64,000 nt of DNA from assembly GCF_900105625.1 (NCBI RefSeq), contig NZ_FNSD01000001.1, positions 3,410,001 to 3,474,000 on the forward strand, in the 5' to 3' direction. Made by a program: the position numbers and the translations under genes. The notes beneath the pieces are model-generated. The model made no database searches. It worked only from the letters and a program-made list of their open reading frames with translations, and was not told the origin of the DNA. The first letter of the stretch is position 1; every line of letters starts with the position of its first letter. Source of the stretch: Terriglobus roseus. Its GTDB lineage: Bacteria > Acidobacteriota > Terriglobia > Terriglobales > Acidobacteriaceae. Below are positions 1 to 64,000 of the stretch, piece after piece.

Positions 1-589
1 CGGTCGCCACGATGTCTTTCGCAACGCAATCCTGAATGATTGGTCCGTAAATTGAGGCAAGGAACAGATTCGCCAACGTTGGGCTAGTTGGAGCACCTTG
101 GGGGAGGTGGAAATCGCATGTAGTTAGTTTTGTGAGTATTTTCGAAACCGGCGCCGAGCAGCATAGGATCTCGTGCCAGACCTTGTAAACATGTTCGTTG
201 GTAAGATTTGGATAGTAGCTTTTGATATCCATCTTGACGATGGTGGTAGCGCCCAAGTGAGCGGCCGCATGCTCACGAACGCTGCGTTTCGGGACCGCCC
301 CAAAGAGAAAATTAGGAAGGTTGAGTGGGAGCAGAAGTCTAGAGAGGATCCTCCTTTGAATCTTCTTTAACTCCACACCCGGGTTATCGATTTTCCTGAG
401 CTTTTTAGTTTGCGGCTTCTTGGCATGGGGCTTGAGCGGTTTTGCCTGCTCAAACGGGGAGTAGTTTGCCTCCCATTCAGCTAAGCGCAACAATGCCTCT
501 CGGCTTGCGCCGAGCAGATGTTCGAGTTCGCGGAGGCTGCGTAGTGGCAGCTGATCCAGAGGGAGACGTTTGTTGCGCTGAAGAGTCAT
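1..589 (-). CDS. retron-type reverse transcriptase, N-terminal part (runs off the left edge)
   Basis: The open frame reads 196 residues from an ATG at 589 to the window edge with no stop. It shows the retron/group II-like RT core: the IQRRIL segment (about residues 78-82), the domain-X-like stretch FGAVPKRSVREHAAAH (96-111), the catalytic motif MDIKSYYPNL (120-129, first Asp at 121) and LPQGAPTSPTLANL (162-175). The YADD box and the thumb that recognises the RNA would lie outside the window. In retrons the RT reverse-transcribes part of its own ncRNA into msDNA. The consensus NAxxH of retron RTs reads HAAAH here. The frame overlaps the preceding HTH gene by 113 nt. No strong ribosome site precedes the ATG, so the start is uncertain, but the N-terminal helix region looks genuine. 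The RT assignment is firm; calling it a retron rather than another RT class also rests on the upstream RNA candidate. Confidence 0.88.
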   Translation of the reverse strand, partial: MTLQRNKRLPLDQLPLRSLRELEHLLGASREALLRLAEWEANYSPFEQAKPLKPHAKKPQTKKLRKIDNPGVELKKIQRRILSRLLLPLNLPNFLFGAVPKRSVREHAAAHLGATTIVKMDIKSYYPNLTNEHVYKVWHEILCCSAPVSKILTKLTTCDFHLPQGAPTSPTLANLFLASIYGPIIQDCVAKDIVAT

Positions 590-881
590 GAGAGTCTCTA
601 TCAACCTGCATTAAGAGTTCTGTAAGTGCCAGAGACAAACTCTCAATCTGTCCTGGTTTCGCTCGCTGCGCATCAGCCTCGCTTATGCCGAGCAAGCTAA
701 GAAGATGAAAAGGCATCCTTAGAGCTTGGGCCAGTTTTTCGATGGTATCGAGCGTGGGCTGGCGCTTTCCGGATTCGATGAGAGAGAGATAGCTCCGATC
801 GATGTTAGCGCGGTCCGCTAGTTCGCCTTGAGAAAGATCAGCAAGCGAGCGTGCTACACGGATAGCTTTTGAATAATTCAT
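477..881 (-). CDS. Xre-family helix-turn-helix protein linked to the RT
   Basis: This is a 134-residue protein when started at the ATG at 881, which has AGGTGG about 9 nt upstream; a longer in-frame start at 956 lacks such a site. Residues about 4-60 form a classic HTH_3/Xre domain (SQGELADRANIDRSYLSLIE is the helix-turn-helix). It is followed by a short hydrophobic segment and a Ser/Thr/Arg-rich basic tail. Its 3' end overlaps the RT gene and the 75-aa ORF ends 43 nt upstream, so the three are probably co-transcribed. It may repress the system's own promoter or act as the retron's accessory protein; the sequence does not decide which. HTH partners are known for some retron types. Confidence 0.85.
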   Translation of the reverse strand: MNYSKAIRVARSLADLSQGELADRANIDRSYLSLIESGKRQPTLDTIEKLAQALRMPFHLLSLLGISEADAQRAKPGQIESLSLALTELLMQVDRDSHDSSAQQTSPSGSAATTQPPRTRTSARRKPRGIVALS

Positions 882-924
882 GTAAACCACCTGAGATGAA
901 AGGAAAAACGGCTCCCCTTGGGAC

Positions 925-1152
925 TTACGCGATGACTTGAGCATGTGCGACTTCATAGGCTGCTTCTGCGATGCGAGCTACAACCAAGCGGACTTTTTCG
1001 TGGTCTAGCCTTGTCGCCTTCTGCAGCTTCTTTAGATCGCGGATGCCCTCGATCAATGCTTCGCGCTGCCCCGACGTCAGTTCGTTGTTTGCGTCACCGA
1101 GCATCTGCTTAATTAGTTCGATGCACGATTCGATTAGCTTTGACGTTTTCAT
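925..1152 (-). CDS. small 75-aa protein of the RT island, function unknown
   Basis: Starting at the ATG at 1152, with GAGGAAA 5-6 nt upstream, this encodes a 75-residue, mostly helical, charged protein (begins MKTSKLIESCIELIKQM). No known domain is recognised. It lies between the candidate structured RNA and the HTH gene on the same strand, which makes it a candidate accessory or effector component. The open frame continues upstream to 1338, but that stretch overlaps the RNA candidate and reads as non-coding, so the shorter start is preferred. Confidence 0.6.
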   Translation of the reverse strand: MKTSKLIESCIELIKQMLGDANNELTSGQREALIEGIRDLKKLQKATRLDHEKVRLVVARIAEAAYEVAHAQVIA

Positions 1153-1193
1153 AGTTGTTTCCTCTTCTCCCGTTTGAGCGGGGGCGCGTTCGC

Positions 1194-1378
1194 CGGAACC
1201 AGAGAAGGAACGAATGACGTCGGGGAGCCGTTCTCTGAGAGAGCCTAGCGAACACTGGGGCGCGCTGGCTGCCAGGGGTTGAGGCTTCGCCTCCCCGTTC
1301 TGGACTTTAGGGGCAGGAATTACCTGCCTGGGAATCAAATGATTCCCAATTACGCCTATTTCTAGGCACCTGATTCCG
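1194..1378 (-). ncRNA. candidate retron msr-msd RNA
   Basis: Read on the minus strand, this 185-nt stretch begins with CGGAATCAGG (1378-1369) and ends with TCTGGTTCCG (1203-1194). The two pair over 10 positions with two G-U pairs, like the a1/a2 stem of retron ncRNAs. After the first arm come three compact hairpins: a GCCTA stem with GAAA loop (1367-1354), a 7-bp GGGAATC stem (1347-1330) and a 6-bp GGCAGG stem (1328-1312), resembling msr. The rest could be msd, with a CGGGGAG/CTCCCCG pairing (1297-1291 with 1227-1221) enclosing smaller stems. The pairings were found by eye; the msd part is the least certain. It lies upstream of the small ORF, HTH and RT on the same strand. Confidence 0.6.
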
Positions 1379-1444
1379 ATAAATCACACCAAGGATTGTC
1401 AAAGAGCTTTTCGAAAACATCAGCAGTAGCGCCGATCCATTGCT

Positions 1445-1473
1445 AGGCTATGACCTTGCTCCGCCCGTGTCAA
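1445..1473 (-). promoter_or_regulatory. putative sigma-70 promoter for the RT island
   Basis: On the minus strand a perfect TTGACA (1473-1468) is followed after 17 nt by TAGCCT (1450-1445). A second TTGACA lies at 1403-1398, directly upstream of the candidate RNA, but has only a poor -10 element. The remaining spacer up to 1616 is AT-richer than its surroundings and shows no gene. Confidence 0.45.
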
Positions 1474-1616
1474 CACAAAAAATGACTCAAAGAAACATTA
1501 TTTACACAGCAACCGATGCCATCGTCCATTACTAGCGTTCGTGCCGAATTAAAACACTTCATCTGGAGGGCAAGTACGACAACGGCAACCGGCTACCGGC
1601 TAATCTCGGACAGCTC

Positions 1617-2243
1617 TCAGCGCCACTTGATGTTGCAGCCGAGGCTTGGGCTTTGTGGGGCGATTGGGGGTTGGTTTGTTAGGAGGGCCTGGATGGCGGC
1701 TTCGAGGTCGGCTCCGTGGGCTTCTGCGTGGATTTCCGGGTGGCGTTCGAGGCCGTTCTTTGCGTCGGAGTCGCGGTAGGGGCGGGTTCGGTCGAACTGG
1801 GCGTGGTAGGTAAGTTCGTAGTTGGTGTCGAAGAGGTAGAGGTCAGGGGTGCAGGCTGCGTGGAACTCGCGGGCTGTCTCCTGGGTGCTGTCGAGGAGGT
1901 AGGGGATGCCGAGCTTGTCCCAGCCGAGTCGGGTGGCCTGTTCGCGCATGAAGTCGGGGCCGTCCTCAGGGTGCTCGAGGATGTCGTTCGACATGATGGC
2001 GACGGCTGCGATGCGGTCGGCATACTTCGCGAGGAGCGCGGTAAGTGCCTTCTCCATGTGCATGACGAAGGGGCAGTGGACGCAGACGAACAGGACGAGG
2101 AGGCCTCGTCGCTCGGTGAGGTCGTCCGGACCGCCGAAGATGTCGTCGCGGCCGATGCCGCGATCGGAGAGCACGTCTTTCAGTTCAAAGGCAGGGCAGG
2201 TGGTGCCGAGGGCGAGATCGGTGTTCGAGGGTGTGCGTGCCAT
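1617..2243 (-). CDS. thioredoxin-fold (AhpC/TSA-like) protein
   Basis: This 208-residue protein (ATG at 2243) has the layout of the redoxin/AhpC-TSA family: LGTTCPAFELKDV near the N terminus (about residues 12-24), then a beta strand LLVLFVCVHCPFVMHMEKAL with a CVHC motif where thioredoxins carry CxxC, and a later TPDLYLFD strand with the cis-Pro loop. It probably acts as a cytoplasmic thiol oxidoreductase or peroxiredoxin-like protein; no signal peptide is seen. The open frame extends upstream to 2447, but that part is low-complexity and unlikely to be translated. It is transcribed divergently from ribH. Confidence 0.8.
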   Translation of the reverse strand: MARTPSNTDLALGTTCPAFELKDVLSDRGIGRDDIFGGPDDLTERRGLLVLFVCVHCPFVMHMEKALTALLAKYADRIAAVAIMSNDILEHPEDGPDFMREQATRLGWDKLGIPYLLDSTQETAREFHAACTPDLYLFDTNYELTYHAQFDRTRPYRDSDAKNGLERHPEIHAEAHGADLEAAIQALLTNQPPIAPQSPSLGCNIKWR

Positions 2244-2555
2244 GCTCCGATGATAGCGAGTCAGCCTCGTGTCGTGAGCCAGCCGGTGGCTGTTACCGGG
2301 CGCGGGGTTGGAGGGAGCTCTCCTGCCGGCGGTTTTGGCCCCGCCTTTGTTTCCTGTGGAGGGTTGATGGCACGGCAGAAGCCGCGCCCCTCCGAAAGAT
2401 TGCGCTGTGCGCGAAGGCCCACCTTCGCTTCCCGAAAGGTGAGGCACCCGGTTGGAAGCCTGAACGGTTTACCCGGGGTTCGTCGCGATTGCCAGGCCCT
2501 CGGCTCGCGGTTTCGTGGGCTTCTTTGGGAGCTCCTGCCTTTGCGCGCCCTTCTT

Positions 2556-2587
2556 GCTAACTTGCTGACTCGCTAACTTGCTGACTC
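2556..2587. repeat. tandem 16-bp repeat in the spacer before ribH
   Basis: Two exact copies of GCTAACTTGCTGACTC lie head to tail, followed by a partial third. They occupy the end of a 367-bp spacer between the divergent thioredoxin-fold gene and ribH that otherwise shows no gene. Related GAGTCAGCAAG-type words occur in other spacers of the window. Confidence 0.8.
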
Positions 2588-2610
2588 GCTCTTTTCCGTA
2601 CAATCAAAGG

Positions 2611-3723
2611 ATGATCAAGGGATTGACGGTGGTGAAGCCGGTGGCTTCGGCGGCGGCCTGGGAGCGACTTTCGTCGTTGTTTGCTGAGCTGGGATTTGAG
2701 CCGGGGCGTGGCTGGGATGACGGCACGGGCAAGGGCGCGTCGTTTCTGGCGCCGGTCGGCAATGCGGAGTTTGTTACGGGCCGGATGCCCGGTGTGCCGG
2801 AGCTGCTGGTCGAATGCACGCAGATCGACATTGTGCACGGCATTGTGAAGCGATGGCTGGCTGCAGAGGCTCGTACGGAAGAGATCTCTTTGCGCCTGTC
2901 AGAGGTCGTGGAGACGCATTGGAAGTCGCGGATGTTTACGGTGGACCTGAGTGATTCGCTGCCTTCGACATTTTTGGCGAGCCAGCAGAATGCAGGTCCT
3001 TCGACTTCGCTGCGCTCCGCTCAGGATGACAAATCCGTGGGAGGAACCAGCGGATTGCGCTTCGCTCAGGATGACAAGTCCGTAGGGGGATCGGGGCCGT
3101 TGCAGTTTGGCTTCTGGGAGCGTGAGGATGTGCTGGCTGGATTGCCGGTTGCGGTTGAGGGTGACCTGAGCGCGGCTGGCATGAAGTTCGGCATTGTGAC
3201 GGCTCGCTGGAATGCGGTGATCACGGATCGTCTGCTGCAGGGTTCGCTCGATGGCATTCTGCGGAGTGGCGGTCGTCGTGACGACATCGATATTGTGCGT
3301 GTGCCGGGTGCGTGGGAGGTTCCTGCGGCGGCTCGGATGATGGCGGATCTGCGGGATGCGGATGGCAAGCGGAAGTATGACGCGATCATCACGCTGGGCT
3401 GCCTGCTGCGTGGCGAGACCGCGCACTACGAGGCGATTTACAACGAGGCAGCGCGCGGCATCGGGCAAAGCCAGCAGGAGACGGGCATTCCGCATGCGTT
3501 TGGCGTGCTGACCTGCGAGACGCTGGAGCAGGCGCTGAATCGTGCCGGTGTGAAGGCCGGGAACAAGGGATTTGAAGCAGCCGTGGCGGCGATCGAGATG
3601 GTCTCGATCGCACGCAAGATCGGTCACGCGGCAGCGGGTGAGCATGATGGCAGCGGCGTGTCCGCTGGCCGTGCGGCTCAGGCTGACGTGGACCGTGCGG
3701 TTGCATTGGAAGGTGGCAAGTGA
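2611..3723 (+). CDS. ribH: 6,7-dimethyl-8-ribityllumazine synthase with N-terminal VOC-like extension
   Basis: The 370-residue product is more than twice the length of ordinary lumazine synthase (about 155 residues). The enzyme proper starts near residue 190 (MKFGIVTARWNAVITDRLL) and carries GAWEVP, the substrate loop and GETAHYEAI with the catalytic-region His; it condenses a ribityl-amino-pyrimidine with a butanone phosphate in riboflavin synthesis. Residues 1-105 resemble a VOC/glyoxalase-like half domain (GLTVVKPV...LGFEPGRGW). Residues about 128-156 are the translation of an intergenic-type repeat (SLRSAQDDKSV, then LRFAQDDKSV). The start ATG at 2611 has AAAGG just upstream. nusB follows 49 nt downstream, a common pairing. 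Confidence 0.92.
   Translation: MIKGLTVVKPVASAAAWERLSSLFAELGFEPGRGWDDGTGKGASFLAPVGNAEFVTGRMPGVPELLVECTQIDIVHGIVKRWLAAEARTEEISLRLSEVVETHWKSRMFTVDLSDSLPSTFLASQQNAGPSTSLRSAQDDKSVGGTSGLRFAQDDKSVGGSGPLQFGFWEREDVLAGLPVAVEGDLSAAGMKFGIVTARWNAVITDRLLQGSLDGILRSGGRRDDIDIVRVPGAWEVPAAARMMADLRDADGKRKYDAIITLGCLLRGETAHYEAIYNEAARGIGQSQQETGIPHAFGVLTCETLEQALNRAGVKAGNKGFEAAVAAIEMVSIARKIGHAAAGEHDGSGVSAGRAAQADVDRAVALEGGK
2993..3077 (+). repeat. dispersed intergenic-type repeat inside the ribH reading frame
   Basis: A 41-nt stretch (2993-3033), beginning CAGGTCCTTCGACTTCGCTG and ending in CTCAGGATGACAAA, recurs with one mismatch in the rplX-rplE spacer (39344-39384). A second partial copy, GCTTCGCTCAGGATGACAA, follows at about 3056-3077. 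Here both copies are in frame and translated in the linker between the two domains of RibH. Confidence 0.85.
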
Positions 3724-3772
3724 TGGAGCACATGAAGAACAACGGGAATTTCGTTACGGGCGGGGCGCTCTA

Positions 3773-4213
3773 ATGGGCGCTCGGCGCAAGGCACGCGAAC
3801 TGGCGATGCAGATGTTGTATCAGAGCGATTTGGGCAAGCAGACAGCAGCGGAGGTTCGCCGCGTCTTCTGGCAGAGTCGCACGGATGAAGAGGGCGCGCA
3901 GACGGTTGACCTGGAGACGCAGAGCTTTGCGGAGGACCTGTTTCGCGTGGCCGTGGAACGCAGTGACGAAATCGATGATCTGATCGAGACACACTCACAG
4001 CACTGGCGCGTGCATCGGATGGCCGTGGTCGACCGGAACCTGCTGCGGATGGCCATCGCGGAGATGGTTGGCTTCAAGGCCACGCCGCACCCGATCATCA
4101 TCAATGAGGCACTGGAGATCGGTCGCCGGTATGCTGCTCCGGAGAGCATCACGTTCTTAAACGGCGTACTGGATGCTGTCTCGCGAACGGTGTTGGCGAA
4201 GCGTTTGGCGTAA
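3773..4213 (+). CDS. nusB: transcription antitermination factor NusB
   Basis: The 146-residue product matches NusB from MGARRKARELAMQMLYQSDL at the N terminus to the C-terminal INEALEIGRRYAAPESITFL signature. NusB binds the boxA RNA together with S10 (NusE) and helps RNA polymerase read through rRNA operons. It follows ribH by 49 nt and a strong terminator lies beyond it, so ribH-nusB is probably a two-gene operon. The frame is open far upstream inside ribH, but the ATG at 3773 gives the family's usual N terminus. Confidence 0.95.
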   Translation: MGARRKARELAMQMLYQSDLGKQTAAEVRRVFWQSRTDEEGAQTVDLETQSFAEDLFRVAVERSDEIDDLIETHSQHWRVHRMAVVDRNLLRMAIAEMVGFKATPHPIIINEALEIGRRYAAPESITFLNGVLDAVSRTVLAKRLA

Positions 4214-4366
4214 GGGCAGAGGATAGGGATTAGGGCAGAACTAGGGATCAGAAACAGTTGATGCCCCATGTCTCGGTGAGATGTGGGGCTTTCTGTTGGC
4301 TGGTGTGAGCTGGGGTTTTGGCCACGTTCTAGAAGCAAGACATCGGAAGCGGCTCGATCGCCGCAA

Positions 4367-4400
4367 CGAAGAAGGCCGCCATCGCTGGCGGCCTTCTTCG
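4367..4400. terminator. bidirectional terminator between nusB and the lipoprotein gene
   Basis: A 14-bp perfect stem, CGAAGAAGGCCGCC with its complement, closes a 6-nt loop. Its base is A-rich on one side and T-rich on the other, and it lies between two convergent genes. Confidence 0.85.
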
Positions 4401-4434
4401 TTGCATTTCCTGGTTCCTGATTCCTGTTCCCTGC

Positions 4435-6798
4435 TTAGTTGTTGGTGACCGAGCGCGGGTACTGGACGATCAGGTTGGGAGTGGCCACGCCGGTGCTGTT
4501 GGAGACGCTGGGCAGCTTCGGTGCGATCTGGCTGGTGTCCGTCAGCGTGCTGCGTGTGATGACGTGTACCTGGTTGTCGCCGGAAGTTCCTGCAAAGAAG
4601 AACTTGTTGTCCGAGGAGAAGACACCCGATACCGGTGCGGTTGCGGTGCCGGTCAGTGTAACGGCCTTGACCGTTCCTGCTCCCGATGCTGCTGGCGTGT
4701 ACGCCGGCTGCACTGCTCCCGCCTTCGCTGCCGTGGTGGGCAGGTAGGTGATGAAGGCCACGCTGGAATCCGAAGCCGGATAGACGCCGGTGACACCGGT
4801 GGTGGTGACACCCGTCAGGACAGCCGTGTTGACGGCGGTACCGAAGGCCGGCGGCAGGCCGCTCTCCGGGCAATCGCCGGTGGGCAGCGTGTTCTGAAAG
4901 GTGCGGGTGCCGTTTGTGCCGTCGTTGGAAACCGAAGTGGGGAAGGTCACATCGTTGACGATGGGCGTTCCGCCGCTGGCTGCGAGGCGAACGTCCAGCA
5001 GGTGGCGACCGTCATTGGTGGTGGCGACGCGATCGCCAACCGCAGCGGAGACCGTGGTGGTGCCTGCCTGTGGGTAGAAGATCGTCGGCGAGACGGTGCC
5101 GTTGGGGCAGTAGGACCGCGCATTGATTGCGGTCGCGCCACCCACAAAAGCGCCCACGGTGGGGACGGCGATCGCGACATCATTCGCGCCGGTGCCGGAC
5201 AGGTCGTACTCCTGCCAGCTGGTGAATGCCGAGTACACGAGCAGGTGGTTGGCGGCCGTTGTGACGTAGAGCGTCTCACCGTCGGGCGTGTAGGCAGCGC
5301 GTGTTCCGATGCCGGTGTAGGTGCTGGTGACGGTAGACGTCGACGTGTTGACGACGGAGATCTGGTTACGCGTCGAATCGCTGACGACGACCGTGGCACT
5401 GTCTGGCGAAACAGCCAGCACCGTGCCCTGGATGGTCGTAGAGGTGCTCGTGACCGTGTTGCTTGCGGTGGTGAAGGTCATCAGGCCGAACGGCGATCCC
5501 AGGAAGATGCTGGCACCGTTCTGCGACAGCACCATGGAGTTCGGTGTGTAGGGCAGTGCGGTGGGCGATGGGACCACACCGGTGGTCAGATCGACCGGCA
5601 CGAGGTAGTTGGAGTCCGTGCTGCCGATCCAGAGCCGTGTGCTGTTGCTGCCCGGCGTGGTGGACAGCAGCGTGTTGGACGCGACCGGCTTGCCCGTTCC
5701 CAGCAGACCGACGTTGCCGTAGGGCGACGGGTTGCAGGAGGGCGGCAGGCAGAAGGCGTTGATGGCTGCGGTGCCCGGGAAGACCGGTGCGATACCGGTG
5801 CTGGATGCGGGCGCAGCGACCGGTGTCGTGGAGGTGTAGGTCAGCGCAAGACCCGTCAGAGTGACGCCGTTGGTGTCCAGGATGGCCGCCGTGATGGGTT
5901 CCGTGTTGTTCGGGTTCACCGTTACTGCGCCGTTCACGGCGTTGGGTGTATTGATGGTGATGGTCTTCGGCGGGCAGACGGACATCAGGCCAGCCGTTGA
6001 TGTTGAGCTGGCAATGGTGGCCGTGACGATCGTCGTGCCGGGGGCCAGTGCCGTGGCAACACCGCTGGTGTTCTCAAAGGTGAGAAGGCCGGCAGTCTGC
6101 GCGGCAAAGGTCGCGTGACCCGCGCTGTAGGTGATGTTGGTGGAGCCGGAGAAGAAGCGAGCCACCAGCTGCGCGCTCTTGTTGAACGAGATGCAGGTGT
6201 TGGGCACATAGGCCGGAGCCGTCGTGCTGGAGGACGCGGTGTATGCGGGGCAGTTCGTCGCCGGATCGTTCGTACAGTCCGTGGACGCGGCGCCCAGCGT
6301 GATCGACGTGATCTGCGGGTGAACGTAGATCAGCACCTTGTTGCTATTCGCGCCGCCACCGGATGCGGTTAACTCCGCAACGCCGGTTACGTTCGTCGCG
6401 GTGCAGAAGGTGTAGTCCGGAATGCCGCTGGGGTTGTTGCGATTCCACTGGCCGGCGCAGACGCCACCGGTCGTCGGGTTCACGTCCGCGATGTTCTGGT
6501 TCGACGAGTTGTAGGTGTACTTCGCAATCGTGACGGCATTGCCCTGGCAGTCGGTTGCCGTGGGCGCCGTGACCGAGGCAGTCTGCGAGTAGCCGAGACT
6601 GATGCCGCCAACGGTCGGCTGCAGCACGATACTCTGCGCATCGCCAGTCTTGGGGCCGATGGTGCCATTGCAATAGGTCGCACCGCTGCCCTTAGAGCAG
6701 CCGGAGAGCGAAACACCCACAGGAACGGCGAAAAACAAAATTACGAACAAGGAAAGAAGACGACGCTGCAAAGAAAAACCTCCCCGCAGCAGGCCCAT
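4435..6798 (-). CDS. large secreted lipoprotein with Ig-like and beta-propeller repeats
   Basis: The 787-residue product starts with a basic N terminus, a hydrophobic core (LLSLFVILFFAVPVG) and a lipobox LSGC (Cys34), so it should be lipid-anchored after export. Residues about 55-290 have the Thr/Ser/Ala-rich, beta-strand look of bacterial Ig-like (Big-type) domains. Residues about 385-560 show repeated strands such as VLAVSPDSATVVVSDS and AAYTPDGETLYVTT, typical of YVTN/40-residue beta-propeller repeats. Function is unknown; surface binding or adhesion is plausible. It is a single gene, convergent with nusB and divergent from the DUF1080 gene. No good ribosome site precedes the ATG. Confidence 0.75.
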   Translation of the reverse strand: MGLLRGGFSLQRRLLSLFVILFFAVPVGVSLSGCSKGSGATYCNGTIGPKTGDAQSIVLQPTVGGISLGYSQTASVTAPTATDCQGNAVTIAKYTYNSSNQNIADVNPTTGGVCAGQWNRNNPSGIPDYTFCTATNVTGVAELTASGGGANSNKVLIYVHPQITSITLGAASTDCTNDPATNCPAYTASSSTTAPAYVPNTCISFNKSAQLVARFFSGSTNITYSAGHATFAAQTAGLLTFENTSGVATALAPGTTIVTATIASSTSTAGLMSVCPPKTITINTPNAVNGAVTVNPNNTEPITAAILDTNGVTLTGLALTYTSTTPVAAPASSTGIAPVFPGTAAINAFCLPPSCNPSPYGNVGLLGTGKPVASNTLLSTTPGSNSTRLWIGSTDSNYLVPVDLTTGVVPSPTALPYTPNSMVLSQNGASIFLGSPFGLMTFTTASNTVTSTSTTIQGTVLAVSPDSATVVVSDSTRNQISVVNTSTSTVTSTYTGIGTRAAYTPDGETLYVTTAANHLLVYSAFTSWQEYDLSGTGANDVAIAVPTVGAFVGGATAINARSYCPNGTVSPTIFYPQAGTTTVSAAVGDRVATTNDGRHLLDVRLAASGGTPIVNDVTFPTSVSNDGTNGTRTFQNTLPTGDCPESGLPPAFGTAVNTAVLTGVTTTGVTGVYPASDSSVAFITYLPTTAAKAGAVQPAYTPAASGAGTVKAVTLTGTATAPVSGVFSSDNKFFFAGTSGDNQVHVITRSTLTDTSQIAPKLPSVSNSTGVATPNLIVQYPRSVTNN

Positions 6799-6968
6799 TG
6801 GGCGGTGATGCGGTCTCTACATGGGACGGGAAGTGCCCGGAAATGTCTGCTCCTCAGTGTAAATCAGGTGGACAGACCCCGCCGCCCGGGCCCGGGGTCA
6901 ATGTTGGGGGAGGGGGCTGGCGTGGCACCCATGCAAATCTGCGCGTGCCGGTATATTCTTCCGGCACT

Positions 6969-7793
6969 ATGGTGCGTTCTAACTTTTCGTCGCTGATCGT
7001 CCTTGCTGCAATCGCAGTTGTCCCGTTCGCTGCTCATGCCCAGGCGGCGCCAGCCGCTGCTGCCCCCGGCCCAAAGCATGAGGACACGGAGTTTTACCAG
7101 CCTGTGCCACCGGTCGTGACGCCCGCCGCAACCGTAGGCGCTGCGCCCTCGGACGCGGTGAAGCTGTTCGATGGGACAGACCTTTCGCAGTGGGTTGCCG
7201 TAAAGGACGGCTCGCCTGCGGACTGGGTCATCACCGACGGAATTCTGACCGTGAAGAAGGGCGGTCTCGGCAACATTGAGACGAAGCAGCGCTTCAAGGA
7301 CTACCAGTTGCACCTGGAATGGCGCATCCCTGCGAACATCACGGGCGAAAGCCAGGGACGTGGCAACAGCGGTGTCTTCCTGGCATCCACGGGCAAGGGC
7401 GACGCAGGGTATGAGCTGCAGATCCTGGACAGCTACAACAACCCGACCTATACCAATGGCATGCTGGGCAGCCTGTACAAGCAGACCGCGCCGCTGGCCA
7501 ACGCGGCACGCAAGCCGGGCGAGTGGCAGAGCTATGACATTGTCTGGAACGCACCGCGGTTCAATGCAGATGGCAGCGTGCAGACCCCGGCCTTCGCCAC
7601 GGTCTTCGAAAACGGCGTGCTGGTCGAGAATCACTTCCAATTAAAGGGCGAGACGCTGTACGTGGGCCAGCCGGTCTACAAGGCGTATGACACCGCTCCC
7701 ATCAAGCTGCAGGCGCACGGTGATAAGAGTGAGCCGCTGAGCTTCCGCAACATCTGGGTTCGGCCCGTCCACGACATCGGCCCAAGCCACTAG
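6969..7793 (+). CDS. exported DUF1080 (3-keto-disaccharide hydrolase-like) protein
   Basis: This 274-residue protein has an N-terminal signal peptide (MVRSNFSSLIVLAAIAVVP, cleavage near AHA-QA) and one DUF1080 domain: VKLFDGTDLSQWV at about residue 60, LHLEWRIP, GNSGVFL and YELQILDS in order. DUF1080 proteins adopt a concanavalin-like jelly roll, and some act on oxidised disaccharides. It probably works on carbohydrate in the periplasm or outside the cell. The frame is open upstream to 6798, but the ATG at 6969 is placed exactly before the signal peptide. A terminator follows. Confidence 0.85.
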   Translation: MVRSNFSSLIVLAAIAVVPFAAHAQAAPAAAAPGPKHEDTEFYQPVPPVVTPAATVGAAPSDAVKLFDGTDLSQWVAVKDGSPADWVITDGILTVKKGGLGNIETKQRFKDYQLHLEWRIPANITGESQGRGNSGVFLASTGKGDAGYELQILDSYNNPTYTNGMLGSLYKQTAPLANAARKPGEWQSYDIVWNAPRFNADGSVQTPAFATVFENGVLVENHFQLKGETLYVGQPVYKAYDTAPIKLQAHGDKSEPLSFRNIWVRPVHDIGPSH

Positions 7794-7818
7794 ACGTCGC
7801 ATCACTTTCTCGCGGAAA

Positions 7819-7852
7819 GGGTGCCGGGCCGGGAGAGGCGCGGCACCCTTTT
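7819..7852 (+). terminator. intrinsic terminator after the DUF1080 gene
   Basis: A GGGTGCCG/CGGCACCC stem is followed directly by TTTT. Confidence 0.85.
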
Positions 7853-8013
7853 GTTCGTCGCGCAGTCTTTCAAGGGAGTGAAACACTCCTGCCGCCGCGG
7901 TATGAAGCTCTGCCGGGACGTTCAGAACGTCGTTGAAGCGGCGGATCGTCACAACCTTCAGGGCGGTTTCAAGCTCCGATGCGACAGTGGTAATGGAACG
8001 AGGAGCGATGACG

Positions 8014-8847
8014 ATGACCTGCAGTCCCCGGCAGCATGCGGCACGGCCATCCTGGAAGAGCGTCCTGGCCTCCCTTTGTATGGCTGCCCTGGGAGTGGCG
8101 ATGTGTCCCGCGGCAACGCCCGCCATCATCACCGCGATGGCTTCCAATGAGACTGCCGCCCGCCAGCACCAGTCCCACTTCGCCTACACCTCCGACGAAC
8201 GTTCCGATCGCACCGGCGGACACCTGTGGCGGGAGCATGTCGTCGAGATCGGTGACGGGATGCTCCGTCAGCTGGTCGCCGTGGATGGCACTCCGTTGAC
8301 GCCCGCACAGGCTGCTGCCGAGTCGCAACGTCTGCAGGCGCTGGTGGCGAACCCGGATGAGTTTCGCAGGCTGGCGCAGGCGCACAAGGATGACGAAGTC
8401 CACGCCACGCGTCTGCTGCAACTGCTGCCGCGAGCGTTTATGATTGTGCCCGACGGCACGAAGGGCGAGTGCCTGCAGTTTCGCTTTGAACCCGACCCTA
8501 ACTTTCAGCCGTCAGGATTCGAAGAGCGTGTGGGCGCGGCGATGGCCGGTACGATCTCCGTCATGGAGCCAACCGGTCGTCTCTGCACGCTGCAGGCTTC
8601 CATCCAGCATCCTGTGACGTTTGGCTTCGGCCTGATCGGCAGGATTGAGCAGGGTGGGAACTTCCGCCTGGAACGCATCCCCATCAAGGGGAGCGACTGG
8701 AAGACGCGCGCGATGAGCGTGCACATGGGTGGAAAGATCCTGCTGGCGAAGTCGCTGGCAAAGCAGCAGGAGACGGTGCGGACGGAGATTCGCGCCGTGC
8801 CGGATGGCCTGACGCTGCAGCAGGGCTTAGATCTTATTCGTCCGTAG
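8014..8847 (+). CDS. exported protein of unknown function
   Basis: The chosen ATG (8014) has AGGAG at 8001-8005, 8 nt upstream; an ATG at 8008 is also possible. The product of 277 residues has a basic start and a hydrophobic segment (VLASLCMAALGVAMC) that looks like a signal peptide. The mature part is mixed alpha/beta with a TPLTPAQAAAESQRLQALV helix and a C-terminal LRP-like strand region (TLQASIQHPVTFGFGLIG). No catalytic motif is recognised. It resembles acidobacterial proteins of unknown role. A terminator follows, so it is probably monocistronic. Confidence 0.7.
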   Translation: MTCSPRQHAARPSWKSVLASLCMAALGVAMCPAATPAIITAMASNETAARQHQSHFAYTSDERSDRTGGHLWREHVVEIGDGMLRQLVAVDGTPLTPAQAAAESQRLQALVANPDEFRRLAQAHKDDEVHATRLLQLLPRAFMIVPDGTKGECLQFRFEPDPNFQPSGFEERVGAAMAGTISVMEPTGRLCTLQASIQHPVTFGFGLIGRIEQGGNFRLERIPIKGSDWKTRAMSVHMGGKILLAKSLAKQQETVRTEIRAVPDGLTLQQGLDLIRP

Positions 8848-8893
8848 CGCTCATGCCTTTTGGCAGACAACCTTGGCTTTCTACAACAAAGCA

Positions 8894-8921
8894 AAAGGGC
8901 CTGCACTTAAGCAGGCCCTTT
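8894..8921. terminator. bidirectional terminator
   Basis: AAAGGGCCTGC and GCAGGCCCTTT pair around a 6-nt loop between two convergent genes. Confidence 0.85.
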
Positions 8922-8931
8922 CGCTGCGTTG

Positions 8932-11343
8932 CTAGGCAGTCGGCGTCGTCCACGTCCAGTTACGCAGCTCCGGCGAGTCGATGCCGTTGGCATGCGCGTA
9001 GTTCACGCATTCGATGATCTGGTCCTGCAGCCACTGCTTCGTGTGGGAAGCCGTTGCCTGTAGCTTCGGAACGCGATCTATGACGTCAATCGCCAGGTTG
9101 AAGCGATCCACCTGGTTCAGGATGGCGAGTTCCAGCGGCGTGTTGATGTTGCCCTTTTCCTTGTAGCCGCGCACATGGAAGTTGTCGTGATTCTTACGCT
9201 TGTACGTGAGTTTGTGGATGAGCGCGGCGTAGGCGTGGAAGTTAAAGATGACCGGCTTGTCGATGGTGAACAGGCTGTCGAACTCCCGCTCGGAGAGTCC
9301 GTGCGGATGTTCACGTTCCGGCATGAGGCGGAAGAGGTCAACCACGTTGACGAAGCGCAGCTTCACGTCGGGGCAGCGTTCGCGAAGGATTGCCACGGCT
9401 GCGAGTGCTTCCGACGTTGGAATGTCGCCGGCGCAGGCGATCACTGCATCCGGTTCCACGCCCTCGTCATTGCTGGCGAAGTCCCAGATGCCGATGCCCT
9501 TGGTGCAATGGTCGATGGCCTGCGGCATGGTCAGGTACTGCAGGTGCTCGGCCTTGTCTGCGACGATGACGTTGATGTAATCCACGCTGCGCAGGCAGTG
9601 GTCTGCCACGCTCAGCAGGCAGTTCGCATCGGGTGGAAGATAGATTCGCGTAACTTCCGGGCTTTTGTTGGTGACGATGTCGAGGAAGCCCGGATCCTGA
9701 TGGGTGAAGCCGTTATGATCCTGCCGCCACACCAGTGAAGTGATGAGCAGGTTGATGGAGGAGATCGGCTGACGCCACCGCAGCTCGAGTTTTGACTTCT
9801 CAAGCCACTTGGCGTGCTGGTTGAACATGGAGTCGATGATGTGGACGAAGGCTTCGTAGGTCGAGAAGAAGCCGTGACGACCGGTGAGAACGTAGCCTTC
9901 GAACCAGCCCTCAAGCGTGTGCTCGCTGAGCATTTCCATGACGCGGCCCGTGGTGGAGAGGTAGCCGCCGTCTGCGTCTTCCGGCAACTGCGCCGCCATC
10001 CACGTCTTGCCGTGGCTGCCTTCGTAGATAACCTGCAGCTTGTTGGAAGCCGTCTCATCCGGACCGAAGACGCGGAAGCTGGTCATGTTCTTCCGCATGG
10101 CATCCCGCAGGAAATGCGCGAGAGTGTCGGTTGACGACAGAATCACGTGGCCCGGTTGCTCGACCTTTACGGCATACTCTGCGAAGCGTGGCAGATCCAG
10201 TGGCTTGCGCAGCTTGCCGCCGTTGGCATGCGGGTTGGCGGTGATGCGACGATCGCCGACGGGCGCCATCTCTTTCAGTTCTGCGATCAGCTTGCCGGCC
10301 TCGTCGAAGAGTTCTTCCGGCTTGTAGCTGCGCATCCAGTGCTCCACCAGCTTCAGGTGTGCCGGGTTGGTGACGGGGTCGAGGATCGGCATCTGGTGTG
10401 CGCGCCATGAGCCTTCCAGTTTGTGGCCGTCGATCTCCTTGGGGCATGTCCAGCCCTTGGGCGTGCGCAGGATGATCATGGGCCAGCGTGGCCTCTCGAC
10501 CGGTGCTCCCGGTGCTGCGGAACGTGCCTTCGCCTGGATCGCGCGGATCTCCTTGATGCAGTGCTCGGTGACCGCAGCCATCTTCGGGTGCATCACCGCG
10601 GGGTCATCGCCTTCGACAATGTAGGGCTGCCATCCATAGCCGAGGAAGAGATGCTCCAACTCCTCTGGCGTGATGCGCGCCAGGATGGTCGGATTGGCGA
10701 TCTTGTAGCCGTTCAAATGCAGGATGGGAAGAACAGCGCCATCCTGCACGGGGTTCAGAAATTTGTTGGAATGCCACGAGGTGGCAAGGGGGCCGGTCTC
10801 CGCTTCGCCATCGCCGACGACGACCGTTGCGATCAGGTCCGGGTTGTCGAAGACCGCGCCAAAGGCGTGCGAGATGCTGTAGCCGAGTTCGCCGCCTTCG
10901 TGGATGGAGCCGGGCGTTTCCGGTGTGCAGTGGCTGCCGATGCCGCCGGGAAAGGAGAACTGCTTGAAGAACTTCTGCAGGCCTTCGAGATTCTCGCTCT
11001 TGTCCGGATAGATCTCCGAATACACACCTTCGAGATAGCTGTTCGAGAGGGTTGCGGGCGCACCGTGTCCGGGGCCTGCGAGATAGATCATGTTGAGGTC
11101 GTACTTCTTGATGAGGCGATTGAGGTGGACCCATGTGAAGGTCTGGCCCGGGTCGGATCCCCAGTGGCCCAGCAGGCGGTTCTTGATGTGCTCCGGCTTC
11201 AGCGGCTCGCGCAGCAGAGGATTCGCGACAAGGTACAGCATGCCGACGCACAGGTAGTTACACGCGCGCCAGTAGGCGTCCATCTTGCGCAGTTCGTCGA
11301 TGGAAAGAACATCCATGGTGGGAATTGGAGCAGTCGAACTCAT
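8932..11343 (-). CDS. xfp: phosphoketolase (xylulose-5-P/fructose-6-P)
   Basis: The 803-residue, thiamine-diphosphate enzyme has the usual family length. Visible signatures are [17 protein letters not shown] (about residue 96), [13 protein letters not shown] (about 151) and the ThDP/Mg motif [20 protein letters not shown] (about 176). It cleaves xylulose 5-phosphate or fructose 6-phosphate with phosphate to acetyl phosphate plus glyceraldehyde 3-phosphate or erythrose 4-phosphate, in the cytoplasm. The acetate kinase gene lies 47 nt upstream on the same strand, so acetyl phosphate made here can yield ATP and acetate. Start at the ATG at 11343 ([14 protein letters not shown]). Confidence 0.96.
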
Positions 11344-11390
11344 GCGCAGAACCTCTAGCCATGCCGAGACCTCGGCACCGGGTTGTCGTT

Positions 11391-12578
11391 CTATGCGTCC
11401 GCCGAAACGATGCGTTTCGCGTGCAGGGCGATGACAAGATCTTCCTGGGCGGTGACGGCGAAGACCGCCGTCTTTGAATCGGATGCGCTGATGCTGTGAA
11501 GGTTCTGATCCTGTAGCTGGTTTAGCGAGGAGTTAATGGAGACGTCACTGCCGGCAAGCACTTCCAGCCGCGTCGCAGCATCATGCTCGCCGATGCCGCC
11601 GGTGAAGACGATGGCATCAAGACCGCCCATCAGCCATGCAAAACTGCCGATGGCCTTGCGGATACCGCGTGTGAAGATCTTCAGCGCCAGCAACGCAGCG
11701 TGGTTGCCGGTTGCGGCTGCCTGACGAACAGCCTTCATGTCGTTGGGAAGGCCGGTGAGCGCGACCATGCCGGCATCATGATTCAACAGGTGCTCCACGT
11801 TCTTTGCGGCGTCGGGGCCTTCTTCGCGCCGCAACAGGTAGAGCATCAGGCCCGGGTCAAGATCGCCCGGGCGAGTTCCCATGACGATGCCGCCGGTGGG
11901 CGTTAGGCCCATGGTGGTATCGACTGAAAGGCCATCCAACACCGCAGTGACGCTGCAGCCGCTGCCCAGATGCGCAATGACCAGCCGCTGCGGCAGCGGC
12001 CCGGCGAGTCGCAGCTGGCGTACAACCGACTCGCAACTGAGACCGTGGAATCCGTAACGCTTTACGCCGCGATCGCGAAGATCCTTTGGAATGGGATAAG
12101 TGCTCGCTTCTTCCGGCATGGTCTGGTGGAAGACCGTATCGAAACACGCCACGTGCGGGATGCCGGGCATCCGCCGCATGGTTTCGCGGATGAGGTCGAC
12201 TGCCTCAGGATCGTGCAGCGGGGCGAAGGCTGCTGCAGCTTCCAATTCTTTGAGCAGTGTTTCGGTGACGCGTGCATGGCCGGTGATGTGCGGGCCCGGA
12301 TGCACGACGCGATAGCCGACGGCATCGACCTTGCCCGCGTTGGCGGACGCAACCGTATCCAGCACGCTGCCGATGGCCGCAGCATTGTTCCCCCCACCCG
12401 GAACCGATCGCTTCTCCTTCGCCTGATCGTCCTGAGAGAACTCGAGCGTGGCCTGTGGCTTTGCCGTGTCGCTCAACTCCCCGTCCAGTAACAGTCGCGG
12501 GTCAGAGGTTTCGTCGTACAGATTGAAGAGCGAAAATTTGATCGATGACGATCCGGCGTTCAGGACAAGTACATTCAT
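11391..12578 (-). CDS. ackA: acetate kinase
   Basis: The 395-residue product has all the ASKHA-fold landmarks of acetate kinase: [18 protein letters not shown] at the start, [33 protein letters not shown] and [14 protein letters not shown]. It transfers phosphate from acetyl phosphate to ADP. It is the first gene of a two-gene unit with phosphoketolase; no phosphotransacetylase gene is present nearby, which fits acetyl phosphate being supplied by phosphoketolase. Confidence 0.96.
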
Positions 12579-12647
12579 GCGTCACCTTGGACGAGCTTAC
12601 GCTGAGGCGTTTGAATGCTTCGTGACGGGAATCACTGCAGTGCGAAA

Positions 12648-12681
12648 TGCGAAGGCCCGGCAGGTAGCCAGGCCTTTCGCA
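12648..12681. terminator. hairpin between the SYLF gene and ackA
   Basis: TGCGAAGGCC pairs with GGCCTTTCGCA (one bulge) around a 13-nt loop. It lies 36 nt below the SYLF gene's stop, in the same direction, and upstream of ackA. Confidence 0.65.
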
Positions 12682-12716
12682 GTTCTTACATCCCTTGCCG
12701 TTGCTCTGGCGCGAGA

Positions 12717-13418
12717 TTACTTGCTTTCGCGAACGCGGCCCTTGCGGAAGAGTTCGTTCACCGTCTTGATAAAGTGCTGTGCTGCCGGCGGAGTCGGAAC
12801 GGCACCGCTGAGTACCGTGGCGTAAGGAATCTCCTTACCGTAGAACTCTGTGGTGTCCTTCTTGTTCTGGTTGACTTCATCGCCGTTGAGATCGATGCCG
12901 GCGAAGAGACCCTTGTTACGCGAGTACGTGAGGAACTCAGCGTTGGCCAGTTCGGTTGTAGATGCCTGCGCATCGCGACCCACCGGGCCGCCTGCAACGG
13001 AAGCGTCGCCGCCCAGCTTGACCTTGTCATGCAGCAGGTGGTCGAGGCTCTTATGGGTGCGGCCGATCAGGACGATGTCGGTGGACTGGCCGCCGATCTG
13101 GAAGCCGAAGCTGCCGCCAGCCATCTGAACGAATACGGGCGCGCTCCAGCCATGACCTGTGCGGCAGGTTGCGACACCCTGACCATACTCACCGCCGAAG
13201 ACGAATGCTGCTTTTTTGAAGGCAGGCACGACGACGACGCACTGTGCGGAGGCGGCAATATCGAGCGGCACACCCTTGTCCGGCGTGTCCATCAGCGAGT
13301 GCAGGACTTCATGCGCCTTGTTAATGCGGTTAGTTAGTTTCTCCGGTCCCTGGGCCTGTGCGGCGGGGGCAGCAATCACAGTCAGAGCAACGAGGGCAGA
13401 GGCGATCAGATGGCGCAT
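12717..13418 (-). CDS. exported SYLF-domain (YSC84-type) protein
   Basis: This 233-residue protein starts with a clear signal peptide (MRHLIASALVALTVIAAPAAQAQ). The rest is one SYLF domain: AQCVVVVPAFKKAAFVFGGEYGQGVATCR, then VQMAGGSFGFQIGGQSTDIV and a C-terminal GLFAGIDLNG. The SYLF domain binds lipids in eukaryotic YSC84/SH3YL1; bacterial members are periplasmic and their role is not established. It lies upstream of ackA on the same strand, but the hairpin at 12648-12681 suggests separate transcription. Confidence 0.88.
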   Translation of the reverse strand: MRHLIASALVALTVIAAPAAQAQGPEKLTNRINKAHEVLHSLMDTPDKGVPLDIAASAQCVVVVPAFKKAAFVFGGEYGQGVATCRTGHGWSAPVFVQMAGGSFGFQIGGQSTDIVLIGRTHKSLDHLLHDKVKLGGDASVAGGPVGRDAQASTTELANAEFLTYSRNKGLFAGIDLNGDEVNQNKKDTTEFYGKEIPYATVLSGAVPTPPAAQHFIKTVNELFRKGRVRESK

Positions 13419-13600
13419 AGGTCTCCTTGGGAACTGTGACGGGAGACGATGTCAGAACGGAAAGTGTTGTCTGCCATGCAGAAGCTCGCCCAGAACGGCG
13501 CATGTCGGCGGCTATCGGGTGATTGGTGTGACGGCCTTGCTTGATGGCAGCCCGCCGCATGTTTTCTTCACCGAGTCTGCGATAACGGCGTGACCTGGAC

Positions 13601-14557
13601 CTATGGAGTGCTGGCGGCAGCCTCTGTCGCTCGGAGGGAGATCCGATGAAATGTTTCCCGTAGCTCGGCGGGGTGATGCACGACGATCCTGCGCCCTGTA
13701 CTGAGCAGCATGGCTGCGAACAACTCCAGGCGATCGCGTCCGCAGCGGAGACGGATACCGCCCTGCTCCGGCAGCATGGAGACACGCCACAGGGCAAAGT
13801 TGTGGTTTGCTTCCTTCACTGTCATATCGATCCAGACATCGATCTGGTGTTCCGACTGGATGAAAGGCATTCGCTCCGCCATGTAGCGGCGGGCGTCGAA
13901 GTCTGTTGGGCGGTCGAATGAGGTGGGGAGCATCTCAACCTGCGTCATGCGATCCAGCCGGAAGGTGCGCAGGGCATTGCGGGCGAGACAGCGGCCGATC
14001 AGGTACCAGCGGCCGTCCGTGTGCATCATGGCGTAGGGCTCAATCTCGCGGTTCGACGTGGTCTGGTCGTGCGACTGGTACGCGAAGAATATGCGCCGTT
14101 CGGCGCGGATCGCAGAAGCGGATGTCACAAGGCACTCCATCGATGTGGGTGCCACCCAGGGGCCAGGTTCAAGAGAGACGACATCTTCCACGGTGCGAAT
14201 GCTTTCGCGCAGGGAGTCCGGGAGGACGCGCCCCAGCTTGGCCAATGCACCCTCGGTCGCAGGAGCGAAGGCTGCCAGCCCGATCTGTCGGAGCGCACGC
14301 AAACCCAGCGAGAGTCCGAAGGCCTCCTCATTCGTCAGCAGAAGGGGAGGCAACTGGAATCCGCGCCGCAGGCGGTATGCCCCACCCACGCCGGGCGAAG
14401 ACCCAATCGGGATTCCCAGATCCTTCAGCCGTACGATGTACCGCTGCACCGTGCGAAGGTCCACTTCGAGTCGCTGGGCCAGTTCTGCGCCTGTGACGTG
14501 GTCACGGCCCTGCAGGATCTCGAGGACGATGAAGACGCGCATGATGGGGTCGTACAT
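13601..14557 (-). CDS. WYL-domain transcriptional regulator (YafY type)
   Basis: The 318-residue protein has an N-terminal HTH_11 winged helix (residues 4-60; GAELAQRLEVDLRTVQRYIV) and a central-to-C-terminal WYL domain (IRAERRIFFAYQSHD, then EPYAMMHTDGRWYLIGRCLA at about 175-195) followed by a WCX-like tail. Such proteins sense a ligand through the WYL fold and often act on the divergent neighbour. Here the DinB-family gene starts 93 nt away on the opposite strand and is the likely target. Confidence 0.9.
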   Translation of the reverse strand: MYDPIMRVFIVLEILQGRDHVTGAELAQRLEVDLRTVQRYIVRLKDLGIPIGSSPGVGGAYRLRRGFQLPPLLLTNEEAFGLSLGLRALRQIGLAAFAPATEGALAKLGRVLPDSLRESIRTVEDVVSLEPGPWVAPTSMECLVTSASAIRAERRIFFAYQSHDQTTSNREIEPYAMMHTDGRWYLIGRCLARNALRTFRLDRMTQVEMLPTSFDRPTDFDARRYMAERMPFIQSEHQIDVWIDMTVKEANHNFALWRVSMLPEQGGIRLRCGRDRLELFAAMLLSTGRRIVVHHPAELRETFHRISLRATEAAASTP

Positions 14558-14649
14558 GCTGCCTCCATCCTTTCGGCGATCTACGACACAGGCTGTCGGG
14601 AATGCTCCCTATTCTGAGGTTAGCCGAAGAGGCTGCGGAGGACGAGGCA

Positions 14650-15132
14650 ATGGCGAACGAAACGGCAGGATTCAAGCTGATCACGGCAGATGATCTGCTC
14701 AAGCATTGGCAGGAACACAGACGGCTCACCCGAAAGGTCATCGAGGCATTTCCGGAGGACAAGCTCTTTCACTTTTCCGTGGGCGGCATGCGGACCTTCG
14801 GTGAACTGAGCTGCGAATTTCTCGGCATGGTCATTCCGGTCGTGGACGGCGTGGCGACCGGTAAGTGGGAAGAGTTCAAGTTTGCGAAACCGACGACAAA
14901 GGCAGATCTGCTGCGTTTGTGGGACGTGCAGACGGAGCAGCTGAACGAGAAGTTTCCCGGCATTCCGGAGGCCCGCTTCAGCGAAGTAGACAAGGCGTTC
15001 GGGCAGTGGGAGATGCCCGGCCTGACCATGATCCAGTACGCCATCGAGAACGAGATCCATCACCGCGGGCAGGGATACGTGTATCTTCGCGCTCTTGGAA
15101 TCGAGCCACCGCTGTTCTACGACCGCAGCTAA
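14650..15132 (+). CDS. DinB-family protein
   Basis: The 160-residue product has the four-helix DinB/YfiT layout: HWQEHRRLTRKVIEAFP in helix 1 and the C-terminal ENEIHHRGQGYVYLRALG, which carries metal-ligand histidines. The ATG at 14650 follows GGAGGACGAGG, a strong ribosome site. Family members are metal-dependent, often thiol-transferase-like enzymes with stress roles; the substrate is unknown. A terminator ends the unit, and the divergent WYL regulator probably controls it. Confidence 0.85.
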   Translation: MANETAGFKLITADDLLKHWQEHRRLTRKVIEAFPEDKLFHFSVGGMRTFGELSCEFLGMVIPVVDGVATGKWEEFKFAKPTTKADLLRLWDVQTEQLNEKFPGIPEARFSEVDKAFGQWEMPGLTMIQYAIENEIHHRGQGYVYLRALGIEPPLFYDRS

Positions 15133-15144
15133 GTGAATGCTAAA

Positions 15145-15179
15145 GCGAAGAGGCCCGGCTGGTTGCCGGGCCTCTTCGC
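15145..15179. terminator. bidirectional terminator
   Basis: A 15-bp perfect stem (GCGAAGAGGCCCGGC) with a 5-nt loop lies between the convergent DinB and peptidase genes. Confidence 0.85.
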
Positions 15180-15196
15180 AGGTCGTGGAGAACTGA

Positions 15197-17272
15197 CTAC
15201 TTCATGTTGTCTTCGAACCATGCCACGGTGCGTGCGGTGCGGTCCGCATTGTGCGCGGGGTTGGTGAAGCCGTGGCCTTCGTTGGGGTAGACGACCAGTT
15301 CGGTCTTCTTGCCAAGCGCGCGCAGTGCGTGCCACATCTCGTAGCTCTGCGGTGCGGGGCATTCGCCGTCGCGATCGCCTACGAGAATCAGTTCGGGCGT
15401 GGTGACCTTGTTGATGAAGTTGATGGCGGAGGACTTGGCGTAAACGGCGGGATCGTCATAGACGGTTGCGCCGAAGAAGGGCACCATCCACTGGTCAATG
15501 GAGTTCTCGCCGTAGTAGCTCTGCCAGTTGCTGATGCCGGCTCCGGCGACTGCCGCGCGGAAGCGGTTCGTCTGGGTGATGGCGAACATGCTCATGAAAC
15601 CGCCGTAGCTCCAGCCGGTGAGTCCGAGGCGCTTGTCGTCGATGCTGTACTGCTTCTCTGCGGCGTCGACACCCTTGAGGATGTCGCGGAGGTCGCCGTA
15701 GCCGAAGTCCTTTCGGTTGGCCTGAACGAAGGCTTCGCCCTGGCCGTACGATCCGCGCGGGTTGGGCTGCAGCAGGAAGTAGCCGAGATGCGCATACAGA
15801 CCGGCGCCAGCACCGCCAAAGCTTGGACCGACCTCTGCCGACGGGCCGCCATGCACGCTGACGATCATGGGGTACTTCTTCGCGGGGTCATAGTTTTCCG
15901 GCAGCGTCAGCCAGCCCTGCACGTGGAAGCCATCGTTATCCCACTCGACCGAAACCGTCTTGCTTGCCGCGCTGGTGGCGTGTGCGTTGATCTGGGTGAC
16001 AGCGCGGATGCCGCGCGGATCTCCTGCGTACACTTCGACGGCCTTATCGGGGCCGGCCGAGGTGAAGGCGATCATCTTGGCCGCGGGCGAGAAGGAGAAC
16101 GACGCTGCCGCGCGACCACTGGCGACGGACTGTGGCGCCGTCCAGCCTGCGAGCAGCTCTTTGCCGTTGGTGCCGAGGACGCTAAGGTGGCTCTTGCCCG
16201 AGTGGTACTCGCTGAACGCGATGTGGTCGTTGTCTGCCCAGGCGATGTAGACGGGCGTGGACTTGCGGCCGGTGGTCAAGTCCTGCAGGCCGCTGCCGTC
16301 CGAGCCCATCAGGTAGATGTCGCCGCCAGTGGAACCCTGGTCGGACATGAGGCCGCCAATGAAGGCGATGTTGCGGCCATCGGGCGAGTAGCGGGGCACG
16401 GCGATCTGAAGGCCATGGAGCGAGCCGCCCGCCGTGACAGGATTCAGAATCGACTTCGCGCTGGACGGATCGCCGGTCGCGACGGTGTACATCTGCGCGA
16501 TCCACCAGGTGTTCTCGCCCGGCGGGTTGGCGGCGATAAAGGCAACGTGCTTCGAGTCGGGGGCCCAGTCGAACTCGTATGCATGCAGTGTCTTCGGCGA
16601 TACGACACTGACCTCACCGGTCTTCGCGTTCGCAGCGGCGACCCACTGGATCTCCACACCATCCTGGCCGACGACGCCGGCGGGCGGCTTCATGGCGGCA
16701 AGGGCACCGGCGGAACGCGTGGCGTTCTCTACATACAGGAATCCGATCGAGGAGCCATCCGGGGCCCACGTGGGCGAGGTCAGTGTGCCCTTGATGTGCG
16801 TCAATTGCGAAACCTTGCCGCTGGCGTCACGCAGGTAGATCTGCGGCTGATGGTCGGCACAGGTGCCGACGAAGGCGAGCGTGGCACCATCGGGCGACCA
16901 GCGCGGCAGGCTGCTGCTGCAGCCATCGCCAGCAGAGATGGCCGGTTCGGACGGGCTGGGCGAAAGAGCCGGGCTGATGTGCAGCTGCATGCCACCGCGG
17001 CGTCCGCCACCTGCAACGGGCTCGGTGCCGACGATCCAGGCGATCTTCTTGCCGTCCGGGGACAGTTCGACAGCGCCAATCTGGCGGACGGGCGTCCCGG
17101 TGCGCTGCGATGACTCGTACTGCGCGATGCGCGGATCGGGGTTCGCGAAGAACTTCATCTCGGGGGTGAAGATGTTCGTGGTGTCTGAGCCGGGGCGCTG
17201 GGCGGTGGCATAGGGGGCGATAAGGAGGCTGGCAGCCAGGCCGGCCGCGGAGGCAACTGCAGAAAAGCGCAT
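15197..17272 (-). CDS. exported S9-family prolyl oligopeptidase-like serine peptidase
   Basis: The 691-residue protein has a signal peptide (MRFSAVASAAGLAASLLIAP, cleavage near ATA-QR), an N-terminal beta-propeller built of WD40-like/TolB-type repeats (ELSPDGKKIAWI, PRWSPDGATLAFVG, PTWAPDGSSIGFL, PRYSPDGRNIAFI) and a C-terminal alpha/beta hydrolase. The catalytic Ser is in GLTGWSYGGFMSMF (about residue 555), the acid probably in GDRDGE and the His in NEGHGF near the C terminus. It probably degrades peptides in the periplasm, like dipeptidyl- or acylaminoacyl-peptidases. Confidence 0.92.
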   Translation of the reverse strand: MRFSAVASAAGLAASLLIAPYATAQRPGSDTTNIFTPEMKFFANPDPRIAQYESSQRTGTPVRQIGAVELSPDGKKIAWIVGTEPVAGGGRRGGMQLHISPALSPSPSEPAISAGDGCSSSLPRWSPDGATLAFVGTCADHQPQIYLRDASGKVSQLTHIKGTLTSPTWAPDGSSIGFLYVENATRSAGALAAMKPPAGVVGQDGVEIQWVAAANAKTGEVSVVSPKTLHAYEFDWAPDSKHVAFIAANPPGENTWWIAQMYTVATGDPSSAKSILNPVTAGGSLHGLQIAVPRYSPDGRNIAFIGGLMSDQGSTGGDIYLMGSDGSGLQDLTTGRKSTPVYIAWADNDHIAFSEYHSGKSHLSVLGTNGKELLAGWTAPQSVASGRAAASFSFSPAAKMIAFTSAGPDKAVEVYAGDPRGIRAVTQINAHATSAASKTVSVEWDNDGFHVQGWLTLPENYDPAKKYPMIVSVHGGPSAEVGPSFGGAGAGLYAHLGYFLLQPNPRGSYGQGEAFVQANRKDFGYGDLRDILKGVDAAEKQYSIDDKRLGLTGWSYGGFMSMFAITQTNRFRAAVAGAGISNWQSYYGENSIDQWMVPFFGATVYDDPAVYAKSSAINFINKVTTPELILVGDRDGECPAPQSYEMWHALRALGKKTELVVYPNEGHGFTNPAHNADRTARTVAWFEDNMK

Positions 17273-17355
17273 GGCAAAAGGCTAGCAGGGAAGAGAAGTC
17301 GGTCGCCGGACAAATTGAGACGTCTGCCTGCCTGAGAGCCGGACGCAATTTCTTT

Positions 17356-17718
17356 CTAGTCACAGTGGAAATAGAAGAGATTTCCGTCAGGATCCCGGAC
17401 CGTGAACTGTCGCAGTCCCCAGGGTTTTCTCTCCAGAGGATCAACGACGTCGGCTCCGGACGACTTGAGTTCCCGGTAGGTTGCGTCGATGTCCGGCGCG
17501 AAGATCCAGTGAACGGCGGGCTCAAACGGTGCCTGGCGCTGTCGAAAGAAGATTGCGGCGTCACCTCGTGAGACCGCACCAATGGTCTTGTCCGTGGAGA
17601 GCCATCGGACCTCGAACGCGAACACGTCGCGATAGAACTGCTGTGCCCGCTCCACGTCCGCAACTGGCAGCTCAGGGACGGGCTGGCCGATAGAAGTCAA
17701 TCTCCCGCTTGCGTCCAT
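17356..17718 (-). CDS. VOC (glyoxalase/bleomycin resistance) family protein
   Basis: The 120-residue product has the paired beta-alpha-beta-beta-beta modules of the vicinal oxygen chelate fold: VPELPVADVERAQQFYRDVF at the start and the C-terminal LRQFTVRDPDGNLFYF. Starts at an ATG with GAGAGGA upstream. Members bind or modify small ligands, and the metal ligands here are not complete enough to name an enzyme. Single gene, divergent from the hydrolase at 17820. Confidence 0.85.
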   Translation of the reverse strand: MDASGRLTSIGQPVPELPVADVERAQQFYRDVFAFEVRWLSTDKTIGAVSRGDAAIFFRQRQAPFEPAVHWIFAPDIDATYRELKSSGADVVDPLERKPWGLRQFTVRDPDGNLFYFHCD

Positions 17719-17819
17719 GAGGTCCTCTCTTGAAGAGTAAAGCGCTCAGCGCCATCTTCCATAGTGGCAAGGTGCGCCGGGAAAGCCGGGAGCACGGTGC
17801 GTCCGATTAGGCTGGAAAA

Positions 17820-18512
17820 ATGACACCGATTGTTCTTGTTCCTGGTTTGTTGTGCTCGGCGGAAGTCTTTGAATCACAGATAGCAGCCCTATGGCCTTAT
17901 GGTCCCGTCACCGTAGCTTCGACCCTGGCGGGGACCACGATGGCGGAGATCGCTGTCTCGATTCTGGCAGCTGCACCGCCGAAGTTCGCACTGGCCGGGA
18001 TCTCAATGGGCGGTTACCTGTGCTTTGAAATCCTGCGGCAAGCTCCCGAGCGGGTCTTGAAGCTGGCGCTATTGGACACCTCCGCACGTCCGGACACACC
18101 GGAGCAGACGGCGTTCCGGCGGACGATCCTGGCTCGGACGGAGAACGAGGATTTTAAGCCGTTAGGCGCGGCGGTCCTGATGGCAATCTTTCACCCGTCG
18201 CGCCAGCACGATCCGCGGCTGCGGGCGGCGGCGGAACGGATGGTTGCTGCGGTCGGCCTGGACGGCTTCAGGCGCCAGACGGAGGCGATCATCGGACGTC
18301 CGGACAGCCTTCCGGGGCTGTCATCGATCAAGGTGCCGACACTTGTGCTGGTGGGCGACGGCGATGCGCTCACGCCGGTCGATCGGGCGCAGGAGATGGC
18401 TTCGGCGATTCCTGGCGCCCGGCTGGTCGTGGTGAAGGATTGCGGGCACGGTTCAACTCTGGAGCAGCCGGGGGCGGTGAATCGGGCGCTGGTCGACTGG
18501 ATTACCGCCTAG
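17820..18512 (+). CDS. alpha/beta-fold hydrolase
   Basis: The 230-residue protein shows the lipase/esterase pattern: IVLVPGLLCSAEVFESQI (oxyanion-hole strand), nucleophile elbow GISMGGYLCF (Ser about residue 62), acid in LVGDGDALTP and His in KDCGHGSTLEQP. No signal peptide is seen, so it is cytoplasmic. The substrate cannot be told. It is followed by about 580 nt of repeat-rich spacer. Confidence 0.88.
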   Translation: MTPIVLVPGLLCSAEVFESQIAALWPYGPVTVASTLAGTTMAEIAVSILAAAPPKFALAGISMGGYLCFEILRQAPERVLKLALLDTSARPDTPEQTAFRRTILARTENEDFKPLGAAVLMAIFHPSRQHDPRLRAAAERMVAAVGLDGFRRQTEAIIGRPDSLPGLSSIKVPTLVLVGDGDALTPVDRAQEMASAIPGARLVVVKDCGHGSTLEQPGAVNRALVDWITA

Positions 18513-18525
18513 CTCGAACGGCTTC

Positions 18526-18660
18526 AGGAGATCAGGAGATCAACCAAACAGGAGACCAGGAGGCAGAGACCAGAAGGCAGGAGATCAACAAATCAGGGGA
18601 CCAGGAGGCAGGGATCAGGAGTCAGGAGATCAGAAGACCAACAAAGATCCGAAACCAAGA
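18526..18660. repeat. purine-rich word-repeat tract
   Basis: About 130 nt built from variations of AGGAGATCA, AGGAGGCAG and AGATCAACAAA. The tract is degenerate, not a clean tandem array. No gene is supported. Confidence 0.7.
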
Positions 18661-18712
18661 GGCAGCAGACGTGTCGCCGTAGGGTTGATCTTGTCGGTAG
18701 AACCTTGTTTTT

Positions 18713-18931
18713 AGCGGGCTGCAGGCCCGCGACTTCCTAGCCCAGGGCGCAGCCCTGGGTTTGCATCGGAAGAAAACAAGCGGGCTGAAGGCACGCGACA
18801 GGAATCTAGACGAACTTCAATGTCTCCAAAGCGGCAGATTTTGTCGCGGGCCTGCAGCCCGCGAATCGCTCCACTGATCCTGGCCCCAGGGCTTTGCCCT
18901 GGGCTAGGAAGTTGCGGGCCTACAGCCCGCT
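18713..18931. repeat. long imperfect inverted repeat with 47-nt arms
   Basis: The left arm (18713-18759) and the reverse complement of the right arm (18885-18931) agree at 43 of 47 positions. Each arm itself contains two short palindromes, one around GCGGGC-TGCA and one around CCCAGGGC. A further GCGGGCCTGCAGCCCGC palindrome lies between the arms (about 18846-18862), and partial copies continue to about 18990. No transposase is encoded. Confidence 0.8.
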
Positions 18932-19093
18932 TTGAACCACTCACATTGGAGGAAGTCGCAGACCTTCAGTCCGCTTTGAACCCTTCGCGGTGTTGGCTGC
19001 GCCTATGAGCTTCCGTCTGCGATCGGGGGCCTACGGCGGCCGTTTACTATTTGTTTGTCAGGCGTCATTGTTCACAGATTTGGCAGCGTTTCG

Positions 19094-19122
19094 TTGACGC
19101 TCCAGCGCCGACTTGCTACAGT
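19094..19122 (+). promoter_or_regulatory. putative str operon promoter
   Basis: TTGACG (19094-19099) and TACAGT (19117-19122) are separated by 17 nt. They lie about 190 nt upstream of rpsL, giving the operon a leader of roughly 180 nt with no clear gene in it. Confidence 0.6.
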
Positions 19123-19311
19123 AGAAGGGTTCCGAGGTTTCCGGCCGTGGTGCGTGTAGTCCTGCGCCAGCGACGGTTGGAGGGGTTCGCAGGTGCTTTA
19201 TTCGGCGCCGCTTCCCGTCACAGAAAGCCTGAGATCGCCACTCCTGACAGTGCGCGGTTCAAGCAGACACCCAAAGTTCAGCAGTTTAGACAAGAGTTTC
19301 AGGGAGTTACC

Positions 19312-19695
19312 GTGCCTACGTTTCATCAGCTTGTGAAGAAGGGCCGCACTGCGCCGAACTACAAGACGGCCAGCCCGGCATTGCAGGGATCGCCGCAGCG
19401 GCGTGGTGTTTGCACCCGTGTGTACACCCAGACACCGAAGAAGCCGAACTCGGCGCTCCGTAAGGTTGCGCGTGTTCGTCTGACGAACGGTATCGAAGTG
19501 ACCAGCTACATCCCGGGCGAAGGCCACAACCTGCAGGAGCACTCGATCGTCCTTATCCGTGGCGGCCGTGTGAAGGATCTGCCGGGTGTGCGTTACCACA
19601 TCGTTCGCGGAACGCTTGACTCGGTTGGCGTTGCAAAGCGCAAGCAGAGCCGCAGCAAGTACGGCGCAAAGCGTCCGAAGGCTGTCGCGAAGTAG
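19312..19695 (+). CDS. rpsL: 30S ribosomal protein S12
   Basis: The 127-residue product is S12 throughout ([12 protein letters not shown] read from a GTG start, then [23 protein letters not shown]). S12 sits at the decoding centre. Lys43/44 in TPKKPNS and the Lys of RVKDLPG are the wild-type residues at sites where streptomycin-resistance changes arise. The frame is open upstream to 19051, but the GTG at 19312 with GGGAG 5 nt upstream gives the family's N terminus. First gene of the str operon. Confidence 0.96.
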
Positions 19696-19773
19696 TTTTG
19701 AGATTCAAGGAATTCCGGCAGCGGGCGGATTGAGTTCTGCCCGCGGCTTTGAACCACAGGTCCAGATGCTTGA

Positions 19774-20286
<513 letters not shown>

Positions 20287-20331
20287 TCGCTGAAGTCACT
20301 CGAGTAACTCATGTAGTTTGGTCAAGCAAAT

Positions 20332-20364
20332 CAGGAGTAAGTCAGGCGGTCTGGCTTACTCCTG
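20332..20364 (+). other. hairpin in the rpsG-fusA spacer
   Basis: CAGGAGTAAG pairs with CTTACTCCTG over 10 bp around a 13-nt loop. No U-run follows, so it is more likely a processing or regulatory element than a terminator. Confidence 0.55.
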
Positions 20365-20412
20365 AATCTGCGAAGGACACCGGAAGTTAGTTCCGGAGAA
20401 GAAGAACACAAC

Positions 20413-22506
<2,094 letters not shown>

Positions 22507-22566
22507 GTGCCTGCCGCACGAGCAGCTGCAACGTCGTGCGGTCTGTGCTGAGGATAATTCTGTGGT

Positions 22567-22587
22567 GGCCGGGCTTCGGGCCCGGCC
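22567..22587 (+). other. GC-rich hairpin in the fusA-tuf spacer
   Basis: GGCCGGGC and GCCCGGCC pair around TTCGG. A second hairpin follows at about 22615-22634 (GGCACAGC/GCTGTGCC). Neither has a U-run, so partial attenuation or RNA processing is possible. Confidence 0.55.
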
Positions 22588-22712
22588 TTCATGGCTTAGT
22601 TGTTCAGATGGGCACAGCGTTTGCTGTGCCACTTCTGCGTAAGATTCACACGGCGTTAGCCGTTACGGTTTAGCTTCAACACTTTGCTGAAAAGCAACAG
22701 GAGAGAAACATC

Positions 22713-23900
22713 ATGGGTAAGGAAAAGTTCGACCGGTCCAAGCCGCACGTAAATGTGGGTACGATTGGTCACATCGATCACGGCAAGACGACGCTGACGG
22801 CAGCGATCACGAAGGTTTTGTCGAAGCACAACCCGAAGAACTCTTTCCGTTCGTTTGACACGATCGACAACGCACCGGAAGAGCGCGAGCGCGGTATCAC
22901 GATCGCGACGTCGCACGTTGAGTACGAGACGGCGAACCGTCACTACGCACACGTCGACTGCCCGGGGCACGCCGATTACATCAAGAACATGATCACGGGC
23001 GCAGCGCAGATGGACGGCGCGATTCTTGTGGTTGCAGCGACCGACGGCCCGATGCCCCAGACGAAGGAGCACGTTCTGCTCGCTCGCCAGGTTGGCGTGC
23101 CGTACATCGTTGTGTTCCTGAACAAGTGCGATGCCGTGGAAGACGCGGAACTGATCGACCTGGTCGAGATGGAAGTTCGCGAGCTGCTCAGCAAGTACGA
23201 CTTCCCTGGCGATGACGTTCCCGTCATCCGTGGTTCGGCACTGGGTGCACTGAACGGCGAAGCACAGTGGGAAGCCAAGATCGACGAGCTGATGCAGGCA
23301 GTCGATGACAACGTTCCCCAGCCCGACCGCCTGGTCGACCTGCCGTTCCTGATGCCGATCGAAGATATCTTCTCGATCTCGGGTCGTGGAACCGTTGTCA
23401 CTGGCCGTATCGAGCGTGGCAAGATCAAGGTCGGCGAGCCGGCCCAGATCGTTGGCTTCCGCGACACGCAGAACACGACCGTTACCGGCGTGGAGATGTT
23501 CAAGAAGCAGCTGGATGAGGGTCTCGCAGGCGACAACGCAGGTCTTCTGCTGCGCGGTACGGCGAAGGACGACGTGGAGCGCGGCATGGTTCTTGCCAAG
23601 CCGGGTTCGATCACGCCGCACACCACCTTCAAGGGCGAGATCTACGTCCTGAGCAAGGAAGAAGGCGGCCGTCACACCCCGTTCTTCGACGGCTACCGTC
23701 CGCAGTTCTACTTCCGCACCACCGACGTGACCGGATCGGCGAAGCTGCCGGCTGGTACCGAGATGGTGATGCCGGGCGACAACATCGCTCTGGAGATCAC
23801 GCTGCACACGCCCGTCGCCATGGAAAAGGGCCTTCGCTTCGCCATCCGCGAAGGCGGTCGTACCGTCGGCGCAGGCACCATCTCCGAGATCATCAAGTAA
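22713..23900 (+). CDS. tuf: translation elongation factor Tu
   Basis: The 395-residue product carries GHIDHGKTT, the switch [14 protein letters not shown] and the NKCD base-recognition loop, then the two beta-barrel domains. It delivers aminoacyl-tRNA to the ribosome. Starts at an ATG with AGGAGAG about 7 nt upstream. Last gene of the str operon, followed by hairpins at 23930-23949 and 23981-24006. Confidence 0.97.
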
Positions 23901-23980
23901 GCATCGCGACAACGATGCTTACAGGGTAGGCCCGGGCTTCAGCCCGGGCGCTGCCGATGAACTCGATAAGACAGTACAAA

Positions 23981-24006
23981 AGGGCCGCAGCTTTCGCTGC
24001 GGCCCT
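23981..24006. terminator. terminator after tuf, shared with the convergent pseudouridine synthase gene
   Basis: An 11-bp stem, AGGGCCGCAGC with its complement, closes a TTTC loop and is flanked by AAAA and TT. A further GCCCGGGC/GCCCGGGC hairpin lies at 23930-23949. Confidence 0.8.
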
Positions 24007-24034
24007 TATGCTTGCTCAGGGGATCCGCTTCGAA

Positions 24035-24922
24035 CTAGCGAAACGACGTTGGCAAGGGTGCCTCAACGACGATCGTTTCGCCAGTGATGGGGTGCTCGAA
24101 CTTTAGAGTCTGGGCGTGCAGCCGATAGTCTCCATCGCCGGGCAGGCCGGGGAGGTTTTCGAGCGGCTGGCCGGTGGGGCCGTAGAGTGGATCTCCCACC
24201 AGGGGATGGCCGATGGAGGCCAGATGGATTCGAATCTGATGCGGGCGGCCCGAGTGCAGGCCCACCTGGAACGTCGTGTTGCTGTGGGTCCGTGAGATTA
24301 CTCTTGCCGATGACTTTGATGGTTTGCCACCCGGACTTGCGGCCCAGACCGATCCGATGAGCGGATGCGGTACGAGGCCGATGGGCGTGAGGATCTCGTA
24401 GGTGTTGTGCTCCGCGACGCCTTGAGCAAGTGCCCGGTAGATCTTCTGAATTTTTGGAGTGTTCCAGTTCGCGGTCAGTTGTGCCGCGGCGTGTGCGGTC
24501 CTGGCGAAAAGAACGATGCCGGAGGTGGCTCGGCCCAGGCGGTGGACAGGAGCGGCCCCAGGGGTCTGCTGCTGTACCAGGCGCAGCAGGGTGTTTTCCA
24601 TGAAGCCAGCGCCGGGGAGTGTGGGCAGCCCACTGGGTTTATTGACGGCCAACAGATGCCGATCTTCGAAGAGCACTTCGAAGTCTTGCGGAGTGTCCGG
24701 TTCGATCCATGGCGGTCTGTTCCAGACGAGAGTTTGGCCCGCTACCAAAGGCTCGCTGCCACTGGCGACTTTTCCATCGAGCGTGACTTCGCCGTGATCT
24801 AGATTCTGCTGCCAGGCCTGTGGGGTGGAGTGCGGGTAACGGCTTGCAAGGTGGGCAAGCACTGCTTGTCCTTGGTCTTCGCTGCGAATGACCGTGGTGT
24901 AGGCATAGCCCCGGTTGAACAT
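24035..24922 (-). CDS. RluA-family pseudouridine synthase
   Basis: From the ATG at 24922 the product has 295 residues (an upstream in-frame ATG at 24994 would add 24). It has an S4-like N-terminal part and the RluA catalytic core: VNKPSGLPTLPG, the HRLGRATSGIVLFAR motif with the catalytic Asp position replaced in sequence by Gly-Arg-Ala (usual form HRLDRxTSG), and the C-terminal RPHQIRIHLASIGHPLVGDP. The change at the otherwise conserved Asp is unusual, so activity is open to doubt. The usual substrate would be a uridine in rRNA or tRNA. Confidence 0.85.
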   Translation of the reverse strand: MFNRGYAYTTVIRSEDQGQAVLAHLASRYPHSTPQAWQQNLDHGEVTLDGKVASGSEPLVAGQTLVWNRPPWIEPDTPQDFEVLFEDRHLLAVNKPSGLPTLPGAGFMENTLLRLVQQQTPGAAPVHRLGRATSGIVLFARTAHAAAQLTANWNTPKIQKIYRALAQGVAEHNTYEILTPIGLVPHPLIGSVWAASPGGKPSKSSARVISRTHSNTTFQVGLHSGRPHQIRIHLASIGHPLVGDPLYGPTGQPLENLPGLPGDGDYRLHAQTLKFEHPITGETIVVEAPLPTSFR

Positions 24923-25186
24923 GTGTGGGTTGAGTGTAAGCCTGCGGGCTGGCACGTCTCGATCTGAAGCGCTGAATGAGCCTACATTCCACATTCGGTG
25001 TATGTGGATGTCCGGGAGTGGCAGGGACCGGCTGGATCAGAAGCCCAGCCTGTCGATTAGTATCGAGGTGAGGGCTGCGGTGTCTGCGCAATGTCTTTCG
25101 CATCCGGTGGGTTAGTATTCGTACGAATGCGATAGGGTCTCTTGCGAACGTCGGCGCTGCGAATTGAATCCAGGAGTTTTGTTGCT

Positions 25187-25912
25187 TTGACACTGCGTCT
25201 CCCCAAGCCTTTTCATCGTCTCGTTTCCGTTGGCTCAATCTCAGCTCTTTGCGTGGTCGTCCTTCTCGGACTCATCACGCCTTCCGCAAGCGCTCGCCGG
25301 TTTGAAGTGCGCCGTCATCCTCGCCTGCGCGCCATGGCGCATGTCTTTGTAAATGCCGCCCTGCCGGGTATGGGGCTGCTGCCGGTGGATGAGGAAGAAT
25401 TGCCCGCCGACGGCAAACAATACGAGTTAAAGCTGGCGCACCCGGGCGGCGAGATGATCGATGTCGTCTACCGCGTGGGCGATACGTACGTCCCCGAGGC
25501 TCTGGACAAGCTCAGCAACTTCCTTCGCGACAGCCACAACCAGGAAGTCACCAAGTTCGATCCACGCACCTTTGATGTGCTGCACACCATGCTGGCCAAG
25601 GTGGGGAAATCGGCCAGCGTGATCAACATCCTGTCGGCCTACCGCACGCAGGAGACCAACGACGCTCTGCGTGCGAGCGGAACAACAAACGCTGCGGAAC
25701 ACTCGCAGCATATCGAGGCCAAGGCGATTGATCTCCGTCTGCCGGGTGTGTCGGCCGCAACGCTGCGTGATGCTGCTTTGTCACTGGGTGCGGGCGGCGT
25801 GGGGTATTACCCCAGAGGCCAGTTCATCCACGTGGATGTCGGGCCGGTGAGGCAGTGGACGTTTGCTCCGCATGCCGCGAGGAAGCACTCGCGCCGCCAT
25901 CGCCGCGCGTAA
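25187..25912 (+). CDS. YcbK/DUF882-type murein peptidase, exported
   Basis: The start is taken as TTG at 25187 with AGGAG 10 nt upstream; an in-frame TTG at 25142 is an alternative. A membrane-spanning signal (VSVGSISALCVVVLLGLI) is followed by a DUF882/peptidase M15A domain with the metal-binding pattern SQHIEAKAIDLRLPG and the final FIHVDVGPVR, whose His and Asp residues are the expected zinc ligands. Members cut peptidoglycan cross-links in the periplasm. The C terminus is basic (ARKHSRRHRRA). Single gene ended by a terminator. Confidence 0.85.
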   Translation: MTLRLPKPFHRLVSVGSISALCVVVLLGLITPSASARRFEVRRHPRLRAMAHVFVNAALPGMGLLPVDEEELPADGKQYELKLAHPGGEMIDVVYRVGDTYVPEALDKLSNFLRDSHNQEVTKFDPRTFDVLHTMLAKVGKSASVINILSAYRTQETNDALRASGTTNAAEHSQHIEAKAIDLRLPGVSAATLRDAALSLGAGGVGYYPRGQFIHVDVGPVRQWTFAPHAARKHSRRHRRA

Positions 25913-25939
25913 TGCAAGATATTTATCCAAGCAAATAAA

Positions 25940-25961
25940 GGGAGAGGCGAAAGCCTCTCCC
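25940..25961. terminator. bidirectional terminator
   Basis: GGGAGAGGC and GCCTCTCCC pair around GAAA, between two convergent genes, with AAA before and TTCGTGTTT after. Confidence 0.8.
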
Positions 25962-25988
25962 TTCGTGTTTCCCAGTACGCCTGCGCTG

Positions 25989-26876
25989 CTAATACTTCAT
26001 GTTCTTTAGGTCGGTGATCAGGTCCGGGCCGGTCGGGGTCCAGTTAAGGATCTTGCGGGTCTGCTCGCTGGAGGCAGGCAGATCCATGCCGGCGAACATG
26101 GCCATCCAGCCGAAGTAGCCTGCTGCCTCGTCCGGCGTGATGGACTTGACTGGCATCTTCAGGCCTTGTCCCAGGATTTCGCAGATGTCCTTTGCCGGTA
26201 CTCCTTCTTCTGCGACGGAGTGGTAGCGGGCTCCGGGCGTGGCCTTATCGAATGCGAGCCGGTAGAGGCGGGCGGTGTCGGTCACATGCGCTGCGGACCA
26301 GCGATTCTTGCCTTCGCCCAGGTAAGCCACGTAGCCCTTCTCACGTGCGATGGCGAGGAAGTAGCTGATGAGGCCCTGCTTTTCGGTGTCATGCACCTGC
26401 GGTAACCGGACGACTGAGATATTCACGCCCTGCTCGACTAGGGTGTTTGCCAGCAGTTCGGACGCGGTGCGCGGGTTCGGGTGGGCGAGGTCGAGACGGT
26501 CTTCCGTGGCGGGCTGGCCGGGTGTCTCGGATGCGCCGAAACCGACACCGGAGGTCATCAAGAAGGGGCGGTCAGAGCCCTTGAACACTTCTCCGATGGC
26601 CTCGATCGCTGCTCGGTCCTTTTCGCAGTTGGCGACAAAGTTGGTGAAGTTATGGTCGAAGGCGCAGTGGATGACGCCGTCAGCCTGCGCTGCGCCGCGG
26701 GCGAGACCTGCCGGGTCTTCGAGCGTGCCCATGAAGGGTTCGACGCCGGCTGCGCGCAGGGTCTTTGCGCCCTCTTCCGAGCGCGTGACGCCGATGACCT
26801 GGTGGCCGGCCGTGAGCAGTTCCGGGATGATGTGAGTGCCGATGAAACCAGTGGCGCCGGTGAGAAAGACTCGCAT
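25989..26876 (-). CDS. NAD(P)-dependent epimerase/extended SDR protein
   Basis: The 295-residue protein opens with the Rossmann motif MRVFLTGATGFIGTHIIPEL (TGxxGxxG). The usual YxxxK of extended SDRs is not evident, as in the atypical, NmrA-like group. It is cytoplasmic and its substrate is unknown. It is divergent from an AraC-type regulator whose start is 123 nt away, and that regulator may control it. Confidence 0.85.
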   Translation of the reverse strand: MRVFLTGATGFIGTHIIPELLTAGHQVIGVTRSEEGAKTLRAAGVEPFMGTLEDPAGLARGAAQADGVIHCAFDHNFTNFVANCEKDRAAIEAIGEVFKGSDRPFLMTSGVGFGASETPGQPATEDRLDLAHPNPRTASELLANTLVEQGVNISVVRLPQVHDTEKQGLISYFLAIAREKGYVAYLGEGKNRWSAAHVTDTARLYRLAFDKATPGARYHSVAEEGVPAKDICEILGQGLKMPVKSITPDEAAGYFGWMAMFAGMDLPASSEQTRKILNWTPTGPDLITDLKNMKY

Positions 26877-26999
26877 GGGCGTTTCCTTTTCGTGAAGAAG
26901 TCAGGCGCTCTCGCAGCCTGTGGGATTCAGATGGGAGCGAGAAGCGATACGATCTATGCTGTGAGTCCGTAGTTCTGGCTCGATCGTCCGGAGGATTTG

Positions 27000-27914
27000 G
27001 TGGATCCATTGTCTGAGGTACTCGCGCTCCTGAAGCCCCAGAGCTACTCCGCCGGCGGTTTTGGTGTTGGGCATGACCTCGCCATCCAGTTTGGGAGGCA
27101 TGATGGCATCAAGTGCTATGCCGTGGTGTCAGGGCACTGCTGGTTGCGCGTGGAAGGTGTGCCGGAGCCGGTGCACCTGCAGGCAGGGGAGTGCTTCATC
27201 CTGCCGCGTGGCCTGCCCTTCAGCCTGGCGACGGACCTTTCGCTGACGCCGATCGACTTCCACGTCCTGTTGCCGCAGATCCGCGCCGCTGCTGCCTTAC
27301 CTGACCACCAGATCACCGGCAATTACCTTGCGGGCGGCCACTTCATGCTCTCCGGCAGTCACGCCTCCGTGCTCCTGCAATCTCTGCCACCCATCGTGCA
27401 TATCGCCAGGGAGTCGGACCGGGCCGTGATGCGCTGGTCGCTCGAACGCATGCGGGAGGAGTTGCGCGATCCGCAGCCGGGCGGCGCGTTGATCACGCAG
27501 CAACTGGCATACATGATGCTCATCCAGGCTCTCCGCCTGCATCTCGCCGACGATGCGAAGACTGGCACCGGCTGGCTGTTCGCGTTGGCGGACAAGCAGA
27601 TGAGCGCGGCACTGGCCTGCATGCATGAAGAACCGGAGCGAGCGTGGACGCTGCAGAGCCTGGCGGAGCGCGTCGGGATGTCGCGGTCGATCTTTGCGCT
27701 GCGCTTCAAGCAGACTGCGGGCGCAACGCCCATGGAGTACCTGACACGCTGGCGGATGCTGCTGGCCGGCGAGAAACTGAAGGCCTCTGCGGAGCCGATT
27801 GCGGCGATTGCATGCTCGCTCGGCTACGACTCGGAGAGCGCATTCAGCAAGGCGTTCCGACGTGTCTTAGGGTGTTCGCCTCGGCAGCATCGGCGCGGAC
27901 TGCAGGCTGTCTAG
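27000..27914 (+). CDS. AraC-family transcriptional regulator
   Basis: Starting at GTG 27000 (GGAGG 5 nt upstream), the 304-residue product has an N-terminal cupin sensor (YAVVSGHCWLRVEGVPEPVH, then LQAGECFILPRGLPFSL) and a C-terminal AraC DNA-binding domain (about residues 200-300) with two helix-turn-helix units: LAERVGMSRSIFALRFKQ and IAACSLGYDSESAFSKAFRR. It belongs to the cupin-AraC group often divergent from a reductase or epimerase, as here. Confidence 0.92.
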   Translation: MDPLSEVLALLKPQSYSAGGFGVGHDLAIQFGRHDGIKCYAVVSGHCWLRVEGVPEPVHLQAGECFILPRGLPFSLATDLSLTPIDFHVLLPQIRAAAALPDHQITGNYLAGGHFMLSGSHASVLLQSLPPIVHIARESDRAVMRWSLERMREELRDPQPGGALITQQLAYMMLIQALRLHLADDAKTGTGWLFALADKQMSAALACMHEEPERAWTLQSLAERVGMSRSIFALRFKQTAGATPMEYLTRWRMLLAGEKLKASAEPIAAIACSLGYDSESAFSKAFRRVLGCSPRQHRRGLQAV

Positions 27915-27941
27915 CGGCGAATGGCCCGCGGCAGTTGATCG

Positions 27942-29528
27942 TCAGGTGCCGACTGTCCACGGGCCCACAGGCTTCTCACCGATGCCGCCGGGAAACCACT
28001 TCGTCACAAGTTTGTCGAGCGCGGCAAGGTCCTGCGTAACGCCCTTTGCCGTATTGATGATGTTTCGATCCTTCGTCCAGCGCTCGTACCAGCTGCAGCT
28101 TTCGAAGGTGTCGTTCTGTTCCTTGCGCCACGTCTCGGAGATGGTGCGGAAGTGCTGGAGAGTGGCGTATTGGGAACGATCCTCCGCGAGGTTCACAAGC
28201 TGATACGGGTCTCTGCGATTGTTGAAGAGCAGTTCGCTGCGATCCTTGCGGTAGATTGCGTAGGTGTACTCGCGGTCGCGGAGTGCGCGCCACTCGGAGC
28301 CGTCCGCCCAGGCTGCGGTTGCTCCCATGCCCTGCATGTGAGCCGTGTCTTTCACGTGGGATTTTTTGCCCAGCACCGCGGCGCTGAGATCCTCTCCTTC
28401 GACGGTCTGCGGCACGGGCAGTCCCATCATGGATAGCAGCGTTGGCATGATGTCGGGCGTGCACAGCGGCACGTCCGTTACCGTCTTCTTTGCGATCTTC
28501 TTCGGCCAGCGTACGAGGAAGGGAACACGTGCTGCCTCCTCGTAGAAGATGAGCTTTGCCTGTCGGCCATGGGAGCCAAACATCTCGCCATGGTCCGAGG
28601 TGAAGACGACGATCGTGTCGTCCGCAACGCCGGAGGCCTCCAGCGCCTGCATCAGGCGGCCAAGGTTCGCGTCGAGTCCCGCCGTCTGGGCGTAGTACGT
28701 CCGCATCCAGTCATGGACCTTCGCGTCGTAGTCGGCAGGGAGCTTCTGCCACGCGTCGGCATAGGGATCGCTTTTCGTGGAGTAGCTCGGTGAGAGCGGG
28801 ATGTTGACGTCTCGAAACTGCTCCGACCAGCGGGCATCCACGTTATCCAGGCCCCACGGGTAGTGCGGTGGCCCCCAGGAGAGGAAGAGTGCAAACGGCT
28901 CGGGCTTCTTCGCGGCCTGCTTCACGAAGTCGATGGCCTCGTCCGTCTGCCCGTCCGGCTCGTAACCCTGCCGCAGATGCGGCTTCGCATCATTGCGGAA
29001 GTAGGGCGAGTGGAAGTAGTAGTGATTGAAGTTGTAAGCGGACCATGTGCCATCGAAGCCAAGGCGGTAAGGCCCGGGCGGCGTGAAGCCGTTCTTCACC
29101 AGTTCGTGGTGGCCAAGCTGGTTGGCCCACATGTGCCATTTGCCGATGTAGCCGGTGTTGTAGCCACCCTCGGTCAACACATGCCCAAAGCACCGGTGCT
29201 CCGGGCTGAGCCGGATCTCGTTGATCACCATGCCGGTGCTGGATTGGTACTTGCCCGTCATGAGCGAGGCGCGATAAGGAGCGCACACGGGCGTGGAAGC
29301 AACCGCCTGGTGCACGTTGCAGCCCTCACTCGCAAGGCGATCCATGTGCGGTGTGCGGGCGTGCTCATCGCCCGCGTAGCCACAGGACTGGTAGCGCAGT
29401 TGATCCGCGAAGATGTAGATCAGGTTCGGTTTCCTGGGCGCTTTTGCCTTCACTGCGGCGTATGCGTCAGCCACTGTGGCCCCGGCGACTGTTGCGCCCA
29501 GTCCAGATACGAATTCGCGTCGATTCAT
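27942..29528 (-). CDS. Tat-exported arylsulfatase-type sulfatase
   Basis: From the ATG at 29528 the product has 528 residues. It begins with a twin-arginine signal (MNRREFVSGLGATVAG) and then the type I sulfatase core: NLIYIFADQLR with a metal Asp, and the formylglycine motif VCAPYRASLMTG (CxPxR, the Cys to be oxidised). HGEMFGSHGR adds further metal ligands. It should hydrolyse sulfate esters outside the cytoplasm and needs a formylglycine-generating enzyme, which is not encoded in the window. An upstream in-frame ATG at 29558 is less likely. Confidence 0.9.
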   Translation of the reverse strand: MNRREFVSGLGATVAGATVADAYAAVKAKAPRKPNLIYIFADQLRYQSCGYAGDEHARTPHMDRLASEGCNVHQAVASTPVCAPYRASLMTGKYQSSTGMVINEIRLSPEHRCFGHVLTEGGYNTGYIGKWHMWANQLGHHELVKNGFTPPGPYRLGFDGTWSAYNFNHYYFHSPYFRNDAKPHLRQGYEPDGQTDEAIDFVKQAAKKPEPFALFLSWGPPHYPWGLDNVDARWSEQFRDVNIPLSPSYSTKSDPYADAWQKLPADYDAKVHDWMRTYYAQTAGLDANLGRLMQALEASGVADDTIVVFTSDHGEMFGSHGRQAKLIFYEEAARVPFLVRWPKKIAKKTVTDVPLCTPDIMPTLLSMMGLPVPQTVEGEDLSAAVLGKKSHVKDTAHMQGMGATAAWADGSEWRALRDREYTYAIYRKDRSELLFNNRRDPYQLVNLAEDRSQYATLQHFRTISETWRKEQNDTFESCSWYERWTKDRNIINTAKGVTQDLAALDKLVTKWFPGGIGEKPVGPWTVGT

Positions 29529-29623
29529 GTGCTTCCCGTCGAGGTGATTGGCCTTCATCTTAGTGGCATCACCGGTCGGCCTGATGTCCGGCGAGGGAAA
29601 GCCCCATCGAGGCTACGCATGCG

Positions 29624-30640
29624 TTACGGACGTTCCTGGCAATGCCGCAAAAGGTCGTGAGGGTCGCGCGGATCGTCAAAATCCGCGGCAGGGTAAGGGG
29701 ATTCCACCGGGTTAGTAAATAAGCCGGTCAGGAGCTCCTTGCCGTTTCGCGCTATGAGATCGAGCAGAATGCGGTTCGAGATGCGCTGCGCCATCACGTG
29801 CGAGTTTGGCTCTGTCACCGGGCCGACTGGTGTTCCGCGTGCTGCTTCAGGAAAAGCATAGAAGCTGTTCGAGATTACTGAGACCTCAAGAAAGGGGATG
29901 TCGTACAGGCTTGCCGCCAGGTTGGAGTACCAGTCCCCGTCCTCGTCAATCTGGTGAAACACGGCCTTGGTCGCCTCGCTGTAGGCCTTGTTGTCCGACC
30001 AGATGGTCGACGTTCCCTGGATGCCGAAGAAGAAAATCTGTGGATGGGCGTCGTGCCGCACCGGTGCAGCCCACGAAGGCAGCACGGTCGTGGACGCGAC
30101 GCGCGACGCGGAACAGCTTAGTAGCGAAAGCAATGCTGGATCGGCATATAAAGGCCCTACGTGCAGCTGACCAGGCTGAACACCAACGAACTCACCCGGC
30201 TCCATGTGACCGTCGCGCGCCAGGTAGAAGTTTCCATGGTCGACATTTTTCGCCCCTAACACGATGTCGCCGGGCGCCATCTCTCCTTTCGGCAGCAGAC
30301 CTCCTGACGTTCCTGGGTAAAGGAGAACGCGCAGGTTGAAGTCATGCAACATGGCCATAGCGCCGAGCGCCCGCAGCACCTCACCAGGAGCGGGCTGAAT
30401 GATAAGCACTACCGGAATGCCGAAGATCGTCCCGGTTTGGAAGTCAAATGAGCCGTCGCGCACATGCTTCGGCTCCTGCAGAGCGTCCAGCATCAGTGCA
30501 TAATCAGGCGGTCCTTTGGGGATCAATATGCCTAGGCGCGGTGTTCTGTCGTAGACCGGCGGCGCGACCTTCGCGTGCTGCTGGGCTGGGAGGGCGCCGC
30601 CAGCCAAAAGGGTAAGAAAAAGAACGACACGCAGGAGCAT
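29624..30640 (-). CDS. exported nucleoside phosphorylase/MTAN-like protein
   Basis: The 338-residue product starts with a signal peptide (MLLRVVLFLTLLAGGALPAQQ). The mature part has the PNP/UDP family order: RLGILIP, GTIFGIPVVLIIQPAPG, LLYPGTSGGLLP with GDIVLGAKNVDHGNFYL, and IDEDGDWYSNLAASLYDIPF followed by VSVISNS. The family cleaves nucleosides or methylthioadenosine in the cytoplasm. An exported member is unusual, and the active-site Asp/Glu pair is not fully conserved to the eye, so the substrate is unknown. It lies 95 nt upstream of the sulfatase on the same strand, so the two may be co-transcribed. Confidence 0.7.
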   Translation of the reverse strand: MLLRVVLFLTLLAGGALPAQQHAKVAPPVYDRTPRLGILIPKGPPDYALMLDALQEPKHVRDGSFDFQTGTIFGIPVVLIIQPAPGEVLRALGAMAMLHDFNLRVLLYPGTSGGLLPKGEMAPGDIVLGAKNVDHGNFYLARDGHMEPGEFVGVQPGQLHVGPLYADPALLSLLSCSASRVASTTVLPSWAAPVRHDAHPQIFFFGIQGTSTIWSDNKAYSEATKAVFHQIDEDGDWYSNLAASLYDIPFLEVSVISNSFYAFPEAARGTPVGPVTEPNSHVMAQRISNRILLDLIARNGKELLTGLFTNPVESPYPAADFDDPRDPHDLLRHCQERP

Positions 30641-30757
30641 GGCAGTAGTATCGCCGACCCATTGTCCCGCACGGCGGCGTACTCGTTTCCCTCGCCCCAG
30701 GCGGAGGACTCGCCGTGCAGGAATGCGCTTACGACACAGAATCATGTGAAATGAATT

Positions 30758-30786
30758 TTGCGGAGGAGCCTCTCTTACGGTATATT
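30758..30786 (+). promoter_or_regulatory. putative promoter of the S10 operon
   Basis: TTGCGG (30758-30763) and TATATT (30781-30786), 17 nt apart, lie 63 nt upstream of rpsJ. This is the best sigma-70-like site in the region. Confidence 0.65.
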
Positions 30787-30849
30787 CGTAAGGTTGGCCT
30801 AAAGGCCTCCCGCGTCAAGCAGATCTTTGCGTAGATAGAGAGTAGAACA

Positions 30850-31170
30850 ATGGCTGCACAGCAGAGAATTCGCATCCGCCTGAAGGCGTATGACTATCGT
30901 GTCCTGGACACGTCGACCGGCGAGATCGTCGAGACCGCAAAGCGCACCGGAGCACAGGTTGCGGGTCCGATTCCTCTTCCGACCATGAAGAACAAGTACT
31001 GCGTGCTGCGTTCCCCCCACGTCGACAAGAAGTCGCGTGAGGCGTTCGAAATCCGTACGCACAAGCGCTTGATCGACATTCTTGAACCCACCCAGCAGAC
31101 CGTGGACGCGCTGATGAAGCTCGACCTGCCGGCCGGTGTGGACGTAGAGATCAAGACCGTCACTCGCTAA
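30850..31170 (+). CDS. rpsJ: 30S ribosomal protein S10 (NusE)
   Basis: The 106-residue product is S10 ([13 protein letters not shown], then [20 protein letters not shown]). It is a 30S head protein and, as NusE, the partner of NusB in antitermination. First gene of the supercluster, with the promoter at 30758-30786 upstream. Confidence 0.96.
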
Positions 31171-31276
31171 GGGCGGTCTGCCAGCAACATCCGCGCGAAA
31201 GCGCAAGCAAACAAGATTCGGGTAAACCCGGCAGTGCCAGCGTGGAACGACTTGCGCGGCATGATGAGGAGTCAAG

Positions 31277-32017
31277 ATGTCAGTAACAGGTATGTTGGGC
31301 AAGAAGATCGGCATGACCCAGATCTTCGACGATGCCGGTGTGGTTCACCCGGTAACCGTGATCAAGGTCGGCCCCTGCGTCATCACGCAGCTCAAGACGC
31401 AGGCGAAGGACGGCTATGACGCCGCCCAGATCGGTCTCGTCGAGTTCGTGAAGGCCTCCAAGATCAACAAGCCGATGACGGGCCACTTCGCGAAGAGCGA
31501 TGCACCGCCGGTACGTGAGCTCCGTGAGGTCGGCATCGAGTCGGCTTCGGGTTCGAACACCGAGGGTGAGGATCAGGTCAAGGCTGGCGATCGTATTCTG
31601 GTCGACATCTTTGACGGCGAGAAGTTCGTCGACATCATCGGCAAGAGCAAGGGTCGCGGTTTCGCGGGCGTTGTTCGTCGCCATGGTTTCGGTGGCGGCC
31701 CCAAGTCGCATGGTCACATGTTCCAGATCCAGGGTTCGATCGGTGCATCGTCGTTCCCGTCGCGCGTTTTCCCGGGCCAGCGTATGCCGGGTCACTTCGG
31801 TGACGCGCAGATCACGGTTCGCAACCTCCGCATCCGCGGTATCGACCTGGAAGACGGGCTCCTGCTCGTTGAGGGTGCAGTACCCGGACCGCGTCAGGGA
31901 ACGATCCTGATCTCCAAGGCAAAGAACCCACCGCGTGAGCGTCGTGGATTTGCCGGCGCCGGTACGCTCGATCCGCTGAAGGCCTCGAAGAAGGCTTCGC
32001 CAAGCAAGAAGAAGTAA
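31277..32017 (+). CDS. rplC: 50S ribosomal protein L3
   Basis: At 246 residues it is longer than E. coli L3 (209), with a Lys-rich C-terminal tail (KASKKASPSKKK). The core has GMLGKKIGMTQIFDD at the start and the RRHGFGGGPKSHGHM-type loop that reaches the peptidyl transferase centre. It lies 106 nt after rpsJ, with GAGGAG upstream. Confidence 0.96.
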   Translation: MSVTGMLGKKIGMTQIFDDAGVVHPVTVIKVGPCVITQLKTQAKDGYDAAQIGLVEFVKASKINKPMTGHFAKSDAPPVRELREVGIESASGSNTEGEDQVKAGDRILVDIFDGEKFVDIIGKSKGRGFAGVVRRHGFGGGPKSHGHMFQIQGSIGASSFPSRVFPGQRMPGHFGDAQITVRNLRIRGIDLEDGLLLVEGAVPGPRQGTILISKAKNPPRERRGFAGAGTLDPLKASKKASPSKKK

Positions 32018-32219
32018 CTTTTGCCGCGTGAGCGGAGGGGTGATGCGAAAGCAGACCCTCCGCTTCGTCGCGGATGACGGCCTCCTCGGCTTGTCAGGCA
32101 ATTTCAAGCAATACCGTTTCATCTGCATGCCGCGGACCTGCTCCATGAGCCAGTCGACAGCGGGATGACACAAGAGAAGTAGGGCGGCCGCAATAGAACG
32201 GCAGCCAAAGGAATAAGAG

Positions 32220-32894
32220 ATGGCAAAGATCAACGTAGTCGATCTCGGCGGGAACAAAGTCAGCGAGCTGGAGCTTGCGGACGAGGTGTTCGGCGTCGAA
32301 GTAAACAAGGCCCTGCTCTGGGAGTCGGTGAACCACTACCGCGCTGCCATGCGCCAGGGAACTGCCGCGACCAAGAACAAGAAGCTTGTTTCTGGTTCGG
32401 GCAAGAAGCTTTGGAAGCAGAAGGGTACCGGCCGCGCCCGTGTGGGTTCGGTTCGTTCGCCTATCTGGCGCCACGGTGGTACGGTCCACGGACCCCAGCC
32501 CCGCTCGTACGACTACCAGTTCCCGAAGAAGAAGTTGTTGGGCGCTCTCAGCTCCGCACTCGCTTCGAAGCTGGCAGACGGCAAGCTGACGGTTGTTTCC
32601 ACGCTGGAGACCGCTGAGCCGAAGACCAAGCTGTACCGCCAGGCACTGGATGTTCTGGACGCCAAGAAGACCGCTTTGCTGGTCGAGACGGGCCAGAAGC
32701 TGAGCGAGAACCTTTTCCTGGGTTCGCGCAACCTGGACGGCGTCGAGCTGGTTCTGAGCTCGGAAGTTCACCCCTATGACCTGCTCCGCTATGAGCACGC
32801 CATCTTCTCGCAGGCTGCCATTGAGGCGCTGCAGGATGTGCTGAAGAAGAACGTGTCGCGCCGTAAGCTGGCTGCGAAGAAGGAGGTTGCGTAA
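32220..32894 (+). CDS. rplD: 50S ribosomal protein L4
   Basis: 224 residues; KQKGTGRARVGSVRSPIW is the typical extended loop of L4 that reaches the exit tunnel. In E. coli L4 also regulates its own operon; the 202-nt spacer before this gene contains a GCGGAGGG/CCCTCCGC hairpin (32032-32063) but no recognised L4 leader. The stop overlaps the rplW start by one base. Confidence 0.96.
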   Translation: MAKINVVDLGGNKVSELELADEVFGVEVNKALLWESVNHYRAAMRQGTAATKNKKLVSGSGKKLWKQKGTGRARVGSVRSPIWRHGGTVHGPQPRSYDYQFPKKKLLGALSSALASKLADGKLTVVSTLETAEPKTKLYRQALDVLDAKKTALLVETGQKLSENLFLGSRNLDGVELVLSSEVHPYDLLRYEHAIFSQAAIEALQDVLKKNVSRRKLAAKKEVA

Positions 32895-33187
32895 TGGCTA
32901 CCCTTTACACCACCATTCGTCGCCCGCTGATCACCGAAAAGGGCATGGTTGCCAAGGAATCCGAAGGAACCCTCGTGTTTGAGGTCGCCTGCGATGCAAC
33001 CAAGACCGAAGTCAAGCAGGCCGTGGAGAACCTCTTCAAGGTTAAGGTAGCCGGTGTCCGCACCGCTAACTTCCTTGGCAAGGAACGCCGCCGCGGTAAG
33101 TTCACGGGCTTCAAGCCGGACTGGAAGAAGGCGTATGTTCGCCTTCAGCCAGGCGAGAAGATGCCGGAGTACGTGAACTCGCTGTAA
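32894..33187 (+). CDS. rplW: 50S ribosomal protein L23
   Basis: 97 residues; RRPLITEKGMVAKE at the start and the GKERRRGKFTGFKPDWKKAY region are L23. It lies at the tunnel exit and docks trigger factor and SRP. It overlaps rplD by one base, so the two are translationally coupled. Confidence 0.96.
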   Translation: MATLYTTIRRPLITEKGMVAKESEGTLVFEVACDATKTEVKQAVENLFKVKVAGVRTANFLGKERRRGKFTGFKPDWKKAYVRLQPGEKMPEYVNSL

Positions 33188-33188
33188 G

Positions 33189-33260
33189 CCTGTAAGTAGT
33201 GAGTCAACAAGTGAGCGAGTCAGCTAGTCGGCTAGGTCTCGTGGCAGGTGCAGCTTGTTG
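33189..33260. repeat. GAGTCAGC-type word repeats in the rplW-rplB spacer
   Basis: The spacer contains GTGAGTCAACAAGTGAGCGA and GTCAGCTAGTCGGCTAGG, related on the opposite strand to the tandem repeat at 2556-2587. Related words occur after rpsS (about 34455-34490) and after rplV (about 35060-35090). Confidence 0.55.
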
Positions 33261-33327
33261 ATATCCGAGTAAGTAGTTATGAGATCCGCGCGCCTGACTA
33301 GCTATGCGGAAGGCAAGGGAAATAGAA

Positions 33328-34152
<825 letters not shown>

Positions 34153-34173
34153 TTCAGGGAGCGAGAGGGATAT

Positions 34174-34455
34174 ATGGCACGTTCTACGAAAAAGGGACCG
34201 TTTATCGACGCGCACCTGATGACCAAGGTCTCAGTGCTGAACGAAGCGGGCAAGAAGGAAGTGGTGAAGACCTGGTCACGCCGCTCCACCATCTTTCCGG
34301 AGTTTGTCGGTCACACCATTGCCGTCCACAACGGGCGCAAGTTCATCCCGGTCTATGTGACGGAGAACATGGTTGGACACAAGCTGGGCGAGTTCTCCGC
34401 AACGCGCACCTTCAAGGGTCATGCTGCCAAGGCTGAAACGGCCAAGGGTAAGTAA
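34174..34455 (+). CDS. rpsS: 30S ribosomal protein S19
   Basis: 93 residues; [16 protein letters not shown] and [20 protein letters not shown] are S19. It forms a complex with S13 in the 30S head. It lies 21 nt after rplB. Confidence 0.96.
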
Positions 34456-34516
34456 CAGCAAGTTAGTTAGTCAGCGGTTCAGCAGGTAAGCCTGCGACCG
34501 CGATAAGGAAGAAGTT

Positions 34517-35020
34517 ATGGCGAAGACAGCCGAGAAGAGTGCAGTACGAGAGTTCCGCGCAGAAGCGCGCTTTCAGCGGGTCAGCCCGCAAAAGGCGAAG
34601 CTGGTGCTGGATACCATCAAGGGCCTCAGCGTGGAGTCCGCGCTGAACACGCTGATGTTCACCAAGAAGCGCATTGCGCCCGTGGTTGAGAAGGCATTGC
34701 GTTCGGCCGTGCAGAATGCGAACTACCTGAGCCAGGAACAGGGTTTCGATCTGGATATCGACCGCCTTGTCGTGAAGCAGGCAGTTGCAAACGAAGGCCC
34801 GCGTATGAAGCGGATCCGCCCTGCCCCCATGGGCCGTGCGTTCCGTTACCAGCGCCGCATGGCACACATCATCGTGACGGTTACCGAGCGCAAGACGGTT
34901 GAGACTGGGTCCGCTGCAGCACCTGCAGAGACCAAGGCTGCCGGCAAGCCGAAGAAGGCTGCTACGAAGGCTCCGGCGAAGAAGGCCGCTGCCAAGAAGA
35001 CGGCAAAAGCAACCGCGTAA
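34517..35020 (+). CDS. rplV: 50S ribosomal protein L22 with Ala/Lys-rich tail
   Basis: The first 115 residues are ordinary L22 (FQRVSPQKAKLVLDTIKGL, then RPAPMGRAFRYQRRMAHI lining the exit tunnel). About 50 extra residues of AAPAETKAAGKPKKAATKAP type follow, giving 167 in all against about 110 in E. coli. Such basic, disordered tails recur in this operon (S11 N terminus, L3). Confidence 0.95.
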   Translation: MAKTAEKSAVREFRAEARFQRVSPQKAKLVLDTIKGLSVESALNTLMFTKKRIAPVVEKALRSAVQNANYLSQEQGFDLDIDRLVVKQAVANEGPRMKRIRPAPMGRAFRYQRRMAHIIVTVTERKTVETGSAAAPAETKAAGKPKKAATKAPAKKAAAKKTAKATA

Positions 35021-35129
35021 GTTCATAGGCCGGGCTGTTAGCCGGCCCGGCGCGCTGCGCAGTCAGCAGCGAGTAAGTACTGAGTAAGTTCGCGGCAACG
35101 TCCGCGGACGCGAAGTGAAGGGATAAGTT

Positions 35130-35798
35130 ATGGGTCAGAAGGTCCATCCGTATGGGTTCCGCCTCGGCATCAACAAGCCGTGGAAGTCGCGCTGGTTTGT
35201 AGAGCGTGGCTACGACAAGCTCCTCGTTGAGGATGTAAAGCTGAAGGCTGAGCTCCGTGAGAAGCTGAAGGCCGCTGGTGTCTCGTCTGTCGAGATCGAG
35301 CGCCCAGGCAACAAGCTCCGCCTGATCATCAAGACCGCGCGTCCGGGCATCATCATCGGTCGCAAGGGTGCTGAGATCGACAAGCTCAAAGCAGACATTC
35401 AGAAGCGCACCAGCCGCGAAGTGTTCATCGATATCCTCGAAGTGAACAAGCCGGAACTGGACGCACAGCTGGTCAGCGAGAACATCGCTCTGCAGCTAGA
35501 GAAGCGTGTTTCGTTCCGTCGCGCCATGCGTAAGTCGGTCGATTCGGCTCTGCGCTTTGGCTGCAAGGGCATCAAGGTCCGCGTCTCGGGCCGCCTGAAC
35601 GGCAACGAAATCGCACGTTCCGAGTGGTATCTGCAGGGTCGCCTGCCGCTGCACACGCTGCGCGCGGACATCGACTACGGCTTCTCAGAGGCTCACACGA
35701 CGTACGGCATCATTGGCGTCAAGACCTGGGTCTACCGTGGCGACATCTACGAGCAGAAGAAGCGCCGCGACGTTGTGACCACCACAGGTGCGTTCTAA
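35130..35798 (+). CDS. rpsC: 30S ribosomal protein S3
   Basis: 222 residues; [20 protein letters not shown] and the KH-domain loop [17 protein letters not shown] (GxxG) identify S3. It lies at the mRNA entry channel. Followed by the longest structured spacer of the operon (286 nt). Confidence 0.96.
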
Positions 35799-35879
35799 GT
35801 AAGCCATCGCCTTGGTTTAGGGCGGGATCTCGGAAGGGCCCAGCTTTAGCCGGGCCGCCGCGGTCAAATCAGAGAGTCT

Positions 35880-35920
35880 TCTTCTTCTGTTCCTCTGCTT
35901 CGCAGAGGAACAGAAGAAGA
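35880..35920 (+). other. 19-bp perfect hairpin in the rpsC-rplP spacer
   Basis: The arm TCTTCTTCTGTTCCTCTGC (35880 onward) pairs with its complement after a 3-nt loop. There is no downstream U-run on either strand, so an RNase III-type processing signal or a small regulatory structure is more likely than a terminator. It interrupts an otherwise continuous operon. Confidence 0.7.
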
Positions 35921-36084
35921 GAAAAGAGAACGGAAGCAGTTCTTAGGCATCGCTGAAGCAATGCCCTTCCGAAAGACGTAAACCTTCGGCGTGGATATCC
36001 ATGTCGATCGGACTAAGAAAAGAAAGCGCGCGGAGACTGACTGGGGTAAGACCCAGCCAAGGCCGCAGCCGGAGATAGCACGTT

Positions 36085-36531
36085 ATGTTGATGCCAAAGA
36101 AGGTCAAGTACCGCAAACAGCAAAAGGGCAAAATGCGCGGTAAAGCATGGCGCGGTTCCGAACTTGCGTTCGGTGACTACGGCCTGAAGGTTGTGGAGTG
36201 CGGTTACATCACGGATCGCCAGATCGAAGCAAGCCGTATCGCGATGACGCGTTACATCAAGCGTGGCGGCAAGGTTTGGCTGCGGATCTTCCCGGACAAG
36301 CCCATCACCAAGAAGCCTGCGGAAGTTCGAATGGGATCCGGTAAGGGTGCACTTGATCACTGGGTTGCGGTGGTTCGCCCCGGCAAGCTGCTCTTTGAGA
36401 TGGAAGGCGTTCCGGTTGAGATCGCCAAGGAAGCAATGCGCCTGGCGTCGAGCAAGCTGCCTCTGCGCACCGTGTTCGTTGAGCGCCCTGGCATTAAGGT
36501 TGCGACCGAAGGCAAGGCTGCAACGGCGTAG
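36085..36531 (+). CDS. rplP: 50S ribosomal protein L16
   Basis: 148 residues, beginning [19 protein letters not shown] and containing [21 protein letters not shown]16 helps form the A-site tRNA pocket of the large subunit. The normal partner of rpmC and rpsQ downstream. Confidence 0.96.
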
Positions 36532-36599
36532 TTCGCCGTTCAGCATAAAGAGTTTGGCGCGGGCCTGTAGAGAGCCCGGCGCACCGAGAGAGACAAGCG

Positions 36600-36851
36600 A
36601 TGGAACTGAGCAAGATCAAAGAGTTTACCGATAGCGAACTGAAGACGCAGGAAGCCCAGGCGGGCGAACAGCTCTTCCGCGTTCGCTTCCAGAAGAGCCT
36701 GGGCGATACGGCAGGCGTGAACAAGCTGCGCGAACTGAAGAAAGACATCGCGCGCATCAAGACCGTCGCGCGCCAGCGTGCGCTCGGCCAGGCAACGGCT
36801 CCGACGGAGTCGGCTGCACCCGCGAAGAAGACCAAGGCGAAGAAGGCATAA
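36600..36851 (+). CDS. rpmC: 50S ribosomal protein L29
   Basis: 83 residues; [20 protein letters not shown] and the helix-turn-helix hairpin to about residue 62 are L29, with an Ala/Lys-rich extension at the C terminus ([13 protein letters not shown]). It binds near the exit tunnel. Two nucleotides separate it from rpsQ. Confidence 0.94.
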
Positions 36852-36853
36852 CG

Positions 36854-37177
36854 ATGGCTGAGACGACTGCTACGACTACTGCTCCGGCAGAGAAGATTGG
36901 CCACCGCACCGAGAAGATCGGCCTGGTGACCTCGACCAAGATGGATAAGACGATCGTTGTTTCGGTGGAAATGCGCAAGGCGCACCCGAAGTATAAGCGC
37001 GTCGTCAAGACCAACAAGAAGTTCTATGCGCACGACGAGCAGAACTCGGCCCGCGTTGGTGACCAGGTCCGCATCCGCGAGACCCGCCCCACCAGCAAGC
37101 TGAAGCGCTGGAACCTGGAAGAGATTGTGCGTCGTTCGTCGCTTTCGCTGAGCGAAGCGACTGCCGCCGCCAAATAG
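36854..37177 (+). CDS. rpsQ: 30S ribosomal protein S17
   Basis: 107 residues; the OB-fold core ([20 protein letters not shown], then [19 protein letters not shown]) is S17, preceded by a short Thr/Ala-rich N-terminal extension ([14 protein letters not shown]). It binds the 16S rRNA 5' domain. A 210-nt spacer with two hairpins separates it from rplN. Confidence 0.95.
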
Positions 37178-37387
37178 TTTGTCTGTTCGTGTCTCCTCCG
37201 GGAGATTCGAACAGCGTTTGCCCGGTGCCGGCATCGTTCGGCACCATCTGTGGGCACGACGCGTCCTGCGCGACGAACGTTGTAGACGTCTTACAGCGAT
37301 CCTCTCCGCGGCCGCGACCATCAAGAATATTCGGGGCGAACAGCCCCCGGCCCGGGCGGAAAGCCAGTCGGGTCAGGAGAGAAAACA

Positions 37388-37759
37388 ATGTCCGTACAAA
37401 TGCGTTCCATCCTGGACGTTGCCGATAACTCGGGCGCGCGCCGTCTGCAGGTGATCCTGCCCCTCGGTGGCGGTCTTGGTAAGAAGGCTGGTCTGGGTGA
37501 TGTGGTGACCGCTGCGGTGAAGGAAGCTTCGCCCGATGGCACCGTGAAGAAGGGCAAGGTTGTGAAGGCTGTGATCGTTCGCCTGCGCAAGGAAGCCCGC
37601 CGTAAGGATGGCACCTACATCCGCTTCGACCAGAACGCAGCCGTCGTGATCAACGATGCCGGCGAGCCCGTCGGAACCCGTGTCTTCGGACCCGTGGCTC
37701 GCGAACTCCGCGACAAGAAGTACCTGAAGATCGTCTCGCTGGCGCCTGAAGTTATATAA
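37388..37759 (+). CDS. rplN: 50S ribosomal protein L14
   Basis: 123 residues; [20 protein letters not shown] and [20 protein letters not shown] are L14, a large-subunit interface protein. It is normally followed immediately by rplX, but here a terminator and a foreign-looking gene intervene. Confidence 0.96.
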
Positions 37760-37781
37760 CGCCTCGAACAACCTCTAAAGA

Positions 37782-37807
37782 AAGTGGGAGCCTCTCGGCT
37801 CCCACTT
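37782..37807 (+). terminator. strong terminator after rplN
   Basis: An 11-bp stem, AAGTGGGAGCC with its complement, closes a TCTC loop and is followed by CTGTTT. It lies 22 nt after the rplN stop, inside what is normally one transcript. Confidence 0.8.
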
Positions 37808-37851
37808 CTGTTTACGGAGTCATTGCGACCTTGAGATCGGCTGATCAATCG

Positions 37852-38772
37852 CTACAGCAGAGTCGGAAGGTCATACAAAGCCTTGTATCGTAGTTCGTAA
37901 ATCTCTCTAACTTCCTTTTGTAGAGCGATGACCTCCCAAATCCGTAACAGCTTGACCTCAAAAAGATGTTCCCTATAGCCAAGGTATTGCTGGATTTCGC
38001 AGATGATGCACAACAGGAATGCTGACGACCGGAGCAGGCTAGTCGCCCTAACGAGTGGATAAGCTTCATTTCGCAGTTGCTCCCGCTTCTCCGGGGCCAT
38101 CTGCATTGCATGGGCAAAGCCACCTTGCAACAACTGTCCGTATCCATCCCCATGTACTATTCCAGACAGTTCTTTGTAGAAGCTATTGACCAAGTGTCGA
38201 AGAACGGTACGCGTTTGAGGAATGTGGCCATCTTGCTTTAGACCGTAATCCTTCATCTTGGTGACAGTTGGCCATTGGTGGATTTGGGATGGCTTCTCAG
38301 CTTGCTCCGCGCTAACTCGAAATAATTGGCGCCCGGCATCGACGTGCAACCGCCGTTGAGCGAGATATCGACTAGTAGCTTCATCTGACGGGTCGGCATC
38401 CTGTTCCAATCGAGAAATCTCCATTGCGGCATCTTTCCAGCCAGCTTGGTTGAACAAGCGCGCGCGCACTTCGAGATCTTCAATCATGAACAGGGCATTG
38501 CACGCAGTCTCCAACATTGCGCGGTCAATTAGTGGCAGGACCAGAGAATGCTCGTCCATCCAACCAGCGACCGGATTTTCAGCAATGTACAGCAAGAATG
38601 ACTCGCAGTTCCAGTAATGGAGCGCCAGCTGAAGACAGGTCATCAGCGCCGCACCGCCGTGCTCTGCAGCCCTGTGTTTCTCCGGCCAAGCACGTTCAAT
38701 CTGCAGTGCGATCAGCCTTGCAGCCCGTCGCAGTTCAACCTGAAAAGCTGACGCGTCGATCGTTGGGCGCAA
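37852..38772 (-). CDS. hypothetical protein inserted in the ribosomal operon, possibly DUF5677/HEPN-like
   Basis: The 306-residue product starts at TTG (38772) with AGAGGA upstream. It is a mostly helical, soluble-looking protein with a central RAMLETACNALFMIEDLEVR segment, WPTVTKMKDYGL and, towards the C terminus, YKELSGIVHGDGYGQLL. These loosely resemble DUF5677-type, HEPN-like proteins; the relation is a guess from pattern. Base composition is visibly AT-richer than the flanking ribosomal genes, and it is the only minus-strand gene inside the cluster. Those facts suggest horizontal acquisition, perhaps of a stress or defence gene. No transposase or integrase is beside it. Confidence 0.7.
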   Translation of the reverse strand: MRPTIDASAFQVELRRAARLIALQIERAWPEKHRAAEHGGAALMTCLQLALHYWNCESFLLYIAENPVAGWMDEHSLVLPLIDRAMLETACNALFMIEDLEVRARLFNQAGWKDAAMEISRLEQDADPSDEATSRYLAQRRLHVDAGRQLFRVSAEQAEKPSQIHQWPTVTKMKDYGLKQDGHIPQTRTVLRHLVNSFYKELSGIVHGDGYGQLLQGGFAHAMQMAPEKREQLRNEAYPLVRATSLLRSSAFLLCIICEIQQYLGYREHLFEVKLLRIWEVIALQKEVREIYELRYKALYDLPTLL

Positions 38773-38834
38773 GAGTGGTCCTCTGAACTCTGGCTAGAGC
38801 ATACTGCCCGGTCGCCATCTCCGCTGGGTCGAGA

Positions 38835-38864
38835 TTGAATCTCGTGCAGAGTTTGCTTTACTAT
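38835..38864 (+). promoter_or_regulatory. putative promoter for the rplX-to-rplQ part of the cluster
   Basis: TTGAAT (38835-38840) and TACTAT (38859-38864) are 18 nt apart, about 115 nt upstream of rplX and beyond the inserted gene. It would restore transcription after the rplN terminator. Confidence 0.5.
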
Positions 38865-38978
38865 CGCCACATTTTCGCGTAGAGTAGACAAGTTTGGTCC
38901 AATGTTTCAACCTCGACCTGCGGAGGTACTCGCAGAGGCCCAGCCACCGGGACCACGGTGTGGGACAAGGAGTACTAC

Positions 38979-39305
38979 ATGGCACATGTTCTCAAGAACG
39001 ACACGGTTTTCGTGATCGCTGGCAAGCACAAGGGTAAGACCGGACGCGTTCTGCGCATCATCGCAGAGAAGGATCGGGTCCTGGTGCAGGGTGTCGGCAT
39101 GATCAAGAAGCACGTCAAGCCGAATCCCCAGGCAAACATCAAGGGCGGTATCGCGGAGCAGGAAGCTCCCATCCACCTTTCGAATGTGGCTTTGATGGAT
39201 GGCAACGGTAAGCCGACCCGCGTTGGTTTCCGCATGGAAGATGGCAAGAAGGTTCGTTTCGCCAAGTCGACCGGCGAAGTTCTGGCTTATCCGAAGGTCA
39301 AGTAG
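38979..39305 (+). CDS. rplX: 50S ribosomal protein L24
   Basis: 108 residues; the KOW motif ([18 protein letters not shown]) is near the N terminus and [20 protein letters not shown] near the C terminus. L24 starts large-subunit assembly. The ATG at 38979 with AAGGAG upstream is preferred to one at 38958. Confidence 0.95.
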
Positions 39306-39343
39306 GCAGCTTCCGTTCGACACTTCTGACGCGGATACGGAAG

Positions 39344-39384
39344 CAGGTCCTTCGACTTCGCTGCGCTTCGCTCAGGATGACAAA
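39344..39384 (+). repeat. copy of the dispersed repeat also found inside ribH
   Basis: 41 nt from CAGGTCCTTCGACTTCGCTG to CTCAGGATGACAAA, with one mismatch to 2993-3033. It lies in the 169-nt rplX-rplE spacer. Confidence 0.85.
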
Positions 39385-39474
39385 GTTTTACATCAGCACG
39401 AATGGATCACCCCACGAAACGGTACAAGGGCCTTCCGGCCTACTCCGGGACCGTGGAGAAAGAGAAGTAGCTAA

Positions 39475-40014
39475 GTGGCACGTCTACGCGACAAGTACAA
39501 CAATGAGTTGAAGGCGGCGGTCCAGAAGGAGCTTGGCATGACGAACGTCATGGCCGTCCCCCGGATCGAGAAGATCGTCATCAACATGGGCCTCGGTGAG
39601 GCGACGCAGAACAACAAGATCCTCGATCCTCTTGTGAGCGATCTGGCGGCCGTCACCGGTCAGAAGCCGGTCATGACCAAGGCGAAGAAGTCGATCGCAC
39701 AGTTCAAGGTTCGTGAAGGCCAGAGCATCGGCGCCATGGTTACCCTGCGCGGCGAGTCGATGTTCGAGTTCCTGGATCGTCTGATCAGCGTGGCTCTGCC
39801 CCGCGTTCGCGACTTCAAGGGTGTGTCCAGCAAGAGCTTTGACGGCCGTGGCAACTACACGCTGGGCCTGCGCGATCAGCTCATCTTCCCGGAGATCGAC
39901 TACTCCAAGGTTGAGAAGCTCAAGGGCATGAACGTGACCATCGTGACGACGGCGAAGGATGACAATTCCGCGCGCGTCCTCCTCAAGCACTTCGGCATGC
40001 CGTTCCGCGCATAG
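39475..40014 (+). CDS. rplE: 50S ribosomal protein L5
   Basis: 179 residues from a GTG start; [20 protein letters not shown] and [20 protein letters not shown] are L5, which binds 5S rRNA and contacts P-site tRNA. GAGAAAGAGAAG lies upstream of the start. It is 27 nt from rpsN. Confidence 0.96.
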
Positions 40015-40041
40015 CCACTACAGAGATCGGAGTAACACAGC

Positions 40042-40227
40042 ATGTCGACCACCGCTAAAGCCGTAAAAGACGCGAAGAAGCCCAAGTTCAAGTGCCGCCA
40101 GCATAACCGCTGCCAGCTCTGCGGACGTCCCCGCGCCTTCCTCCGCAAGTTCGGTATCTGCCGCCTTTGCTTCCGTGGCCTCGCTCTCAAGGGCGAGATC
40201 CCAGGCGTCGTAAAGTCCAGCTGGTAG
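40042..40227 (+). CDS. rpsN: 30S ribosomal protein S14, zinc-binding short form
   Basis: 61 residues with two CxxC pairs (RCQLCGRP and GICRLCFRG), the zinc-containing short S14 (type Z). It carries about 15 extra N-terminal residues ([16 protein letters not shown]). S14 is a late 30S head protein. No zinc-independent paralogue is seen in the window. Confidence 0.95.
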
Positions 40228-40318
40228 TGCTTCGCACCGTTCTCGACGCGCTCCGCGCGTGAGGCTACCGGGGAAACAGTTCGGGCCGGCCTACCTCGCC
40301 GTAAGCCGGTCCGGAATT
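40225..40318 (+). repeat. spacer element copy 1 (rpsN-rpsH)
   Basis: Starts in the rpsN stop codon. It shares TAGTGCTTCGCACCGTTCTC and on to GACGCGCT (28 nt) exactly with the copy after rpsH. It contains a GTGC-TTC-GCAC mini-hairpin, an ACGCGC-TCC-GCGCGT hairpin and a GGCCGG-type stem (GGGCCGGCC...GGCCGG region). Confidence 0.8.
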
Positions 40319-40404
40319 ACTCAGCAACACCAACGAAATCCTCTGTCTGGTTCTGCCGGCCATGCAAGTTGCCCGCAGCAAACGAGAGGTAGAAGAGAAG
40401 ACCG

Positions 40405-40803
40405 ATGAACCTGACCGATCCCGTAGCAGACTTCCTGACCCGTATCCGCAACGCCATGCGTTCGCGCCACCAGAAGATGGACGTGCCTGCTTCCAACCTG
40501 AAGATCGAGATCGCCCGCATCCTGAAGGAAGAGGGCTACATCTCGAACTACAAGGCAGTGGAAGAAGAAGGCCACCGCATTCTGCGTGTGTATCTGAAGT
40601 ACAGCGCAGAGGGTGAATCTGCCATCCTGGACCTGAAGCGCATCTCCAAGCCTGGCTCGCGTGTGTACATCGGTCGTGACGAAATCCGTCGCGTGCAGGG
40701 TGGCCTCGGCATCTCGATTCTGACCACCCCCAAGGGCGTCATGACCGGCCGCACCGCTCGCAAGGAAAACGTTGGCGGCGAAGTTCTCGCACACGTCTGG
40801 TAG
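40405..40803 (+). CDS. rpsH: 30S ribosomal protein S8
   Basis: 132 residues; MNLTDPVADFLTRIRNAMRS and GLGISILTTPKGVMTGRTAR identify S8. It binds helix 21 of 16S rRNA and in E. coli represses the spc operon; whether it does so here is not shown. Confidence 0.96.
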   Translation: MNLTDPVADFLTRIRNAMRSRHQKMDVPASNLKIEIARILKEEGYISNYKAVEEEGHRILRVYLKYSAEGESAILDLKRISKPGSRVYIGRDEIRRVQGGLGISILTTPKGVMTGRTARKENVGGEVLAHVW

Positions 40804-40895
40804 TGCTTCGCACCGTTCTCGACGCGCTTTGCGCGTCAGACTACCGGTGCAGATTGTGTGGGCCGGATCGCTTCGGGCGATCCGGACCCAGATTT
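40801..40895 (+). repeat. spacer element copy 2 (rpsH-rplF)
   Basis: Same element as 40225-40318, starting in the rpsH stop codon, with an ACGCGC-TTT-GCGCGT hairpin and a GGATCGC-TTCGG-GCGATCC stem at the end. Confidence 0.8.
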
Positions 40896-40963
40896 CGTAA
40901 CTAGCAAGATTGAGTTGTAAGTGCGGCATCTGTCGCACTGGCTGCAGTGGAACGTTCCAGTAG

Positions 40964-41004
40964 CGAAATCTAGAAACTAGGCAACTAGCAACTAGAAACT
41001 GCTG
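40964..41004. repeat. ACTAG-type word repeats before rplF
   Basis: Words of CTAGAAACTAG, CAACTAG and CAACTAGAAACT are strung together over 40 nt. No gene is present. Confidence 0.6.
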
Positions 41005-41042
41005 TTGGAGTCCGGGACTCGCAAGCCGCAAGGATAGAAACA

Positions 41043-41582
41043 ATGTCACGTATTGGTTTGAAGCCGATTCCGATGGCCTCCACCGTGAAGTACACGGTGA
41101 ACGGCAACATCGTGGAAGTTACCGGCCCCAAGGGCACCACGAACGCACTTCTGCCCACAGGCATCCGCCTGGAGCAGAAGGAAGGCTTCCTTCACGCGGT
41201 TCGCGATAACGATTCGCAGAAGGCTGTTCACGGCTTGGCTCGCGCCCTGGTGTTTAACGCAGTTGAGGGCGTGACCAACGGCTGGAAGAAGGATCTCGAC
41301 ATCGTCGGCATTGGTTACCGTGCCGAGATGAAGGGTAAGGATATGGTCGTGTTCACCCTCGGCTACTCCCACCCGATCGAATTCCCGCTGCCTACCGGCA
41401 TTACGGTCACCATTGACCCGAAGCAGACACACGTCACGGTCGAAGGCATCGACCGCCAGAAGGTCGGCCAGGTTGCCGCTGACATGCGTTCGCTGCGTAA
41501 GCCCGATCCATACAAGAACAAGGGCGTTCGCTACTCGGACGAGAAGCTGAAGAAGAAGGTCGGTAAGACCGGCTCCAAGTAA
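41043..41582 (+). CDS. rplF: 50S ribosomal protein L6
   Basis: 179 residues; [20 protein letters not shown] and the C-terminal [18 protein letters not shown] are L6, near the sarcin-ricin loop. It lies between two copies of the spacer element. Confidence 0.96.
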
Positions 41583-41675
41583 GCAGTTCGTGCGGTGCTC
41601 GACGTGCTCTGCGCGTGAGACTACCGCAGTGGAATGTATGGGCCGGCTCGCCTTGGGCGAGCCGGTTCGAAACTC
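41580..41675 (+). repeat. spacer element copy 3 (rplF-rplR), diverged
   Basis: Aligns with the two other copies over about 90 nt (GTGCTCGACGTGCT, then GCGCGTGAGACTACCG) and ends with a GGCTCGCC-TTG-GGCGAGCC stem. The 5' part differs more. Confidence 0.7.
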
Positions 41676-41790
41676 AAAGCAGTCTGCGAACGTTGCAGAT
41701 GCATAACACCGAGGCGATGGACAAGATGCCATCGCTCACCGAACCGAACGCGGCCATCAGGTGGCTGCGCCGATAGGGAAGGAAAAGACC

Positions 41791-42156
41791 ATGATCACAG
41801 CACCCCAGCGCAATGTAATCCGTAAGCGGGTTCACGCGCGCGTCCGCGCCAAGGTATCCGGCACTGCGGAGCGTCCGCGCCTCAACGTCTTCCGTTCGCT
41901 CAACCACATCTACGCGCAGCTCATCGACGATGCTTCGGCAACGACGCTGGCTTCGGCTTCGACCGTCACCAAAAAGGGTGAGGACAAGAAGTCCGGCGGC
42001 AACATCGAAGCAGCCGCTTCGGTTGGCAAGCTGATCGCCGAGCGCGCAAAGGAAAAGGGCGTTACCAAGGTCGTATTCGACCGTGGTGGCTACCTGTATC
42101 ACGGCCGCATCAAGGCTCTGGCCGATGCTGCTCGTGAAGGTGGACTCGAGTTCTAA
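41791..42156 (+). CDS. rplR: 50S ribosomal protein L18
   Basis: 121 residues from the ATG at 41791 (GGGAAGGAAAAG upstream); [20 protein letters not shown] and [20 protein letters not shown] are L18. It binds 5S rRNA with L5. Confidence 0.95.
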
Positions 42157-42216
42157 GAACCGGCCCAAGGGCCGATCACGGTTACGACAGGGACGCAGCT
42201 CCCAAAGAGGATTTAC

Positions 42217-42723
42217 ATGGCGATTCGCAAGAAGATTGATGCAGGCAAGCTGAACTTGAAGGATCAGGTCGTCGCGATCAACCGCGTGACCAAGGTCGTC
42301 AAGGGCGGTAAGAATATGTCGTTCGCAGCGCTGGTTGTTATCGGCGATGCCGACATGGGTATTGTTGGCTACGGCAGCGGCAAGGCGAAGGAAGTGCCCC
42401 AGGCAATCCGGAAGGGCATTGAAGCGGCGAAGAAGAATCTGTACAAGATCAACCTGACAGAGACCTCTATCCCCCACCTCGTTCTGGGCCGTTACGGCTC
42501 GGGCCAGGTTCTGCTGAAGCCGGCACCGGAAGGTACCGGAGTCATTGCAGGCGGCGCGGTTCGTGCAGTCATGACGTCGGCTGGTGTGCAGAACGTGCTC
42601 ACGAAGTCGCTTGGCACTGCCAACCCGCACAACGTGATCAAGGCGACGTTTGACGCACTGATCCAGCTGCGTGACAAGGCCCAGGTTGCCGCTCTGCGTG
42701 GCAAGGATGTTTCGGAACTGTAA
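42217..42723 (+). CDS. rpsE: 30S ribosomal protein S5
   Basis: 168 residues; an N-terminal dsRNA-binding part ([20 protein letters not shown]) and [20 protein letters not shown] identify S5, a fidelity protein of the 30S body. Confidence 0.96.
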
Positions 42724-42777
42724 GCAATTCGGCGGGCAGGGGACAGCGTTCCCTGCCTGACCAACGAGGATAAGGCA

Positions 42778-42966
42778 ATGGCAGAAGCAACGGGCAAGAT
42801 CAAGATCCAGTACTTCCGCTCGAAGATCGCAACGCCGGTTAAGCACAAGCTCGTCGTCAAGGGCCTGGGTTTCACCCGGTTGAACCAGATTGTGGAGCGC
42901 GAGGACACCCCCTCGATCCGCGGCATGATCGCGGCGATCCCGCACCTGGTTCGCGTCGTAGAGTAG
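42778..42966 (+). CDS. rpmD: 50S ribosomal protein L30
   Basis: 62 residues; KIQYFRSKIATPVKHKLVVK and GLGFTRLNQIVEREDTPSIR match L30. It lies between rpsE and rplO as usual. Confidence 0.94.
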   Translation: MAEATGKIKIQYFRSKIATPVKHKLVVKGLGFTRLNQIVEREDTPSIRGMIAAIPHLVRVVE

Positions 42967-43067
42967 GCACTTTAAAACCGGGCCGTAGCGATACAGCCCG
43001 CATAACCTGCCGGACAACCCGGCAATGCGAGTCGGCCCTCCGGGGCTGGCGTTAGCGAGGAAATACC

Positions 43068-43556
43068 ATGGCACTCAATCTTTCCAACCTTGGTGCACCC
43101 AAGGGAGCAAACAGCAACAAGAAGCGCGTCGGCCGCGGTATGGGTTCGGGCATGGGTAAGACGTCGACGCGAGGCCACGACGGTCAGCGTTCGCGTTCCG
43201 GTTCGCGCATGATGCGCGGTTTTGAAGGCGGCCAGATGCCGCTGCACCGCCGTCTCCCCAAGCGCGGATTCACCAACATCTTCCGCGTTGAATACCAGGT
43301 CCTCTCGCTGGACACGATCGAGCTCGTTGCCTCGACCCGCAACGTGACCGAGTTCACGCTGGAGTCGATCCGTGCAAACGGTCTGCTCAAGAAGAAGCGC
43401 GCACTTGTGAAGGTACTGGCAAACGGTGAGATCAAGACCGCTGTAACCGTGTACGCCCACAAGTTCTCGGCTGCCGCCAAGACCGCCATTGAGAATGCCG
43501 GCGGCAAGGCAATCGTCCTCGGCGAAGCAGTTGAGTCGGAAGCGGCTGCAGCGTAA
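43068..43556 (+). CDS. rplO: 50S ribosomal protein L15
   Basis: 162 residues; NLSNLGAPKGANSNKKRVGR, the Gly/Arg-rich N-terminal loop (GSGMGKTSTRGHDGQRSRSG) and GFEGGQMPLHRRLPKRGF are L15, an early assembly protein. Confidence 0.96.
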   Translation: MALNLSNLGAPKGANSNKKRVGRGMGSGMGKTSTRGHDGQRSRSGSRMMRGFEGGQMPLHRRLPKRGFTNIFRVEYQVLSLDTIELVASTRNVTEFTLESIRANGLLKKKRALVKVLANGEIKTAVTVYAHKFSAAAKTAIENAGGKAIVLGEAVESEAAAA

Positions 43557-43612
43557 CCCTCTTTGCCCTCGCGGGCGTAGAATGGCGATACGCAAAATCA
43601 TGGGAAAAGGGT

Positions 43613-43628
43613 CGAGCCAACTGGCTCG
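43613..43628 (+). other. short hairpin before secY
   Basis: CGAGCC and GGCTCG pair around a 4-nt loop, followed by GCCTTT. It could attenuate transcription between rplO and secY. Confidence 0.4.
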
Positions 43629-43701
43629 GCCTTTGCCCGTATACCTTCCGCACCAAGTTTAGGAACAAGGGCCGCAAGGCCTGACTGGATATCACCGCCC
43701 G

Positions 43702-45099
43702 ATGTTCGACAAGATTGCCAACATCTTCCGCATCCCCGAGCTGCGCACGCGTGTGCTGTTTACGCTGGGCCTGCTTGCCATCTACCGCCTGGGCGGACAC
43801 ATCCCCACACCTGGCATCAATGCCGAGCTGCTGGCGCAGTACTTTGCCCAGAATGCCGGTTCATCGCTGGGACTGGTGGATCTGTTCACCGGTGGATCGC
43901 TGCGCCGCCTGACCATCTTCGCGCTGGGCATCATGCCGTACATCACGGCATCGATCATCTTCCAGCTGTTGACGGTGATCTATGAGCCGCTGGCAAAGCT
44001 GCAGAAGGAAGGCGAAGTCGGCCGCCGCAAGATTACGCAATGGACCCGCTATGTCACGGTGCTGCTGGCCATTGTGCAGTCGTTCGCGATTGCGCTGACG
44101 CTGACCAAGTCGCAGACGGGCGCGCCCATGGTCACCATGGGGCCCGGCAAGTTCATCGCGCTCTGCGTGCTGACCCTGACGACCGGCACCGCGTTCATTA
44201 TGTGGCTGGGTGAGCAGATTACCGAGCGTGGCATCGGCAACGGTATGTCCCTGTTGATCTTTACGGGCATCGTGGCTGGTTTGCCGAACGGTATCAACGA
44301 CCTCTACGAGAAGGCGCGTGACGGTGCATGGGGTGGCTTCACACCGCTGGCCATTGCGATCCTGATCGCGGCCATGGTGGGCGTCGTCTACTTCATCGTC
44401 TTCGTCGAGCGGTCTGAGCGGCGTATTCCGGTGCAGTACGCGAAGCGTATCGTGGGCCGCAAGATGATGGGTGGCCAGTCAACGCACCTGCCGCTGAAGG
44501 TGAACTCCGGTGGCGTCATGCCGGTCATCTTCGCCAGTTCGATCCTGTCAGCTCCGCTGCTGTTTGCGAACACGCAATTTGTGCAGAACCACACCTTCCT
44601 GCGCGTCATTGCCGACGGCCTGAAGCCGGGTGAACCCTGGTACCAGTTGCTGTCGATGGCTGCGATCATCTTCTTCGCATACTTCTACATTTCGATCGTC
44701 TTCCGTCCGGATGACATTGCGGATAACCTGCGCAAGTACGGCGGCTTCATCCCCGGTATTCGCCCGGGCCGTCGCACCAGCGACTTCATCAATGACATTC
44801 TGACGCGCATCACGCTGGTCGGTGCTCTGTACTTGATCGTCATCCAGTTGATCCCGCAGATGTTGATCTCTGGTATCCACCTGAACCACCTGTGGCTTGT
44901 CGGATCGGTCTTCGATCGTCTCCCGAGCTGGATTACCAACGGTCTGGGCGTCAACTTCTACTTCGGTGGCACGTCGTTGCTGATCGTGGTGGGTGTGGCG
45001 ATGGATACGGTGCAGCAGGTGGAATCGCAGCTGATCATGCGCCATTACGACGGCTTCACGCCCAAGAGCGGACGCACACGCGGCCGGCGGAGCTGGTAA
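43702..45099 (+). CDS. secY: protein translocase subunit SecY
   Basis: 465 residues with ten predicted membrane helices. IPTPGINAELLAQYF (first loop), GIGNGMSLLIFTGIVA and the plug/lateral gate region are typical SecY. It forms the inner-membrane channel with SecE and SecG, neither of which is encoded here. It is 5 nt from adk. Confidence 0.96.
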   Translation: MFDKIANIFRIPELRTRVLFTLGLLAIYRLGGHIPTPGINAELLAQYFAQNAGSSLGLVDLFTGGSLRRLTIFALGIMPYITASIIFQLLTVIYEPLAKLQKEGEVGRRKITQWTRYVTVLLAIVQSFAIALTLTKSQTGAPMVTMGPGKFIALCVLTLTTGTAFIMWLGEQITERGIGNGMSLLIFTGIVAGLPNGINDLYEKARDGAWGGFTPLAIAILIAAMVGVVYFIVFVERSERRIPVQYAKRIVGRKMMGGQSTHLPLKVNSGGVMPVIFASSILSAPLLFANTQFVQNHTFLRVIADGLKPGEPWYQLLSMAAIIFFAYFYISIVFRPDDIADNLRKYGGFIPGIRPGRRTSDFINDILTRITLVGALYLIVIQLIPQMLISGIHLNHLWLVGSVFDRLPSWITNGLGVNFYFGGTSLLIVVGVAMDTVQQVESQLIMRHYDGFTPKSGRTRGRRSW

Positions 45100-45104
45100 G
45101 CGTA

Positions 45105-45857
45105 GTGACTGAACTGAAGCTGAATCAAAACCCGGTCCCGGCGGATGGTTTCATCCCCGGGCCGGTTCTACTTCTGGGAGCACCGGGCGTCGGCAAGGGT
45201 ACGCAGGCGCAGATCCTGATGGATCACTGGGGCATCCCGCAGATCTCCACCGGCGATATCATCCGGGAGAACATCAAGCAGGGAACCGCGGTTGGCCGTG
45301 AGTTCCAGGACTTGGTAGCACAGGGCATCTTTGTGCCGGACGACCTGGTGAACCGCATGGTGCAGGGACGTCTCTCCAAGCCGGATGTGGCTCGCGGATA
45401 CATTCTCGATGGCTATCCACGGACATTGGGCCAGGCGGAATGGCTGGATGAACAACTCGATGGGCCCGGGTTTCCAGGCGCCGACGGCGAGATGACGCCA
45501 GCGGGCCGTCTCCCGGTGATTGCAGTAAGTATCGAAGTTCGGTATGATGAGTTGTTGCGTCGCATCACGGGGCGGCGCACGGGGTCCGTCTCCAAGAGGA
45601 TCTACAACATTTACACGCATCCGCCGCTCGTTGAGGGCCTGGACGATGTAGATGGAACGCCGCTGGTGCAGCGGCCCGACGACACCGAAGAGGTTTTTGC
45701 GGAGCGAATGAAGCAATTCGCTGAGCTGACCGCACCGGTCATCGAGCACTACCGTGGCCTCGGCAGGTTTGAGGTTGTTGATGGTGAGCAGTCCGTCGAA
45801 GCTGTGACGGCAAGTATCGCTGCGGCGCTGAAGCGTCTGCGGCACAGTGTTGCGTAA
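45105..45857 (+). CDS. adk: adenylate kinase
   Basis: From the GTG at 45105 the product has 250 residues, longer than the usual 214, with about 20 extra N-terminal residues and a loop near GADGEMTPAGRLP. The P-loop GAPGVGKGTQAQIL, STGDIIREN and DGYPRTLGQAEWLD are the signature. The lid (GRRTGSVSKRIYNIYTHPP) lacks the zinc cysteines of some Gram-positive enzymes. It equilibrates AMP, ADP and ATP in the cytoplasm. Confidence 0.95.
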   Translation: MTELKLNQNPVPADGFIPGPVLLLGAPGVGKGTQAQILMDHWGIPQISTGDIIRENIKQGTAVGREFQDLVAQGIFVPDDLVNRMVQGRLSKPDVARGYILDGYPRTLGQAEWLDEQLDGPGFPGADGEMTPAGRLPVIAVSIEVRYDELLRRITGRRTGSVSKRIYNIYTHPPLVEGLDDVDGTPLVQRPDDTEEVFAERMKQFAELTAPVIEHYRGLGRFEVVDGEQSVEAVTASIAAALKRLRHSVA

Positions 45858-45879
45858 CAGAGGCGTGTAGCAGAAGCGA

Positions 45880-46629
45880 ATGGCAATTGCGATCAAGACA
45901 CCGCAGGAAATTGAAAAGATGCGCGCCAGCGGCGCCATCCTGCGAAAGGTTCACCAGGCGGTCGAGCAGGCTGTGAAGCCCGGCGCGACCACCATGGATA
46001 TGGAACGCGTTGCCGAAGCGACGATCAAGGAACTTGGCGCGAAGCCTGCGTTCAAGGGATACAACGACTACCCGGCGTGCCTGTGCACCTCGGTGAACAA
46101 CGAAGTGATCCACGGTATCCCCTCGGCCAAGCGTGTTCTGCAGGAGGGCGACATTGTGTCGGTTGACTGCGGTGTGATTCTGGATGGGTATTACTCGGAC
46201 GCCGCGATGACGTATGCCGTAGGACAGATCAGCGCGGAGACTCGCAAGTTGCTCGAGGTAACCGAGGCAAGCCTGCGACAGGCGATCGAAGCTGTCCAGG
46301 TTGGTAACACGCTCGGCGATGTGGGAGCTGCGGTGCAGGAGATGTGCGAAGCCGAAGGCTTCGGCGTGGTCCGCGACTTCGTGGGGCACGGTATTGGCAA
46401 GAGCATGCACGAAGACCCGCAGGTGCCGAACTACGGCAAGCGGGGCAAGGGTACGAAGCTGAAGGCAGGCATGGTATTGGCGATTGAGCCGATGATCAAC
46501 GCCGGCAGTGCCGATGTGAAGGTTTTGAAGGACGGCTGGACTGCAGTGACGGTGGATGGCAGCATGAGCGCCCACTTCGAACACACGGTCGCCGTAACCA
46601 AGGATGGTCCGCTGGTTCTGACGCGGTAA
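45880..46629 (+). CDS. map: type I methionine aminopeptidase
   Basis: 249 residues; the five metal ligands lie in GVILDGYYSDAAMTY (two Asp), GHGIGKSMHEDPQ (His), AIEPMIN (Glu) and SAHFEHTVAV (Glu). It removes N-terminal Met during translation. It follows adk by 22 nt, a conserved gene order. Confidence 0.96.
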   Translation: MAIAIKTPQEIEKMRASGAILRKVHQAVEQAVKPGATTMDMERVAEATIKELGAKPAFKGYNDYPACLCTSVNNEVIHGIPSAKRVLQEGDIVSVDCGVILDGYYSDAAMTYAVGQISAETRKLLEVTEASLRQAIEAVQVGNTLGDVGAAVQEMCEAEGFGVVRDFVGHGIGKSMHEDPQVPNYGKRGKGTKLKAGMVLAIEPMINAGSADVKVLKDGWTAVTVDGSMSAHFEHTVAVTKDGPLVLTR

Positions 46630-46677
46630 GCAGAGTTTGTACGTGCAGTTGCGGTTGAGAAGTTATAAGGAGACGGT

Positions 46678-46896
46678 TTGCCGAAGGAAGATGCAATTGA
46701 AGTAATGGCAGTGGTCGTAGAGACCCTGCCGAATGCGATGTTCAAGGTGGAGCTGGAGAACAAGCACCAGGTGCTGGCCCACGTCTCCGGCCGCATGCGC
46801 AAGAACTTCATCCGCATCCTTCCCGGTGATCGCGTTGCCATTGAGTTGAGCCCGTACGATTTGAACCGCGGGCGCATTGTGTACCGCTACAAGTAA
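46678..46896 (+). CDS. infA: translation initiation factor IF-1
   Basis: 72 residues with the OB-fold sequence [20 protein letters not shown] and the C-terminal [17 protein letters not shown]. The start codon is TTG with AAGGAG 6 nt upstream. IF-1 blocks the A site during initiation. Confidence 0.95.
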
Positions 46897-46953
46897 GACG
46901 TAGCGAGTTAGCAGTCAACCGGGTAAGTCCCGGTTGAAGTTAGGAAGCAGCAA

Positions 46954-47067
46954 ATGAAGGTACGCGCGAGCGTCAAGAAGATTTGCGATAAGTGCCAGAT
47001 CGTTCACCGTAAGGGTGTTGTTCGGGTCATTTGTGAAGTCGCAAAGCACAAGCAGCGCCAGGGTTAA
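46954..47067 (+). CDS. rpmJ: 50S ribosomal protein L36, zinc form
   Basis: 37 residues ([20 protein letters not shown] and on) with the zinc ligands Cys11, Cys14, Cys27 and His32. It lies between infA and rpsM as in most bacteria. Confidence 0.96.
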
Positions 47068-47233
47068 TCCCAAGCAGCTTGTAAGTGTTGTAACCACGCG
47101 GAACCCAATAACTCCTTATGGGAGTGGTCTTCTGGGGCGAGTTAGCCGAAGTCAAGGCTTGCGATGAACCCCGGGATCTCCGCCTAACGGTCGTGTACGA
47201 CAACGTCACGGCAACGAAGTAAAGGAAGACACC

Positions 47234-47614
47234 ATGGCACGTATTGCTGGCGTCGATGTGCCCAACAACAAGCAGGCACGCATCGGCCTCACCTATATCT
47301 ACGGCATCGGCGAAACCCGCGCACTGCGAATCCTTGGCAAGGCGGAGATTGATCCGCTGCGCAAGATCCAGACGCTGGACGAAGACGAGCTGAACAAGAT
47401 CCGTTCTGTCATCGACCAGGAAGGCGGCATTGAAGGCGATCTCCGCAAGGAAATCGGCCTGAACATCAAGCGCCTGATCGAAATCCAGAGCTACCGCGGC
47501 CTGCGTCATCGCCGCAGCCTGCCCGTCCGCGGACAGCGCACCCACACCAACGCCCGCACGCGCAAAGGTCCCCGTAAGGGCACGGTTGCCGGAAAGAAGA
47601 AGGCGACCAAGTAA
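47234..47614 (+). CDS. rpsM: 30S ribosomal protein S13
   Basis: 126 residues; [20 protein letters not shown] and [20 protein letters not shown] are S13, whose tail contacts the P-site tRNA. It overlaps rpsK by one base. Confidence 0.96.
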
Positions 47615-48036
47615 TGGCTAAGGCAACGAAGCAGGCAGGCGCCGGCAAGACCGGCAAGGGTAAGAAGTTTAAGAAGCGGGAACGGAAAAATGTCCCGTAC
47701 GGCCTGGTGTTTATTCAGGCGACCTTCAACAACACCATCGTGACGGTGACGGATCAGCAGGGCAACACGCTCTCCTGGAAGAGCTCGGGTTCGCTCGGCT
47801 TCCGTGGCTCGCGTAAGGGAACGCCGTTCGCGGCGCAGCAGGCTGCGATGAACGCTGCCACCGCTGCTCGCGACCACGGTCTGCGTTCGGTTGACGTGCG
47901 CGTCTCCGGTCCTGGTTCGGGCCGTGAGTCGGCAGTGCGTGCGCTGGCTGCAGCGGGCATCGATGTCCGCAGCATCCGCGACGTGACGCCGATCCCGCAC
48001 AACGGCTGCCGTCCTCCCAAGCGCCGCCGCGTATAA
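47614..48036 (+). CDS. rpsK: 30S ribosomal protein S11
   Basis: 140 residues; a Lys/Gly-rich N-terminal extension ([20 protein letters not shown]) precedes the S11 core ([20 protein letters not shown], then [16 protein letters not shown]). It sits at the 30S platform. Confidence 0.96.
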
Positions 48037-48042
48037 GTAACC

Positions 48043-48108
48043 GGGGAACAGGAAGTAGGGAACAGGGAGTAGTAGAACCTGTTCCCCACTCCCTAATCCC
48101 TGACCCCT
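48043..48108. repeat. AGGGAACAGG-type word repeats in the rpsK-rpsD spacer
   Basis: Direct words (GGGAACAGG, AGGGAGTAG) are followed by their complements (CCTGTTCCCC, CTCCCTAATCCC), so 48043-48052 and 48078-48087 form a 10-bp stem. Related tracts occur near 4214-4260, 4411-4434, 50154-50180 and 50282-50321. Confidence 0.65.
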
Positions 48109-48183
48109 CGTTTGGATCGGGATGGAGAGGCTGCCAGCCTTGTAAACCGATCGTCACCGGAAGTTATCGAAAGAGAGTTCGAA

Positions 48184-48813
48184 ATGGCACGTTATACAGG
48201 AGCTGTCTGCCGGCTTTGCCGTCGTGATGGCGTCAAGCTTTTCCTCAAGGGTTCGCGTTGCTTCAGTGAGAAGTGCGCCATCGACAAGCGCAACTTCCCG
48301 CCGGGCCAGCACGGCCAGGCACGCGCGAAGAAGATCGTCGGCTACGGCCTGCAGCTGCGTGAAAAGCAGAAGGCAAAGCGTATCTACTTCACGCTGGAGA
48401 CGCAATTCCGCGCGTACTACGAGAAGGCTTCCAACAAGACCGGCGTTACCGGCGAACTGTTGCTGCAGCAGCTTGAGCGTCGCCTCGACAATGTGGCGTA
48501 CCGCATCGGCTATGCCATCAGCCGTCGCCAGGCCCGCCAGATCGTCCGCCACGGCCACGTTTCGGTCAACGGCAAGAAGGTGAACATTCCTTCGTTCCAG
48601 GTCAAGGTTGGCGACGTCATCGAGATCCGCGAGAAGAGCAAGAAGCTCGAGATCCTTGCCAGCTCGCAGCAGTTTGCTGCCGGCCTGGGACAGGTGCCGT
48701 GGATTGCGATCGACCGCGAGGCACTGACGGGCAAGATTGTCGCCCTGCCGCGTCGTGAAGATATCCAGCTGCCAGTCAACGAGCAGCTGATCGTCGAACT
48801 TTACTCGAAGTAA
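48184..48813 (+). CDS. rpsD: 30S ribosomal protein S4, zinc-type
   Basis: 209 residues from the ATG at 48184. The N terminus [20 protein letters not shown] carries Cys9 and Cys12, with Cys26 and Cys31 following (zinc-type S4). The S4 RNA-binding domain ([20 protein letters not shown]) is in the middle. S4 nucleates 16S folding and, in E. coli, represses the alpha operon. Confidence 0.96.
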
Positions 48814-49056
48814 GCTCTTCGCTGTTCGCGTGGCTCTCGTTCCTTCCGTTGCAAGACGAAAGGAACGGGAGCAACGAACAACAAGAACCACGATCTTCGT
48901 TCGAGATGCGGCCACTCGATGTTATGGCCGTAAGTGCCACTTAGGCTTTATCCCGTTGGGATAGAGCCTTGAAGTCACTCAACTGCAGGATCCGACCTTT
49001 ACCAATCGCAGAATGCTTCGCGATTTGGATAGAGCCAGGAAATGAGGAGAGTACCG

Positions 49057-50151
49057 ATGTTGTGGAGAGGTTTCCAGAAGCCGAAGCGTCTTGCGGTCGA
49101 TACCGAAACGCTGACGGAAAAGTACGGTAAGTTCAGCGCACAGCCCTTTGAGCGTGGTTTTGGTACGACGGTAGGCAACAGCCTGCGTCGCACCCTGCTC
49201 AGCTCGATCGAAGGCGCCGCAGTTACCGCCGTGAAGATTGAAGGCGTCCTGCACGAGTTCCAGTCGATCACCGGTGTGGTGGAAGACGCGACCGACATCA
49301 TCCTGAACCTGAAGCAGATCCCGTTCAAGCTGAACGGTGACGGCCCCAAGGCCCTGTATCTGCGTGCGGATGAGCCGGGCGTGATCACCAGCGGCATGAT
49401 CGAGGCTGACGGCGATGTCGAGATTCTCGACAAGGACGTGTACATCGCAACTGTGTCTGAGGGCGGCAAGCTCGACATGGAAATGCGCTTGAAGCGTGGC
49501 CGCGGCTACGTTTCGGCAGACAAGAACTTCGATCCGGATCTTGGCATTGGCTTCATCCCGGTCGATTCGGTTCACTCGCCGGTGCGTAAGGTCAACTATG
49601 CCGTCGAGGCAGCACGTCTCGGTCAGATCACCGACTATGACAAGCTGACCATCGAGATCTGGACGAACGGTACGGTTCTGCCGGCTGACGCACTCGGTCT
49701 CTCCGCAAAGCTGATGAAGGATCACATGACGATCTTCATCAACTTCGAAGAAGAGATGGAGAGCGGCCTGGACGGATCGCACGACGGTCCTGCCCTGCGC
49801 AACGACAATCTGAACCGTTCGGTGGAAGAGCTTGAGCTTTCGGTTCGTAGCTATAACTGCCTGAAGAACGCCAACATCTCGACCATCGGTGAGCTGATCC
49901 AGAAGACCGAAGCCGAGATGCTGAAGACCAAGAACTTCGGCCGCAAGAGCCTGAACGAGATCAAGGAAATCCTTGCTCAGATGGGTCTCTCGCTCGGCAT
50001 GAAGATTGACGAGTCGGGCAACCCGGTCCCCGGACCGACGTCGGTTCTGCCGGCAGCAACGCTGGCCGCATCCTTCGGCAACTTCGATGATGAAGAAGAC
50101 GAAGATGAGGACGAGGACGATCTGGTTCTGCCGGAGACGGAGAACTTCTAA
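49057..50151 (+). CDS. rpoA: RNA polymerase alpha subunit with acidic C-terminal tail
   Basis: 364 residues from the ATG at 49057 (GAGGAG upstream), against 329 in E. coli. The N-terminal dimerisation domain ([20 protein letters not shown]) and the alpha-CTD ([34 protein letters not shown]) are intact. About 50 extra residues follow, ending in [18 protein letters not shown]. The tail is unlike the basic tails of nearby ribosomal proteins. Confidence 0.96.
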
Positions 50152-50336
50152 GCAGGGAACAGGGAGTAGGGAACAGGCCCATGCCTGTGACTTACTCCCG
50201 CTCTGCTGTTTCGCGATTTGTTGACCAGTCATTGAGTAAGTGCCGGGTAACCTCCGGCAAAAGTAATACGGGAGATTGTGGCAGGGACGAGTTCCCTGAT
50301 CCCTGTTCCCTGATCCCTAAGTAAGAGAGAAAAGCC

Positions 50337-50813
50337 ATGCGTCACCGCAAAGCAGGAAATAAACTCGGACGTAACCCCAGCCACCGCCGCGCACTTCTGC
50401 GCAACCTGGTCACGTCGGTATTGATTGAAGATCGTGTCGAAACCACCCTGGCGAAGGCCAAGGCAGTTCGTCCTCTCGTTGAGAAGATGATCACCCTCGG
50501 TAAGAAGGGTGATGTTCACTCGCGCCGCCAGGCACTCGCGTTCATGATGACCGATGCGTCCGTTACCCGCCTGTTCGCTACCGTGGCACCGCGTTACAGC
50601 GATCGCCAGGGCGGCTACCTGCGCATCATCCACACCGGTTTCCGTAAGGGCGATGGCGGCGAAAAGGCCGTGATCGAGCTGCTCGGTGCGGAGCAGGAGC
50701 TGGATGCGAAGGCAACCAAGCGTGCAGAAGCCAAGGCCAAGAAGCAGGAAGAGCTGCAGAAGCAGCTCGCCGAGCAGGGTGGCGGCGAAGAAGGCAACAG
50801 CGAAGCAGCGTAG
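50337..50813 (+). CDS. rplQ: 50S ribosomal protein L17
   Basis: 158 residues; MRHRKAGNKLGRNPSHRRAL and TTLAKAKAVRPLVEKMITLG are L17, with a charged tail (KRAEAKAKKQEELQKQLAEQ and on). Last gene of the alpha operon. Confidence 0.95.
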   Translation: MRHRKAGNKLGRNPSHRRALLRNLVTSVLIEDRVETTLAKAKAVRPLVEKMITLGKKGDVHSRRQALAFMMTDASVTRLFATVAPRYSDRQGGYLRIIHTGFRKGDGGEKAVIELLGAEQELDAKATKRAEAKAKKQEELQKQLAEQGGGEEGNSEAA

Positions 50814-50846
50814 CTGCCCGCGCACCATCATTTGTGCATCACAAGA

Positions 50847-50875
50847 AGGACCGCGTGCCACTGGCATGCGGTCCT
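50847..50875 (+). terminator. hairpin after rplQ
   Basis: AGGACCGC-G-TGCC pairs with GGCA-T-GCGGTCCT around ACT (one G-U pair). It lies 33 nt after the rplQ stop and is followed by a short T-containing stretch. Confidence 0.6.
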
Positions 50876-50962
50876 CTGCGTTTGCGATGGTCCAGATCGC
50901 GGCGTTTTGATTCAATGTGCTCGCACAAAGTGTCCCGCGCCGCGGGATCGAGTTCACTCCCC

Positions 50963-52339
50963 ATGGCTCTCAGCTTCCTCGATCGTGATCGCTCCATTGC
51001 TGCACCGGGTTTCAGTCGCTGGCTGGTACCGCCAGCTGCGCTGGCGATCCACCTCTCCATTGGTCAGGTCTATTCCTTCTCGGTCTTCAAGAACCCGCTG
51101 CTTGCGCTGCACGGAGCCGATGGGGCTCTGTGGTCGTTGAAGGAGGTCGGGTACATCTTTTCCATCGCCATCGCTGTCCTGGGTCTTTCCGCGGCACTCT
51201 TCGGTGCATGGCTGGAGAAGGCGGGACCGCGACGTGCCATGTTCTATGCGGCACTCTGCTTCGGTGCAGGCTTCCAGATCGCGGCGCTGGGCGCTTCGCT
51301 CCATAGTCTTGCCCTGATCTATTTGGGATATGGCGTGGTCGGAGGCGTCGGGCTGGGGCTAGGCTACATCTCGCCAGTTTCGACGCTGATCAAGTGGTTT
51401 CCGGATCGCCCGGGCCTCTCGACGGGGCTCGCCATCATGGGCTTCGGAGGAGGCGCTCTCATCGGTGCGCCGCTAGGCAATACGCTCATGGCGTACTTCA
51501 GGTCGGCTGGTCATGCGAACCCGATTCCAGCCACCTGGGTCACCATGGGCACGCTCTACTTCCTGTTCATGATGTTCGGCGTCTTCACGATGCGGGTGCC
51601 TCCTGCTGACTGGAGGCCTGCAGGCTATGTCCCCAAGACCGCGACGGGTCTGATCAGCCCGCACAACGTCACGGTGGAGCAGGCGTGGCGCACACCGCAG
51701 TTCTGGCTGCTCTGGATCGTGCTGTGCACGAATGTCACTGCCGGTATCGGCATTTTGGAGCAGGCCGCGCCGATGATCCAGGATCTGTTCAAGGGGCGGA
51801 TTACTGCCGGGGCAGCCGTTGGCTTCGTCGGGATGCTGAGCCTGCTCAACATGGCCGGTCGATTCTTCTGGGCCAGTGCATCGGATGGCTTTGGACGCAA
51901 AGCGACTTACTTCTGCTTCTTCACGCTGGGTCCCGTTCTCTACTTTTTGATGCCGTATACGGGTTCGAATCACATCAACTCAGTCTCACTCTTCGTGGCC
52001 ATTGCGTGCGTGGCATTGTCTATGTATGGCGGCGGTTTCGCGACAATCCCGGCATACTTGAAAGACCTCTTCGGCGGCTTCAATGTTTCCGCCATCCACG
52101 GCCGGTTGCTGACGGCGTGGTCTACCGCAGGCATCATCGGGCCGCTGATCGTGAACGGCATCCTGGATCACTACAAGGCTGCGGGTCTGAATCGCCTGGA
52201 TGGCTACCGCCTTGTCCTGCACATCATGGCTGGCCTGCTTGTTGTGGGCTTCATTGCCAACCTGCTGGTACGGCCGGTAGCAGAGAAGTACTGGATGCGT
52301 GAGGTTCCGGCCGGTGCGGCGGAAGCGCCTGCTCATTAA
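50963..52339 (+). CDS. OFA-family MFS transporter (oxalate/formate antiporter-like)
   Basis: 458 residues with twelve predicted membrane helices. IHLSIGQVYSFSVFKNPL in helix 1, the GPRRAMFYAAL loop, GYGVVGGVGLGLGYISPVST in helix 4 and SDGFGRK between helices 8 and 9 are typical of the OFA family (oxalate:formate antiporters and relatives, including pyruvate and other monocarboxylate carriers). The substrate is not decided by sequence. The start at 50963 (MALSFLDRDRS) is preferred. A 50-aa gene follows 20 nt downstream. Confidence 0.88.
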   Translation: MALSFLDRDRSIAAPGFSRWLVPPAALAIHLSIGQVYSFSVFKNPLLALHGADGALWSLKEVGYIFSIAIAVLGLSAALFGAWLEKAGPRRAMFYAALCFGAGFQIAALGASLHSLALIYLGYGVVGGVGLGLGYISPVSTLIKWFPDRPGLSTGLAIMGFGGGALIGAPLGNTLMAYFRSAGHANPIPATWVTMGTLYFLFMMFGVFTMRVPPADWRPAGYVPKTATGLISPHNVTVEQAWRTPQFWLLWIVLCTNVTAGIGILEQAAPMIQDLFKGRITAGAAVGFVGMLSLLNMAGRFFWASASDGFGRKATYFCFFTLGPVLYFLMPYTGSNHINSVSLFVAIACVALSMYGGGFATIPAYLKDLFGGFNVSAIHGRLLTAWSTAGIIGPLIVNGILDHYKAAGLNRLDGYRLVLHIMAGLLVVGFIANLLVRPVAEKYWMREVPAGAAEAPAH

Positions 52340-52359
52340 CCGTTCCACAAGGAGTTGTC

Positions 52360-52512
52360 ATGAGCGAAAGTCGAACGTCCTCGCCGGCGTTGATCGTCGG
52401 AGCCTGGTTACTGGTTGCGTTGCCGCTTGTGTGGGGCGTGTACAAGACAGGGCTTAACGCCGCAAAGCTTTTCACGTCACCGCCTGCTGTGACTACTCCT
52501 GTCGCGAAGTGA
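52360..52512 (+). CDS. MFS transporter small subunit (50 aa)
   Basis: A 50-residue protein (begins MSESRTSSPALIVGAWLLVA) with one membrane helix (ALIVGAWLLVALPLVWGVYK) and a short polar tail. Its ATG has AAGGAG 7 nt upstream and lies 20 nt after the OFA-family transporter. Small single-helix partners of this kind are found directly behind OFA-type transporters. Its role is not established. Confidence 0.85.
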   Translation: MSESRTSSPALIVGAWLLVALPLVWGVYKTGLNAAKLFTSPPAVTTPVAK

Positions 52513-52679
52513 CCGATCGATCGGTTATCCCACCAAGCAAGGATGCTTTAGTAGCATGGTCGTGTGCATCCAGAACATCTCCAGTGGCAGTCCCTTGCGA
52601 GCGTGGCTAGCGCTTCCTCCGGCTTTCGATCCAGGTATCCTTCATCCCTGAAGCATCTGCAAGCACTGGAGTCGCACGC

Positions 52680-53201
52680 TTGACGCGCCCTGTTTTGCTG
52701 GGCGGCCGCAGACCTCTCCAAAGCCGCTCCGCAGTGACCTGGTTTCTGCTGGTATGGCTGCCGGTATTACTCGCTCTCGCAGTGATCGCGCGTGAGTCGA
52801 CGAATGGCTTCTCGTCGGAGAACACGTCTGCCTGGATGCGGAAGGGCTACGAAGCAATTTTCGGCGCAGCATCGGATGAGCATTGGCCCGTAGTGCATCA
52901 CCACATCCGAAAGACCGGACACTTCCTTGGCTACGGAAGTCTGTGCCTTGCCCTGCTTCGGGGATGGATGCTGACCTGGGTCGTGCCACTCCAAAGTCTA
53001 TCCACAGCAAGATGGCGCGGATACTGCGTCGCGATGGCTATCTTCTGCACGATGCTGACGGCCTCTTTCGATGAAGTCCATCAGAGCTTCCTGCCAAGCC
53101 GCACCGGACTTGTGACAGACGTGTGGTTGGATACGGCCGGGGCGGCGACACTCGTGATGTTGGTATCGATCTCCTGGCTTCGCAAGTCCAAGACCGACTG
53201 A
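52680..53201 (+). CDS. VanZ-like membrane protein (first copy)
   Basis: 173 residues from a TTG start with GGAG 8 nt upstream. Membrane helices and the motifs HHHIRKTGHFLGYG and SFDEVHQSFLPSRTG, with DVWLDTAGA following, are those of the VanZ-like family (named for glycopeptide-resistance VanZ, function unclear). Its 3' end overlaps the reading frame of the second copy on the other strand. Confidence 0.85.
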   Translation: MTRPVLLGGRRPLQSRSAVTWFLLVWLPVLLALAVIARESTNGFSSENTSAWMRKGYEAIFGAASDEHWPVVHHHIRKTGHFLGYGSLCLALLRGWMLTWVVPLQSLSTARWRGYCVAMAIFCTMLTASFDEVHQSFLPSRTGLVTDVWLDTAGAATLVMLVSISWLRKSKTD

Positions 53202-53947
53202 TCCTGCTTCGCCAGTCTAAACAAGAAGAGGCACGGCTTGAGCCGTGCCTCTTGCGTCTGTCGCGATGAAACGAAACTAACTCTGCAGGTGTGGAATCCA
53301 TTGTGGACGTGGGCGAGATCCCTTTTTCGCATCGTGCGCGTGACGGCTTTCACGCTGCGGTTCGACTGGCTGACCAGGTCGCGCACCGGACGCGAAGTCG
53401 ACACACGCTGCGGCAGACCGGCAATCGACAACCCCAGGCTGGTGACAGGCCCGGGCTGCAACAAGGCGTTGCGCCGCATGGCAAAATAAGCGAAAAAGAT
53501 CAGGTTCAAGGTCAAAGCACCGCTGGTATCCAGGAGCACATCCCAGACCGAAGCGCCACGCGTCGGAAGGAAGATCTGGTGAATTTCATCGGCGCTTGCA
53601 ATGACCAACGTAGAAGCCACGCCGAGAGCGCCAGCACGCAAGCGCAGGCTACTCCACGAAGCGACAGCCTTGCGACGCAGCACCGAGAACCATCCACTGG
53701 TGAAGAAGAGACCCAGCAATCCGTAACCAGTGAAGTGACCACCCTTGCGCAGGTAGTGATTCAACAATCCGACAGCGCCGCCATTGTCCTGTCCGAAGTG
53801 TCTGAGCAATTCACGGAGCCAGATGCTGGTCTGCACCGCACCCATCTTGTTCGTCGACTCCATGCAGATCACCGCGATGCCACAGAACACCGGAATCCAC
53901 GCGTATTGATTTGTTTTCGGTGCCGCTGCTGTATCGGTGGTGGCCAC
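53081..53947 (-). CDS. VanZ-like membrane protein (second copy), possibly frameshifted near its end
   Basis: The GTG at 53947 with GGGAG 9 nt upstream is taken as start (the frame is open to 54046). LNHYLRKGGHFTGYGLL, SADEIHQIFLPTRGA and DVLLDTSGALTLN are the VanZ motifs. As read, the frame runs through the terminator hairpin at 53226-53253 and 121 nt into the antisense of the first copy, giving an unusual tail of about 90 residues. A single-base indel in the A5 run at about 53320 would end it at a TAG (53279-53277), 23 nt before the hairpin. The two copies are convergent. Confidence 0.75.
   Translation of the reverse strand: MATTDTAAAPKTNQYAWIPVFCGIAVICMESTNKMGAVQTSIWLRELLRHFGQDNGGAVGLLNHYLRKGGHFTGYGLLGLFFTSGWFSVLRRKAVASWSSLRLRAGALGVASTLVIASADEIHQIFLPTRGASVWDVLLDTSGALTLNLIFFAYFAMRRNALLQPGPVTSLGLSIAGLPQRVSTSRPVRDLVSQSNRSVKAVTRTMRKRDLAHVHNGFHTCRVSFVSSRQTQEARLKPCLFLFRLAKQDQSVLDLRSQEIDTNITSVAAPAVSNHTSVTSPVRLGRKL
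53226..53253. terminator. terminator between the two VanZ genes
   Basis: A 12-bp stem (AAGAGGCACGGC with its complement) closes a TTGA loop. It lies 24 nt after the stop of the first copy and inside the tail of the second. Confidence 0.8.
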
Positions 53948-54512
53948 TCGTAAGTTCTCCCGCGTACCTTCGTCTATCGTTAACTTTGTAGATGCACGAA
54001 GCGGGCCATTTACGGTTATATGACGAACAGCCATCTTATGAGTCACTTACCTCGAAGCAACGTTTTGAGGAGATTTACAAGCTGCAAGAACTTCGCGTTC
54101 CTGTGGAAAATATGACGGTTGCAGTCAGGCGCGGGAGTGGGACTGTTGGTGGAGATATGCGCAATCCACTGCATCCAGTTGACTTCCTGCAGACCTCCGG
54201 GCATACTAGTAAAAGTGTCTGAGCCTCCGTGCGTGTCCTGTACCGCCGGTCCTCTTGCACATCGAAGTCTGCGCAAGCAGCTTCGTCAATCACCACGGCC
54301 GAACGGCTCGTCCCCCGCAGCAGTTGAGTAATCGCAATTCGGGGCGGGTTCAGCGTAGAAGTAACGCTGCGGACAAAGGGTGGGGCCCTCGTTGGGGAGC
54401 TTGAGCGAAAGCGAAAAGCTGTAGTCAACGCGAGGCATACCCGCTGGGCTAGAAGAATCCATCAGCCCGCTTTGTCCAATGGTTCGTGCGGTGGGAGACA
54501 AAGGAATAGCAA
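53948..54512. other. 565-nt spacer upstream of rplA, no supported gene
   Basis: It separates the second VanZ gene from rplA. Two weak reading frames exist (a 58-residue minus frame from an ATG at 54462, and a plus frame at 53992-54222), but neither shows a ribosome site or a known domain. No tRNA, no strong promoter and no rplK, nusG or secE remnant was recognised. Confidence 0.5.
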
Positions 54513-55223
54513 ATGGCTCGTAAGATTTCGAAGAATCTGGCAAAGGCGCGCGCGGCTGTTGAGCCCCGCCCCTACGCCCTGACCGACGCGGTCCCCCTTC
54601 TGCAGAAGATCAAGTATGCAAAGTTTGACGAGAACGTCGACATCACCCTGCGCCTTGGTGTGGATACCCGTCACGCTGACCAGATGGTCCGCGCGACCGT
54701 GATCCTGCCGCACGGCCTTGGCAAGACAAAGAAGGTCGCTGTCATCTCCACCGCTGAGAATCAGCGCCTGGCGACTGAGGCTGGTGCCGACATCGTTGGT
54801 GGTGAAGAGCTTGTTGAGAAGATCCAGAAGGAATCCTGGACCGACTTCGACGCCCTGATCGCAACCCCGGACATGATGCGTTCCATCGGTCGCCTCGGTA
54901 AGGTCCTCGGACCCCGCGGCCTGATGCCGAACCCGAAGACCGGTACGGTGACCACGGATGTGGCCGCTGCTGTTAAGGAAATCAAGGCCGGTAAGGTCGA
55001 GTTCCGCGCTGACAAGACCGCGCTGGTTCACGTTCCTGTGGGCAAGAGCTCCTTCGACGCGCAGAAGCTGGTTGAGAATGCCATGACCGTCATCGGCGCT
55101 GTGGTGAAGGCGAAGCCTTCCGCTGCAAAGGGACGCTACATCAAGGCGATCTATCTCTCGTCCACGATGGGCCCCGGCATCGAGCTGGATCAGGCTGTCG
55201 CCGAACTCGCCGCAAAGGCGTAA
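54513..55223 (+). CDS. rplA: 50S ribosomal protein L1
   Basis: 236 residues; [40 protein letters not shown] and [20 protein letters not shown] are L1. L1 moves the E-site tRNA out and in E. coli represses rplKA. Here rplK is not upstream, which is unusual. AAGGAATAG precedes the ATG. Confidence 0.96.
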
Positions 55224-55307
55224 CGACTTTCGCCGCATGCGCGGCAGATGTATTCGATCGGGCATGGGCCCGGTTATCTGGGCGGAAGCTCAGCAGAGGA
55301 TTGAACC

Positions 55308-55994
55308 ATGGCATTGACCAAAGCAAAGAAGCACCAGAAGGTCGCGGGGCTGGCAGCAGACCTCCAGGGCGCGACCGCTGCCATCATCGGCACCTTCTCC
55401 GCGATGACCGCGGACAAGGACATTGACCTTCGCAAGACGGTTCGTAACGCAGGCGGCAAGTACAGCGTTCTGAAGAACAAGCTGGCTCCCAAGGCTGGCG
55501 CAGGCACCAAAATTGAGGGCGCACTCGGCGGCCTCAAGGGTGTCAGCTCCATTGCCTACACCTCCGGCGATCCCGTCGCACTCGCCAAGGCACTGGCTGC
55601 CTGGGTGAAGGACAACTCGCAGTTCACCTTCAAGCTTGGCATCGTCGACGGCCAGGTTCTCAATGTGAGCGAAGTCCAGGCTCTGGCAACCATGCCGGGC
55701 AAGGAAGAGCTCTTCGCCAAGCTCCTGTGGCTCATCAACGCGCCGGCTCAGCGCCTGGTGACCGTGATGAACGCAACGGGTCGCGACCTTGCAGTCGTGA
55801 TCAACCAGGGTGTCGAGAAGGAGAAGTTCGCAAAGGGTGCAGACGCACCGGCTGCAGCTGCTCCCGCGACGGAAGAAGTTACCGCAGTTGAGGCAGCACC
55901 TCAGATCGAGGCTGCTCCGGCAGCTGAGGATACCGAGGGTGCATCGCCGCAGGCGGAAGCTGCAGCCACCGAGGCTCCGGTCGAAGGCGCATAA
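55308..55994 (+). CDS. rplJ: 50S ribosomal protein L10 with long A/E/P-rich tail
   Basis: 228 residues against about 165 in E. coli. Residues 1-170 are L10 (KKHQKVAGLAADLQGATAAI, then NKLAPKAGAGT). Residues about 180-228 are low-complexity (AAAPATEEVTAVEAAPQIEA and on). L10 anchors L7/L12 to the ribosome, and a tail here could affect stalk copy number or flexibility. Confidence 0.93.
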   Translation: MALTKAKKHQKVAGLAADLQGATAAIIGTFSAMTADKDIDLRKTVRNAGGKYSVLKNKLAPKAGAGTKIEGALGGLKGVSSIAYTSGDPVALAKALAAWVKDNSQFTFKLGIVDGQVLNVSEVQALATMPGKEELFAKLLWLINAPAQRLVTVMNATGRDLAVVINQGVEKEKFAKGADAPAAAAPATEEVTAVEAAPQIEAAPAAEDTEGASPQAEAAATEAPVEGA

Positions 55995-56145
55995 AACATT
56001 CGCTCTTTTCAACTGGAGGGTGCGCAGTCTGGGCGCATCGGAAACCTTCCGGAAGAGCAGGGCAGCCGAAGCAGCAGGAACGCTTTCGGAGACGTAATCA
56101 GCACTACGAGTTTGCACCACCAGATTGATTTAAAAGGAAAACATC

Positions 56146-56520
56146 ATGGCAGACATCCAGCAGTTGGAAGACGCGATCGTTAGCCTGAGCCTGCTTGAGG
56201 CTTCGGCACTTGTAAAGAAGCTTGAAGAGCGTCTCGGCGTTTCGGCAGCAGCAGCAGCAGTGGCAGCTCCGGCAGCCGGCGGCGGCGCAGCGGCTCCCGT
56301 TGCAGAAGAGAAGACCGAGTTCACCGTCATCCTGAAGGATGCCGGCGCGAACAAGATCAACACCATCAAGATGGTGCGTGAAGTTACGGCTCTTGGCCTG
56401 AAGGAAGCAAAGGATCTCGTTGACGGCGCTCCCAAGCCCCTCAAGGAGAACGTTTCGAAGGACGAGGCAGCTGCTGTTGCCAAGAAGTTCGACGGCGTTG
56501 CAACCGTAGAAATCAAGTAG
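56146..56520 (+). CDS. rplL: 50S ribosomal protein L7/L12
   Basis: 124 residues; an N-terminal dimerisation helix ([20 protein letters not shown]), an Ala-rich hinge and the C-terminal factor-binding domain ([20 protein letters not shown]). It recruits translation GTPases. Confidence 0.96.
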
Positions 56521-56530
56521 TTCCGGCTTG

Positions 56531-56562
56531 CGGCTCCCGGCTTCACGGCCGGGAGCCGTTTT
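56531..56562 (+). terminator. terminator or attenuator after rplL
   Basis: An 11-bp stem CGGCTCCCGGC with its complement is followed by TTTT. Since rpoB follows, some read-through is likely. Confidence 0.75.
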
Positions 56563-56577
56563 GTCGTGTTTCATATG

Positions 56578-56606
56578 TTGCACAAATCTTCCGTTCGCAG
56601 TATTCT
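56578..56606 (+). promoter_or_regulatory. putative rpoBC promoter
   Basis: TTGCAC (56578-56583) and TATTCT (56601-56606), 17 nt apart, directly after the rplL terminator. It would give rpoB a leader of about 570 nt. Confidence 0.6.
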
Positions 56607-56614
56607 TACTTTTG

Positions 56615-57178
56615 GAAGATGACCGCCCTGCGTAGGACTGCGTAACGGCGCGACGGTCGACACAAACGACAATCGAACCTCATCCGGCTCATGTGTGAGC
56701 CGGCCATTGCAGACCTCGGGCGGCGGAGGTTTGCGGTGCAGTCTGGCAGTAAGAGCGGCAGCAACCCTGAGGCGGGCAACCTCACTAAGGGGCGGCAGGT
56801 ATTTTCATTATCGATTCAGTGCAAAAGTCGGATCTTGCGCTCACGGGCATTCCTGTCCCTGTGAGCGATTTCGCGTCCCCGGAGTTAATTTCCGGAAGGC
56901 CGCAGTAGTCCGGCACTTGTTCGTAACGGTCCCAGGAGCCAGAGCAGTAAGACACTCATAAGTTTCGTAGCAACCTTCGTATCCACCACCGGGCATTCTG
57001 CCCATTTCACTGCGCGCCAGGGTTTTCACCGAGGTAGAACTCCGGCAGTCTTCAAAGCGCACATCACCCACGGAAGAGCCGCCCACACGGTATCTTCCGG
57101 CTCTCAGGTCAGTCATCGCATTCGATGCGATGTCATGGACAGGAGAGGCCTCGGCACGAACCAGGGGAGTCTCAACGT
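56615..57178 (+). other. long structured 5' leader of rpoBC, no gene seen
   Basis: At least four hairpins are seen: an 8-bp perfect CCGGCTCA/TGAGCCGG with TGTG loop (56684-56703), a 10-bp CGCTCACGGG stem with one bulge (56838-56867), CCGGA/TCCGG (56879-56895) and AGAGCCG/CGGCTCT (57075-57104). No reading frame with a convincing ribosome site was found. Function is unknown. Confidence 0.5.
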
Positions 57179-61660
<4,482 letters not shown>

Positions 61661-61811
61661 GTCGTGTGAAGGTGTCGAGGGTTGAACGCCCTCGACACCA
61701 CCTCACGCGCAAACTTTTTGGATTAGGGCATGCGGCCCGCCACAAGTGACCGCGAACAGCAGCACAACCGCAGGACCGGCCAACCGCCGCGACTGCACGG
61801 AGACTAACAAC

Positions 61812-64000
<2,189 letters not shown>

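Follow-up and report, generated by a model that had tools for sequence, protein, structure and literature searches.

The window, by which we mean the whole 64,000-nt stretch of Terriglobus roseus DNA analysed here (positions 3410001-3474000 of a 4.8 Mb genome), starts within a reverse transcriptase (RT) gene, of which 401 bp lie outside the window start. We fetched the full RT gene in L003, the same locus with flanking sequence, where L003 position equals window position plus 10000. A Cro/C1-type HTH gene adjoins the RT gene and overlaps its start, and a small ORF lies upstream of the HTH gene, as in type VI retrons (Table 1). Among 52 PADLOC families RT_VI was the top match of the RT, with RT_III-A the runner-up (E 3e-45). 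Because SP_VI, HTH_VI and RT_VI are the best PADLOC models of the three genes and stand in the order SP-HTH-RT, with the SP_VI match weak, we assign the unit to the type VI retrons; its RNA is therefore a candidate msr-msd. The type VI class is reportedly that of the classification of Mestre et al. 2020.

Table 1. Features of the retron unit at the start of the window, in the order in which they are read
Feature	Position	Strand	Basis or remark
Retron unit, 5' to 3': promoter, RNA, small protein (1152-925), HTH (881-477), RT (589 onward)		-	
Promoter -35, TTGACA	1468-1473	-	Read directly; 17-nt spacing to TAGCCT; consensus match
Promoter -10, TAGCCT	1445-1450	-	Consensus match
boxB-like hairpin, ATCGGC-GCTACT-GCTGAT	1419-1436	-	Read directly; between promoter and boxA
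boxA-like antitermination element, GCTCTTTGACAAT	1395-1407	-	Core TCTTTGACAA; just before a1, after promoter
a1, 5' arm of closing helix	1369-1390	-	Predicted fold; cognate pairing test
msr hairpin 1, GCCTA-GAAA-TAGGC	1354-1367	-	Read directly; predicted fold
msr hairpin 2, GGGAATCA..TGATTCCC	1330-1347	-	Read directly; predicted fold; preceded by linker GCGTAAT
msr hairpin 3, GGCAGG..CCTGCC	1312-1328	-	Read directly; predicted fold
Putative msd, reverse-transcribed part	1204-1311	-	Between msr hairpins and a2 in predicted fold; limits inferred
GC-rich main msd stem, CGGGGAG with CTCCCCG	1297-1291 with 1227-1221	-	Predicted fold
a2, 3' arm of closing helix	1183-1203	-	Directly 3' of TTCCTTCTC, a stretch common to relatives; pairing tests
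Shine-Dalgarno-like AGAGGAAA of small protein	1158-1165	-	Predicted fold
Small protein (SP_VI)	925-1152	-	75 aa; PADLOC SP_VI E 0.0028 (weak); aligned with 20 other loci
XRE-family HTH protein (HTH_VI)	477-881	-	PADLOC HTH_VI E 8e-21; Pfam HTH_3 4e-14
Retron RT (RT_VI), 5' part	1-589	-	PADLOC RT_VI E 1.7e-64; Pfam RVT_1 1.3e-17; full gene L003:9600-10589

Relatives were drawn from 299 class genomes, GTDB contigs (the best 80 of 423), 396 phylum genomes, 300 family genomes, viral contigs, and phage and plasmid records. An RT_VI match alone is unspecific: at E 1e-30 it occurs in 37 of the 299 class genomes, and ten of 30 RT_VI loci inspected (L005-L034) have an HTH match, one of the ten being the window's own copy. 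In the 36 loci compared the HTH gene stands before the RT gene and is itself preceded by a small ORF of 44-84 aa (122 aa in one locus), and the leader ahead of this ORF is 212-369 nt long in the 31 leaders folded, measured from boxA or from a chosen 5' anchor. The order SP-HTH-RT was read in relatives from Acidobacteriota, Patescibacteria, Proteobacteria, Staphylococcus and Peduoviridae phages. The closest named RT relatives, among the best 80 of 423 GTDB contigs, are Acidobacteriaceae and Acidobacteriota MAGs. By eye, L225, from a genome of the window's family, is identical to the Acidobacteriaceae locus L048 across leader and small protein. Since every locus was found via its RT, the presence of an RT beside the RNA is not independent evidence. 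Type VI retrons were also seen on Alphaproteobacteria plasmids (L201, L202, L203, L205 and L207) and in P2-like, Mu-like and other phages (L196, L197, L198, L199 and L200); on the Roseobacteraceae plasmids L202 and L203 a TIR-domain gene lies directly 3' of the RT gene.

The transcript is preceded by a promoter-like pair, and the best such pair ends 27-37 nt before the boxA-like element in 14 of 18 leaders. A hairpin stands ahead of boxA in rRNA leaders as well, and one is often predicted before boxA in the relatives of the window; by energy it stands out weakly (5 of 18 reach p<=0.05; mean z -1.3), with a z of 0.24 for the window's own. The core TCTTTGACAA of the boxA-like element occurs once in the window (0.08 expected), and the same 10-mer precedes each of the two 16S genes of this genome at a distance of about 150 nt (read in L195; the second operon has a match at equal distance). 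A boxA-like pattern, TCTYTRAVA, written after reading the leaders and searched within 420 nt before the small protein, is found in 19 of 36 type VI loci, with 1.0 expected from shuffles, and 17 of the 19 matches lie at the 5' end of the RNA, 207-364 nt upstream of the small protein. The count of 36 leaves out near-identical copies (L012=L049, L013=L050, L014=L117, L225=L048; L198, like L196; L203, like L202), L051 (leader masked by N), L213 (without a clear small protein), L038 (small protein not recognised), L040 (HTH at the locus edge) and L209 (without an annotated HTH). Ten of the 11 leaders of the window's clade carry the element and the eleventh, L211, is one letter off; the 11 phage and plasmid record loci lack it, save for one misplaced match in L200. 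The gammaproteobacterial MAG locus L087 (Sedimenticola) and the viral contigs L146 and L180 carry the element too, so its presence and absence are not simply split by phyla. Among non-VI RT loci, 8 of 67 have it within 800 nt.

Could TCTTTGACAA belong to an operator, or have arisen by chance, rather than be boxA? The 10-mer as such is not unusual in this genome, where it matches 16 times and its reversed control 11 times, the boxB-like hairpin before it is itself weakly supported, and the phage and plasmid record loci offer just the misplaced match in L200. Set against this are the recurrent place of the matches before the small protein, the fact that in the leaders inspected they follow the promoter-like pair, and the same element ahead of both 16S genes; for TCTTTGACAA as boxA it is position and recurrence that count, and we consider an operator or chance match unlikely. 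As a boxA, the element would open the RNA as boxA opens the rRNA leaders of this host, which seems to be a new trait for a retron. Our literature search, most subscription papers being outside its coverage, found no paper that joins retrons and boxA; boxA elements are known for 16S RNA and CRISPR arrays (available part of PMC7862264). Possible HTH operators also lie upstream of the promoter: a GTCATTT-like motif in ten of the 18 leaders (window 1480-1486), and TTCGCT..AGCGAA-like palindromes, read ahead of the promoter at several type VI loci of phages and plasmids.

The sequence-only reading had proposed a retron RNA whose ends pair over 10 positions, and these do pair throughout: on the minus strand CGGAATCAGG (1378-1369, 5') faces TCTGGTTCCG (1203-1194) with 8 Watson-Crick and 2 G-U pairs. 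This core is real, and the helix that contains it is longer than was claimed: GGTGTG-a-TTT-a-TCGGAATCAGG (1390-1369) against TCTGGTTCCGG-c-GAA-CGCGCC (1203-1183) forms a predicted closing duplex of 20 bp with single-base bulges and an energy of -25.9 kcal/mol. The three tight hairpins, one with a GAAA loop, and the longer GC-rich stem that it described were likewise found where Table 1 places them. It had put the RNA directly upstream of the RT; the RNA is upstream and in one unit with the RT, on the minus strand, with the small-protein and HTH genes intervening. The minus-strand fold (-81 kcal/mol, z -4.8) is better than those of 200 of 200 dinucleotide shuffles, and the plus strand of the same stretch likewise beats its shuffles (z -3.5), as expected from the inverted repeats.

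Eleven leaders make up the window clade (the window, L048, L226, L229, L228, L227, L230, L049, L050, L211 and L212), and all have at least three hairpins after a1; in L226 the third one listed is a later stem, and the expected third is present in its fold. By plain count, a [CG]TAA[CTG] motif lies in or near the msr linkers of 8 of the 11. In 10 of the 11 the unconstrained fold pairs the 5' end with the region ahead of the small protein and encloses the hairpins and a long GC-rich part, and in these 10 the number of end pairs is reached by 7-42 of 100 shuffles; the fold of L212 closes no end pairs. Over all clades, 30 of 31 folded leaders before the small protein have z below -1.7 (31 of 35 leaders are covered, L205-L208 being outside the count), and in these single folds the excess of end pairs over shuffles is weak within the window clade, and none is clear outside it. 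MAFFT alignments of the leaders misplaced hairpins.

Do a1 and a2 pair because they belong together? We computed the duplex energy of each a1 with each a2 from fixed zones (a1, from 17 to 47 nt downstream of the base that opens the boxA-like element; a2, from 78 to 18 nt upstream of where the small protein's start codon ends), a procedure free of alignment or choice of helix. In the 18 type VI leaders with a boxA-like element the mean was -22.8 kcal/mol with the leader's own a2 and -18.3 kcal/mol with those of relatives, a difference reached in 0 of 50,000 permutations. The 11 clade leaders gave -23.8 (own) and -19.6 kcal/mol (foreign; 1 of 50,000), and seven leaders of other clades (L007, L008, L014, L087, L180, L010 and L146) gave 451 of 50,000. 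With wider zones the counts were 37 (clade), 195 (other clades) and 0 (all 18) of 50,000. A zone 140-100 nt upstream of the start, taken as control, gave 18,311 (clade), 12,336 (others) and 16,907 (all 18) of 20,000. A test anchored on a conserved CCTT in nine leaders gave 4 of 200,000 (zone variants 2 to 2,601, the latter for the widest zones), with 18,266 of 20,000 in its control zone, and a further cognate test on the 11 clade leaders gave 43 of 100,000. The control zones have the same genome composition and no signal. The 18-leader test leaves out L009 and L200, where the boxA-like match is misplaced, and all loci without boxA, since the a1 zone cannot be placed in them by rule; it keeps L211, which together with L212 is in the 11- and 18-leader tests and not in the nine-leader test. 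These pairing figures should be read as strong and not as literal, because the zones were set after reading the sequences.

Taken singly, the leaders say less. The duplex beats its own shuffles at p 0.018 in the window (500 shuffles), 0.018 in L050, 0.034 in L230 and 0.042 in L227, and the remaining seven of the 11 clade leaders are above 0.1, so that 7 of 11 miss the 5% level; a leader's own a2 is the best single partner for 4 of 11 a1 zones (3 of 9 in the CCTT-anchored test). For the window alone the a1/a2 duplex is moderately unusual, and it is the comparison with relatives that makes the pairing convincing. The covariation that the sequence-only reading had asked of homologues is there: the arms read CGGAATCAG/CTGGTTCCG in the window, CACTTCCC/GGGAAGTG in L050, CCCTTTCC/GGGAAGGG in L230, AACAGAGG/CCTCTGTT in L007 and GCGAGTCG/CGACTCGC in L087, and a1 goes on pairing with a2 though most letters turn over between leaders. 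In L007, L008, L009 and L014 another inverted pair, TAGTCTG-like before and CAGACTA-like after, flanks the small-protein gene about 300 nt apart. We dropped this pair (TAGTCTGT/ACAGACTA) as a candidate a1/a2, because L007, L008 and L014 also pair a1 with a2 before the small protein.

A conserved protein reading through 1194-1378 would have spoken for coding sequence, and an open frame from 1338 does cross the RNA into the small protein. Comparison of the frames in relatives rules such a protein out: by eye, the frame has no start codon ahead of the small protein's own in L211, L226, L227, L228, L229 and L230, and in L048, L212, L049 and L050 the extensions are open and of different, unrelated sequence. 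The comparison with RNA families that had been suggested came out negative, since Rfam 15 has nothing over threshold for the RNA and no retron family among its matches to E 10. The weak S4-Clostridia and freshwater-1 matches were taken as chance.

The RNA might alternatively be a cis-regulatory leader of the small-protein operon (an attenuator or translation switch) that is never reverse-transcribed, the RT acting otherwise or copying something else. In predicted structures the Shine-Dalgarno-like AGAGGAAA is partly paired with the 5' end of the RNA, either with bases just 3' of boxA or with the boxA region, and the structure should therefore affect translation. A UAGC-like priming motif is also absent beside a1 (read directly), and msDNA is so far putative; in Eco1 the rule is a priming guanosine after a1 in a UAGC-like context (seen in part of PMC11754653). 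A G sits 1-3 nt after a1 in nine leaders (by eye), as chance often gives. The 1390-1150 stretch, read directly, contains no run of at least four T and hence no intrinsic terminator, which speaks against an attenuator, and the succession of a1, hairpins, GC-rich stem and a2 is the layout of a retron and exceeds what an attenuator needs. The retron-type RT in the same operon points the same way, weakly, since the loci were found via the RT. On balance we think a purely regulatory leader improbable. That the stretch is functionless, its inverted repeats a chance folding of GC-rich DNA, is favoured by the modest single-sequence statistics of several relatives; the fold z of -4.8, the cognate pairing in 18 leaders with its negative control, and the recurrent place in the operon make it extremely improbable. 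The type VI genes and the a1/a2 covariation support the retron layout first proposed, in which the RNA is a retron-type template, the candidate msr-msd of a type VI retron, with production of msDNA putative.

For the window's small protein a three-helix bundle is predicted (AlphaFold2, pLDDT 87, pTM 0.71, from a 20-sequence alignment), and a search of PDB folds gave no confident match (best E 0.29, to part of DnaK). Its family could be aligned across Acidobacteriota, Patescibacteria, Chloroflexi and Gammaproteobacteria at 11-28% identity to the window's protein; tblastn against plasmids found none, and in 61 genomes (its own and relatives) the window's copy was the only one. Ten phage and plasmid loci (nine from Proteobacteria or their phages, one from Staphylococcus) have peptides of 47-67 aa with a basic start and a hydrophobic end, which may resemble membrane-active toxins. 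Retron RTs have the motifs NAxxH and VTG and the catalytic box YxDD, in which the Y is usually conserved. In the window's RT VTG is present, the N of NAxxH, kept in 35 of 38 aligned RTs, is replaced by H (HAAAH), and YxDD reads WVDD, with both aspartates kept. W[VI]DD stands for YxDD in 11 of 12 clade RTs (the exception, L212, has FVDD), and W occupies that first position in 0 of 26 other aligned RTs.

We conclude that the locus is very probably a type VI retron in which one promoter drives a boxA-led minus-strand transcript carrying the msr-msd, small protein, HTH and RT, with the msDNA and defence mechanism as proposed below. The gene content and order, the covarying a1/a2 and the recurrent boxA-like element are established at the level of sequence; the steps of the mechanism are proposed as follows. 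The transcript would open with the hairpin and the boxA-like element and continue through a1, the three hairpins, the GC-rich msd and a2 into the genes for the small helical protein, the XRE-type HTH protein and the RT. NusB/S10 bound at boxA would keep Rho from terminating RNA polymerase along some 250 nt of RNA that is structured and not translated. By analogy with other retrons, the RT would bind the msr, prime in branched fashion from a guanosine near a1 and copy the msd into msDNA of roughly 70-110 nt. The HTH protein likely represses its own promoter, as the GTCATTT-like motif and TTCGCT..AGCGAA palindromes suggest. The small protein would be held in check by the RT-msDNA complex, perhaps together with the HTH protein, and phage damage to that complex would free it, following the general abortive-infection logic of retrons; its toxicity and a role in anti-phage defence are suggested by analogy only. 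Effector sequestration and phage-triggered release are stated for retrons in general (PMC12548924, in the part available).

A more speculative idea, and in our estimate a long shot, is that the retron senses host Nus antitermination itself. The msr-msd and genes would be fully transcribed only while NusB, S10, NusA and NusG work normally, and if a phage captured Nus factors for itself, as lambdoid N does, the supply of template RNA and msDNA would stop and the small protein already made would be freed. If true, the process under the retron's guard would be antitermination of the rRNA type, and the WxDD RT that runs through the clade would mark a second departure.

How does the type VI unit compare with known systems? 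Retron RNAs are generally laid out as a1/a2 arms around msr and msd. The candidate RNA resembles those of Retron-Eco1 and other studied retrons in the a1/a2 pairing around msr hairpins and an msd stem and in its place upstream of the genes (as far as PMC11754653 was available); it differs from Retron-Eco1 in having no UAGC beside a1, in HTH and small-protein genes that replace the known effector, and in its putative msDNA. It shares with other type VI retrons RT_VI, the HTH DNA-binding protein gene that overlaps the RT start and the small auxiliary protein, and similar loci occur in the phages P2_2H1, KS5, ST147-VIM1phi7.1 and MuM16-1. The same trio in Mu-like and P2-like phages has been named type VI (accessible text of PMC8541194). 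Unlike the phage and plasmid type VI loci with their short basic peptides, the window clade has a small protein of 66-75 aa, a boxA-like leader and the W[VI]DD RT. Promoter, boxA and then a long untranslated RNA also characterise boxA-led rRNA operons and CRISPR arrays (portion of PMC7862264 at hand), whereas here the RNA is a retron template and is followed by protein genes.

Judged from its sequence, then, this is a retron of a clade with two unusual traits, the boxA-like leader and the WxDD RT. Type VI is a little-studied retron type, named in one paper of the literature searched, and the covariation-backed RNA map tells the experimenter what to express and where to seek msDNA. The operon logic around the small protein opens its suspected toxicity to test, and natural variation at an RT residue that is usually conserved is available in the WxDD clade. 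The leader suggests that the NusB/S10 complex takes part in retron expression, as reported for CRISPR arrays (PMC7862264, in part). PADLOC includes msr-msd models (PMC9252829, in the section available).

The locus is accessory: at the corresponding place in the congener G011 the retron interval has no match over its whole length. Beside it, the region of a thioredoxin-like gene is 87% identical between the two over 807 nt, and the match stops 27 nt past that gene. Such an absence is as expected of a mobile element. Other ORFs occupy the place in G011, one of them with an HVHLLL motif that we take to be that of REP-associated transposases. At L003:9200-9293, beside a TetR gene, lies a repeat with three matches in the congener stretch L257; it looks like a REP-type repeat at the far edge of the retron. 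Farther into the window, an ORF presumably for a lumazine-synthase-like protein contains, in frame, a GCTCAGGATGACAA-TCCGT-type repeat in two near-copies (about 3000-3095).
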